From Cynocephalus volans (lineage: Eukaryota > Chordata > Mammalia > Dermoptera > Cynocephalidae), in contig NC_084471.1 in assembly GCF_027409185.1 (NCBI RefSeq), forward strand, positions 8,833,035 to 8,897,034: a DNA stretch of 64,000 nucleotides, given 5' to 3'. This document shows positions 1 to 64,000 of the stretch, piece after piece. Position numbers and translations under genes: made by a program. Every line of letters starts with the position of its first letter. The stretch's first letter is position 1. The notes under the pieces were generated by a model. It saw only the letters and a list, made by a program, of their open reading frames with translations, was not told the DNA's origin and made no database searches.

Positions 1-393
1 CTGGGTCCCACACCCTGCCCAAACACCAGCCTCACTCCTGTAGCCCTGCCCCTTCTTGCTGCTCTCCCCACCCTGGGCCTTGTCCAAAGCAGGTACTTGT
101 TGAATACATGAGGTGCCCTCTGCTCACATATACCAAGTTCTCTCTGCTGGTACAGTCATGCTGTGGGGCTGGGACACCATTGGGCAGTGTGGAGTGATGT
201 TGGTCACCTTTACCCTCCTGGTAGACTTTCCATGAGAAAGTCTGAGGGATCCCAAAGTCACGGGGTCATGACTATATTCTGGCCCCTCTGGCCCTCCCCA
301 ACTGAGTCAAGGCATTGATTATCCAATCCAGAATGTGCACAAGTGACACAAACCAGATCCAGGCCCATCAAGAGTGGTGGGGTTGGTACATAC

Positions 394-3300
394 GAGTGTC
401 CTGTGGGGGAGATGAAGTAGAGGCAGCAGTGGACGCGAGTGTCAGGGATGCGCTTCTTCCTGGCGATGTTTACCTCCTCCTTCAGGAACTTCTCGTACTG
501 CTCATTGATGTACTTCTCAATGGGCTCCCAGCTGAGGGGTGGGGGGCAGGGAGATGGATACATCAGGAGGACAGGACCTGGGGCTCCTCTTAGACGTGGT
601 CGATAGCAATCCCCTCCCACCCCTCTCATTTCCTACCTCCCCTGGTGGGTCTAGGATACCTGCGGCCAATTCTCCCTCAGCCTTCCATGGATGGCTTTCC
701 ATGGATAGTCAGCAAGGGTACAACTCCCCAGGGGACCTAACCTCTGCCTGGGCTATCAGAACCTGCAGAGCATGGAAGGTGCAGATGGTTCTCAGTGTGA
801 ATGAAGCTGCACCGTGTTAAGAATCTTCCTGGCAGAGTCTTTAGGGCAGAAATGTCAAAGGCAGACATATACCAGTTTTCATTGTTGATCTGGTCTCCAA
901 AGCCTGGGGTGTCGATGACAGTCAGCTTCATTTTGACACCACCTTCTTCTATCACTGGGGGGTAAAAAAAACATCAGAGAGGTCAGTCCTACAGCTGACC
1001 CCAGGTGCCTAGCCAGGGAAACCCAGGCGTCATCTCTTCTTCAGGACTGATTATTGGAAAAGTTGAGTCCAGGATCTTCCCCACCTCAACACCTTTGCTC
1101 ATGCTTTTCCCTGCACCTGGAATACCCTCCCTACTTCTTTCTACCCATCTAAATTCTATCTATGATTTGTCATCCAGCTCAAGTCTCACTTCTTGAAGTT
1201 CCACGCCCCCCCGTCTCCCTTTCCTGAACTAGCAGCCTAAGGAGTTTGCTTCATAGAGTGCTCAATTCTATTCTGGCTTGAGGTTGCCTCACATTTATCT
1301 TATTTCCAGTAAGACCCATTCTTTCCCCTTTCTGGCAGAGGCCCCCTCTAAACAAAGCCCATAGGGGTCCCTGCCTGGTCCTCACCATGCCCAATAGCTT
1401 TGATCTCCACTGTCTTCGGGATCTTCTCTTCCCGGTTCCAGCTGGAGGCCTTGCGGCTCACTTGGGATTTAAAGAGTGTGTTGACCAATGTTGACTTGCC
1501 CAGTCCACTCTGGCCTGCAGCAAGACAGGAGGAGGAGAAGGTAGGGAGTCCACCCCCTTAGCATATAATACCTCTCCCGTGAGCTTACACAATTCTAGAG
1601 CTGTGATCCAGGCCTACCCCTGTTTACCACTCACTGAGGGATGGAGAGGATGAGTGGAGAGAGCAGGCAGGTGGGAATGGCTTCCTGCTTACTGGAGAGG
1701 GCCTTAGGGAAACATCAGCTGGATTCCATTCTCTCCTTCCTGGAGCCCAGCACCACTGGGAAAGGGGACAACCTCTGCATTTGTCTAGTGCAGCAGTATT
1801 TTGTTTTGGTTTGGCTTTTGCTTAAGTTTTCAGTCTTTAACAATACTAAAAGAAGGCAATTAGTTTGCATTCTGATATTGCCTCATAGCGTATAACACGC
1901 TTCAGATCTGTTAGCAAAATGTGTCTTTATATCAGCGCTGTGAGTCCCGCAGGAGAGCTATCTTTGCCCCCAGTTGAGAGAGATTAATCCTCTTCTAACA
2001 TAAAATATGTGTAAGGCAAAATAACTAGTAAATGCAAGACCAGGGACTTGAACCCAAAGAAACTTTTGGCTCCATATCCACTCCTTATTCTAGTGTGGTG
2101 ACTTTTAAATTGTGCTCCCAGAAGCCCTAGTATCCTGAAGAGATACATGCCAGAGCGGGCCCTGGGAAAGGAGCAGGTGGCTGGGCAGGCAGGGCCCCAG
2201 CCCCGCCTCCATACCCTTCACTACAGCTCCCTTTTTACCTGTTTTCTGCATGCAGTTTTGCAGATTTCATTTCAAGGAGGAGTACCGCAGCTAAAAGCAT
2301 TTGAAAACCACTGGTCTGAGCAGTGTTTCTCAGACTTGAACGTGCACAAGAATCACACAAGAAAGCTTTGCAACTGACAAGCAGCATCAGCATTGCCCAG
2401 ACGCTTGTAGAAAATGCAGAATCTCAGGACCCACCCAAGACCTATGATTCAGAATCTGCATTTTAACTGGGCTTCTGGATGAATCATATGGACAGCAAAG
2501 TCTAAGAAGCACTGGTCTAGAACACTCTATGGTATATTAGAAAAAGGACCTGGCTGGGAGTCGAGAGCCTAGGGCTCTAGACCCAACTGTGCTGTTTTCT
2601 GTGAATGCCTTTGGATTTTGTTTGCCCCTCTAGGCCTTAGTTTCTTTACTAATACAGTGAGAGGGAATTGGATGAGACTGGTTACAGGAAATAAGGGGCA
2701 TTTCTCATTTCAGCTGATCAGCTGGTAATAGCCATCCTAGACCATTATGTTAAAAAGGCTACATATGGGCTCAGTACTAAGCATGTGCCATGACTGACCA
2801 GCAATGTCTGCCACGGGTGCAACCAGGGACAGAAGTGGCCCACATGTCTTGCATTTGCCATTCTTGGACTGGGCTATTGTCAAAGGTTATTTGTTCATTA
2901 AGTATTCCTGAGTGCCAAGTGCTACCCTAGAATTGGAGGTACAGTGGTGAACAAGACATCATCCTTACCCTCAAGGAGCCATTTAGTGTGAGGGAGACCA
3001 AACCATAAGCAGACAATTATACTATGTTGTAATAACCTCTATGAAAGAGGGTATTATAACAGCTTTGCAAAGAGGATCCAATCCAGTCTCTCTGGGATCA
3101 AGGAAGACTTCTAGGAAGAAGCAACAACTAAGCTGAAACCTGAAGGATGACTTTGAATTAGCCACAAGAAGCAGGAAGGGGACTGTAGATAGAGGGAGCA
3201 GCATATGCAAAGGCTCAGAGGTAGGAAAGAGCATGGCAAGTCAAGAACTGTTCCTTTTCAGTGAGCAGTGGTGCTGTGGATTGAATGTCCCCCAAAACTT

Positions 3301-6300
3301 AATCCCCACTCTGACGGTGTTAGGAGGGTGGGAAATCCTATTATGGTAATTGAAAGGTGGGGCCTTAAAAGGTGATTAGATTGTGAGGACCACGCCCAAG
3401 TAAACTGATTAATCCATTGATGGTTTAATGGTGGTCATGAGAGTAGTTCTGAGGGCTTTAAAAGGAGTAGTGAGTTAGCTCTCTCAATTCTGCCATTTTG
3501 CCCTGTGATACCCTGCATTGCTGTAGTCACCACCAGGAAAAGGCCCTCACCAGATGTGTTCCCTGGACTTTGAACTTCCCAGCCCCCAAAACTGTAAACA
3601 ACAAATCTTGTTTCTTTACAAATTACCCAGTTTCAGGTATTTCTGTTATAAGCAACAGAAATGGACTAATACAAGTAGGACACTAGATGGGAGTGGTAAG
3701 AGGTGAGTTGGAGAGGTAGTACCAGACCAGACTAGGATATTGAACCTATCCTGAGGTTAAAGGAGAATTACTGAAGGGTTGCAAATAGGGTGGGTGATTT
3801 GGTGAGTTTTGCAGGTTGAAAAGATTATTTGATCACTGGTGGACAGTGAATTAGAAAGAAGATGGAGAATCAGAAGAGCTGGTGCCACTCTAAGTGTGGC
3901 CTATCCAGCTGCCAGGGTCCATGAACCATTTGCTACCGGTTCTTGAGATCAGAAGTTTGCACCAGAAGATGCAAATTGTGTCACTGAGCACACTGTTTAG
4001 TGCAGCCGATGTTTTTTATAGCAAGACTTTCCAATGATTTATACCCTGGCCCAAGCCCCAGGTGAGCTCATCTTGCTGCAGGTCAGTACTTCGAGCAGCA
4101 CTGAATCAGGTGGCTGTGGCAATCCAGGTGGGAGACCCAGCTCGCCCTAGTAGGTTAGCAGGGGAGATGGAAAGAAAGTGGGCAGACTTGAGAGAATTAT
4201 ATTAAGTGAAATGAGTCAGGCACAGAAAGAGAAATATCAAATGTTCTCACTTATTTGTGGGAGCTAAAAATAAATAAATAAATACACAAATAACCGGGGG
4301 GGGGGGGGGGGGGGGAGAAGACACAACAATTACAATTCCTTGAAGTTGATACGACAAGCGAACAGAAAGGAGGTTGTTGGGAGGGAGGGGGGAGAGGGAA
4401 GAGGGAGGGAGGTTTCGGTAACCGGCCACAATGATCAACCACATTGTATATTGAGAAAATAAAATAAAATTTAAAAAATATAAATAAATAAATAAATAAG
4501 AAAGTGGGCAAACTTAAGAGATATTTACATGGTAAAATGGACAGGAGTTGATGATTGATTAGACTGGGGGATAAAGTAAGAGGAGGAAAGAAGGATAATG
4601 CCCAGATCCCTGTTTCAGCACTGAGTGAACATCTAAGACTGGACAAAGGTCCTTTCCTGCTCTTACATTCTGTGACCCAATGATGCTATTCAGTGGCCAA
4701 ATCCTGGAAGTCCTCTCTAAACTTCAAAGCACTGTAAAAGATAAGAAATAAGACCACCCTTCACCCAATCATCCCACCAGCTTTTGGAGGTAGGGAAGGA
4801 CACTGATGATTCTCCCATGTCACAAACCTGAAAGCAGGCTCAGAGTGATGAAGAGGCTGCCTGCGTACACCCAGCTGGTGATTAGACCAGCCTGCCTACA
4901 CACACCCAAAGCTGCCACCCCTGGATCAGCTAGCCTTGAGGGGAGAAGGGGTCAGGGCTTTGTGATCAGCATGGTGAAATCCTCCTTCCTAGAAAGAGAG
5001 AGCTCATCCTAGAGAAGCCAGGACAAGAAATGGGATCCTCAGTGCTGCCTATCACCAGGCCCTCCAGTGACCCCACACACAGTCTTCCATACCAACAACC
5101 ATGATGTTGAAGTCAAACCCAGTCTTCATGGTCTTCTTACGCATCTGCTCAATGATGGTGTCGATGCCGATGTAGCCCAGCAGGTTGGAGTTGATGCTGA
5201 CAGGCTTCATGGGCACTGCTGGCTTAGGCCTGGGTTCAGGCACCAGCTCTGACATGGCTGCGTCCGTCCTGGTCTCTGGGAGTCCTACAAAGCCAGGGTG
5301 GGAGGGGTGGGCGGGAGGAGAACAGAGGTCACGTAGAAGCCACAGTATTTTTCTCTTGATAGAGAATTCTACAGAGTTGAGACTGGAAAGGACCTTAATG
5401 TCATCATCCAGTTCAGGTCTTTCATTTTATAGACAAAGAGACAGGCCTAGAGAGGAAAGGACTTGCCTAAGGACACAGAGCAGGTCAGATCCAAAATCTG
5501 CACCAGTACCAGGTTCTCCACTTGCTGGGCACTTTCAAATGCACGTCACTGCTCCAAAGCACCACATCTGTGTGTCTAACCCAGGTTTCTCCACCGTGGC
5601 ACTATTGACATTTGGACAATTCTTTATTATGGGGGGTGCTGTTATGTGCATTGTAGGATGTTTAACGGCATCCCTGGCCTCTACTCAATGCCAGTAGTAG
5701 CCCTCAAGTTGTGACAACCAAAACTGTCTCTCGACAGTACCAAATGTCCCCTGGCTGAGAACCACTAGTCTAAAAAATGTCTGCAGTTATTCAGACCTAA
5801 GTCTTGCCTCCCCAAATAAAGGGCAAAGACCCTTTAGGATCTTTGACTAACACCTGTTGACTGTCACTGACCTCAGTTCCTTCGTCTTTTAGAAGCAAAC
5901 AGGGCTAACACTCTCTGCAGAGTGAGCATCACCCCCATCTCCCAGCCTCAGTGTCCCCTCTGTTCCATGAGCACCACTACAAAGTAGGGGCATCTGTACC
6001 CAGAGAAGCCCCAGACAACCTCCTAGCAATAGTTTTGAATCTGTGGGACTAGCAGGGAGGGGATGAGACCCATATGAGGACAGTCATTTGCCTAAGATGA
6101 CACAATGTGCTCTTGCAATGGTGGGTGGCAGAAGAAAGGGGAGGTTGAGGAAAAAGCCCTTTCCCAGTGGGGAAAGGCAAACATCCCTGTGCACACTGGG
6201 AGAAGTCTGTGGCTTTCTTCATCAGGCCACTGTACACAGGGTAGGTTCCAGGATACAGCACCCCCATTTCCCCATCCATAAAATGGGTGTTTGGGGAGTG

Positions 6301-9300
6301 GAATGAGCCTGGCTCTGCTACTTATCAGCCTCGTGGATTTGGGCAGGCCCCCCCCCCGCCCCCTCAGGAGCCTGCTTCCTCTTTCGTGAAGTGGTGGGTC
6401 ACAATTGAGGCTGGGATGAGCCTTACATGAGATATGATGCTTAGAAGCACCTAGCATAGCACCTCACAGTCCCAGACCCTCTTTCCCCTGCCTCAGTGCA
6501 TGTGAAAGCCCTTGTTAAAGGGAGATGCCCCCAGATGCTAATTACACAGGCATAGTTATGGGCTCCACGAGGATGCCTTCCAGCTCTGCCATTCTAGACT
6601 CCTATGGTTCATGCTTACTGCCCTGCAGAGGATCAGCCTTACAGGGAGAACTGATGGAGCAGCAGATGGGCAGGAGGGAGAGGGGACAGGAGTGCCAGCC
6701 TCCCTCACCCCACATCCAGCCAGGAGTTTGCTCTTGTACTACCACCTGGTCCTTCCACCAGTACTGGCAAAACCCTCCTCTCAATGGGAGATTTCTTTCC
6801 CATAAATCCCAGGCACAGCCAAATCTGACAAAGCCTCGGGACCTCCCAGGGCCTGGCGTGGCTCCCTTTTGCTTCCTGGGAAGCTGTTGCCAGCCAGACA
6901 GCTCCAGGCGGCAGCAAGATTGGCTCAGCCCTGCAACAGCTGACTCTCAGCAGCCAGGCCCTGCCCTCCACTCCTCCACTCTCGCACATGGCTCACTGCC
7001 CCACTCAGCACACCTGCACTGGTGGCCAAGGCAGCTGCTACACAGGCTGGCCCTTTTCATCACCATCATGCCACTACAGCTGAGTCCATTTGGTCTCCAC
7101 AACCTGTACTGTGAGATAGCTCCACCTGACAAGTGGGGGAGGTCACATCCCCAGTTTACAGGCCCGGAAGTGAATCTTGTATTTATATGAATACTTACAA
7201 CCCCCCATAAATGTGTGTCCTCATCATGGCCTGCCTGCTCAGCTATGGCCTGTCAACTGCAGCATCCTAAAAGAGTCCCCCCAAAACTCAGACTGATTGA
7301 AAAAGAGGGCCTACTGGATTCCCAAGAATTTCTAGGGGCTACATCAGGCCTGCTACAGGTCCAGGGCATGGACAGATCTCACTTTCATTCTTCAAGCAAG
7401 CATATATGAGTACTCACTGTGTGCACTGTACAGCGCACCTGCTGGCAAGTCAGTCCCCCACCACCACCATATGCCAATTACATGCCAATCACATGCTAAC
7501 AGCCACCCATCAGCCACAAAGACTGCAAACATGCTTCTGGTCACTGTACCACAAGCTTTGCTGGAAGACCTTATGCCCCTCCAGCCCCTGGCTAACTCCT
7601 CCTCTTCCTTAAGCATTCAGTTTAAGTGCTACCCCTCAGGAAAGCTTCTGCTTTCCCGTCTGACATGGATGCCCCTTTTCTGTGCTGCCTCTGTCCCCTG
7701 TGGGTACACCGGTACTTATCACATTCATCCATTCCATCCCATCCAGGCCATTTTATATACTGACAAATGGGAACCTACTCCAGCCAAGCCCTAGACTAAA
7801 TGCCAAGGACACTTTTGTCCCTCAGACAAGGTCATTACCCCCAAGGGTCCACTGTCTTGTGAGGGTGCCTAACTAGTACACAAAGACCTTCAGGGCACAG
7901 AATAAATGGGGCTCTGCAGGTGGATTCTGTACCTCCATTATCTACCCTGGTCCCACTGTGCCAACCTCAAATGGGCAGCTGATGCAGGCTTGAATCCTGG
8001 CTGGGTAATCTCTGTGAGCCTCAGTTTTCTCCTTAGAAAAGTGGGGATAGTACCTGCCTTGCTGGGTTGCTGTGAAGGTTATACAAAATCATGGAGGTAA
8101 ATGACCTGGCACTAAATATATGCTACTTCCCACCCTTCTTTAGGGAAGTGGTCATGTATTATTGATGTGTGTCCCAATGTACACAGCATACCACAGTCGC
8201 TCAGCAATGAATGAATGGATGGTGAATGAATGAAAGCCCCGTGGTGAGGCAGGTGTCACTTCAGAACCATCACTTTTCTGCTCCCTCAGGTACTGCTCCC
8301 TGTGCAGAGCAGCTGACCTGGGCCAGCAAAAAAGGCTGATGTGTAGGCCACAGTCAAGTGGGGTAGACCCGTTAAGAGAGACCTCTTCGCCCCCCTGCAA
8401 CAAGGATTGGGAGGTAGGGGGCACCAAGGGTGAGGAAGAGCTCAGGATGGGGTCGCAGCAGGATGAAGCTTGAGTATGACATCCTAGCTAGATAGTCCTT
8501 GGGGTCCCTCCAAAGCTCCAGCTCTCCCAGGGCCCCTGGACAGGAGGGGACCTGTCTGCTGCACCCCCTGCCAGGAACCACCTGCCCCATCAGTGCTCCA
8601 GGGAGAAGCACTGTCCACCTGACTCAGCTCTGCCCAGGTCCCCACAGAAACAATGCCTCCATCCCCATGCCAAGCAAGGACCCTGGTACTTTCTTTTACA
8701 GGCAAATGAATGGCTTTGTCTTTGTTTGGCCCAGGGACCCCACCCCTCTGCTGGAAGGTGGGAGTAGGGGGAGGGGACCTTTCCAGAATAGCACCTGCCT
8801 CCCTGGCTTAGTGCAGGCCCCCCTCTTCCTTCCCTCCAAGGCTGGGGATCTTCTCCCGACCCCAGAAGCCTTCAAGACCCCACCCCCACCCGCAGAGGCA
8901 ATTCCAGTCCACCTTGGCTCCAGCCCTGAGCTCTCAGAAAAGGAATCACAAAAGATATCTTAGTCCTTCCCCACTCTCAGGAGCAAAGGGCCCTGGGACA
9001 CCCCCTTCCGCCATCCCAGTCCTCTGGAGGCCAACGAATTCCCTTGGAGACCACCAGCTGGTGCCTGTCTCAGCTGTATGTGGGGGAAGGGGATTTATGT
9101 GTCAGCGCACAGGTCTCTTATCTGGCTGTAGGTGGCCCTGGTACCTGTGCGTGGTGTGTATGTGTGTGCGTACCTTGGTGTGCTCCAGAGTGGGGTTTTC
9201 TGTGCGCATCTGGGTCCCTCATTGGGTGTCCGTGGGTCTCGCTATCTCCCTGTGTGTGCCTTTCTCCGAGACTGTATCTCTCGAGGTACGTGCCACCATG

Positions 9301-9450
9301 TGTGCGTGTGTCCGTGCATATGTCACCGCGCGTGGCCTCCTCGGCGCATCAACCCTCCCCCTGGTAGCACCTCCGCCAGCGCTTGCCCAGGACGCAGCCT
9401 CGTCCCGAGGGCCGCGGGGGAGGCCGGCCGTCCGCCCTACCTTTGGACAT
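394..9450 (-). CDS. SEPTIN3: SEPTIN3, neuronal septin GTPase (5' part, partial)
   Basis: Septin-3 is a neuron-enriched GTP-binding cytoskeletal protein of the SEPT3/9/12 group that forms filaments and acts at presynaptic membranes. Minus-strand coding exons, each with GT/AG borders: 9450-9441 (Met-Ser-Lys plus one base), 5284-5093, 1514-1386, 954-873 and 531-394. Phases chain exactly and the translation matches remembered human SEPTIN3 almost residue for residue. Motifs seen: a basic patch (MRKKTMKTGF) before the nucleotide-binding domain; the P-loop GQSGLGKS, split over the 5093/1514 junction; the switch II motif DTPGFGD in the fourth exon; and the KKRIPDTRVHCCLYFISPTGHS region, ending at a TC|GTATGT donor. 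The AKAD specificity motif and C-terminus lie beyond position 1. The first exon lies in a CpG island. A larger alternative first exon lies upstream and has its own entry. Confidence 0.96.
1081..1290 (+). mobile_element. L2 LINE fragment
   Basis: CTTTGCTCATGCTTTTCCCT, CTGGAATACCCTCC and TCAAGTCTCACTTC are typical of L2 3' sequence. It lies in a SEPTIN3 intron. Confidence 0.6.
2326..2519. mobile_element. hAT-Charlie non-autonomous element (MER5/MER20 type)
   Basis: Inverted ends CAGTGTTTCTCAGACTT and AAGTCTAAGAAGCACTG enclose typical sequence (AATCACACAAG, GCATTTTAAC). Flanks GTCTGAG and GTCTAGA approximate an 8-bp duplication. Confidence 0.65.
2890..3240. repeat. Ancient LINE-like repeat, copy 1 of a five-copy family
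   Basis: TTAAGTATTCCTGAGTGCCA, GGTGAACAAGACATCATCC and ATATGCAAAGGCTCAGAGG are shared in diverged form with copies near 10.2-11.0, 32.4-33.7, 36.8-37.2 and 41.3-42.1 kb. I recognise it as an old mammalian repeat but cannot name the family. Confidence 0.5.
3272..3673 (+). mobile_element. Solo LTR, ERVL-MaLR (MST-like)
   Basis: A complete-looking solo LTR of the MaLR group, starting TGCTGTGGATTGAATGT and ending GGACTAATACA. It is bounded by near-identical 5-bp target repeats (AGTGG/AGTAG). It lies in SEPTIN3 intron sequence. No internal retroviral sequence is attached, so it is a fossil. Confidence 0.85.
4195..4497 (+). mobile_element. 5'-truncated L1 3' end with long target duplication
   Basis: A young-looking L1 tail containing ATGTTCTCACTTATTTGTGG, a run of about 20 G, a polypurine stretch and an A-rich tail. 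It is flanked by a 23-bp target duplication with two mismatches (4172-4194 and 4498-4520). It is inserted in SEPTIN3 intron sequence. Confidence 0.85.
5583..5768 (-). mobile_element. hAT-Charlie MER5A-like element
   Basis: Reads GTTTCTCCACCGTGGCACTA through AAATGTCCCCTGGCTGAGAA, the reverse of the MER5A consensus as remembered. It lies in the intron upstream of the second SEPTIN3 coding exon. Confidence 0.7.
7546..7765 (+). mobile_element. L2 LINE fragment
   Basis: L2-like 3' sequence (TTTAAGTGCTACCCCTCAGG, AAGCTTCTGC) in the SEPTIN3 first intron. Confidence 0.5.
7960..8120 (+). mobile_element. MIR SINE
   Basis: GAATCCTGGCTGGGTAATC, GAGCCTCAGTTTTCTCC and CCTGGCACTAAATATATG match the MIR core and tail. 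Confidence 0.65.
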
Positions 9451-10030
9451 GAATCCTCCTTTGTCTCCGTTCCTCCGGGGAGATGCTCAGGGCGCGGGGC
9501 TGCAAGGCTGAGCGGGGACGCGGGCTCCCCCCGGGCCGAGCGGCCCCTGCAGCCGGGCCTCGCCCCTCCGCGCTCTCCGCCCACCCGCCCGGCCCGCGGC
9601 CCCGCCGCGCCGCCCCTGCGCCCCGCGCCCGCCCGGAACCTCGCCTCGGCTCGCTCGGCGCCGCGCTGCCCCTGCCCGCGCGCACCGATGCCGCCGCCGC
9701 CGCGGCCACCCGCACCACGTGACCCGCGCGCCCGCCGGCCCCGCAGAGAGCCCCTCCCCCTCCCGCACGCGCCCGCATGCGGGAGCGGGCACCGGGTCCT
9801 GGCTGCAGGCGGCCCCGGAGGCGCGCCGGGCGCGGTGCCTGCGGGCTCCGGGTGCTCGGCCGGGGAAGATGCCCGCATCTCGGTCCAGTTCTTCCCTCTC
9901 CATCGTGGCCCCTTACCCTCGAGACCGGGGCAGGGCTGGGGGCGCAGGGGACCAGTGGCAGCTGCCGGCGGCCGTGCGCGCGCGTGGGTCACGCGGTGTT
10001 TGGGATGCTGCGCGGGCTCACCGCCGTTCT
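9380..10030 (-). promoter_or_regulatory. SEPTIN3: CpG island promoter of SEPTIN3
   Basis: GC-rich, CpG-dense sequence spans the Met-Ser-Lys first exon (ATG at 9450) and extends about 600 bp upstream on the minus strand. No TATA box is evident, as is usual for CpG-island promoters. TG/TGTG-rich low-complexity sequence lies on its intronic side (about 9150-9320). Confidence 0.75.
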
Positions 10031-10164
10031 GGCCAGACGCCGGCGCCTGGAGAGCCCTGAGTCAGGGGCCCGGGTTCCAGGCCCAGGTGAGGGATGATGA
10101 GCCCTATAACCTTGGCCTAGTCAGGAACTTCCCTGAGCTTCGGTTTACCCATCAGAAAAATCTT

Positions 10165-11045
10165 TCGTGCATTCAGTCAACATTAATGGACAGCATATTG
10201 CCAGGCCCTGGGAGCACAAGAATGAGAATGATCATCCCTGCCCTCGAAAGGTTCTGGGCCTAGTGGAGGAGACAGAAAGAGGACTGTCCCCATGCAGGGG
10301 GTGGTGTTTGCACAGGGTACTGCGCGGATGCCCACAGGTGGGCGCCCTGGGGAGAGAGGGGCTGCAGAAGACTTCTTGGAGGAGGTGAGGGAGATGGTGG
10401 GAAGGAAGACTGGAAGGGCATTCTGCACAGAGTGGGCAGCAGAGGTGAGGAGTTCCAGAGGTGAGGCTGCATGGGGCTGGTGACAGCCCAGAGCTCTGGG
10501 GCGTGGCTGAAGGACAGAAAATTCCAGACGGGGATACAGAGCTCGGAGGTGAAGTCCGCAACCTTGGAAGCCAGGCTAAGGAGCAACTCTAAGGGAAGGT
10601 GAGTCACCTACCAATGTTAAGCCAAAAGTGCTGCCATCAAATATGTGAGACCCCGTGGCAGTTGTTGGGGGGGACGGGGTGGCCTTACAGGGGCAGAGGG
10701 ATGAAGACGAGGGTACAGATAGCCAGTAGGCAAGTACTTAGGAGATAAATCAGCAAGATTGGAAAGCGACTGGACTTGATGGACAGAGAAGAATGAGGAC
10801 ACCCGGGTCTCTAGTCATGAGATAGAAGGTGGCAGAGCCTGCAGCTGAGAGTGAGATCAGGGAGGGCAGGAGTCAGTACAGGACGACAAGGGCTGCCTCC
10901 GGACATGGCTGAGACATCCAGGTAAAGGAGTCCAGCAGGCTGCTGGCCGTCCACGTCTCCATTTCAGGAGAGAAGGCCAGGCTGAAGATGGAGGGAGAGC
11001 TGAGGTCACAGAGCCAGGGTGGAGTCCCAGACTGAGTGTGCAGAG
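10165..11045. repeat. Ancient LINE-like repeat, copy 2
   Basis: Diverged copy with TTCAGTCAACATTAATGGAC, GCCAGGCCCTGGGAGC and ATGAGGACACCCGGGTCTCT, upstream of the SEPTIN3 CpG island. Confidence 0.5.
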
Positions 11046-11313
11046 TGGGATGAGAAGGGGTCTGGCAACTCACAGACCTAATTTAAGCATCAGACTGGGT
11101 GTTGTCCAAGCATCTTTCCAGACCCAGAATCTCTGAGCCTTTGAAATGTTGGGAACGAGGCTGCCCAAAGTAGAATTCCAAGATCTGGGTTCCAATCAGC
11201 TTACTGCCACCAACCAGATTTGGTGTGACTTTAGGCATCTCACAGCCTCTCTGAGACCAAATGAACTTCGAGCCCTTTTGCTGACCTGTTTATAGTCCTG
11301 TGTAGGACTTTCA

Positions 11314-11390
11314 TTGTCTTCAAAAAGTCAATGGAAAATAGAATTAAAAGATAATATGAATCTTCCCGTGAACTTTTTCAAGTACCTTAG
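11314..11390. mobile_element. Palindromic mariner-type MITE, uninterrupted copy
   Basis: Terminal inverted repeats CTTCAAAAAGTCAATGG and CCGTGAACTTTTTCAAGTAC enclose a short AT-rich centre of about 40 bp. It matches two other copies in the window. Confidence 0.7.
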
Positions 11391-11990
11391 TATACAAGTC
11401 TCCACCTTACCTTTCAGGACTAAGGGGCTGGGGCTGGAGAACCAAGAAAGAGACTTCCAGGTAGGACAGCTTTTAAGCAACAGATGTCTTCCTAAAAGGC
11501 TGAGTGTGAATGGATTTAGTAGGTCTCAGGTGAGGTCATTTTCTCACATCCGGAGAAGTGCTGCAATGATGACTACTGTGAGACAAATCACCATTCACTG
11601 AAAGGCTAGTCTGTATTTTCATGTGGGAGGTTTGCTTTTAAAGCTAGACTCACCTATTTATCACCTGATTATTCCAGCTCTTCACAGAACAAAAAAACCA
11701 CGAGAGATGCTAAAGAGAGGACTCAGCATAATTGCGCCTCCCTGGAAATCTTCCTTTTGATGGCTTCTCCCAGCCTGACCTCTAACTGGCAGGTTGGGAC
11801 CAAACTCCAGGTACACCTCTTATGTTCTGCCCCTCAATTCCTATTCCCTTCTCCCCTAACCACTCAACTCTGACCCTAGAGTCTTACCTCCCTTTCCCAA
11901 CCTATCCAAGCGTGATCCATCTCTAGGCTCATAAACCTGCCTTCCCCTCCAGCAGCCCAGTATATCCCCAACAAAGCTCTCTGCATGTAC

Positions 11991-13612
11991 CTTTAGATTC
12001 TTTGGCCAGGTCCAGCGTGGCAGCCTCTGTTGTAGCATGGTCCAGGGCAGGGCTTGTGCTTCTGCTTGGCATCAGTGAGTAGGTAGCAATGTCTGATGTG
12101 GTCAGGTTATTGACACTGTCCAGTGTGGTCCCAATGGCTGAGTCTGGGGTGACTGGCACACCTGAACCCATGGCTGTGCCCAGCCTGCTTGTGTCCAAAG
12201 CAAGAGGATCCATAGTAGTGCCCAGCTTGGCTGTATTTGCTCTAGCCAAAGTCAAAACTGTGCCCAACCTGTTTGTGCCCAATGTAGCTATGGTTGTGTC
12301 CAGCTTCATTGGATCTAGTGTTGCCAAATCCATGGCTGTGCCCCCTGTGGTCATATCTGGCTTGGCTGTAACTGTTGTAACCATAGCTTTGCCCAGCTTG
12401 TCTGGGTTTGAGGTTATCAGATCCATGACTACGCCCTGCTTGGTTGCCCCTACTGTGGTCAAATTCATAGCAGTGCCTGTTGGAGCCACGTTCATGGCTT
12501 TGCCTGACTTGGCTGTGCCAGCTGTAGACAAGTCCATGACTGTATCCACCTTGGTATTCAGAGTGGGGAACTCTGTGCCTGTGTCCCATCTGGATGTGTT
12601 TTGTGTGGCCAGATTGATAGCCAAGCTAGGTCTGTTTTTGGCCATTGTCACTAAGTGTCTGGCTATGTCTGGCCTTGTGTCCACAGAAGACAAATTCATA
12701 ACAGGGGTGGCCCTTTGGAGACGCAGCCGGGATCTGGGGATACCCCTGGGCCGGGACTTGCTTCTTCCTGGAGAAGCTCTGGTAGGCATGTGGGCGGTCA
12801 TGGGTACAGGGTGCCCCTGACCCACTGGGCCTGGCCCAGCAAGGCTTGATGAACCCTTGGCTAACCGGGATTGGAAAGGTAAGGCCAGGTATGAACTCAC
12901 CAGAGGCTTCTCCACTATGGACATCTTGCTGGGTTTGGTCAGACCTGGGTTCTCTGGGCCTTTGGAGTGGACCCGGCCCCCTGGCACTAGGGTCATGGGT
13001 GGTGAGCCTGGAGAGGACAGCCTCCCTTCTCTGTGGATGGCAGACTCCCTGCCTGGGGTGGGCAACTCTTTCCAGTGAGAAAGTAGAGGGTCCAGAGGCC
13101 GTGCTTGGCTGTTCTGACGGAGTGTTAAGGAGATGGAGCTGAGCTTCCTGGGCACAAGGCTGTTGGCAGGCAGGGGGTTCAGGGCAGCTCCTGGGGCAAT
13201 GCCAGTCTCCTGTGGGGGCTCACTCTGGGCTCTGGCTCCAAGGCCCAATCGGCTGGAAGTCTGTGGAATATGGCTTTGGGGAAAGGCATCCAGATGGATA
13301 GTCTTCCTGAGGACAGGAACGAGGGGGGACACCCCTCCAGAGAGCCTTGCTGGGTGGGTAGGGCGCCCCAGCATGTGGCTGCGGGAGAAGGAAGTTCCAG
13401 AGCCTGGGGCTCTGTGTGGCTGCATCTCTGGAGGAAGAGGAGCAAAGTCATGGTCCATCCAGGCCTTTCGTCTTTCCTTGAGGCAATCAACAGAGAAGGA
13501 GCCAGGCAAGGTGCTCAGCCTGGAGGTCTCAACCCCCTCTCCTGACCAGCACTGGCACTGCCAGGTCTGAAGGGACCTTGTTTGGGGGACTGTCAAGTCC
13601 TTAGTGGACTTT
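11991..13612 (-). CDS. SEPTIN3: Candidate large alternative 5' coding exon of SEPTIN3
   Basis: The minus strand is open from just after a stop near 13613 down to a strong donor (AAAG|GTACAT) at 11991/11990, about 540 codons. The donor leaves a single G, the same phase and the same AAA-G ending as the Met-Ser-Lys first exon. Splicing to the SEPTIN3 exon at 5284 therefore reads ...AKESK-GLPETRTDAAMSEL in frame. The first in-frame ATG is at 13458 (MDHDFAPLPP), giving about 489 added residues; an upstream exon could supply another start. The translation is Pro/Ser/Thr/Gly-rich and predicted disordered. It has a basic stretch (RSKSRPRGIPRSRLRLQR), then a degenerate repeat array before the donor. 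SEPTIN9 is known to use long N-terminal extensions, which makes this plausible. Coding status and splicing are inferred, and no homologous domain is recognised. Confidence 0.72.
12100..12710 (-). repeat. Degenerate coding repeat array in the SEPTIN3 alternative exon
   Basis: The translation of this part repeats a unit of roughly 17-25 residues, approximated by MDLxTxxTxKLGxAM. Recognisable units include MDLSTAGTAKSGKAM, MDLITSNPDKLGKAM, MDLATLDPMKLDTTI and MDPLALDTSRLGTAM. Units are diverged and uneven in length, so this is an old internal duplication rather than a young satellite. The reading frame stays open across all units. Confidence 0.7.
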
Positions 13613-15006
13613 TGCTATAGTCCTCCTACAGCTCCTACCTGATGCAGACCTACACACCTCACACACACACCCAGCAGCTACCGCGCAGGGAGACGTGGGC
13701 ACATCCAAAGCAAACAGGCTGCCTCTGGCAGGAGTGAGCTCAGGGGTGGGGTTTACCTCTCTCTTTGCCTGGGCCTGGGTGTGGCTACTCTCTGTGGACC
13801 ACTCCGTGGAGGTCACATACACCGTTCAGGGACCCCGGAGGAGAGCAGTGGTTACTGGAGACCTATCTGCCTCCGTCTTCCAGAAGGAGCCAAAGGGCTC
13901 TGGGTTCCCACCTACAGCAGCCAAAACAGGAGTTCAAGTGTCCAGGTTCAAGACTGAGGATGACCAATTTGGCTTGAGAACAGGGTCTGGATCTGGGGCT
14001 CCTGCCCAGGACCAGTAAAGAGCCCAATGCTGGGCTGGCCTCATGCTGGAGCCAGGATCAGAGCCAGGGCTGGAGAAGGTGAAGCTGGAAGTGGGGAAGG
14101 GATGAGTGTTTACAGGAGGCTTCTCCAGTGAACAAGTCACAGCCCCTGCCCTTGGAGAGCCGCCATCGCTGGGGTGCCAGGCGAGGGAGCAGGCAGGGCT
14201 ATGCAAGGGTAAGCATTAGGGGTAAGCTTAGTTCAGTCTCCAGTATCAAAGGAGGCAGACTGGGCCTGGGGTTGGGCAGTTCATACAGAAGGCCCAGAGG
14301 TGAGAATGTGTGGCATATTTCTGAAAATCCAATATGGGGCTCCTACGTTGCATCTAGAAGTGGGGGGGAGACAGGCTGCAGGTGAGCTGCGGTCCAGACC
14401 AGGCTACAGTGATACTCAGGCCTTGGAAGATGACCTAGTCAGATCTGCAGGTGGGAATGGTCACTCAGGAAGTGTGACAGAGTGATCAGAGGGGAACAGA
14501 ATTGAGGCAAGGAGCCCCATGGGGACGTAGTGAAATGCTCAGTGGGCTGTGGAGGTGGCCAGGGCAGGGCTGGAGAAGTTACCCAGCACAGGGGTAGAAG
14601 CAACTGGACTGCCCAGAGGTGGGAGTGGAAGAGGAGAGGGGGTACTGAGGGTAATGCTCAGGACTCTGGCTGTTGGTCTGGGTAGATGGGCTGTTCCCTA
14701 AGGTGGGCTCCAGGGCCCCCAGATAGCCAGCTGGTACCCACTCTGAGCTCCATATAACTCACTCTGCCACAGAGTTGTCCCAGTTGCTTTCAATACAGCA
14801 GGCTGGGACATGCTGCTGAGGGGCCAGGCCAGGGCTGGCAGGAGGGGTTAGTTCCAAATGTAAGGGGCTCATGTGGGAGTGGAGAGATCTTATAGCCAGG
14901 TCCCTAAGTTCTGAGGCAGAGACAGGGAGGGCAGGACACCGGAGGGGTCTCCATCATCCCTCACAATGGTACTCCCAGCCCCTCATCTCTTTCCAGCCAT
15001 GTTTCA

Positions 15007-15195
15007 GGGTACTTCAAAAAGTTCATGGAGGTGGCTGGCCAGTTAGCTCAGTTGGTTAGAGCACGGTGTTGTAACAGCAAGGTCAAAGGTTTGGATCCTC
15101 ATACCAGCCAGCCCCCCCCCCAAAAAAAAAAATTGTGGAAAAATAGGATTAGAAGATAATATGAATCTTTCCATGAACTTTTTGAAGTTCCCTCA
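15007..15195. mobile_element. Palindromic mariner-type MITE with SINE insert
   Basis: Starts GGTACTTCAAAAAGTTCATGG and ends CCATGAACTTTTTGAAGTTC. A tRNA-type SINE occupies 15029-15132. Confidence 0.75.
15029..15132 (+). mobile_element. tRNA-Ile-derived SINE (CYN-like), monomer
   Basis: Carries a tRNA-like A box (TTAGCTCAGTTGGTTAGAGC) and B box (AGGTTTGGATCC), then C-rich and A-rich tails. It is inserted into a palindromic mariner-type MITE. Confidence 0.8.
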
Positions 15196-16337
15196 TACTT
15201 GTACTTGGGCCAGCTTCCATCCCCTCCCCACTTGGCATATCCCTGCAGCCCTGCTCTCTTGCCCACTTATTCACAACCACATACACCTGGGCACACACGT
15301 GTTTACTCTGCACTTAACCACAAACATCCACCCACCCACACACACACACAGCATGCCAGAGGACAGGATTTGAGATCTGTTTGTCCTAACGTCACCAGAT
15401 CCCCATCCCCTCGCTAAGCCCCACCCTCACCCCCCATGGATCACTTCATCCTATTCCCCCCCCCCCCACAGACCCACGAATACCCACCTGTCTTGACCAG
15501 GGAACAAGAAGGATCTGGGGGTCCTCAGTCTGGGAAGCTGGGGCAAGTGCAGGCCCCTCACCGCCTCTGTGCCCAGAGTCTGGCCATGGTGACCAGCTGA
15601 GGGGCTTTATCCCTCTGGTTCCCTCCTGGGCTTCTACTCAGCCTCCACGCCACAGTCCCCATGCCTAGGGCTTAGCCCTCTCCTGACCTGTCCCATCAGC
15701 TACATCCCCAGCAGCTGGGCTTGGCTCTGGGGCAGGGAGGGGCTGGCTTTTCAGGAGTAGGCGTCAGTGAATGGCTGCTCTGAGCCTCTGGAATCCTAAA
15801 GGGCCATGGGAGGCTCGTAATGGCTAGGCTGGGCTGCCCTAGACTCAAGGCCACCTGGGGGATGGAACCCTGCTGCCTGCCTTCCCCAAATCTGCTCTGT
15901 CTCCCACAGACCCATGGAAAGATGTCCCCAGTAAGAATGGGGATACTCCAAATATGGCCTCATCTGGTGGTCCCAGCACCAGGCTCACTCCTGCTTTCCT
16001 TTTGCATCCCCTATGTCCTGTTTAGTTCTGCGACCCCCAGGCCATTTTGCCCACCCACCTGAGGTCCTCTTCAAGCGAGAGGGAGTTCCTGGAAGCTGGA
16101 GTTTGGGTCTGTCCCCTTCAACAACTATTCCCTGAGCCCCAGCTCACTCTAGCGGACCCTCTACTAAGACCCTGTGGGTGTGAAAATGACCTAGCCCTGG
16201 GTCTGCCCTTGAGGAGACCCACAAAGCTACCAACCTGGCTCTGGCAGTGTGGGCTCTCAGTAGACCCTGGCCCTTGGGCTAGGACAGGTGCCTTCTTCTT
16301 CATTCCCACTGCCCCTGGGTTGCCTCTGTCATAGCAA

Positions 16338-16480
16338 TGGTAATAATGATGATGGTGATAATAGCTACCATTTACTGAGCACTTACTATGTGCCACGCAC
16401 CATGCCAGGGCTGGGAGGAACTCAGTCTGCTCAGGGAGATGTGTTTGTAAACAGATCTTACAGTAATTATCACATAGCAG
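16338..16480 (-). mobile_element. MIR SINE fragment
   Basis: ATAGCTACCATTTACTGAGC and ACTTACTATGTGCCACGCAC are the reverse of the MIR 3' end. Confidence 0.6.
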
Positions 16481-17023
16481 TGATGTAGACGTCCTCTGAG
16501 CACTCACCTGGAGCCAGGAACAAAGCTAAGCATTCTCCTGGCATCTCCTTTAATCTTTGCTTTGTCACCTGCTTTTTGATGTTGAGAACATTGCAGATCA
16601 CACAATGCTGGGTGGTCTGGTCTATTTTCCTGTGCATCGCCCTCTTTAGTGAGTGAGCTTCTGGAGCCTCACTGGCCAGTAGAACTTTCTGTGACAGTGG
16701 AAATGTTCTATATCTGTGCTGTCCAAGACAATAGCCACAAAAGGCTACTAAGCACTGAAAATGTGGCTCCAGTGACCAGAGAACCAAATTTTTTATTTTA
16801 TTTAATTTTAATTTGTGGCTATTATACCGGACAATTCTGAAGGACCTAAATTTTATTCTTCCCTGGGTCCCGGGGTCTGGCAAGAATCAACCTCAGTAAG
16901 TTTCTATAGAATGAATGAATGAATGAAATGATTGAATGGTGAATATGTGGGCCTAGGACCCTCCCCTCTTCTTATCCATTCTCTCCCCTTCCAGCTTTAG
17001 GTTTTCAAACTTGGCTGTGTTCT

Positions 17024-17039
17024 GGTTACCACGGCAACC
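17024..17039. promoter_or_regulatory. Near-palindromic X-box (RFX-type site)
   Basis: GGTTACCACGGCAACC matches the RFX X-box consensus GTTRCCNNGGYAAC. It lies in the otherwise gene-free sequence between the SEPTIN3 alternative exon and SMIM45. Confidence 0.45.
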
Positions 17040-17814
17040 TGCTGGAAGTCCCAATGGATGGGGGAGGGGAGCTGTCTGGAGTCCTTCCCCCTTCTCTCCT
17101 TGCCTTGAGGCCCGAGGACCAGCCCAATTTGAGGAAGTATCTGGGAGAGGAAATGGCACAGTTCTGCCTGAACAAATTGGGACAGGAGTTGGTGGTCCCA
17201 GAGACCCTGAGTCCCCCACTGAATTACATTGTCTCTGTGAGATAAAGCAGCCCTGGGCTAAAGTCGGGGGCCCTGGGTTCTCTCCCCACTCCATCCAACA
17301 ACTCACTATGCAACTTCTATCAGATCACTTGCCCCTCTGTGCCCTAGTTGTCTTTTCAAACGGAGATCAGATGCCCTCATGTGGCCTGGCTTGAAGATCT
17401 GAATTCCTCCCTCTCTCCCTACCAGGCTGTTAGAGCCTTAAGAGCAAGCCCTGAGGCTTGTTCATCTGTGCATTCCTCCTGCCTATCTGCCCCTGCTCTC
17501 TCCTCCAGTGTTGGGGGCTTAGACGACGCTGCTTGCCCAGTAATTACAGGCCTGGGTTCAGCTGCCCTCTAGTGGCCCAAAGTGACAATGACCTCCTTGT
17601 GTCTGTACACATCCTTCTTTCCCACCAAAGGCTGATAGGCCTGGAAGTGGCCTAAGGGGACAGAGACCTCCACTCAAGCACACAATCATTCTGGTGGCCT
17701 CACAGACAAGTAGCATAGGCTCTGGAATCACTCAAACCTGGGTTTGTTACAGCTGTGTGATTTTCAAACAAGTCACAATCTCTCTGAGATTGTAAAATTC
17801 AAAGTGTATCAATC

Positions 17815-18195
17815 AGGATGGGTTAAGTTATGCTGCAGTAACAAACCATTCCAAAATCCCAGTAGCTTATAACAGCAAAGGCTGATTCTCATTCATGTTT
17901 GTGTCCACCATAATTTGGGTCAGCTAAGACTGCTCCATGTCACCTTCACTCTAGCTGATGGAGCAGCCACCTTCTAGATGGCTTCTAGCATTGCTAGTTA
18001 TTATGGCAGAAGGAAGGAGAGTGCTGAATCGTGGACTAGCTATTAAATGCTTTGGCCTGTACTCACTTCTAATTACAACTATTGGCCAGATCTAGTCATC
18101 TGGCCCCACCCATCACAAGGAGGCAGGGAAGTATAATCCTACAGTGTGCTGAGAGCTGGAGAGCCAGAGATATTTGGTGATCGGCACTGAGGACT
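17815..18195. mobile_element. Ancient interspersed repeat, probably LTR-like, family unresolved
   Basis: Runs from TATCAATCAGGATGGGTTAA to AGAGATATTTGGTGATCGGC. I recognise it as a common mammalian repeat but cannot fix the family. It is a decayed fossil. Confidence 0.4.
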
Positions 18196-19164
18196 CATTC
18201 GCATAGTTGCTATAAGAATGCAATGAGAAGTTGCTAGAGCAGGAGCAGTTGTGCAATGAGCTCAGTCCATGTTAGCCTTAACACTGTTGCCTTGGAATTC
18301 CAATTTCCTTTTTTATTTACCCTGTGTGATTTCCTCTGACTTCAACATCAGTTCCAACTGTTTACAGCTGCAGAAACAGGAAAATGGACTTGGCAAGGTT
18401 CACACAGCGAATCAGTAGCCGGACACCCAGGTCTCCAGGCTCCAAATTCTGAGCCCCTCCCATCTTGTGGGGGAGGAAAGAAACGTGCCTACCCGGGGTT
18501 CTCTGTCAAGGTTGTTGACTGAGATTATGACAGTCTTCTGAGGGTGCCTGCAGCCTCTGCCCTTCTCCCATAGATGGTCTCTCAGCCTTCCTGAGCCCTT
18601 TCTGCTCAGGCAGAGTGGGGAGCTGAGCGGGTGGAACAATGAATAGCCTGTGCCGCCTCCGGGGCTGGAGTCCGAACATTGCAGCCATTCCTACGCAGGG
18701 ACCCTGCACATTCCCGCCTTCTGTCCTCCTGTTCTGGGCCAAGCCCTGACACACTTGCCCTTCCCTATCCTGACAGCTCCCAGATGGTGTGAAAGTTCCC
18801 AGGGCTCTGCAAAATCTCCCAAAGCATTTTAAAAACCTGTACACAGCCCAACCCCCAGGAATCCTCTAAGCCTCTCTAAAATCTTGGTCTCTAAGTGGAC
18901 AGGCAGCCCCTGGCAAGACTTCCAAAGAGGCTGATCCATTCATCCACAAGCAAGCTTTCAAGGAGGCCCTGCCCAGTGCCAGGCAGGCTGCGGTCCAAGA
19001 TGAGAAGATGCAGTCACTGTTCTCCAATGACATGTGAACAAAATCACAACACAAGATTAGGGATGTAATGGGGAAAGCTGCTGGTGGGTCAGGGAGGGCT
19101 TCCTGGAGGAGGTGGCATCTGGAAGGTCATCAGGTTCTTTCCCTGGGTCTAAGCCTTACATGAA

Positions 19165-19600
19165 AAGGTACTTTCTGATTGTTCAGTCTCCCCTCCCACC
19201 ACTTAGTCACTGGCATTCTGTGTTTCAACCACATGACACCACTGACAGTTCTCAGAAAGGACTGGGTTCCTTCTGGCCTCCATGGCTTTGCACTTGCAGG
19301 CTCCTCTTCCCTTTACTGGAACACTCTTATTCAGCCTTCAAAATGCAGCTTAATAGTCATGTCCTCCAGTAGGACTCTGTGATGACCCCTTCCTTGGGAG
19401 CTAGGCACTTTGTTCATTCTGTTTTCAGTTTCCCACACATACTTCTCTTGCTGCAATTACAGTTCTGTAATTTGTCTGTTCACACATCTGTGTGCCCCTC
19501 CAGTTTGTGAGCTCTTTTGATTCAGGCACTACATCTTTGTCTTTTCGTTTTTAGTGCCAGGCCTAGTGCGGGGGTAGAGCAGGTTCTTGACATGCCTCTA
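19165..19600 (+). mobile_element. L2 LINE 3' fragment
   Basis: L2-like, with TTTACTGGAACACTCTTATT, TGTGAGCTCTTTTGATTCAG and TTTTTAGTGCCAGGCCTAG. Confidence 0.65.
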
Positions 19601-22600
19601 TGGAGTTCAAGAGGATAGCTGTGTGATACACAGCGTTTACACAGTGCTTTCTTCCTCACCATCTCCTTTGACATTTGCCACCACCCAGTGAGGCAGGCAG
19701 GGCAGGAGTTATATGAAAATAAACAGGTCTATATGGAGAAGCCAACATGAGCTGAGCACAATGGCAGGCACTGGCAGGGGACATTTATGTAGACTTTAAT
19801 CATTTGTGAATCCCAGTGCCTGGCACACAGAAATAATTGGTGAATTTAGTTGTGCTTCTGAGAGCTCAGGAAACTTGTCCAAGGACATGCAATTAACCAT
19901 TTTATAGGATACTGTTGTCAGGCCCTGACCTCAAGTTGCTCCCAGTCCAGTCCTCTGGCATGCCCTGGCAGATGGAAAAATCCTGCCTCCACGAGCATTG
20001 GCCTGTTTCTGTAGGTTCTGCCATCTGGGTCAACCCCCCCCCACACACACACACTGTGTTGCTTTTAATATCCCATCTTAGACATTTCTTTTTAGTTTTC
20101 ACAACTAAATTGACCAATTATTTCTGTTTGCCAGAAAATTTGTCATTCATGAAGAGTCAATCTCTCCCTTCTATCACATAACAGGAATAAAATGGCCTTT
20201 GTGTTTCCTCTTTCCCTCTGTCTGCCAGGAAACTCAGAGACAAATAATAATAACAGCATTATGGTAGGAGTCAGAGTTAGAGTATTTCCTCCTCGCACCC
20301 ATGTATGTGGCTCCTTCAGCTGAAACCTTTTTGGTTCTTTATGAGAAGAGCAGGTGTAAGTAAACATTTATGTCATAAGCCCTTGGGAGAAGACTGGGAA
20401 AGGATCCAGGTTTGAGAGCAGAAGGCTTGAGTGAATCCCTTATCCTCTCTGAGCCCCAGGCTTCTTGTTGGCAGCGCAGGGTGGGAGGCCCACTACAGCC
20501 CTTGGACCCAGGAAGCTCTTCTGTGAGGAGGACTGGCTGCTTCAAGGCCTCTGGCAGGGTCACAGTCACATCCTGCCTGAGAAGGCTGTGAAGTTCATAA
20601 CCACGAACATGTTCACACTTCAGACCCAGTGTGGCCAGAATTTTTATTTTTAAAGAGGAGTCATAAAAGGAGATTCTAGTGTGAAATCTCCTGACTTGTA
20701 AATGTTGGCAACTAATTTGCATTTTTCCAAAACACTGTGTAGGACAAACCAGACTTGGCTGCAGGACAGACCTAGCCTGAGGCCCTCCCCAGCTCAGCTG
20801 GTCAAGCCCAATCTGCCTCCAAAAGTATCTGTTTGGTGTGGTCAGGCTTGGAGTGGGAACCTTCCTTTTCTCCCCACGACATCCCAAGAGAGCTGCCTTG
20901 TTCTGAGACGACCCAAGCCCAGGCCATGGTGACCAGTCCTGGTGGTCCCTGGTACCAAACTGGACTGTACACAGGACCCTGCCCTCACGTTGGGTCTTTG
21001 GTTTAAAATGGGCACTTGACCTAGGATAAGCCACTGAATCCCTCCCTTGAGATATTTGCACTTGAGGCAGAGCAAGGGACAGGTCACTCCCTCTCCAGTG
21101 GCTGGTGATATAAGTTATAAAACTTGCCAGCAGTCGGCTGCTACATTTTCCGTGATGGGGTTTGGGGGTGGTGACTAATAAGCAGGTGCGCAGAAGCAGG
21201 AATAAGAAGTGGTGAGAGAAAGAAGCCTACAGGGGGTCTGCGTGCCTGGTTCCAGTTGTGTGGAACCCCTGCTACTTTCGAAAGGTCTGGAATACTCCAG
21301 TGTCCCCATGGTACTTTCCCTTCTCATCCGGGAAAGGCCAGTCACATTTCTGTCCCTTGCAATCACCTCTCCTTATGAATGCACATGGCTTCTGCTTGGG
21401 CCCTTTCCAGTCCTGGCTCTGACCAGGCTGGGAAACAGTTTTCTGGTGAACAGAGGCACGGCGCACTGAGCTTCTAGTCCTGGCCTCACACCCTTACTCA
21501 CTTAGGTTAGCATTAAAGCCTTCTCCCCTCCACGGGCTCCTCTTTTAAAAGAAAAATGTCACAAGAAAAGGAACTTGTGAAATCCACAGCCTTATAATGT
21601 AAGAAGTTTACCTCCTTGGGGAAGGGAGCCCAGAATACATTGGAGGTTGGCACAGTGAGAGAAGTCATGGCAGTGTGGGGCTGGCTACCCAGGACTGGTG
21701 TTGGTCACCCCCATTCTTGCGTGGGGTGATCTGGAAGGCATTGGAAGGGCCCCCCCTACAATGAGTCCTTAGAGAGCCCACTCACTTGCCCACTACCTCT
21801 GCCACATCCCACACTCAGAGCCCCAATGCACACGCTTACCAAACTCTGGGGGTTGCTGTCTACCCTACCCGCTCAGACTTCCAGTCCAGAACCCAGGTGG
21901 CAGTTAACCCCTGGGTGACCCTAGGTGGGCCACTTCTCCTCTCCAAGCTTGTTTCCTCCTTTATAAAACAATGTCCTCAATTCCTCCTGTTTATTCATGC
22001 GGCATCCCTTCCTTCCTTAGGTAACAGCTACTATTTACCCCAACTGCTCCCCATCCATGGGGTGAGTAGCGCTGACCTCACCCCTGGCTCTGCAGGTGGG
22101 TGCAAGAGCTGCCTGGCCAATCAGGGCACCCTGTGCCCCAAGCTCATGCACCCTGGGGCCAGTGGGAGTCTACCCCCTGAGCTTCTCCAAGACTAAGACT
22201 TGCTCTCTCCTGAAATGAAGGTGCAGGGTCTGTGTGAGCCTGAGACTGTCAGGGACACCTTACCGTCACATGGGGAGATTCTGCCTGAGAATGAAACCTA
22301 CACACAGGAAAGCAGGATTGAGGGAGACAGAGAGATGGAGTGTCCCGTGACATCTTCAAGCCCTTGGTGCCTGCCAAGCCTGAGTCAGGAACCGAACCCT
22401 TTTATTTCAGCTGTTTTCAGTTTGGTCTCTGCTATGTGTGCCTGGAAGGGTCCTGAGTGGTAGTGAGAAGATGAATCTGGCTGGGCAGCTGCCTGCTGTG
22501 GGAAGGGATGTGGGAAATCTCTGAGAGCTGCAAAATTTTAGCTGGGTGAGAGGTTAGGGTAGTGAAAGCCAGGCTTAGGGTGAGGCCAAGGAGGCCCTAG

Positions 22601-23292
22601 GGCACAGAATTTAAGGAGAAGCTTGAATGTGATTCTCAGGCACCTCTCTGGCCTTACCCTAGCCTAGCTTTACAAAACAGCTCATGCAGTTCCTCATGGT
22701 TTGCCCCAGCCCCATGGAGGGAGAGCAGCCCAGCCCCTCTCTAACTCCCAAGACGGGGCATGTGAAGAGCAAGCTCTGGCCTGGCATCAGGAGATATGGC
22801 CCAAATCTCAGTCCATTGCACTGTGACCTCAGGCAAATCCCCACTAAAATGAAATGGTAGCTGTCGTTTTTTTGTCCCCCTTTAAAGGAGGTGGGCTTTT
22901 TAAGTGGACATACGGCCACCTAACTAAAGGCTGTATTACCCAGCCTCCCTTGCAGTTAGGGGTGCCATGTGACTAAGTACTGACTGGTGGGGAAGTAATG
23001 GGTACAACCACATCGGAGTGTCCCTTCTACCCTCCTTCCACTCTGCTGCTCAGGATGCATACAAGCCATCTGGGATCATGCCAACCAGAGCAACATCCCA
23101 GAAGGGGTGAAGCAACAAGAGAGAAGCAGCCTGGGTGCCTGAACACTGCAGGGAGCCAGCCACCAAAACAGCTCTGGACAACTGCCCTGTGGACTGCAGC
23201 ATGAGAAAGGAGTAAAATTCTATTTGGCTTAAGGCCCTGTTGTTTTGCATCTTGGTGCTTGAATTTATATCCTAACTGCTACTCTTCCCCAT

Positions 23293-23452
23293 GGTTGCCA
23301 GTTAACTTTTTTGGTTGTCCCGGAAGAAGAGGGAGTGAGTGCCACTGGTTTCTAGTGGGTAGAGACCAAGGATGCTAAACATCCTGCACAGCACAGGACA
23401 GCCCCCCACGACCACTGACGCTGTTATTGAGAAACCCTGCTCTACCTTCTCA
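23293..23452 (+). mobile_element. hAT-Charlie MER5A-like element
   Basis: Contains TTTTGGTTGTC-like, TAGTGGGTAGAGACCAAGGA and AGCACAGGACAGCCCCCCAC segments and ends TTGAGAAACCCTG, in MER5A orientation. Confidence 0.7.
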
Positions 23453-23563
23453 GGGTATTCCCCATCCCCCAACTACCATATTTTTGATGAGGACCCAGTG
23501 AGTTGATACACACAAGCCTACTTTCAGGAAAGGAGACAGTCCTGCAAAGATAGCCATGAAGTC

Positions 23564-23569
23564 TTTATT
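23564..23569 (-). terminator. SMIM45: Poly(A) signal AATAAA, SMIM45
   Basis: Canonical AATAAA on the minus strand about 1.0 kb downstream of the SMIM45 stop. Cleavage would be expected near 23545. Confidence 0.55.
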
Positions 23570-24539
23570 ATTGTGAATAAGTTAAGACGGAAGCCCCAGA
23601 GGAGAGTGGTGCATGTTGCCAATCTGCATCCAAAGTGAAGCATGGAGGCTCCACAGGAGAAGGGCCCCAGGGTGGGCTTGAACGTCTGGGTAGGCCTGGC
23701 TGCGAGGGCGGGGGCGGGGGGTGTCAGCCCTGGAAGTGCAGCACAGGACAGAGAGAGAGAGCAGGGGCTCCTGCCAGCCACCTCAGTCTTGAGGACGGGG
23801 AAGGGATAGGGAAGTCCAGCAGAGGGAAGGGGCTGGGACCTGCCATGTACAGTCCTGCCATGGCCCACGAGCTCACCCCATCCCCAGCCCCTCCTGCCCT
23901 GCCTCTCTCTCTCATGCATCTCCTCCCCTCCCCATGCCTGCCCCCTCCCCTCAGACTCTCCTACCCCCTCTTCCCCTTCTCTACAGTCTTACCCCTCTAC
24001 ACACCCCTCACCACATACCCTCACCCATTCCAAGCCTGAGCAAAGAGGGGTGGGGCTGGTCTGGACCAGCTGACATTCCTCCAAATGAGGTCCTTTCCCT
24101 GGGTCAACTGTGAAGCTGCAGGGCCAGGGCCACTAGGTGGAGTGGGGAGCAAAGTGTAACCGGGGAATCAGTAAGGAAATGCGGGTTACAAACAGGCAGG
24201 GGCGGCCATACTTGACTCCAAATGGAGGGGCAGAGTGCTGGGTGGCACAAAGGCATTGGGACCACTGGAGGGGTGCCCCTTGAGCTGGAGAGGGTGGGTG
24301 TGGGGTGAGCTGGCCTGACGTGCAGAGCAAGCCCCGGGCCAGCAGCAGCAGCAGCAGCGATAGTCAAGGCCCCTAGGAGCCCACCTCCACACCAGGGTCC
24401 TCCCAGAGCACCAGGGGCCTCTGCTGGGAGGTCCTGGGCTGCAGAGGGATGGCCTGGAGGACTGAAGGATTGCCTCCCTCTCCCTCGAGGGTCTCCAGGC
24501 TGGGCAGACAGGGGAGGGCGCCTGTTGCCCGCGCCTGCC

Positions 24540-24540
<1 letters not shown>

Positions 24541-24570
<30 letters not shown>
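24541..24570. repeat. Homopolymer (C)30 / (G)30
   Basis: Thirty consecutive C on the plus strand, read as G30 in the SMIM45 transcript 10 nt after its stop codon. Such a tract can form G-quadruplexes and its exact length is error-prone in assembly. Confidence 0.97.
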
Positions 24571-24571
<1 letters not shown>

Positions 24572-24580
24572 CGCATTGGC

Positions 24581-24787
24581 TCAGACCTCCGGGCCGCCGA
24601 AGGCCAGGTTGTCGCGCACCATCAGACTCTTGCGGAGGTCACGGTCCACCAGGGGGCGCTGCATGCGCCACTTGTGCGCCTCCTGCAAGCCCGGCTCGAA
24701 GTAGTAGATGCAGGCGCCGAAGCCCACCAGGATGAGGACCGAGATGACCAGGTAGACAGGTACGAACCAGTCCAGGAAGTGCGGCAT
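24581..24787 (-). CDS. SMIM45: SMIM45, 68-residue single-pass membrane microprotein
   Basis: The 68-codon frame starts at the ATG at 24787 and stops with TGA at 24583-24581. It begins MPHFLDWFVPVYLVISVLIL and ends NLAFGGPEV, matching remembered human SMIM45 with about one substitution. Residues about 7-29 form a hydrophobic membrane segment, followed by a charged tail (HKWRMQRPLVDRDLRK). The function is not known. The ATG lies 14 nt inside an exon whose acceptor (TCTCGGCAG) ends at 24802, so at least one upstream 5'UTR exon exists; I could not place it. In human this locus (also LINC00634) is reported to carry a second, human-specific ORF. The start was chosen by match to the human protein; the longer frame upstream crosses the splice acceptor. 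Confidence 0.95.
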   Translation of the reverse strand: MPHFLDWFVPVYLVISVLILVGFGACIYYFEPGLQEAHKWRMQRPLVDRDLRKSLMVRDNLAFGGPEV

Positions 24788-25079
24788 CGCGGGGGCCTTG
24801 GCTGCCGAGACACGGGCGTGAGGGGCGGTGGAGGTTCCCCTTGTCCCGCCCACCCAGAGGGAGACCCACAGGCTTCACAGAGCCAAAAGGCCCAAGCATC
24901 ACTTTACAGATGGGGAGACTGAGGCTGTGGACATTGGGGACAGTGCCTGATCAAGACCACATGGTGATTCAACAGCCCAGGCCTCCTGACCAAGCACAGA
25001 GCTGTCCCCACCACACGGGGATGCCCAGCTCCTCCTCACCATTTAAGAAGGAGGTTTATAGCTAAGAGCCACTCTGGCC

Positions 25080-25275
25080 CAGACCCTTTCCATCATGTGT
25101 GCCCTAGAACAAGTTGCCTAACCTCTCTGGGCCTCAGCCTACCCCCCTACCCACCATGGGAGGGCAAACTAATACGCTTTCCACAGATGTCCTATTGAGG
25201 ATTCAATGAGGTGACAAATCCCTGCACGGAGCCTGTGCAGAGCACTCGATAAAGAACAGGTTGGGCAATGCCTCC
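25080..25275 (+). mobile_element. MIR SINE
   Basis: AGTTGCCTAACCTCTCTGGG, CCTCAGCCTAC and AGAGCACTCGATAAAG follow the MIR consensus. Confidence 0.6.
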
Positions 25276-25514
25276 TCTAGTCCCCCTGCACCCTTGAGCC
25301 ACTTGGTGAGCCCTGGCTGCATAGTTGCAGTGGATGCTGTTTGCCAGCGCCCCCCCCCCCAATGGGTGGGTCCCCAGCCACCTGCAGCCCTAGCCAGGTG
25401 TGTTTTGCTGAAAGTGCAGTGAACAAACACCTATCCCCAGGGAACCTGGTTGATATCAACAGAGTCCACACAGGCCCAATTTCATAATTACAAGGCCATG
25501 GATGCTGGCACCAA

Positions 25515-25895
25515 AAAACTTGGGCAAGATACTTAGAGTCTTGGTTTCTACATTTATAAATCGGTAATGATGATAACAGCACCTATGTCATAGGGCTTTG
25601 TGACTGCTAAATAAGTTAATTTATGTAAAATGCTCGTAACCAGTGCCTGGCACATAATAAGTGCTACATAGTAAGTTTGTTCTTATTCTCTGAGTCTCAG
25701 TTTCCTTGTCTGTAAGATGGGGATAGAAACAGAACCCTCTTCAGATCCCCATACTGGCCAGCTGCTAAAAAACAAACAAGAACTAGAACCTACTTCCTAA
25801 GGACACTGTGAAGTTTTAACAAGACAAAACCTAAAGAGCATTTCCCACCATGCTGCCTGGCACAGAATCAGTACTCAATAAATACTAGCTATTGT
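25515..25895 (+). mobile_element. Two tandem MIR SINE fragments
   Basis: Two MIR tails in the same orientation: one ends CCTGGCACATAATAAGTGCT near 25660, the second ends CAGTACTCAATAAATACTAG near 25890. Confidence 0.6.
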
Positions 25896-25979
25896 TATTT
25901 CCAGTGAACCAGAGGTAGACAAGGCAGGAAAGGCAGCATTTCACAAATGTTACATGCACCCAACTCCTTAGAATGGCCC

Positions 25980-26230
25980 AAAGATACCCCCATCTGCTCC
26001 TTGCCAACCTCCCCAGCCTCATGTCCCACCCTATGTGCCGTCATATGGAACTGCTTTTCAGTCACCTGTGTGCACCTGCATGTTAGGCAGTCCCCATCTT
26101 CGCATAAGCTTTCGTTCCCTGGAATGTTCTTTGCATTCTTGTTCTTTTGGCAAACTCCTGCTTGTACTTCAAAGGCTGGAGCACAGATCATCTCCTCCAG
26201 GAATGGGAAGATGCGGGGCCCATTTTAAAC
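25980..26230 (+). mobile_element. L2 LINE fragment
   Basis: L2-like (TTCCCTGGAATGTTCTTTGC, CAAACTCCTGCTTGTACTTC) in the SMIM45-CENPM spacer. Confidence 0.5.
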
Positions 26231-26304
26231 CTACCCCCAAACTTTCCCTAGGTATAAGAAAGGGGTGGGGTGAGGAGTCTACATCTACTTGCCTGGCAGG
26301 GAAA

Positions 26305-26475
26305 GCACCGCTAGGGCACTTTCGCACACTTCACAACAGGCCTATGGGGTAGGTGTCACTGTCCACATTTTACAAATGAAGAAACTGAGGCCCAGACAGG
26401 TTCACTAACTTGCCCTGGGTTAACCACCTGGAAAATGGCAGACCCAGACCCCAAACCCCAGAGATATCCTGAGGC
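26305..26475 (-). mobile_element. MIR SINE
   Basis: CATTTTACAAATGAAGAAAC and TGAGGCCCAGACAGGTTCAC are reverse MIR core sequence. Confidence 0.6.
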
Positions 26476-27838
26476 TTGAATCCTCCTGGGCAGGGAAAGA
26501 TACCTGTGCAGGATGAAATGAGCAGAAGCCCATCTTGGCTTCTGGGGAGGGAAGCAGGGGTTTGGATGGAATGATCTCCAGGGCAGGTTGAAGAAAAGCA
26601 CCAGCTCCTCTGAGCTCTCTAGCTCCTCTTGTCCCCCTACTCCCAGGTGGGTCTGCGAGGTGGGCTGTGACCCTGATGGAGGCAGAGAGGCTGCTGCCCA
26701 GTCCAACATCAGTCTGGAGCTCCTCCCCTGCTCCCCAGAGTCCCCATTGGCTGTTCTGAAGCACAGACAACATCTTAAGGTGCCCTATTCATGGATGAGT
26801 GAAATAGAGTGCACTAATTGTCCAAAGTCAGGGCTAGCACAGCATGGGCAGGGGGAGCATGTAGGACCCAGTGCACTCCTAACCATCTGCCTTTCCAGAG
26901 AGCCAAAGAGAAAGTTCAGAGTTGCCTGGTGCTGCCAGGGTTGGCGGGAGGTGGGGAAGGGGGCCCCCAGCAGGAAAGCTGTTGCAAACAGAAAGTGATT
27001 CATGCTCCCTCCCCAGTCCCAGCCAGGACCTCAGTTTCCTTCCAGTTTAAACATGAGAATGGGGGGTCTGGGACAGAACAGAAGCCACTTCAGCTGCAAT
27101 GCTGTGGATCTGTTGAGTAAGGTTCAGGAACCCCCAACCTCTCCAGCCCCGTGAACAAAATCCCAGGCATTCTGGAATAGACTGAGGACATCCAGACCTT
27201 TTCCTGGCTTCTCAGGGGACTGGCCTAGGTGGAGAAGCAAAACATTCACTGGCCTTCTGTGTGACCTTGGACCATTTCTCACCCTCTCTGGGCCTCAGGG
27301 TCCCTTGTGCACAGTGATAGGATGGGGATGTGGGTTACCAGATAATCTACAAGGAATTTTCCAGCCCTGTTTCAGCCAAAGCCCTGGCCAGGACAGTGCA
27401 AGAGTTGCAGAACCCCTCTCCCTGCTCCCAAGCCGCTGGCACCACTCGGTGCCCCCCGCATGCCCGCAGACCCACCTCACGCCCTGCAGAAGCCTGTTCC
27501 GGGGGCTCTGCACTGAGCACACTGCCTCAGCCTGAACAGCTCAGCGTCGGCCCAGGACTCAGTCGCAGCTGCTGTCCCCAGAGACACTGCCATCTGCAGC
27601 CACCCTGGGTGCTGGAGGCAGAGCTAGGGTGAGGCCAATGCCCCCCACCGGAGATGGAGCTTCTGAAGCCCAGAGACTATGAGTGGTCCAGGAGGGGGCA
27701 GTCCCAGGCTGGCTCAGCACCCTGGTACTTCTCCCTGTCCATCGGAGACCCTTCCCCCTACCCCCACTCTCAGGATGGCAGGAGGTGGGACCAGTCTCAG
27801 CCAATCGGCAGCCTGGCAGAGCAAGGGCTTTATCCTCC

Positions 27839-27853
27839 GTTTCCCTGGCAACC
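27839..27853. promoter_or_regulatory. X-box-like half-conserved RFX site
   Basis: GTTTCCCTGGCAACC resembles an RFX X-box. It lies 3 kb upstream of the SMIM45 terminal exon, in the region where its 5' exon could lie. Confidence 0.35.
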
Positions 27854-28264
27854 AGCCTTCTCTTCTGGATCCCTCCTAGTGTGCACGTGGTACAGCAGAT
27901 GACAGCAAGGGCAGGGTTGGGGGAATGCAGAGAGGCATGAGAGTCACCCCGAAGGCCTCTGGACTCCAAGGCTGGTGGGCCTAGAGAGGAGAGAACTCCG
28001 ACTGATAACTGAAAAGGTTTTGCAGTTTGCTGTTTTGGAATAGGGAGAGATCAGGGTCCCTGGTAAGTGGGTGGAGACATAGAAGCAGTTACAATAGAGC
28101 CAATGAGAGTCATATGTGCAGAGGGAAGAGCCAAGACTGAGACTCAGAATCTGGACATATTGACCCAACGTAGCATTTACTATGCACCAGATGCTGTTTT
28201 CAGTGCTTCATTTATAGCAACTCATTTAATCCTCATTCAAGGTCACAGCAAAAAAGTAGCTATG

Positions 28265-28432
28265 CGGGCCGGCCTGTGGCTCACTCGGGAGAGTGTGGTG
28301 CTGATAACACCAAGGCCACGGGTTCAGATCCCATATAGGGATGGCCGGTTAGCTCAATGGGTGAGCGTGGTGCTGACAACACCAAGTCAAGGGTTGGGAT
28401 CCCCTTACGGGTCATCTTTTAAAAAAAAAAAA
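28265..28432 (+). mobile_element. tRNA-Ile-derived SINE (CYN-like), dimer
   Basis: Two tRNA-like units in tandem (GGCCTGTGGCTCACTCGGGA..., then GGCCGGTTAGCTCAATGGGT...), ending CATCTTTT plus A tail. It is flanked by a roughly 16-bp imperfect target duplication around AAAAAAGTA. Confidence 0.85.
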
Positions 28433-29067
28433 GTACCAATGCCAGCGTCAGAGACCTCGCCTGGCCTTCAGGCCCTCCACAAAGGGCTGCCCCTCCCCAC
28501 TCTGCCTCATCAGCCCACAGCTCCCCTGGCTGGGGTCCAGTTCCCAGGCACTGAGCACCCCTACATGCTAGGCACGGCCCCACATTTCACTCCTTGCAGG
28601 CTGGTGTTGAGAGCGCATTTGGGGATGACGTGACTACAGCTCAGAGAGGTGAACCTGCTTCCCTTCTCCTTCTAGGTTGCTCAGCTTCTCAGTGACTGAG
28701 CTGGAATTCAAGACCAAAGGGTGGGGGTGGGGGTGGGAGTGGGGAGTCCACCTCCCAAGCCTGGATTCCCCCTCCCTGTGCCCAGTGAGCATCCCATGAG
28801 AGCAGTGGCTATTGTCTGAGAGAGCAGCCCCAGGGGCCAGAAGGCCAGAAGAAGCTTCAGGGAACCACCCCGCTAGGGAGTCCATTCCCAGAAACCTCTG
28901 GATGGACAGATGGGAAAGGCTCTAGGTGAGAAGGTGGCTTCAGGATTCTAGGTCCCCCACCCCACAGACACCCTGACAGCTCTGGGGCCATCTGGGAGCC
29001 CTGCAAGTGTGGTAGGTCCTCTTCAGCATATGTGGGGCAAGGGGGGTGATTTTGAGTACACAGATGA

Positions 29068-29166
29068 TTTTTTTTTTTTTTGGCGATTGGTTGGTACAGG
29101 CATCTGAACCCATGACCTTGGTGTTACCAGCACAATGTTCTCCCAAGTCAGCTAACCAACCAGTCC
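29068..29166 (-). mobile_element. tRNA-Ile-derived SINE (CYN-like), monomer
   Basis: Minus-strand copy with leading poly(T) and the complement of the tRNA-like body (GACCTTGGTGTTACCAGCAC). Confidence 0.8.
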
Positions 29167-29376
29167 AAGGGATCTTTTTTTATTGAGGTATAAGGTACAT
29201 ACAGTCCTTATAAATACACAAATTTTAAGTGATGGATTTTCACTTGTACATACACCTGTGCAACCACCATCCTGATCAAGGTATAGGATATCTCCAACAC
29301 CCCAGAGAGTGCGCTCTTGCCTCTTGCTGATCAATGCTCCTTCCCCAAACGCACTCACTGATCTGACTTCTTTCAC
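29167..29376 (+). mobile_element. Old L1 3' fragment (part 1)
   Basis: Resembles L1M-type 3' sequence (TTTATTGAGGTATAAGGTAC and following). It is interrupted by the MaLR LTR at 29377-29788 and resumes at 29794-29950. Confidence 0.6.
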
Positions 29377-29788
29377 TGATAGAGTTTGGATGTGTTGTCC
29401 CCCCAAAACTCACGTGGAAATCTGATCCCCAATGTGACAGTGTTGGAAGCTGTTTGAGTCATGGGGGTGGATCCCTCATGAATGGATTAATGCTCTCCCT
29501 GCGGGGTGAAGGTCCTGAGTGAGATCTTGCTCTATTAGTTCCCGCTAATGCTGGTTGTCTGAAAGACCCTGGCACCTTCTCTCTCTCTCTCACTCTCGCT
29601 CGCTTCCTCTTGCCATGTGATCTGCTTGTACCCGCTGGCTGCCTGCCACTTTCCGCTATGAGTAGAAGCAGCCTGAGGCCCATGCCAGATTCAGCTGTCC
29701 CAGAATCATAAGCCAAATAAAACTCTGTTCTTTATAAATTGCCCAGCCTCAGGTTTTTCTGTTATAGCAACACAAATGTACTAATACA
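29377..29788 (+). mobile_element. Solo LTR, ERVL-MaLR (THE1/MST-like), inserted in an L1 remnant
   Basis: The LTR is bounded by perfect TTCAC 5-bp target repeats (29372-29376 and 29789-29793). The flanking sequence on both sides is one continuous old L1 3' region, so the LTR is the younger of the two. No internal region is attached. Confidence 0.85.
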
Positions 29789-30074
29789 TTCACCAAAGAT
29801 TAGTGTTGCTCAGAATACTATTTTTAAGATTCATGCATGTTGCTGCATGCATCAGTATACCACAATTTGCTTATCCGTTCACCACTGAAGGACATTTGGG
29901 TTGTTTCCAGTGTGGGGCTATCATGAGCAAAGCTGCTAAAGTGCTTTTCAACAGTTTAGGGTGGGAGGGCAGAGAGGAGTTGGGGGAAGAATTATAGGGG
30001 GGCAGGAGGACACTTTTGGGGGTGATGGATATGTTCAGCATCTTGATTATGATGGTGCTTCCTAGGTATATACA
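29789..30074 (+). mobile_element. Old L1 3' fragment (part 2)
   Basis: Continuation of the L1M-type sequence (ACCACAATTTGCTTATCCGT, GGACATTTGGGTTGTTTCCA), then an L1 3' UTR (GGGTGATGGATATGTTCAGC). It is cut by the inverted LTR at 30075. Confidence 0.6.
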
Positions 30075-30517
30075 TGTATTAGTTTTCTGTTGCTTATAAC
30101 AGAATACCTAAAACTGAGTAATTTATAAGGAAACAGAATTTATTTCTACAGTTTTGGAGGGTGGGAAGTCCAAGGTCCAGGAGGTGCATCTGGTGAGGGC
30201 CTTCTTGTTGGTGGGAACTCTGCAGAGTCCTGAGATGGCACACAGTATCATATGGCAAGAGGGCTAAGTGTTTTAATGTGCTCACTTTCTCTCCTTATAA
30301 AGCCACACAGTGCCACTTCTGTGATAACTCATTTATCTCTTAACACATTACTCTGTAAATGGATTAATCCATTCATGAGGGCAGAGCCCTCACAATCCAG
30401 TCAACTTCTAAAGGCCCTACCTTTCAAATATCATAGTCAAATTTCCCACCCTCTTAACACTATTACAATGGGGATCAAGCTTCAATATGAGTTTTGGTGG
30501 AAGTTCAAACTATAGCA
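30075..30517 (-). mobile_element. Solo LTR, ERVL-MaLR, inverted, inserted in an L1 3' end
   Basis: A MaLR-type LTR in minus orientation with perfect ATACA target repeats on both sides (30070-30074 and 30518-30522). The interrupted host sequence is the terminal 3' UTR of an old L1. Confidence 0.85.
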
Positions 30518-30600
30518 ATACATGTGTCAAATCTTACCAAGTTGTACACTTTAAATATGTGTATTTTATGTCAATTACACCTGAATAAATCTATTAAAAA
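30518..30600 (+). mobile_element. Old L1 3' terminus (part 3)
   Basis: The remainder of the L1 3' UTR after the inverted LTR, ending CACCTGAATAAATCTATTAAAAA. Confidence 0.6.
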
Positions 30601-30646
30601 TGTGATTGATTGCCTGTAGGTATTGTTGTAGCAACTGATTCTTTAT

Positions 30647-31139
30647 TTACTTTGGTGTCTGGCCAGCAAGGGGATCTGTAGTGGATTGAATTATATCCCC
30701 CCAAAACTCACTGAGGCTTGAATTGTGTACCCCCAGTTTTATGTATTAGAAACTTAGTCCTCACTGTTAAAAGGGTGGGAAATCCTATATGGTAATTGAA
30801 AGGAGAAGCCTTGAAGAGGTGATTGGATTGTAGGACCGTACAGTAGTGAATGGATTAAAAATGGTGGTCAGGGGCATGATTCTGAGGGCTTTAAAAGGAT
30901 AGTGAATAAGGAAGTTGGCTACTTTCTCTGTGCACCCATCATCTTGCAATGTGAGACCCCTGGGTCACTGTTGCCACCACCAGATGGACTTTGGACTTCC
31001 CAGCCTCAGAAACTGTAAGCAATAAATTTTGTTTTCTTTCTAAATTACCCAGTTCCAGGTATTTTGTTAAAAGCAACAGAAATGGACTAATACAGGATAT
31101 GAACCTTTGACCTTGGTGTTACCAGCACCATGCTCCCCT
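30647..31139 (-). mobile_element. tRNA-Ile-derived SINE split by a MaLR LTR
   Basis: SINE parts 30647-30676 and 31095-31139 flank the LTR at 30677-31094. Outside them is a 15-bp target duplication with one mismatch, CAACTGATTCTTTAT at 30632-30646 and 31140-31154. This shows that the two halves belong to one element. Confidence 0.8.
30677..31094 (+). mobile_element. Solo LTR, ERVL-MaLR, inserted inside a CYN-like SINE
   Basis: Starts TGTAGTGGATTGAATT and ends GGACTAATACA, with 4/5 matching target repeats (GGATC/GGATA). The two flanks together form a minus-strand tRNA-Ile-type SINE that has its own target duplications. The LTR therefore arrived after the SINE. Confidence 0.85.
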
Positions 31140-31729
31140 CAACTGATTCCTTATGCATATAAAAGCTTATGGGAGGCTGGCCAGAGATAAAGCCCAGAGT
31201 TGCTTCTGTTAAAGTTGAGGTGGGGTTTCTGAACCCTACCCATCAGATTCCCCATCCCTCACAGTGCCCCAAGGCATCTCCCCAGGGCTCCACAGAAACC
31301 AATTTGAATGATGCTTGCCCAGAGGTCTCTGATGGCTCTGTCAGCTCTGGGTGTTCATGATACAAGAACCTCTTGGCCTGGGTCTGGCCTTCCTGCCAAT
31401 CCCTACCCTTCATCACAGTATGGATCCTACACAAAATTATTTTCTGTTCCACTGCCCATGTGACAAGCACCAACTCACTATGGTGTCTCAGCCAATGATC
31501 ACCTCCCCAGTGACACTTAATGCATCTACTTCTGGGCTCCTGTTGCTCCCTGGCTGCTCCCTGGTGGCTCTCACCCACTGTAGTGCTTTTGTTTTTTGTT
31601 ATCTACCCTTCTGCCACTGATAACTCCCTGAAGCAGAATGACACCGCTGGTGTCTAGGTCCCCAGTGCCTGGCAGTAGGCCTGGTCCAAGGCAGGCACTC
31701 AGCACATGTTGATAGAATGGGTCTCAGCT

Positions 31730-32120
31730 CGGGCCCTCCTGGAAAGTCCTGACCAGGGTCCAAAGTCTTTCCATGGCCTATGACTCTTCAAGCACCTCGG
31801 TCACCTGGCCCTCAATCACCTCTCTAGCCTCCCTTCTCCCACTTCCTCCCCATTTCATCTGCTTTGGCCACTGTCTTCCTTGCTATTCCTCAGAAGCGCC
31901 AGGAGCGCTCCCCTCTCGGAGTCTTTGAACTTGTTGTTCCTTCTGCCTGAATCCTCTTTTTCATTGGATTTAATGGACTCCTCCTCTCAGTAAATTCAAG
32001 CATCTGCTCAAACATCACCTCTTAGAGGGGCCTCCCCAGACCTAAAGTGGCTTCTTCCCATCCATCTCTTCCCCCAGCAGGCTTTATGTTATCTTCATAG
32101 CGCTTACTACTACTTGACTT
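31730..32120 (+). mobile_element. L2 LINE fragment
   Basis: L2-like (CTTTGGCCACTGTCTTCCTT, TGCTCAAACATCACCTCTTA, GGCCTCCCCAGACC). Confidence 0.65.
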
Positions 32121-32404
32121 CCAGGAAGTCCCTTTCACACCCCATGCCATGAAGAATCAAAGCCTCATCTGTGCAGGGGCAGGGGCTCCATGAAGCCATT
32201 TACTTCCTGCTCTTTCTGAGCAACATATAATTTAGTTCAGTCTGTAGTAAGAAGGATTTAGGTTAGACAAGGAGTAAGCCTCTGCTCTCACAGATATCAC
32301 AACAATGAGCACACTGAGTTGATCAGTCATGTCTGGTTTGTCTGTGCTCCCAGCATGGGGCTGTGGGTGGGTCTGGCCCTAGGAAATGAATGAATGTAAA
32401 TCAA

Positions 32405-33690
32405 CCCATTCACTCCACAAGTATTTATCAAGCAACTACTATGTACCAGGCATTTTTTAGAGTACTGGATATACAAATTGACAAGTCTCTGACCTCATGC
32501 ATCTTACACTCTATTTGAAGAGACATCTAATAGTACAATAAATGAGTACTTATATAACTGTTGAGACGCTATGGGCCCTGAGCATGTGCCAAGAAGGCAA
32601 GACCCTGGACACCTCTTTATCTAGGCCATTTCTCAGGGTTGAGTTTGCAGCAAGAAACTTGAGGGATGAGGTAACATTTCCCCCAGAAAAAGAACAGGCA
32701 TGCTTACCAGTCACTATAAAAGCAGTGAATCTCCCATCTCTGTGTTCTTCTCCTAATGCTACCTACTAGGTGTACAAGCTTCTATGATGGGCCTTTGTGG
32801 GGCTTGGGAGACATGAGGAACTGACACAAACAAACATGAAGATCTAGCTACTGCTTTTATAAAGTAAATAATAAAGTCCTTTATTTCTTACCCAGAGTTT
32901 CATGTCTTCTGCCAGCATCCATGAAACAGCAACAGACTAGTTTACTAATTTGTAAGTAGGGTAAAATCTCAGAGGCTGTGCAGTTCTTGACAATGATGTG
33001 TGAAGTGGAGATTAGTGCTATGGAGAAAACAGAGCAGAAACAGAAAAAGGAGGAGACAGAGCATGGTCGGGGGTTGGCTTGCTGTTTCAGATAGGGTCGT
33101 TAAGAAAGGCCCTTCTGATAAGGTGACATTGGAGCAGAAACACAAATAAAGTGAAGAAACAAGCCGTGTGACTATTTGGAAGAACAGTATTTCAGCCAAA
33201 GGAAACAGCAGGGGCAAAGGTCCTGGGGTAGGAGGGTACCTGGAATATATGCGGAACAGCCTAGTGGCTGGTGTGGCAGCAGAGGATGAGATCAGGGATT
33301 GTCAGGCACCAGAACACGCAGGGCCCGGAAAGGTCACTTAAGGTGTTTGCAACGCACTGAGTGAAATCAGTGGGTTTTGATCAGAGAAGTGGTCTGCTCT
33401 GATTTCCGTTTTAAAGGACGACTCTGACTGCTGTGTGGAGAACAGCAGGTAGCCCTGGGGACCAGGGTGAAAGTAGGGAGCCAGTAGAAGTTGTGACAAT
33501 TAATAGTCTAGGTGACAGACGACAGAGGCTTGGTCCTGGTCGTGACAGTGGAAGTGGTGGGAAGTAGTCAGCTTTTGATATATTTAAGACTAATCTGGAT
33601 GTGGGGTGTGAAGAAGAGGAGTCAAGATGACCCCAAGGTTTTGTTCTGAGCAGCTTGCTACAAGGATGGTGTCGCTGAGGCGGGGAAGAC
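32405..33690. repeat. Ancient LINE-like repeat, copy 3 (longest)
   Basis: About 1.3 kb from CACTCCACAAGTATTTATCA to the region after GATGACCCCAAGGTTTTGTT. It ends just upstream of the CENPM CpG island. Confidence 0.5.
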
Positions 33691-33869
33691 ACAGGAGGGG
33701 CAGGTCTGGAAGGAATCAAGAGGACTGCGAACGAGCATGAAGGAGCGAAAGTGGACGAATGGATCACAGGAAACCTTATATCTCTGAAGCGTGGAACAAA
33801 AGGCCGGTCCAGCACCTCATAAGTCTGGGCTGGCGCTGCAACGCCCCCTCAGAAAAGGAGGTAGCGGTT

Positions 33870-34700
33870 CCTTTAAGAGGCCTTCCCCCGCCCCGTAAAG
33901 CCCCGCCCAGAGAGGGCACGTGCCCCTCTGCCGCACCCTAGGGGCGGGACTCTGGGCGATTTGAAAGCCCGGCGATCACCCTCAGAGAGGCGGTTCGCTC
34001 TGCGACTGGGATGTCGGTATTAAGGCCGCTGGACAAGCTGCCCGTCCTCAACACGGCCACCATCTTGGTAGGTGCCGGCGGCCCCCCTTCCCCCACTGCC
34101 TTTCCCCTTGGCCGCCTCTCAGCCTCCCGGGACTCTGTGCTCCCTGAGGTGCCGGTGCGCGCTATTCCTTCGGGGGTGGGGGTAGGCGGTAGAGCCGTGC
34201 TCTGAACCAATCGGAGTAGCCGCTCTGTGAGACTGAGGAACGCACCTACCAATAGGTGCGCGGCGGGCTCTTTCCCAGCGTCTGATAGGTGGGGTGGGTG
34301 GGCGGAGGCTCGGAAGCGGAGTTACGCGCCCCCAGCCGGGACTTGCTTTTCCCGCGTTTCGAGGCCAGCCTCTCCGAGAGGCCAGGCCTTGCGAGGGAGG
34401 GTCCGCGGAGGTAGTAAGGGCGATGCTGACAGGCTTGAACCGCTCCAAACCTCAGACCCTCCACCCTTGCGCCTCGCGGGCGTCCTGTTTTCGGAGAAAG
34501 GCGCCCTCTGAGCTGTGACCTGTTCCCCGGGGGCGTGGTCCCGAGCGCCAGGCCCTCCAGAGGGCAGCTGTGCCCAGGCCTCAGCCGGCTGCTTTCTTTC
34601 TCTGGGCAGCTGGTGGGCACGGAGGATGCTCTTGTGCAGCAGCTGGCGGACTCGATGCTCAAGGAGGACTGCGCCTCCGAGCTGAGGGTGTAAGTAGCTG
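33870..34700 (+). promoter_or_regulatory. CENPM: CpG island promoter of CENPM with CHR-type motif and E-box
   Basis: CpG-rich sequence around the CENPM start. Upstream of the ATG at 34011 are GC boxes (GGGGCGGG at 33941-33948), a palindromic E-box GGGCACGTGCCC (33914-33925), and TTTGAA at 33960-33965. The last matches the cell cycle homology region (CHR) bound by DREAM/MuvB complexes. CENPM is a G2/M-expressed kinetochore gene in other mammals, so this arrangement fits, but regulation is inferred. Confidence 0.6.
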
Positions 34701-37700
34701 CGGCCGTGGCCTGAAGTCTGGCCTGGGCGGGCCGGAGGGAGGGAGGGGAGAGGGAGCCGCCAGGCGTCGGGTGCAGGAGGGTCCCTGTGAGGAATCTCCA
34801 CGCCAACAGCCGTCGGTCCTGCCGGGTCTGCCCTGAGCCTGCCCATCGTCCCGGAGCTGGCTCCTTCCCGGCTGACTTCAGACTCCGGATGTCCGCACCT
34901 CGGACAGGACCCATCACGCTGTCACCACACGTGTCGTTTTCCTCATAGCACTTATCACCGTAAGAAATGACCCGTCCAACTGTTTCCTTGTTTCCAGGCT
35001 GTCACCCCGTGGACAGTCAGCCCCTGGAGGGCGGGGACCCCGACCTTTGTTCACTGGTGAATCCCTCGTGCCTTGAGCAGCGGCTGGCACAGAGTAGATA
35101 CTCAATTAATCGTCGTTTACTTAGTCTGGTTAATGCAAGATGAAAGGAGGCTTTTGAGGGAAGGGGATGCTGGGAATGTCTCCAGGTAGTAAAAGTGGAA
35201 GGCGAGGATTTCCATGTAAATATAGTGAAGTGAAGCTGAACTACAAAATTTTCTTCCCCCAAGACGTAGTGAAATGAATTGGAAAATAGCAAAAAATCAG
35301 CAAACTTCACTGGCAGCAAAACAATCTGGCATGGTATGCCTGCTAATCCTACTCCCACAACAGAATTCTGAGAATTCTTTAATGCCCCCCAAATTTTGAG
35401 AAAAGGTAACTAAAGAAATATATTCTGTTTTCCTTTTTCCAACTTGTAGGAAATACAAACAGCTGCTGTTTCAGTGAAGTGACTAATACGTGTGGGTGTC
35501 ATTCTCCCTGATAGATAGATAGTCCCAGAGACCCATGTTGAAGGAGAATGATCCAAATCCAGAGGGTATTTTCTCCGTGGGGATTGTAATGCCCCTTATT
35601 CAGTAGAATAAACTCTGGTACAGCACTTTAATGAATCTGTGATGAGAGAGTATAATCTTTTCCCTCTAGATATTGTTCTAGGTCTGCCTGTGCTCCACCC
35701 ACCTTACCAGGCTTTCAGACTACGGAACATAAAACACAGTAACCAACAATCTAAAACCCAAAGCTCAGAAATGGGAAAGGGCTTTTTTTTGGGGGGGGGG
35801 GGGTGTTTTTCGTGACCGGCACTCAGCCAGTGAGTGCACCGGCCATTCCTATATAGGATCCGAACCCGCGGCGAGAGCGTCGCTGCGCTCCCAGCGCCGC
35901 ACTCTCCTGAGTGTGCCACGGGCTTGGCCCAGAAAGGATTTTTAAAATGCATTTAATTAGTATTAGACTACAGTAAATGGGCAATGTGGACAAAATTGCC
36001 TACCTTGGGCAAAAACAAAATGGAAAGAAGTGTCATATGAGCCATTGCAAAAAACAGGGCAGGTCACACGGCATACAAAAATCTGAAGAACCCACTCTGG
36101 AAAGAGATACAGAAAAAGGAGAAGAAAGTTCCTATTTGAGTGCCCTGTCCTATTGAGAGACCAAATGATAAAACAACAGAAAGAGGAAAAGAGAGGTTGT
36201 GGAGCTAAGGGTAAAAAAAGAGGGGTAAAAATAATACCATTTGAGATCTGTCTAATAAATACATAGAAACAGTAAGAATCAGAGTAGATGTGGTTGAAAA
36301 TTTAATTGTTTACAAAGAAGAAACATTTGAGAAGATCACAGCAAAAGATTTTTAAAAATCTTGCCCACAAGAGCATCATCAGGTGAGTTGGTGAGGAGCC
36401 TTCAACAGCTATGAAGCTTCTTCCCCTATGAAGCGCAACATGTGAACGGTCACTGTGAGGTTAGTATGTATATCTTTCATCCTGCAATTTCTTGTTTTTC
36501 AGCCACTTGGCAAGGTCCCTCCCTCTGCCCTCTGATGTGAATCGGCCCCGAATTGACCTGATTGTGTTTGTGATTAACCTTCACAGCAAATACAGGTGAG
36601 AGCCAGAGGACATGGGCTGTCAGGGCTCAGGCATACCTGCCTTGGGAGTGTGCTGGGACAGTGGTTTCATTTGTCATAGGAAGGAGTCAGGGAAAGGCTG
36701 CCTGGGGTCAACCCAGGGGGAGAGGAGGTAGGAGCCAGTGGCCGGTGCACAATGTTTAAAAGACACTGATAATTCCTGATAGTGTCATCTGTTCATTTAG
36801 CTAATATTCTCTGAGGCCTCTCTCTATACTGACAGGAGGCACAGAGATGAACGAAACAGACCCCTTGTCCTCAAGGTGCTCCTAGTCCATTTGGGGGAGG
36901 AGGCTGGACTTTTGAACAGACATCTACAGTACCTGGAATACATACAGTAAAAGAAGGAAACGTTGGGCTATGGGAACCCAAACAAGACCTGTGACAGCCA
37001 GGACTTAGGTGTAGGAGGTCAGGGTAGACTTTCTGGTGGAGGTAACGTCTACATTCACACCTAAAAGATGAGAAGGAATTAGCTGGGTGAAGATGAGAGT
37101 GAGTTCCCCTTGGGGGACAGCAGACTGAGGTTAGGCAAAGCTCAGGGTCCAGCACAGAGACCAGAGCAGACACCTAGCCATGTGGTAGGGGTTCAGGGAA
37201 GGTTGTGGTAGGAACACCTGGGAACCGAGAAGCCTGCAGACACCAGATACGTGTAGCATCAGGATTAAGTCTCAGTCGACCTCACTGCCTGATCAGTTGG
37301 AATGTGGTGGGGCTGAGGAAGAGCTGAGATCTGCCATGACTACCACAGGGTCCTGCCTCAGAAGATTTGTTGCTCTTTGGGGGAGGCCTCTCTGCTCACC
37401 AAAAGGGACTGGTCCTTGGAGAGATCCTGCCCTACAGCAGCCCTTGGGGGCAGGACCATTGTTGCTTTTGGCCTCAAACTGAAACCTTAGCGTGGGCCAC
37501 CAAACTGCTAACAGCTCTCTGACCTCCTGGGCCAAGGCTTTCATTTACTGGTGTCCAGGAACAGAAGAAGGAATCTGTTGTCTCCTGGCCAAAAAGCCAT
37601 CTGGTCAGGTGGCCAACGCTAAGGGTGACAGGAAACAGCAGTTTCCCCTGGGGAGTTGGGAGTGAAGGGTGGTGCTGTGAGAGGGGGACTTCTACTTTTT

Positions 37701-40700
37701 TTGTATACATCCATATTTATCATTTTACAAGCATGAGTCGCTTTGTAATTAAAACTAGTTTAAAAAAATTAAAGGACAAAATATTCCTTCAGTGATGTTT
37801 CTCGTCACCCTCCTCTCATTCTCTGGCCTCTCTAAGATCAGAAAAGCAGGGGCTTCTGTTTCTCCATTGTAAAGTTTTGTCTTCTGGTTTGTGTTCTTGC
37901 CCTGGTCTGGCCACCCCAGCCTCCAGAATGTAGAGAGGTCCCTGCACCATGTGGATGCCAGCTTTTTCCTGGGGAAGGTGTGCTTCCTCACCACGGGTGG
38001 TAAGTGCCTCCCTCACCTGCTACTGCCAACCCCCAAACAAGAGAAAGTAGTGGCGGTTGTAGACTCTTGCTAAGGCAGCCCAGGTGATAGAACAAGGGCT
38101 TTAGAATCTGACCTGTTGTCAGTCTTTCTAAAAGAAATCTGAGCAGATAATTCTGCTGTTGCTTGGAATTGCCTAGTGATTCCCCGTGGCTTTCAGACTA
38201 AAATCCAACCTCTCCAAAGACACAAAGTATTTTGCAGTTTGGCCTCTGCCTTCTTGTCCATCTCATCTCCTGTTCTCTCATTCTTTGGGTCAGCTCATAG
38301 TTCTCTGAAAAAGTCCTGCTGTTCCTGAGACGTTGTAACATTAACAGTGGAAATAATAATAGCTAACCTTTATTGAACTCTCACTGTGCACCAGACACTG
38401 TTCATAGTTGCTTTGTTTTTAAGATCATATTAATTTTTGAGCTAGGTATTATCGTCTCAGTTTTATAGCCAAGGAAACTGGTCATGAGGTTAAGTAACTT
38501 GCCCAAGGCCCCATAGCTAAATAATGGTGGAACTGAGATTCACACCTAGATAGTCCTATTCCAGGGCCCGTCCTCTTAATGATTACTGTATGGCTTCTCT
38601 CAAATCCTTTCTTCCTATTCTTTGTCTTGCTAACCCCTACAAATACCTGAGAACTCAGCTCCACTGTCACCTCTAGCATCAATGACATGTCTAACCCGTC
38701 CACCTCCCCAGCTGAACTGTGAGCTCCTTGAGAGGGGGCGTGGCGCAGACTGTTCTCAATAAGTATTGGTGAATAAGTGAATGCCATGTAATTTCTAGAT
38801 ACCATTTCATTGACTTGCTACAGTAACTCAGTGGGGTAGTAGCTGTTATTTTATAGACGAGGAAACTTGTATATTTATAGAGCACTCTCTAAAAGCCATT
38901 TAAACCTTATTGTCTGATTTGATGATCTTGACTGCCCAGAAAAGAACGTAGAACAGGATTGTCACCGCATGGACTAGTAAGAAACTGAGACCCGGAGGGG
39001 GAAAGTGATTTGCCTAGTGCTTTCTGGATTACAGCCATGGAGGTAGAGATAACAGCCTGTAACATTCACGGCTTCTTTGCAGCTGGGCGGGAGAGCCACT
39101 GCAGCATTCACCGGAATACCGTCGCAATGCTGGCCCACACCTACCGGAGCCCCCTGCTCTTCTGTGACCTGGAGGTGAGGACACTGATCACAGTGGCTGA
39201 TGTTACACTTGATTGTGGGGAAAGGGCAGTCAGCACACAGTGGACATGTCTGGAATGCTTAGTGAAGGGTTCTGGAATGCCAAGTGAGATGGTTCTTGAT
39301 GTGAAGGGAGACACAGGGTCTGGGTTCAAATCCTGGCTCTTCTGCTCACTGGCTATGATCTGGGTGGGTCACCCTAAGCCTTGGGTTACACGAATTAAAG
39401 TAGGGGTGATGTGCATTCCTCTTGAGTGCCCCTTATGCCAGGCTCTATTTCTTGTTGCCTTGCTTTTTCTTTTCCTTAGTTTCTTTGTACTTATAACTAA
39501 GCCTTTGCATGTGTTTGTGGATCTGTGTTAATATCTCACTCTCCTGCTAAACTGTAAGTCCTTGTGAGGCCAGGCATCATGTCTATCTCATTAGCCAATG
39601 CATCCTTGTTTCCCCCTGGCAGTCAGGACACCACCCTTACCTCCCTGGATTGCAGACCTTGTCCAGTCCCCGCCCAGAGTAGGGCACTCAGCAGACAGGG
39701 ATATTTGTTGGTTGGGTGGGTAAACGGTTGGATGGTTTTGAGGTTCATGTTTCTGCTCTATTCTGGACCTTGCATCTGTTCCCAAAAGCACCATGATGTC
39801 ATGCAGAGAGAACTGAGTCAGCACACAATCCTTCCCCACCAGCTAGATCAAGGGTTCTTATTCTGTGGTGTGTGGATCCCTCTGGTCTGAGGGCAGAATT
39901 CAGGGAATCTGTGAACTTGAATGAGAAAAAGAAATTACTCCTTTTTTCCTACTAAACTCTAAGTGAAATTGAGCATCATGAATGTAGGCAACAGATGTCA
40001 GTAGTGTTAGCAGAGCCTGTGACTGTTACCAGTAGAGATGGCAGATGTTTTCATATCACATTAGGGTTGGGTGGATCTCATCCCTATGTCAACATGAATC
40101 ATTAGATCTGCCCTAGATCGCCCTAGATCAGTGCATCAGTAAAGATACACATGCTACTCTATCACTACGTTGTTTCTCATATTTGATGGCTGTTTTTAGA
40201 ATCCCTGACTAGAGGGGCGGGGGGTGGGGAGAAAAAAAAAAAAAAAAAGAATCCCTGACTAGATAGACACTCTGATCTCACAGATGGGACTCTGAGGCCT
40301 GGGCTCACCTAAGTGCCTGCCCCTTCCAGGCTTTCCTCACAGCAAACCTCTGAGGAAACCGAGACTCAAAGAAGAGATGACTTGCTCACGGTTACACAGA
40401 GAGGAAGCAAGTGGCAGAGCCAGCCGGTTGGTCTGCTGACTGTGTGGATTTAACAAGTCACTTACCCTCCTCGAAACCTCCGTTTTCTTATCTCTGAAGG
40501 GGAATGAGTCATAATCTTTCCTCCAGGACTTATTGCCTGTGGGTAGTGGTGGTGCTTGCTAACCTTGTGACAGATAGTGCAGTTCTGCATGTGGCCATGA
40601 GGTGGCGGGCCATACCAGGTCCTAGGTTCTCTTCTATTCTGAGAACTTCTGTCTTCAACAAAACGCCAGAGACTGCATGGAAAGTGAAGCAGGAGGCCCC

Positions 40701-43400
40701 AGCCTTTTACCAGCCAGCAGCAGGGGCTGCAGAAATCGTGTGGACTGTTGTCGCCCCTCATGCCTGGGTTGTCCTCTTCAGAGCACTCTTCTGCATATCA
40801 AGTTTAAGCCTTACCATATTTTGAAGCCTTTGCATGGCAGGAATTATCGGCTACATTTTATAGATGAGGAAACATATTCAAGGAAGTATGTGATTCGCCC
40901 AGTGAAATAATTTTATAGATAGGGCCCTGTGCTGGTCCCTGGGAACCCAAAGGAGTCAGACATTGGCCCTGCTGTCACAGAATCCATTGAGATAGACAGA
41001 TTTGGAACATATGCAACGGGGGAATTTGCTGAGCTTTGGAAGCCTGGCTGTAGACACAAGTCATTTCTTCCTGTCCATCGTGGGCCAAGTCGTGATTGTG
41101 GTTAGACATGGGTTTTTGGGCCATGACTCTGGAGTGTGATGTGTGGGTTGGAGGAGAGCTGGCCAGAGGCAGGTCACAGGTGGTGGAGACTGGGCTAGAG
41201 CAGCAGCCACATGGAAATAGATTTTGGGACGAAGCCAGAGAACTTAGTGTGAGAGGCTTTATTCAGCAAATACTCATACTTGCATATCCATAGTGTGCTG
41301 AGCACTGCTGTAGACACTAGGGACACAGTATAGAACAAACCAGTAAAAAAATCCCAGCTCCATCCTTCATCTTGAGGAAAAAAGATGAAGAAGTAGAATG
41401 CATCATGTGTTAGGAAATGGGGATGTGACGTGTCAGGTGGTGGTAAAGGGCAAGATTTAGGGTGGCCAGGGAGGCCTCACTGCAAACGTGACTTCTCAAT
41501 GAAGACTTGAGACAGGAAGGCATGCTGTGAGACCCATGCTGGAAGAGTGCACTCAGCACATGCAAAGGCCCTGAACTTAGAATTTGCCTGGTGTGTACAG
41601 GGTCCAGCAGGGAGGTCAGTGTGTCTGGAGCAGAGCAACAACGGGCAGAGTAGCAGGAGATGAGCAGAGCGACAGTAGGGCCATGTCAGGATCTGTGGAT
41701 CACAGTTAAGGCTGCGGTTTCAACTCTTAAGTAAAACTGGAGCTGCTGGAGGGGCCTGACTTGAAGTGGATTCCTCTGGTTGCTGTGGGCAGAGAAGACT
41801 GAAAGCAGGCCAGGGCAGAAATGGGGAGGTGGATCTGGAGGCTCTTTCTGGAGGGGTTAAGAGTGACCTAGACTTGGCAGTGGCCGGGGAAGAGGGGGAT
41901 GAGATGGCCTATGACACTGGATATTTCTGGGTGGAGCTGACAGAATGTGCTCAAGGCCCAGATGTGAGATGTAAGAGAAAGAGGAGTCCAGGACGACTCT
42001 GCCGTTTCTGGCCTGACTGGCTGGAAGGATGGAGTAGCCTTTGGCTCAGATGAGGAAGACTGCGGAGGAGCAGGTCTTGGGGGCTACCAGGGGCTCTGTT
42101 TTGGATGTGCTAAGGTTAAGGTATCTATTAGCCTTTTCAGTGGAAAAACTGAGTACACAGCTGCATACGTGTGTTGGACATTCAGGGTAGAAGTCTGGAG
42201 ATGTAATTTGGACATAATAGCAATTAGATGATTTTTAAGCCACGGAACTGGATGCGGTCACCTAGGGATGGAGTGTAGAAGAAGAGATCCAAGGATCCAG
42301 TCCTGGAGCCCCAGCATTTCGATATCAGGCACAAAGGAGGGAGCAGCCTGTGACAGGGAGGGAGGCTGGGTTAGAGTGCAGTCCTAGGAGCCAGGCAGAA
42401 AAAACATTTCAAGGTGGGAGTGAACCACTGCGTCAGATTCTGCTGATAGGACCAGTGAGGTGAGGGCTGAGAAGTCTCCACTGGATTCTATACCAAGGAG
42501 GTCATGGGTGACAAGTGGTGAGAGAAGAAAGAGTGGGGGGAGTTGGTGACAGGGTGGGTGGTGATACCCCCTTCCCCCAGCTAGAGAGGGAACAGGATAG
42601 GCTGAGACGCTTCTGAGGCCACCTGTCAGCCAGAGGAAGACATTGAGTGTTATCACTTATTCTCCCAGCAGATGTTCACAGAGCGTCTCTTGCATGCCCA
42701 GCACTAGCCAGGGCCAGGGCCAGGGCCAGGAGCCCCTCCCTAACCCCACAGCTCTCCTGGGCCTACCAGCCCTTCAAAAGCCCTGATAAGGAAAATCTTT
42801 GTGGATGGCACCTCCTTATCAGCATGAGGGCCACTCTCTCCATCTCTCCTTCCCATGCCTGTGTGTGTCTTTCTCAGATCCCAGGTGAGCCTGTAGGGCC
42901 TGCGCCGCCCAGGCATTGGTTGGGACCAGCCCAAGTTCCAATCCCAGCTCTGAAGTCACTAACTGTATGACCCTAGACAGTTGACTTGACCTGGCCAACT
43001 GTGCTTGCTGAGCCTTCGTGTCCTCTTGAGCAGGGGCTCATAGTCTCTGGGTGTCTCTAGAGGTTGTCTGAAGGACTGGGTAAGCTGAGATGGTCAGAAG
43101 CTGCTTTGTGAGCTGTGGCTATGGTGGGTAGTGGTGCTCTGAGCTGCCCCTGCAGCTTAGTCCCAACCCTGCCTCCAGCAACTGGTGCAGCCTCCCTGAG
43201 TGGGAGCAGGCCTGGCCACCTCAGCCTGTCTCACCTCTGTTCTCTACTTTTCCCTGCAGGTGGAAGAGTTTCGAGCCACCATGGCACAACGCCTGGTGCG
43301 CATGCTGCAGATCTGCGCTGGTCATGTGCCCGGTGTCTCAGCCCTGAACCTGCTGTCCTTGCTGAAGAGCTCTGAGAGTCCCTCACCAGAGGACCCCTGA
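34011..43400 (+). CDS. CENPM: CENPM, centromere protein M (complete)
   Basis: CENP-M is a pseudo-GTPase with a small-G-protein fold. It holds together the CENP-H/I/K/M part of the constitutive centromere-associated network at the inner kinetochore. Six coding exons: 34011-34067, 34610-34689, 36503-36595, 37920-37999, 39083-39174 and 43260-43400 (TGA). All have GT/AG borders, exon 2 ending at a consensus GTAAGT, and phases are continuous. They sum to 543 nt, or 180 aa, the same length as human. The product starts [11 protein letters not shown] and ends [16 protein letters not shown]. It lacks a canonical P-loop ([12 protein letters not shown] at that place), as expected for this inactive family. 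No frame damage is seen. Introns hold MIR, L2, a SINE and other repeats. Confidence 0.97.
35783..35930 (-). mobile_element. GC-rich dimeric tRNA-Ile-derived SINE variant (CYN-like)
   Basis: Minus-strand dimer with poly(T)/poly(G) tail and the complement of two tRNA-like units. One unit has a CG-rich anticodon region (GGAGCGCAGCGACGCTCTCG in sense). It lies in CENPM intron 2. Confidence 0.8.
36785..37215. repeat. Ancient LINE-like repeat, copy 4
   Basis: TTCATTTAGCTAATATTCTC, GAACAGACATCTACAG and TAGACTTTCTGGTGGAGGT match the other copies. It lies in CENPM intron 3. Confidence 0.45.
38145..38800 (+). mobile_element. L2 LINE interrupted by a MIR
   Basis: L2 sequence before and after a minus-strand MIR (about 38345-38575). 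It ends with the typical AACTGTGAGCTCCTTGAGAG and AATAAGTATTGGTGAATAAG. It lies in CENPM intron 4. Confidence 0.65.
38345..38575 (-). mobile_element. MIR SINE
   Basis: Reverse MIR: TTTATTGAACTCTCACTGTG, then AAGTAACTTGCCCAAGGCCC. It is nested in L2 sequence. Confidence 0.7.
39425..39625 (+). mobile_element. L2 LINE 3' fragment
   Basis: L2-like end with AAACTGTAAGTCCTTGTGAG and GCCAGGCATCATGTCTATCT, in CENPM intron 5. Confidence 0.55.
40214..40247 (+). mobile_element. Ultra-short L1-type retro-insertion, G-rich stub plus poly(A)
   Basis: A 34-bp insert consisting of a G-rich stub and an A run. It is flanked by a perfect 16-bp target duplication AGAATCCCTGACTAGA (40198-40213 and 40248-40263). 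The stub resembles the G-run at the L1 3' end at 4300. It lies in a CENPM intron. Confidence 0.75.
41255..42115. repeat. Ancient LINE-like repeat, copy 5
   Basis: TTATTCAGCAAATACTCATA, ACATGCAAAGGCCCTGAAC and GAGTCCAGGACGACTCTGCC match the other copies. It lies in CENPM intron 5. Confidence 0.5.
42709..42732. repeat. Short tandem repeat (CCAGGG)n
   Basis: Four units of GCCAGG in tandem in CENPM intron 5. Confidence 0.8.
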
Positions 43401-43447
43401 GGGCCGCTGGGTCCTGGGCTGTCCTCCCCACAGCTGGATTCTGGCTC

Positions 43448-43453
43448 CATAAA
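43448..43453 (+). terminator. CENPM: Possible variant poly(A) signal, CENPM
   Basis: CATAAA lies 48 nt after the CENPM stop codon and no AATAAA is seen nearby. The call rests only on the hexamer and its position. Confidence 0.35.
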
Positions 43454-45869
43454 CATTCACAGGCCATGGGTCAGCAGCCAGATATTTTGCAGTCTCCCTG
43501 CAGGGCCCATGCGCCTCTGTGCTCCAGCAGGGAGTGCTGGGCAAGCACCAGGAGGGAGCCCCGCGAGGAAGACTGCAACGCCCCCACTCCCATGCTCGCT
43601 CCTGCAGAGCTCCGTGTCTTTATCCACCTGACATGGTGTTTCTCCACTTAAGATTTCGTTTAAACAAAGGGTCTGTGGCTAAAAAAAAGTTTGAAAATCA
43701 CTGGTCTCTTTGCACTTTGACTTTGCAGATGATGAAACTGACTCAGAACAATTAACAGGGTGAGGTAGGGGGAGTTTGGATTCAGTGACCACTATCTGGC
43801 TCCACATCCTGACCCTTCCATTCTTACAGAAGCTGCTGTTGCTCTTGGAGCTTCGGTGTCCTCAGGTGTAAATGGACCTGATCTACTCACCTTGTCACGT
43901 GAAGATTGAATGAAATGATAGGTGACATTCCTGAGATTGTCTTACTCCCTACACTCATTTGTATGCTTGATATATTCATGACATGCTGCGTTGCTGCCTT
44001 GCACAGTGCCAGGTGGGTGCTTAATGAACAATAACTATTGCTTGCAGTCACACAAAGCTGCGTTCAAAAATGGTGCAAGTCAGGAACTACCACCCCCATC
44101 ATGTCTGTGAGAAGCTGACTGGAGGGCTGGGTTTTGGGTCGGCAGTGAGAGGTTGTGCAGTGATAGATTGCTTTCCTTCTCCTTTGGGTCTCACTAGAAT
44201 TTGTAGAAGTGCAGGAATTGGACTCCAGAAATCCCGTCTGCCACATCAAGGCTCCTGACGCTGCAGAGGTGGATTCGGCACATGGGAGCTTTGGGGGAAG
44301 AGGGTCTGGTGGGAGAAACCTGAAGACGAGAAGCAGGTCCTGGCTCCCTGGGACAATGACAGTGCCATCTCCACCGCCACCCCTCCTGCCTTCCAGCCTC
44401 AGGCTTCAGTCCTGTCCCTGCTTGATGCCCTGGGCAGTGCCAGCACTGCAGGGCCTCTCCCCTTTGACATCACAGTCACAGCCGGGGCTCATGCTCTTTG
44501 CTGAAGCTGTGCCAACTTCTAATTCCTAGTAAGTGTCACATGGGCAGGGGCTTGCCTGCCTCTTTTCTGTAGGTACCTTCTAGAACCTAGCCCTGAGCCC
44601 CACCCCTAGTGCTCATTAAGGGTTTGTAGACACCTGGCTGACTTCCAGGCAGTCCCTTGGGCCTGCCAAGGACCTCAGCTGTGTAGATTCTGGTTGAGGC
44701 CCCACATGTCACCCGACATTTGCAGGGCACTTCACGCTTCACAGAGCTCTCATGCGGTAGTATCTCCTGTCGCCCTCCCAGCAGACCTGTGAGGTCGATG
44801 ATGTTTCCACATTTCACAGTTCATGAAACTGAGACCATTGTAATCGGAGGTGTGTCCACAGTCACACAGCTAACGGCAGCAGGACCAACCCCAGTCCTCT
44901 GCTTTTCCCCTCTTGTGCATCTTAATCGTTAAACAAAGGTTTGGGCATCTGCAGGGGCAGACCCTTAAAGCCCCACCCCTGCATGTTGTGGTCCTGCCTT
45001 GGGACTGCCAGGACACTTGGCACCACAGGGGTAGCAGGGTAGGAGAGGGCAGGGCCTGCAGCGCAGGAGGAGGACGCATGAGTGTGGGACTCAAGCAGGC
45101 CTCGGGGCATTTGGTCAGGGTGGCCAGTGTCTGTGGAAGGAGGTGGTGCGTCCAGGGTGGAAGGAAGAGGCAGAGGTGAGAGGTGAGGGTTTGCGTTGGT
45201 CCCTTAAGGGGCAGGCATGTCAGCAAAGGGCCAAGGCTCCTAGGAACTTGTGTTGTCACCAGACCCCTCAGCATCCTTTGCCATAGAGACCACCTAGTCA
45301 TGGGGAGCTTTGGGGGCTGGTGGAGCAGGGCAGGAAAGCAGTGTGGACTTTTCTGGAGACGAGGAGAGGCTTTCCTCACACCCCCGCCCCCTCCCCAGCC
45401 AGTGTAGGGCACATCTCTCTCAGGTCCCTGTGCAACATTATCTTTACCACCTGGTGCCATTTAACAAGAGAAGTGCCATCCCCTTCTCCAGCCGAGGATC
45501 TGGTAGCTTTCCAAGCACTGGGGGGAACACGAAGCTGTCACTGCTGCCAACTCCGAGCCAAGCTTGGCAGGGGCCCTAGAATGAGAGGCCGCCCCTCTGG
45601 GGTGGGGGCCGTCCTGCCCCTGCCTCACAGCAGACCTGAGCGACGCTTCAGTGGCAGTCGGGTGCCCTCTCAGACCTGCTTTCCCTGGAAGGCTGGGGAC
45701 GGGCCCAGGGAGTGTGGTTGCTTCTTAGTGTCTCGAGGCCAGTGACATTGCCCAGGAGGCAGTCTGGCTGAGGGAAGTAATGGAAGGGGAGTCTCTATGC
45801 CCTGCAGTGTGCCCAGAAAGGGGACTTGGAACTATGGTGGGTTGGAGGAGACAGGAGAAGCCAGGCTGG

Positions 45870-46040
45870 CAGCTTGCTGACGGCCTGACCTCAGGCAGGT
45901 CACTTACTCTCCGTGAGCCTTAGTTCCCTCATCTGTAGAATGGGGTCAGGCTCATTAATACCTTTCTCTCCAGCTGCTTATGAGTGAGAGTTGACTGTGA
46001 AGAAGCCACTATTAAACATAAAGCTTTAAGCAAATGTAAA
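45870..46040 (+). mobile_element. MIR SINE
   Basis: ACCTCAGGCAGGTCACTTAC and CCCTCATCTGTAGAATGGGG match the MIR core. Confidence 0.6.
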
Positions 46041-47489
46041 ACCTTTCAGGTGGTCACACTGGAGGCCACTGCTGAGGGTGGGCGAGGCCCCATGGGCTGC
46101 AGGTCTGAATGGGAGGGTGGCCTGAGGCTCCAGGAGGAGATGCCCCTCTGCTGGGCCTACAAGCTGCCGGGACCCTGCTCTCGGGTGAGGGCAGAAGGTG
46201 CTGTCTGGTTGAGGTGTCTGAGGCTCTCAGAGGGGCAGGGCTTCTTCAGGGTCATGGGTTCATTCATCCCTCTCAGGCCACCTGGTCGTGGGGAGCTTAC
46301 ATTCTCCATAGGGGCAGCCCAGACCCCCGAGTCCTGGTTCCCACCCCTGCCGAGGAGGCAGGGCCTTCCTAGCGAGCTGTTGCATGGCCCCATGTCTCCA
46401 CCCCCCAGTGAGCAGAGGCAGGGGCAGGGGCATCTGGCGGCAGAGGGGAAGTGGTGCAGTGGGAAAGGACGTGGCCTTGGAGTCCCACCGGCTCGGGGTC
46501 TGTGACCGGTTCCCAGTGCGACCTGGGGCAGCTCACTTCCCTCTGAGCCCCACTGCTAGCTCCTCCCCTTGAGGTGCTTGGAAGACTCGGAGAGAGACTG
46601 ACACCTGCCTGCGTGCGTCCCCTCCACAGTGCCAGGTGGACAGGTAAGGTGAGCCTTGGGGGCTCTTGAGACAAGCTCTGCCACAGCCTGTCCCTCCACA
46701 CACACACAAAATGGGCACTGGGCCAGGCCTGCTGGTGGGGCTCGAGTACAAGGGGACCTTTTCCAGGAGGCACCTGCTGGCTCGGCCCCCTTCCCTCCAG
46801 TCTCCCCTGGGGTCAGAAGGGTACAGGCAGAGAATCACTATCGCAGGACTTCTCACAGACACTTGGGGGGGCTGAGGGAGAAAATGGTTGGCTGCCAGGT
46901 CCTGCACTCCTCAAATCTGCATCCCGCCTGAGAACCACCCTGTGGACAGGGCCACTGAAGACCAGATCCAGGAGGGAGAGTGGGTGGGCAGTCCCCAGTG
47001 CTCTTATGCTGGGCAGGAGGCAGCTTTCCTTGGTACCACCTTATTACATGGGGAGATGCCAAAGGTGTTTGGGAGGGCCCTGGGAGCTGCCGTCTGGCAG
47101 GTGCCTGTTCTGTGTAACTGCCCTGCAAGGCCAGGCCCAGGGGGTCCCCCAGCACTTGGTCCCCCTCGTGTTCAGCCACAGGCCAGCCTCCCCCATGAGG
47201 GAACACAGACTCCTCCAGGACTGTACCTGACCCCCCAGCCCACATCCCTGTCTGCAGATAACAGTGGGAACCCCTCAGAGGTGTGTAGCACAGAGGACCG
47301 AGGGGCTGCCTGGCTCGTCCCCTTCCTCTCTAGCTTCCCTCCTTTGTGAGGTCGGGACTTGCCAAGGGTGCGGCACAGGGCTGGGAGCAGACTGCATCAT
47401 GCGCTGCCCTTTTCCTGGCTTCTCTGCTGTTCCTGGGCCTTGTCTGCTTCTCCCCATACATCCTCAAGGATCACTGTCACCCTGTCCCT

Positions 47490-47725
47490 CTCTGTTCCAG
47501 GGTCGCCACCTCACCAGGCCTTCTCTGACTCCCCTTCCAAACCCTTCTCTTGTGAGACGTTTCTCTTGTGAATGTTTCTCCCCAGCACTTCTCACCTCTT
47601 CACCTGCTGTGTCATTTCCCCATTTGGGTTTTGTCTCTGGTTCCCTGCTGTTTCCCCACAACCTAATACAGTGCCTGGTGCATAGTAGGTGCTCAGTTAG
47701 TATGTGATGAGTGACTGGAGGTGTC
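47490..47725 (+). mobile_element. L2 LINE 3' end
   Basis: GGCCTTCTCTGACTCCCCTT to CATAGTAGGTGCTCAGTTAG, typical of the L2 3' terminus. Confidence 0.65.
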
Positions 47726-49495
47726 TGCACGTGGGGTCAGCCTGTGCATTCACCCAGGGCCAAAACCTGCAGGAGGCCTAGAGCCCAGCAGGCTCCTTCT
47801 CCCTTCTCGTGGTGCCCTGAATGAAGCCTGGGATGGGAGGGTGGCCCCCCCAGCCTCTTCCACTTCACACATCTGCTGGCAGTCCCCCCCCCTGCTGCCA
47901 AGGGGGGCACTCTAGTCCCTGTGGCCAGGAGGCTGGGGTACTGTGGTTTCCTTTCTAACCTCACGTGGAGGGCCCCATGTCCCCTATCCCAGGGCCATAC
48001 TGTGAGAATGGTTGGGGCTCCCTCCGCCAAGAACCCTGTAGAGTGCAGGAGTGCGGGGGGGTGTGCACGTGTGGGTGTGTGTGTGGAGAGTGGGGGCTTG
48101 AGGATGGGCAGCTGGGGCCCATGAAGACCTGGGGAAGGATTTGTAAGAGCTTTGTGGAAGGGTGAAAGGGGGCAGGGGCTCTCTGGCTACCTTCTGCCTC
48201 TGGGTTCTGACCCTGGCCTCTCACTCCCATTGTCCAGAGGCCCCACACTGCATCCTTCCTGCTGTCCCCTCCCGGGGCACTTTCTAGCAGTGTCCTTGTT
48301 TGTCAGAGCTAAACACATAAAGACAAAGGAAATCTCCATGATGGGGGATCTGGGCCACTGTCACAAAATGAGATGGAGCCCAGAGAGCTGAAGCACTCGA
48401 GGCCTGGCCCAGCCAAGGGGGACGGGGAAGGCCAGCAGAGCAATTCACACTGTGCGACCCCTTATGAAATAGCAGCAAAGCTGTCCCCTGCATGTGCATA
48501 CATGAGATCGTAAAGGCTGCAAAGAGAAAGCGGAGAATCCCTCTGGGACTGCAGGGAAACACCCCTTCTTTCTCACGGCCTTCTGTATTGTTTGAGGGCT
48601 CTTCATGAGAAGTGCTCAGGTATTACTGTCATGATTACAACTAAAACTAATTTTGAAATATGGAGTACACCCCGGGTCTCAGAGCAGTTTCACATCCAGA
48701 TCTGGGGGGCTGGGCCTCTGCCCCCAGGGACTGCTCCCCCCATGACACCGTGCTTGTTCCATAGGCACAGAGTATCCTCACTTCCCCCCACCCTGTCCCT
48801 GAAGCATGAAGGACACAGGCCACGCTTCACAGTCAGGTGGACACAGACCCCATCCGGGCCCCCTCATATCTGCTGGGTCATCTTAGGAGGGCACTTTGCC
48901 CCTCAAAGCCTTTGTTTCCTCACCTGAAAGAAAAATGTCATAGTACCTGTGTCAGAGCCATGATGGGGGGAATTTTGGGGGTAAAAATCAAGAGACTCCC
49001 TTCTTCCTGACACACCCTGAATTAATCATCTTTTTAAAAGAATTCACCAAATGAAAAGTTGAGAACACTCAGAGGCAGATTGAATTAGAAGGGTTTTTTA
49101 GCAACAAGTCCCTTATTTTCTATTCAAGAATACGTTGAGGTCAGGATATCAAATTATTTAAAGTAAAACTGTTAAAAGAACAAGGAAAATTTGCAGGAAC
49201 CATATCGATTACAGAAACTTGAACTCTTCTCTCTTGGTCATATCTCATAGTCAAAAGGTGAGGTAGAAGAGCTTCCGGGTTGGTGAACACGTGGAGGTGC
49301 TAGGAGGTGGCAGGGGGTGACATGCCTCCCGAGAGATGGCACAGAGGCTCCAGGTCCCTTCCCACGTACCTCGCCCTGTGCGTCTCTTCTGTCTGGCTGC
49401 TCCTGAGTTGTATCCTTTACAATAAACTGATAATAGTTTTGTTTGCTTTTTTTTAAGTGACATAGGAGACTTAGCTAAAGAAATTAATAAACTTG

Positions 49496-49591
49496 GGCTG
49501 GCTGGTGGCTCACTTGGGAGAGAGCATGGTGCTGGTAAGACCAAGGTCACAGGTTCAGATCCCTGTACTGGCCAGCCACACACACACACAA
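49496..49591 (+). mobile_element. tRNA-Ile-derived SINE (CYN-like), recent
   Basis: Monomer with a CA-rich tail and a perfect 15-bp target duplication AAATTAATAAACTTG (49481-49495 and 49592-49606). The intact duplication suggests a relatively young insertion. Confidence 0.85.
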
Positions 49592-50763
49592 AAATTAATA
49601 AACTTGATCTAAGAGCTGTGGGAAAAAAGAATACACTGAAATACCTAACATTTCCCATGTTGGTCTGATGGTGAAATTTCTTAAGTACTAAGTCATCAAG
49701 CAGAGATTCAAGGCCTGAGGCAACCCCCACCCCATTTTGGAGACCCAAGTGGAAAGGTTTATCCAAGGTCAGGCCCCTGCACACACCACTGACAAGAGCC
49801 CCACAGGCCTTTTGCTCTTCCTGGCGTTGACCCCGGGCACCAGGCTCAGTGTGGGCTCATAGCATGCGCCCAATAAACGTTGTGTCAGATGAGTGATTCT
49901 GCTTCTCCCCTTCAAGGCAGCGGCTCCCTCTCTGGCCAAGATTAGAGACCTTGTATCTCTGATGGTGAGTTACAGCTCTCGCCCTCTGCTTGGAGCCCTG
50001 AAGGCAGCCTCCTCTGTCTTTGCTGGAGGAGTCAGAGCAGCCAGAGACTCTCACCCCTGCTGTGAGATGGCTCTTGGTGCAGGCTGGCACCCTTATGGCT
50101 GCTGCTGTAGATTATCCTACCCTGGCCACATGAGGTTCCCTGCTTCTGGTTTCCTGAATGTCTGGCACAAGGGCTAAATGAGCTCTGCAACCCCAACAAT
50201 ACCAGCTAATAACAGAAGCATCCATACTGATGGGAGGGTGTGGCCCATAGAAGGGCTTGCTGCCCTGGCTCCTCTCCAGGCTCTTGGCTCCCCCCACCCC
50301 CTCACCTTACACCCACACTCACACCCACACCCACCACCCAGACCCACTTCTCCTTTGCAGCTGCCCCACCACCTACACCTTCCTGCCTCGGAGTTGGTGG
50401 CCCGTGGGCAGGGGATAGAGAAGGCAGTGGGCCAGAGCCCCTCGAAGCTGGCAGAGGGGGCTCTGTGTGAGGCCTTGGGGTCTCCTGAGCTAGAAACCTG
50501 GGGCCAACCTTTTTCCCCTCATTCCGTGGCCAGCCGCTGCATTGTCCCACTGCAGCCAGAGAGAGGGCCCTTCCAAAGCAATCTCAGAGAGACCCTCCTA
50601 TGTAGAGGAAGGCCGAGGAGGCTTGTGTGTGTAGGACACGATGAGACAGGTGGGGGAATCCAAACACTGAGGAGTAGGGACAGACAGGAGGAGCCTGTAG
50701 AGACAGAGGTGAGCAGGCCGGGATACACGCAGCCCTGGGAAAAAGGAGTTGGGGTAGCGCTCA

Positions 50764-50975
50764 TATGAGGGTATTTCAAAAAGTCCGTGGGAAAAAAAAG
50801 TTGGTGGAAGAGATAGAATTAATAGGGCCAGCCCGTAGCTCCCTTGGAAGAGCGTGGTGCTGACAGCACCAGGTCAAGGGTTAAGAGCCCCTTACCGGTC
50901 ATCTTTTAAAAAAAAAAAAAAAGATGGAATTAATAGATAAATCTTTCCATGAACTGTTTGAAGACCCCTCATATG
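50764..50975. mobile_element. Palindromic mariner-type MITE with SINE insert
   Basis: Ends are CATATGAGGGTATTTCAAAA and TTTGAAGACCCCTCATATG in inverted orientation. A SINE (50825-50921) sits in the AT-rich centre. Confidence 0.75.
50825..50921 (+). mobile_element. tRNA-Ile-derived SINE (CYN-like) inside a MITE
   Basis: Monomer ending CATCTTTT plus A tail. It is flanked by a 14-bp duplication AGATAGAATTAATA/AGATGGAATTAATA within a palindromic mariner-type MITE. Confidence 0.85.
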
Positions 50976-50977
50976 CA

Positions 50978-51255
50978 GACCTTACCAGGACAGTCCCTGC
51001 TCAAAGCCCTGCATGGCTCCCCATTGTCCTCCAGTCAGAGTCCAAGCTCCCTAGTGCTCCAGTCCAGGTCCAGCCCTGCCCTCTGGTCCCCCTGCCTTGG
51101 CCTTCCTGTCTGGGCCTCCAAGCCTCTGCTCACGCTTGGCCTCCGCTCCTCTCATGCTCCCCTAGACCCCACTCCATCTGGCAAACACCGGCTCATCACC
51201 ACCTCCTCCATGAAGCCTTCCCACCCCTTCCAAGCCCCTGCCATGAGGCATCGTC
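50978..51255 (+). mobile_element. L2 LINE fragment
   Basis: CATGGCTCCCCATTGTCCTC, CAGAGTCCAAGCTCC and CCATGAAGCCTTCCCACCCC are L2-like. It lies directly beside the MITE/SINE at 50764-50975. Confidence 0.6.
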
Positions 51256-51589
51256 TGTCTCCCCCAGACCCCGCCACCACTGCAGGATTCCCTCCGGGTG
51301 GACCCGCGGCTGACTCAGGCCTGGTACAATGTGGTCACTCAGGCAGAGTTTGATGCCCTGAACCAGCTCTGCCAGGGAAGGGCAGGAGGACTTCTGAAGG
51401 AGGAGGCAGGTGGGGCCAGAGGGAGACGGCTGCGGGGAGCACCTGGGCAGCTGTCCTGACTGCAGGGGTCCATCCCCTTCACCACCCAAGAGCAGGCTCT
51501 GGCCTGACCCCCAGTCCTGTCCCATTGCCCAGAGGAGGGCCCACGCAGCTGGTGTCTGGGGGTGACGGTTGAACGCTTGAATGCAGGAA

Positions 51590-52450
51590 CCACAGGTAGG
51601 AGAAGGTCTGGGGTGCAGGGGCCCGGCCCAGAGCGGTCCCAGCCCAGCAGGCAGGGGCGGGGCCGGGGCGGAGTGGGCGCCGCTCCCCCGGCTTCCTCCC
51701 CCAGGACAGCAGAGGCCCGGCTCAGAGCCATGCCCCGCGGCGTGTGCTGCGGCCGCATCGGCACCATGAGGCGCGGGGCCAGGAGCCCGCGGGGCAGGAA
51801 CGGGCCGGCCCCCACGCCGTGCGTCCAGGCCGAGTGCTTCGACCCGCTGCTCCGCCACTGCGTGGCCTGCAGGCTCTTCCGCACGCCCGAGCCCGGGCCG
51901 GGTAAGAGACGGGCCCACCCCCTCTGACGCGTGGCCTCGGGCGGCCCACGGAGGCCCCCGGCCCGCCAGAGCCGCAGGCACAGCCCGACCTGCCGGGACC
52001 CGCGGCGACGATGGGCGGCGGGGGCCGGGGCCCGCTGCTCGGCCCTCACCGCGCCTTCTCTCCCCCTGCCCGTGCTGCACCCCGCCCAGCTGTGCCTCCC
52101 CTCCCCGGCCCGGCCTCGCTTCCCTCCGACCCTCCCTGTCCCCGCTCATCCCTCCCGTCTGCCCCCTGCCCCGCCTCCCCGTCCCCTCCGCCAGCAGAGG
52201 GGCCGAGCAGCCTGGCGCCCGGGACGGCGCTGCAGCCGCAGGAGTCGGTGGGCGCGGGGGTCGGCCCCGGGGCGGTGTTGCCCCTGCCCGCGCTGCTCTT
52301 CGGCGCCCCCGCGCTGCTGGGCCTGGCGCTGGCCCTGGCCCTGGCTCTGGTGGGCCTGGTGAGCTGGAGGCGGCGACGGAGGCATCTGGGGGCGGCCTCC
52401 CCGGAGACCCCAGACGGAGACAAGGACGGTGAGTTCTGCGTCTAAGGGAG
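51590..52450 (+). promoter_or_regulatory. TNFRSF13C: CpG-rich promoter/5' region of TNFRSF13C
   Basis: GC- and CpG-rich sequence begins near 51590, covers coding exons 1 and 2 and fades after 52450. The transcription start could not be set from sequence. Confidence 0.5.
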
Positions 52451-53124
52451 CCAAGGGGCGCTGCCTAAGCAGAGGGGTCACACGGTCTGCGGGTGGGGAC
52501 AGTCTAGGGAGAGATATGGCCCTTGGGGTGTAGGGAGGTCTGACTGGGGGAACAGGGCTCTAAGGGTGAGGCAGACATAGTCCTGCCACTGAGCCCCTGG
52601 TCCAAGTGAGGGACACAGCTCTGCCCTCCCAGGCCCCAGCCTGAGGACAAGACACAGCACGGGGGAGCCCTGCCCTTTGTGAGCCTGGGGCAGGTTGGCA
52701 CCAGCGTAAATCTGTGGGGTCACCAGACTGGGCTCCCCACTCCTCTCCTCTGTCAGCATCCCCACTGTGCCAGGCCTCTGGACTCAGCACTTCCTGTCCT
52801 GGAGGCCTGTCATGTGCCGCCCCTCCCCACCCTGCACTGGGGCTTCGTTGACTGCGGGCTGTCCCTTGAAGGAGGCTTCCAGAACGGGGAGTGGGGGAAG
52901 GCTGTGACCCGATCCTGACCCTCCACCACCCCCTTGCTCCAGATCCCCCGGAGAATGCCATCATCCTCTCTCCGGGAACCCTTGAAGCCACAGCTCCCGT
53001 CTGGCCTCTGCCCAGAGAAGACCCAGGCACCACTTCACCTGGCCACAGCGTCCCTGTGCCAGCCACAGAGCTGGGCTCCACCGAGCTGGTGACCACCAAG
53101 ACGGCCGGCCCCGAGCAGCAGTAG
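51766..53124 (+). CDS. TNFRSF13C: TNFRSF13C, BAFF receptor (complete)
   Basis: BAFF-R is the type III membrane receptor for the B-cell survival factor BAFF and signals through TRAF3 to non-canonical NF-kB. Coding exons are 51766-51901, 52195-52428 and 52943-53124 (TAG), with GT/AG borders and continuous phase; total 552 nt, 183 aa (human 184). Residues 19-35 form the single partial cysteine-rich domain with Cys19, 24, 32 and 35 and the BAFF-binding D-x-L motif (Asp26-Pro-Leu28). A Leu/Ala-rich membrane segment covers about 79-101, followed by an Arg-rich stop-transfer. The cytoplasmic tail keeps the TRAF3-binding PVPAT at 161-165 and the conserved end TELVTTKTAGPEQQ. There is no signal peptide, as usual for this family. 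A second in-frame ATG lies 36 nt upstream (51730); the human-like start at 51766 is preferred. Exon 2 has a tandem CAGCAG acceptor. Confidence 0.97.
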
Positions 53125-53394
53125 CAGTGGCAGGGGCAGGAGGTGGCTCCTGCCCTCCTTCTGGACCCTCAGCCAGGCCCCACTGCCCACCTGCCCTTTT
53201 GCTGGGAGCCAGGCTGCTTCCAGCCAACTCCCCCCGCAGAACCACAGACACTACAGACCACAGCATTCATCTGGCATGGAGTTCTCTGGAGTATTAGCTT
53301 TTAGCTTAAGACCATACCATCGTTGAGAGCCCTGAAGGTTGTATCTGAGCTCCTGTGCTTTTGAATGGTTGGCGCATAGAGAGGGGAAAGCACC

Positions 53395-53913
53395 TGCTAT
53401 GGGTTATATATGTTCCCAAAAGTTTGCGCATTGGAACCATAACAGTATTAAGGAGTGAGAAATCCCATTATGGTATTTGAAAGTTAGAGTGATTAGATAG
53501 TGAGGGTTGTACCCTGATGAATGGATTGATCATGGAGTGATGAGTGTGATTCTGGTGGCTTTAAAAGGAGAGCACGTGAAGGACTGGCCAGTGAGCTCAG
53601 TTGGTTAGAGCGCGGTGGCGACACCACCAAGGTCACGGGTTCGGATCCTTGAACCGACCAGCCACCAGTCAATAAATTAAACGGGGAGTGAGTGAGAGGG
53701 TTAGCCCTCTTGTGCTCATCCCCTTCTCGCCGTGTGACACCCTGGTCACTATGGGATCCCGTAGAGAATTCCCACCCAGAAGACCCTCAGAAGATGTGTG
53801 CCCTGAAGCTTGGACTTCCCAGCTTCCAAAACTGTAAGGGAATAAATTTCATTTGTTTATAAATTACCCAGTTTCGGGTATTCTGTTAAAAGCAACAGAA
53901 AAGGACTAATATA
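53395..53913 (+). mobile_element. Solo LTR, ERVL-MaLR, carrying an inserted SINE
   Basis: Bounded by perfect GCACC target repeats (53390-53394 and 53914-53918). A tRNA-Ile-type SINE (about 53582-53690) sits inside it, so here the LTR is the older element. It lies just downstream of TNFRSF13C. Confidence 0.85.
53582..53690 (+). mobile_element. tRNA-Ile-derived SINE inside a MaLR LTR
   Basis: Monomer with a well-kept A box (GAGCTCAGTTGGTTAGAGCG) and B box (GGGTTCGGATCC), inserted in the LTR at 53395-53913. Confidence 0.85.
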
Positions 53914-53990
53914 GCACCATTAAGCTAAAACCAATCTGATAAAAAGAAGCGGGAGGATACTTAATTTGTAGCTGGGTGTTATATTTCTTT

Positions 53991-54098
53991 TTCTTTTTTC
54001 TTTTCTTTTTTTTAAAAAGATGACTGATAAGGGGATCTTAACCCATGGCCTTGGTGTTATCAGCACCACACTCTCCCAAGTGAGCCACGGGCTGGCCC
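53991..54098 (-). mobile_element. tRNA-Ile-derived SINE (CYN-like)
   Basis: Minus-strand copy with T-rich lead and the complement of the tRNA-like unit (TGAGCCACGGGCTGGCCC). It is flanked by TATATTTCTTT duplications (53980-53990 and 54099-54109). Confidence 0.85.
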
Positions 54099-54879
54099 TA
54101 TATTTCTTTAATTCTTGTTCTCAGAGCTGTCCTGCTTTTAAAATGATACAAATGGCAGCAATGCATAAATATCGATGAGTTTGCTTTGGAATTTAGTACA
54201 AGATTATTTTGAGAAATATCCAGAAAAAAAGATTGTGCTGGATTGTGCTGGTTCTTAGGTATCTGTATCCCAGGGTCAATCCTGAGCTTAGCCCAATCTG
54301 CTAGGACCTAAGATGCCATTTTGACCCCAGGGGCAGTTTCCAGAGCTATTGCATTTGGGAGGAAGTCTACAGCCCCTGGGGCTGGACTCCAAACTCAAGC
54401 TGACGGAGCACACTGGCAGGCAGCTCCCTCAGAGCCCACCTGGGGGCCCAGCTGCCTCTGAGGCACAGCGCGCTCAGCCATATACAGGGCAGAACTAGGA
54501 CCTTCAGGAGGCTCCTCTGTGCAGATGCCAGCGCAGGCCTGTGGCCTTGAATCAGATGGACGTGAGGCCCCCTCGATCTCCCTTCTCTCCCAATGCTTGA
54601 GTTTGTCCTCCCCGAGCACTGGGTCCCAAGAGCTGGGCTCACTTGGCCATTCTGTGCAAGCCCCTAAGGTCACCCACTGTCCCAGTGGAAGGTGCTTCTC
54701 TGACAGTCGTGCTCCTTGCTCTGAGGTCTGGGGCATCTCTTTCCAGTTCTGGACCACACTGTGGACTCATAGGCAGCCTTCACCTGTCCTGCCTGCCCTT
54801 CTACGTGGGTCAGAACCTCCTGACCTGGACTCTACCCTGGACAGCTTCCTTGGAACTTGTCGCAGCCTAACACCTTTGG

Positions 54880-54958
54880 AAGAAGCACTGGACTGGGAGT
54901 CAGAAGATGGGGCTCTGGGAACTGTCTTTCCCGCTGTAGGGCCTTGGCCACATTCCGT
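54880..54958 (+). ncRNA. MIR378I: Probable MIR378I microRNA precursor
   Basis: The segment reads AGCACTGGACTGGGAGTCAG... and continues in line with remembered human hsa-mir-378i (seed CUGGACU, one change inside the mature core, similar 3' arm). The putative mature 5p product starts at 54887. In human, MIR378I lies at the 3' side of TNFRSF13C on the same strand. Here it lies 1.8 kb after the TNFRSF13C stop on the same strand, with LTR and SINE insertions between. The hairpin is weak and the sequence has some resemblance to MIR repeats, so processing is not assured. Confidence 0.6.
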
Positions 54959-55849
54959 TCCATGCATCAGATGTTTTCTGCCAGCCCCTCCCTGACTGCC
55001 CACCAGAGCTGCCTGGCAGACACCTGACCTTTCTGCCCACCGTTTCCCAGCTCAGAAGACAGTCAGTGGCCAGCGGCATTTGCAGCCCTCAGGACCTAGA
55101 CACCTGCATCCAAGTCTCTGCCCAGCTACTCCCTCCCTGAACCCATCTCAGATGCCCTCCGCAAGCCAGGTGACTGGGGTGAGGTCAGGTGGCAAGCAGT
55201 GGCAGGGGGCTGAGGGTGCCTAGAATGGACCCAGCTACCCACTCTCCTCTCCATCCTGGGCTTGGGGCAGTCTGAGCTGTTCCTGGCCACCCCCGTCTCC
55301 CACCCCACCTCATCTGCTACAGCCAGGGGCTAGGCGTGGGAGGTGAAAAGTGTGGCTGAAACCCCTCTAGAGCCCAGACATGCAAACCTTTGGCACCTTC
55401 TGTCTCAGGTGAACCCCCGGCTGGTACACGGTTTCCCCTCCAACCTCAGTTTCCTCTTCTGAAAAATGGGGGGTTGGATACAAAGTTCTCCTCCTGGCCT
55501 GGGCCCCCCCCACCAGAGGAGAAGGCCTGGAAGGAAGCTTAGAGAAGTCTCACACACAAACCCATTTCACAGGTGAGAAAACTGAGGCCCAGAGAGAGAG
55601 AGAACTTGGCATCATTGGCATCCCCCAAATAACAGAAGGGAAGTTCCTTGGGGAAGGACCAGGAGAGGCCAGTAAAGTGATGGGCAAGGAGGGGCACTGT
55701 GTCTCCCTGCCCATGGTTCCTCCCCCACTGGAAAAGGGCCCTGCAGCCCAGGTAATGAGATCAGTCCCCTGCCCTCTGTCCTGGGCGCTGTGTTCTTTGT
55801 CCTCGTGTGTTGGTTATTGGCAGCCAGGACACCAGGTGTTGCTTTTTAA

Positions 55850-56470
55850 GGAGCCTTCATGTCAGCACCTCATCTGATCTTCATAACAGCACCTGGAAGG
55901 GGGGGAGATTTTTTTTGTTTGCTTAAAAGAAAGATTTTATTAAAAGAAAATTAAGATATTAAAGCATTTTGTGGGTAGTTTGGAAAGTCCAAGACAGTAA
56001 TCCAGGGTGGTGTCTGTGGAGAAATGACTCTTCTGCGGCAACACCAGCCCTCTGAGTGGACGGTGTACTTGTCCACGTAATTGTAGTCATTCTACACACA
56101 CAAATTTGTATCCTGACCATCGTATTTGGTAAGTTTCTCTCTCTTTAACCACTTCGCAATAATGTTTTTAACATTTGCCAAGCGTTCCCCCTGAGCATTT
56201 GGTAATTTTCGGTTTTCGCTATTGTACCTGAGGCAGCGAGCACCTCCTTCTACGTAAATCTTTGCATAAGTCTCTGTTTCACAGAAAGAGAGTTGATGCA
56301 CCTAAGGCCTTGACCTTTTCAAAGGTCCCTGTATGACGAATTGCTTTCCTCCAAGTCTGGACCATTCCATCCGTGAGCCGGGATTTTTTTGCAGACAGGA
56401 AAAGAGGCCCAGAGAGGCGAAGGGATCTGACCCAAGATACAGCAGGCAGTTAGTGGTGGGGCTGGTAGGC
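55850..56470 (-). mobile_element. MIR SINE split by a retrocopy
   Basis: MIR parts at about 55850-55903 (TCATCTGATCTTCATAACAG) and 56391-56470 (GACAGGAAAAGAGGCCCAGA) are separated by the processed retrocopy at 55912-56380. Confidence 0.6.
55912..56380 (-). pseudogene. Processed retrocopy of an unrecognised gene
   Basis: Read on the minus strand, this insert ends with AATAAA and a short poly(A). It is flanked by GGGATTTTTTT-like repeats (55904-55916 and 56380-56390) and splits an older MIR in two, all hallmarks of L1-mediated retroposition. It retains a partial frame (56301-56092) with an ordinary-looking protein segment, including EGGARCLRYNSENRKLPNAQ and KNIIAKWLKREKLTKYDGQD. After a TAG the same frame continues as DYNYVDKYTVHSEGWCCRRR, which points to a decayed coding sequence. 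I do not recognise the parent gene. Confidence 0.65.
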
Positions 56471-57149
56471 CACCCAGCAGGTCCCGAGCAGGTCATGGCC
56501 CAGGCACTCTCCAGGGCTGATGCCAAGCTCCACCCCTTATTTTCATCACTGCTCAAAGATTTTTCTCCCCAACCGGTCTCTTTTTGCAGTAAGAGGCATC
56601 CAAGACAGACTCTGGAAGGACGGACGGCTTGTTGGGTGGAACGGAGAGAAGCAGCCCCCTCCCCCAACCCTGTTTCTGGCCAGTTTTTCCTGAAGGAGGG
56701 GCTGGTTTCCATGAGGTCCCCAGGGCCCCGGCAGGTGGGGGCGGGGCTGGCTGAAGTCTCGGTTCCTCCTGGGGCTTCCTGCAGGTCCCTTTCACTTCCT
56801 GCCTGGCAACCCCAAGCTGGGGGCTCAGGGTGGGGCTGGGGAGGCCCAGCTGCTGAGGCCATGCGGGAAGGCCTGCCGCCTCACTTCCTCTGTCTCAGCA
56901 GTGATGGCCCCATACAGCACTGTCCTTAGAAGCTGGAGGCATCTCCCTGGGTCAGTCTCCCCATCTGTAAAACGGGGCTCCTGAGGACCCCCCAGCTGTC
57001 CTTCGCGATGAAAGAGGTCATGTGGCATGTAGGAACAGAGCGATCCTTGCCAGGGACAGGGAATGTCCTCAGCAGGTGGATAGGAGCAGGCCTGGTCCTG
57101 ACCTGTGTCCTGGGGGGAAAGGGTGCGTGCAGTGGGGACAACTGACCGG

Positions 57150-58000
57150 GATCACCGAGAGCGCTGGGGAGAGGCCTGGAGGAAACACACGCCCGTGCCC
57201 GTGCTCCCGGCCATGCGCTTCCCTCCCGGGACTCTGCGGGGCGCGGCAGCTGTCAGGGATGGGGATGGGAAGACGCCTGAGGGGTCCCATCTTCTCCACT
57301 CCGCTAAGTGGCAGAGACTCTGGGATCCAGCCCCAGATCCAGGACCGTCCAGCGACTCGGGGCAGGCGGAAGTCAGTCTGCGCGGCTGCTGCAGTCGTCC
57401 TTCGCCACCAGCCCGGGGCGCAGGGAGCGGGCTCCAGGACAGCGGGGCCGAGGGTGCGCGCCCCGAGCTCTTGACCGCCGCGGCGACTCAGGGTCCCAGC
57501 GCTCACGCGCGCCCCGAGGACGGCGGCCCGAGCCAGGGGGGCTCCGGGCGCGGGCCACGGCCCCGACTTTAGGGCGACGTGCAGGCGGAGCGGTCCCGGA
57601 GCCCCTCCCGCCCCTGTCTGCGTTCTTAGCGTACGGAGACTTGTGCCCAGGAGGGCCGACCTGTCCCGGGGGCGCGCTGTGTGGCCGCCGCCGAGCCCCG
57701 TCCTCCTCAGTGTGTTCCCGCGCTCCGGTCTTGGTGGCCAGCTCCGGATGTGCACGGCCACTGGCGCCTTTGGAGGGTCCTGAGTGGGGAGCCCGAGGGG
57801 GAGTTTTCAGGCAGAGAAGCCACCTGTGGCTCTGGAGCGACTCCTCCAGCCAGGGGTCCTTGCGGGGAGGGCGCATGGGGGAGTGGGACGCGACGATGAG
57901 CCCCAGCTCCCAGCCCCTCAATCCCGCCGTTCTCTCGCGACCTCAGGAGCCCGGCGCCCCCTCCCTCCCACGGGCAGCTGGAGCCTGAGTCACCAGCTGC
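57150..58000. promoter_or_regulatory. Orphan CpG island
   Basis: About 850 bp of dense CpG and high GC with no recognised exon, located between TNFRSF13C and SHISA8. Long open frames occur on both strands, but this is expected in GC-rich DNA and none shows a recognisable domain. It may be an alternative SHISA8 promoter, a lncRNA promoter or an enhancer-type island. Confidence 0.55.
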
Positions 58001-60700
58001 CTCTCAGGAGACAAAGGCAGCCGTGAGCCCTCCCTCGGACCCCCTCGTGGAACCGGCATTTGCACTAGCAGGGAGTCCAGAGTCCCCAGAATCTCTGCTT
58101 CTTGCGGAGCCCTCCATCACTGAGGAAATGGAAGCAAAATGAGCTTAGGAACAAGGGCTTTGAGGCTTGCAGGTGGCAACTGCCGTCACAATCACCATTT
58201 TCTCAGCTGGCTGCCCTGGGGGCTCCCACCAGGCCACACGTACCTAGGTGTTTCCCAGTTGGGGACCCACTGACTTCTCCCTGCAGCTCTGCCAAAGAGA
58301 TGCTAGCAGCACATCTTACAGATGAGAAAACTGAGGCCTAGAAAGGTTAAAAGACCCCGGTAGAGCAAAACTTCCAACCTGGCCAGTCTGACTCCAAAAT
58401 GAAAGATTAGTAGAAGAAGCTCTCGGTGTGAGGCTAGAAAGGCTTCCAGAAAGAGAGAACAGCCTGTGTGAAGGCCTGAGGGCCTCAGGGCATGTCTGGG
58501 CCAGGCAATGGCCGGTGCGCTCTCGGGGTGTAGGAAACGCTTCCCTGGGCTCTGGGCCGGGGCCCTCCAGCTGCTCTCTGTTTGTACTGAACCAGCCAGA
58601 AGCCAGGTTTGGGGCTGACAGTGCAGGTTCCAGGCCATATCCTGGCCCTTCCTGGCTGTGTTCCAGTCACGGCAAGTCACTTCCCCTCTCTGGGTCTTGG
58701 GTTTCTGTCTAGGAAATCCCAAACCCTGCTGCCCAGGGCTGGGCAGGGCTGGCAGACTCGTCATCCAGCATCTAAAATGGGGATACTGAGGCCCAGCACA
58801 GGACCCCCAGCGTCCCATGGCCAGAGCCAGGCACCAGGCTCAAGAGTGAAGGAAGGACATGTGTGCACAGGCGCATCCACACTGACACACACATTTACGT
58901 GTGTGCCCACAATGCCCTTATAGTCACGCTAGCCCCGAACATGCACACTCACATCCACAAGCACACGCTGACACCTGCGCACTCAAAGTGCCAGCACTCA
59001 GAGCTAGGGGCGGGGTGGGTGCCCTTCAGGCGCAGAGACTCGGCTCCTCTGCCCGCCCTGCGGGGCTCACTGCAGATGCCAGGGGTTATTTTAAGCCTGG
59101 ATCAATGGACAATTTTTGGTGACACAGGCTGGGGGGGGGCAGGCAGAGGAGATAAGGGGCAAGTGCCCTGGAGCCTCGCTGTGGCAAGGGACCCCCAGGG
59201 TCCAGGGTAAAGGGGTCACCCCTCAGCTGGGTTGCCCCATCTCTTCGCTCCCCTTGGCAAAACATGCCCGGGCACCTGGGGGGCAGCGTCAGCTTAATGG
59301 ATGGTCAGATCCCAGGGCCCAGCCAGTCAGAGCTGGACTGTGTCTTTGCAATTGTCCTCTCCTGGTTCCCCTCACCGCATGAGGCCAAGTGCTCATCTGG
59401 ACAGGGTATTGGGTGCCTGGCACAGACCCAGATTTGTAGGCACCTGTGGTTGCTGGCTGACCACTGCATCAGACTGAGATGGGGAGGAAGCCATGCGTGG
59501 GGAGAGATTGAGGGTTGGACATGGGTGGGATGGAGGGGCTGGAATCCAACTCTTAATTGGATTAATGGACGTCACTCTATACATATATTTGCAGGACCCG
59601 ATGGGGGTCAACATGGGGTCTAATCTTAGCAGAGTTCCCAGAGCCAGGATAGTGGGGGCAAGAGGGGACCTGGGAGGGGACATAATCCAGGGGAGAGCAT
59701 TGGGAGACTCACTCTAGACCCAGTAGGGTCACCCTACCTAGGAAGAGGCTGCAGTTCCAAGGCAGCAGAGACAAGCTCTTTAAACCCAGAGTCCAACAAT
59801 GGGATGGGCGAGCAGGGAGGAGCCGCCAGCCTCAGAGCTCCAGCAGTCTGGGGGCAGCTGGCAGCGTGTGGCAGGAGCATCGACACAAACAGTGCAGTGG
59901 GTGCCACTGATTCCATTTCTAGGAATATCGTCTAAGGAAGTAGAAAAGATGCTCCAGAGAGTATAGCTGCGAAGTTCTGAGCAGAATAACAAACTAAAAG
60001 TTTGACAGCAAAAAGTAAACTAAAAACCAGTTACAAAACGGTATGTGACGTGTGACACATCTTAGTGTCTCGGGTGATGGGATTAAAGCCATCTTATTTC
60101 ATTCCTTCACTCATCATTTTTTTTCCTTCTAAAATTGTAATAAGGAAAAAATTTTAATGGGGGTGGGATCTCCCGGGCTGGGTGGGAGTCGTGCGTGTGC
60201 ACAGGTCGGGGAGGGGACTGTCTTTAGTCAGGGCACACTCAGGGGAGAGGGCATTGTTGGGAGGTCACCTCCGCCCTTCCTGTCTTAGCCCACTAATACC
60301 TGAATCAGCCTGTCAGCCCCTCATCCCAGGCAGCAGAGGACCTGATCCTCCTTAAAATGTAAATCCTTCCTCTTCTTCCTCCTGCCACCTTCTCCACTTG
60401 TATAAGCTGATCCCTGTCGCTCAGTGAAGGGGGGATGGAAAGGGAGCAGGAATGACCCTAGGGAGCCCGAACTCTTCCTCTTACAGAAACTAGAGACTAG
60501 AGTCATCCATTCATTCATCCGTTCATTCATTCATTCTGCAAGTACTGACAGAGGCCTGAGCTGTGCAGGGACAGCCGGGTGAGTCGGGGGCCCAGTCCTT
60601 GCCCTCCTGGTGTTCCCATCTGGACAGTGCGAGGCACCAGGTCGACCCCTGCCTCCCGGACGGGGTGGATTATGAACCTGCCCTCCAGGAAGGATTGTTG
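58000..60700. other. Spacer upstream of SHISA8
   Basis: No recognised gene. It contains MIR-like fragments, a CA-rich low-complexity stretch near 58860-58980 and a probable old L1 fragment near 59900-60010. Confidence 0.5.
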
Positions 60701-61360
60701 ACGTTAAGATGGGAAACCGAGGCAGGGAGACGTAGGAGCCGGCCGCGGGGTCACAGTCTCCAGCTAAACTCGACTCCGGAAACATGACCGCGCCGTCGCC
60801 CCGGGCCGGGTCCGAGTTCCATCCACATGCCCCGCCCTTCCCCCTCGACTCGCGACAGGACCTCCAGGTCCCGCGTGAAGCCGCCGAGGTCCGCCCCGGG
60901 CCCGTCCCGCCTCCTCCTCGAAGGAGGGGGTGGGGACATCCCGGGCTCCCAGCTCAGCGTCCAGGGGGTTCTGGACCCTGTGCCCCGGCTCCTATTTAAC
61001 AGGCGGGAAACCGAGGCTCAGAGAGGGGAAGGGGCCTTCCTCTTGTCGCGACCAGGACGGACGGAGGGGACGCGAGTAGCCGAGGAGGGCGCCCTGACCC
61101 TCCGGGGCTGTGCCGGGCTGCTCTGATGTCCGCGCCTCGGTCCCCGTCCCTGCCCGTCGCGAGCCCGATGTCCGAGGTCACGGTCCCGGGAGCCTTACGC
61201 AGTCGGGAGGAAGGCTCGGGGCGGTCTCGGGGGAGGGTCCCGCCGCGCCGGCCCCGCCGGCCCCCTCCGGTCGCGGTCGCGGCGGCCGCGCTCCTCCCCC
61301 GGCGCTGCCTCCCGCCCGCCTCCTCCCCGCGCTCCCTGCCCCGCCCGCCGAGCCCGCGCA

Positions 61361-61414
61361 GAGCCGGAGCCGGAGCCGGAGCCGGAGCCCGAGCCGGAGC
61401 CCGAGCCCGAGCGC
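61361..61414 (+). repeat. Hexanucleotide repeat (GGAGCC/CGAGCC)n
   Basis: About eight units of GGAGCC and CGAGCC in tandem in the GC-rich sequence upstream of SHISA8, probably within its 5'UTR or promoter. Confidence 0.85.
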
Positions 61415-61567
61415 GGGCAGCGCGGAGCGGGCGGCGGGAAGACCGCGGAGTCGGGCGGCCCCGGCGCGGCCCCCGCTAGGCCCGGGACCCGCGCACCCGC
61501 CGGGCCGGCGAGAAGCCGGGGACCGCGCGCAGGCGAGGCCCCGCCGCCCGGCCCGGGTCCGAGGTGA

Positions 61568-64000
<2,433 letters not shown>

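Follow-up and report, generated by a model that had tools for sequence, protein, structure and literature searches.

The SEPTIN3 locus of the colugo Cynocephalus volans raises the question of whether a very long open frame, lying upstream of the standard first coding exon, belongs to the gene and, if so, what kind of septin it would make. The frame was found on the minus strand of the window, by which we mean the whole 64,000-nucleotide stretch of DNA that was analysed. From stop to stop it covers 561 codons (11929-13614, minus strand), running past a splice donor to the stop at 11929, and among the 60 frames of this kind with 150 or more amino acids that were listed for the window it is the longest. 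An in-frame TAG stands just 5' of the frame, and the first methionine is at 13458 (MDHDFAPLPP...); from this Met to the donor at 11991 there are 489 codons plus one base (11991-13458, minus strand). Position 13612 is off the codon boundaries of this frame, which fall at 13614 and 13611, and the slice 11991-13612 therefore translates out of frame with stops. The initial annotation had described an open frame on this strand and considered it very unlikely by chance, and both points hold. Simulated sequences of 7.7 kb, 300 each at Markov orders 1, 2 and 3, gave longest stop-free runs of 335, 330 and 471 codons, respectively; with the frame's own composition, 489 codons were reached in none of 2000 simulations at order 1 and none of 2000 at order 2. 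Over the Met-to-donor stretch, the other frames carry 28 and 6 stops on the minus strand and 25, 17 and 4 on the plus strand.

The splice signals connect the frame to SEPTIN3. The giant exon ends in AAAG at 11991 and the intron begins with GTACAT (11985-11990, minus strand); this donor (11991/11990) fits seven of nine positions of the donor consensus, and the donor at 9441 of the alternative standard first coding exon likewise fits seven of nine. The latter exon, ATGTCCAAAG (Met-Ser-Lys; 9441-9450, minus strand), supplies the ten coding bases that start the short form. Both first exons end in AAAG and enter exon 2 (GLPETRTDAAM...NIMVV, 192 nt; 5093-5284, minus strand) in the same phase. The giant exon thus splices from 11991 to 5284 on the same strand and in frame, with splice sites and phase present in the sequence, as the initial annotation had proposed. 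Downstream are exon 3, which encodes the P-loop GQSGLGKS and is missing in some isoforms (129 nt; 1386-1514, minus strand), and exon 4, which starts with VIEEGGVKMKLTVIDTPGFG and whose first 61 nt (894-954, minus strand) were taken for the joins. The four-exon join (13458-11991, 5284-5093, 1514-1386 and 954 onward) is open. Without exon 3, the join (13458-11991, 5284-5093 and 954 onward) yields the beginning of X2 (P0002), a colugo protein at NCBI; without exons 2 and 3 (13458-11991 and 954 onward), it yields that of X4 (P0001). The predicted product of roughly 840 residues is also of the right size: the long forms come to about 740-850 residues depending on the isoform, and in colugo, with all exons, to about 844 by arithmetic.

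Exon 2 and the P-loop exon 3 (1514-1386) are present in some of the annotated long septin-3 forms and absent from others. Those lacking exon 3 lack GQSGLGKS, and from their sequence normal nucleotide binding would not be expected. In human cortex, an (AGG)n repeat that colocalises with schizophrenia is reported to be linked to the skipping of exon 2 (PMC13174678). Just past the first Met, at 13428-13443, GCTCCTCTTCCTCCAG has the look of a possible acceptor; a transcript using it would begin at Met 13425, which is the start of several listed proteins (MQPHG/MQQHG). Two further frames of the window were noted on the plus strand. One, of 483 codons, runs antisense through the CpG island of the short form (8812-10263), has no Pfam match and is probably due to high GC; the other (38989-39528) matches CENP-M (E 3.3e-7). 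CENPM and SEPTIN3 are named as neighbours of SMIM45 in another paper (PMC13205175).

Is the exon hidden, as the initial annotation had it? It is not, because the sequence databases already carry it. Along its entire length, the translated exon is 100% identical to the neuronal-specific septin-3 isoforms X2 (801 aa) and X4 (737 aa) of Cynocephalus volans at NCBI, so that the window matches the Philippine colugo, and the human septin-3 isoforms E, F, G, H and I (813, 792, 784, 749 and 741 aa) carry it as well, as do many other placental entries at NCBI. The human names E-I are without the X of predicted models, and under NCBI naming practice this points to curated records. These entries represent the same exon of the same gene with no difference from what is described here; at NCBI the proteins are named and no function is assigned to the exon. 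The septin domain itself is present in the long proteins: bonobo X6 (P0018) matches PF00735 at E 1.5e-114, and PF00735 is listed for the colugo proteins P0001 and P0002. A search for septin-3 proteins of at least about 470 aa, of which 120 of 3,265 matches were listed, adds long proteins of mouse, rat, tree shrew, mole, pangolin, tenrec and marsupials, as well as of crocodilians, turtles, lizards, snakes, birds, amphibians and a lungfish. In annotated proteins the exon is stop-free in 17 placental orders (assigned from species names). Individual models vary. In P0008 (bonobo), P0045 (naked mole-rat), P0061 (Callospermophilus) and P0086 (dromedary), the exon ends in non-septin sequence or in donor read-through. 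Extra residues stand between the usual exon end and exon 2 in P0281 (rat) and in P0284 and P0292 (marsupials), which suggests splicing from a donor that lies further 3' or the inclusion of an additional small exon. With the pattern used, the N-terminal part ahead of exon 2 comes to only 341 residues in the tiger protein P0108 and to 440 in painted dog; this shortness may be a deletion or an error of the pattern or the model. No paper on a long septin-3 form was among the literature matches listed, including those for accession numbers of the human long form, and section 7 of a review has no mention of a long septin-3 arm (PMC8640212).

Taken together, the frame is a real, ancient, coding and already annotated first exon of SEPTIN3. 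We propose, with a probability of roughly 0.8, that it is an alternative first coding exon used from an upstream promoter, giving a long septin-3 with a disordered, motif-bearing arm. The short form, which has about 358 residues in human, has exons 2 onward and their phase in common with the long form; it differs in its CpG-island start, its ten-base coding exon and the absence of the 489-residue arm. A CpG island covers the first exon of the short form (9001-10000; CpG o/e 0.65 and 0.98, GC 0.63 and 0.82), whereas over the giant exon and the DNA upstream no 500-base bin between 11001 and 18000 has a CpG o/e above 0.18. The downstream CpG-island promoter would then make the known short form with its Met-Ser-Lys start, and a second promoter would lie upstream of 13458, outside the island. 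A transcript starting upstream of 13458 would splice 11991 to 5284 and thus place a 489-residue disordered arm before the GTPase domain.

A first alternative is that the exon mainly makes a separate, non-septin protein, ending by donor read-through or in other terminal exons, and that the septin join is minor or a product of annotation. The protein search with the exon found 187 proteins at E <=1e-3, and the counts rest on the 120 listed; septin sequence is present in 98 of these, mostly gene models, and absent from 22. The idea would account for these 22; among NCBI models, some run into the intron (bonobo X1, 561 aa, and naked mole-rat LOC110349326) and others finish in other sequence (dromedary LOC135322504 and Callospermophilus ACOB7L_014135). 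It would fit the lgn/ena-only entries among the 120, relatives found only in SRA or metagenome assemblies: each of the 11 continues past the donor, as genomic DNA does, and none has septin sequence. However, genomic DNA would be expected to produce just such read-through on short contigs, and annotated long septin-3 proteins, mostly models and with N-termini that differ in length, range from salamander to human. We therefore consider a mainly separate protein unlikely.

The same entries bear on how widely the long form is made. Comparable lgn/ena entries of SEPT9 carry the GTPase domain in 18 of 18 cases, on contigs of up to 4,237 bases, which is what spliced cDNA would give. Because SEPT9 is expressed ubiquitously, this difference suggests low or narrow expression of the long septin-3 and not its absence. 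One long septin-3 among the 120 of 3,265 matches listed, rat P0281, has lgn among its sources. In a 2022 study, which speaks of isoforms A, B and C, septin-3 of primary neurons runs at about 40 kDa by blot (PMC9356936). Such a band has the size of the short form. From the read-through entries and this band, the long form is probably rare, restricted or overlooked.

What kind of arm would the exon provide? The exon has no Pfam match (E up to 1) and no PDB match by sequence search, and AlphaFold2, with 43 sequences, gave a mean pLDDT of 43.5 with none of 489 residues at 70 or above. Such low values are consistent with disorder of the septin-3 arm. Residues 1-250 have a net charge of +20 and the remainder -1. 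The 3' half is rich in Thr and Ala and has a degenerate repeat with a period of 14 aa or 42 nt (11992-12711, minus strand; z 4.7 at lag 14 aa, z 7.1 at lag 42 nt); Tandem Repeats Finder at score 30 found no array in the exon. Thus, the initial description of a disordered, repeat-bearing N-terminus agrees with a low-complexity sequence of 14-aa period and with the predicted disorder. Within the arm, the best conserved 20-residue bins, by mean majority frequency, are 41-60 (0.90), 181-200 (0.88) and 101-120 (0.86), followed by 161-180 (0.85). The first lies in block A, residues 31-66 (colugo GRPTHPARLSGGVSPLVPVLRKTIHLDAFPQSHIPQ; 13261-13368, minus strand), which can be aligned with sauropsid and salamander sequences. 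Block B, residues 101-116 (LVPRKLSSISLTLRQN; 13111-13158, minus strand), lies in the bin 101-120 and is aligned to amniotes and salamanders; its RKLSS, within RKLSSISLTLR, is a candidate basophilic-kinase site. Block C, residues 181-200 (IVEKPLVSSYLALPFQSRLA; 12859-12918, minus strand), is seen in mammals, and its wallaby counterpart is EKPLLTSHLTLPLQ. Among the simple motifs R-x-x-[ST], [ST]P, K/R-K/R and P-x-x-P, none exceeded z 1.7 in nine species, except R-x-x-[ST] in wallaby (z 3.3).

A long disordered arm, basic and then near-neutral, before a GTPase domain recalls SEPT9, and the initial annotation had drawn a parallel to the long SEPTIN9 forms. The parallel stands for the layout: SEPT9 is of the same septin subgroup, and its long isoforms have a long disordered N-terminus of isoform-dependent length. 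In the sequence, no relation was detected. Compared by hhalign with a shallow mammalian SEPT9 profile (6 sequences, Neff 1.6), both septin-3 profiles gave a probability of 0.1%. K/R-x-x-D/E, which occurs 15 times in the first 180 residues of human SEPT9 against 3.4 expected (z 7.7; wombat z 7.1), is found twice in the first 250 colugo residues against 1.5 expected (z 0.5), and is unenriched in the septin-3 arms of all nine species (z between -2.0 and 0.5). It is thus very unlikely that the exon and the SEPT9 N-terminal domain are ohnologues sharing one mechanism, the binding of microtubules by K/R-x-x-D/E repeats, for all the likeness in subgroup, charge and disorder. A SEPT9-type N-terminal domain is accordingly not supported for the arm, there being no match to the shallow SEPT9 profile and no K/R-x-x-D/E clusters.

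The two halves of the arm differ in conservation. Residues 1-250 are closer to colugo than residues 251-489 in 28 of the 28 placentals compared (identities of 0.75 and 0.69 in bonobo, 0.70 and 0.53 in cattle, and 0.55 and 0.46 in rat), and the repeat half evolves faster than the N-terminal half on these protein comparisons. Conservation of the exon as a whole falls far below that of the septin part (0.713 versus 0.991 in mean majority frequency, in 37 full rows of 43). In a neutral simulation, the colugo exon was mutated until a set residue identity was left and the stops were counted. At 73% identity, there were 3.65 stops on average and 3.3% of runs were stop-free; the stop-free share was 0.5% at 67% and at 61%, and 0 of 400 runs at 56%. 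None of the 28 placental proteins, whose identity is 51-75%, contains a stop, and in most mammals the proteins listed are free of both stops and frameshifts. Annotation, however, prefers open frames: what NCBI, UniRef and nr contain are gene models, or records chosen because their frames are open, so that the intactness of the exon is partly ascertained. The comparison is supporting, not decisive, for selection on the exon. A chance or neutral frame held open by repeat-like composition is scarcely credible: the degenerate 42-nt repeat of the less conserved 3' half could keep a frame open, but composition-matched simulations fell short of 489 codons, and the non-repeat half is also stop-free, is better conserved in all 28 placentals and has relatives outside them.

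The alternative first exon of SEPTIN3 is also old. Sequences were cut before exon 2, and 100 shuffles were made of each of 16 non-placental sequences; the untrimmed HMM test had matched 16 of 16 non-placentals with the exon-2 part still in, and only the trimmed result was used because the untrimmed sequences held this shared exon. The placental HMM matched wallaby (4.6e-22), Rhineura (3.1e-9), alligator (1e-8), turtle (6.7e-8), Anolis (1e-7) and Pogona (3.2e-4), with a best shuffle of 0.033, and Lacerta (0.0048) and a snake (0.012) were barely better than this shuffle. Conversely, the sauropsid HMM matched seven of seven placentals (7.2e-11 to 0.0051) and the salamander Pleurodeles (1.1e-8), with a best shuffle of 0.21; its matches to emu (5.7e-4), wallaby (0.014) and Lissotriton (0.049) were weak against the same shuffle. 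The bilby was matched by the joint amniote HMM alone (0.0019; best shuffle 0.22). After trimming, caecilian, frog and manakin gave no match, and lungfish, at 0.32, was no better than shuffles. The placental and sauropsid exon profiles align with each other (probability 97.9%, E 5.9e-13), and the start residues, MDHDF and MDKDF, also correspond. With relatives in wallaby, alligator, turtle, lizards and a salamander, the exon is at least that old, and its N-terminal part is most likely at least as old as the salamander-amniote split, to judge from these profiles.

Two SxIP-like sites lie in block A. At site 1, residues 37-40 (13339-13350, minus strand), [ST]-x-[IL]-P is present in 39 of 43 aligned placentals, mostly as SRLP, SKLP or SRIP; it is missing in four, namely colugo, which has ARLS, Fukomys (P0049), Nannospalax (P0071) and painted dog (P0118). 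Site 2, SHIP at residues 62-65 (13264-13275, minus strand), is found in 31 of 43. Thirteen further placentals have [ST]-x-[IL]-P in six and lack it in seven (mouse, rat, Grammomys, Cricetulus, Arvicola, tenrec and pika); these seven include five of five murid and cricetid rodents examined. At the matching place in sauropsids, seven of eight reptiles have SRIP or SSIP and neither of two birds has the motif; both salamanders have TRLP. When the columns of the 43-row alignment were permuted 1000 times, at least 38 rows held the motif in 1.4% of runs and at least 40 in 0.4%. The site was picked post hoc, once five other types of motif had been tried, and several losses of it have occurred; it is thus a lead. 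It resembles the SxIP motif of EB-binding +TIP proteins and is a candidate of this kind, lying in a predicted disordered stretch and kept in many species; it differs in its absence from colugo, the five murid and cricetid rodents examined and some others.

On our preferred account of a long septin-3 made from an upstream promoter, the arm may act as a flexible tether leaving the septin-3/septin-3 centre of the octamer. It could present two conserved motifs: in block A the [ST]-x-[IL]-P, of the EB/SxIP type, that many species have, and in block B the kinase-type R-K-L-S-S. The long septin-3 could thus recruit partners to which the short form is unable to bind, or be regulated by them. The evidence is best read as a flexible arm that bears motifs and belongs to a minority form of septin-3. 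A bolder version, which we regard as speculative and improbable, is that the long septin-3 is an ancient tetrapod microtubule plus-end or cytoskeletal linker, whose disordered arm would bind EB proteins through an SxIP site that some lineages have lost and would be switched by a kinase at the R-K-L-S-S block, unlike the arm of SEPT9. If this were true, the linker arm would give septin octamers a way of recruiting partners that is independent of SEPT9 and works differently.

The initial interpretation of the exon as a coding, hidden and SEPTIN9-like first exon of SEPTIN3 is thus partly supported, and the exon is one that sequence databases already know. If the long form is made, much of what the gene produces may escape constructs and antibodies designed from the short form, and human variants in this stretch would need to be read as coding. 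The SEPTIN3 locus is reported to colocalise with schizophrenia through exon-2 skipping (PMC13174678). For septin specialists, the surprise would be a further mammalian septin gene with a long, old and, by structure prediction, probably disordered arm.
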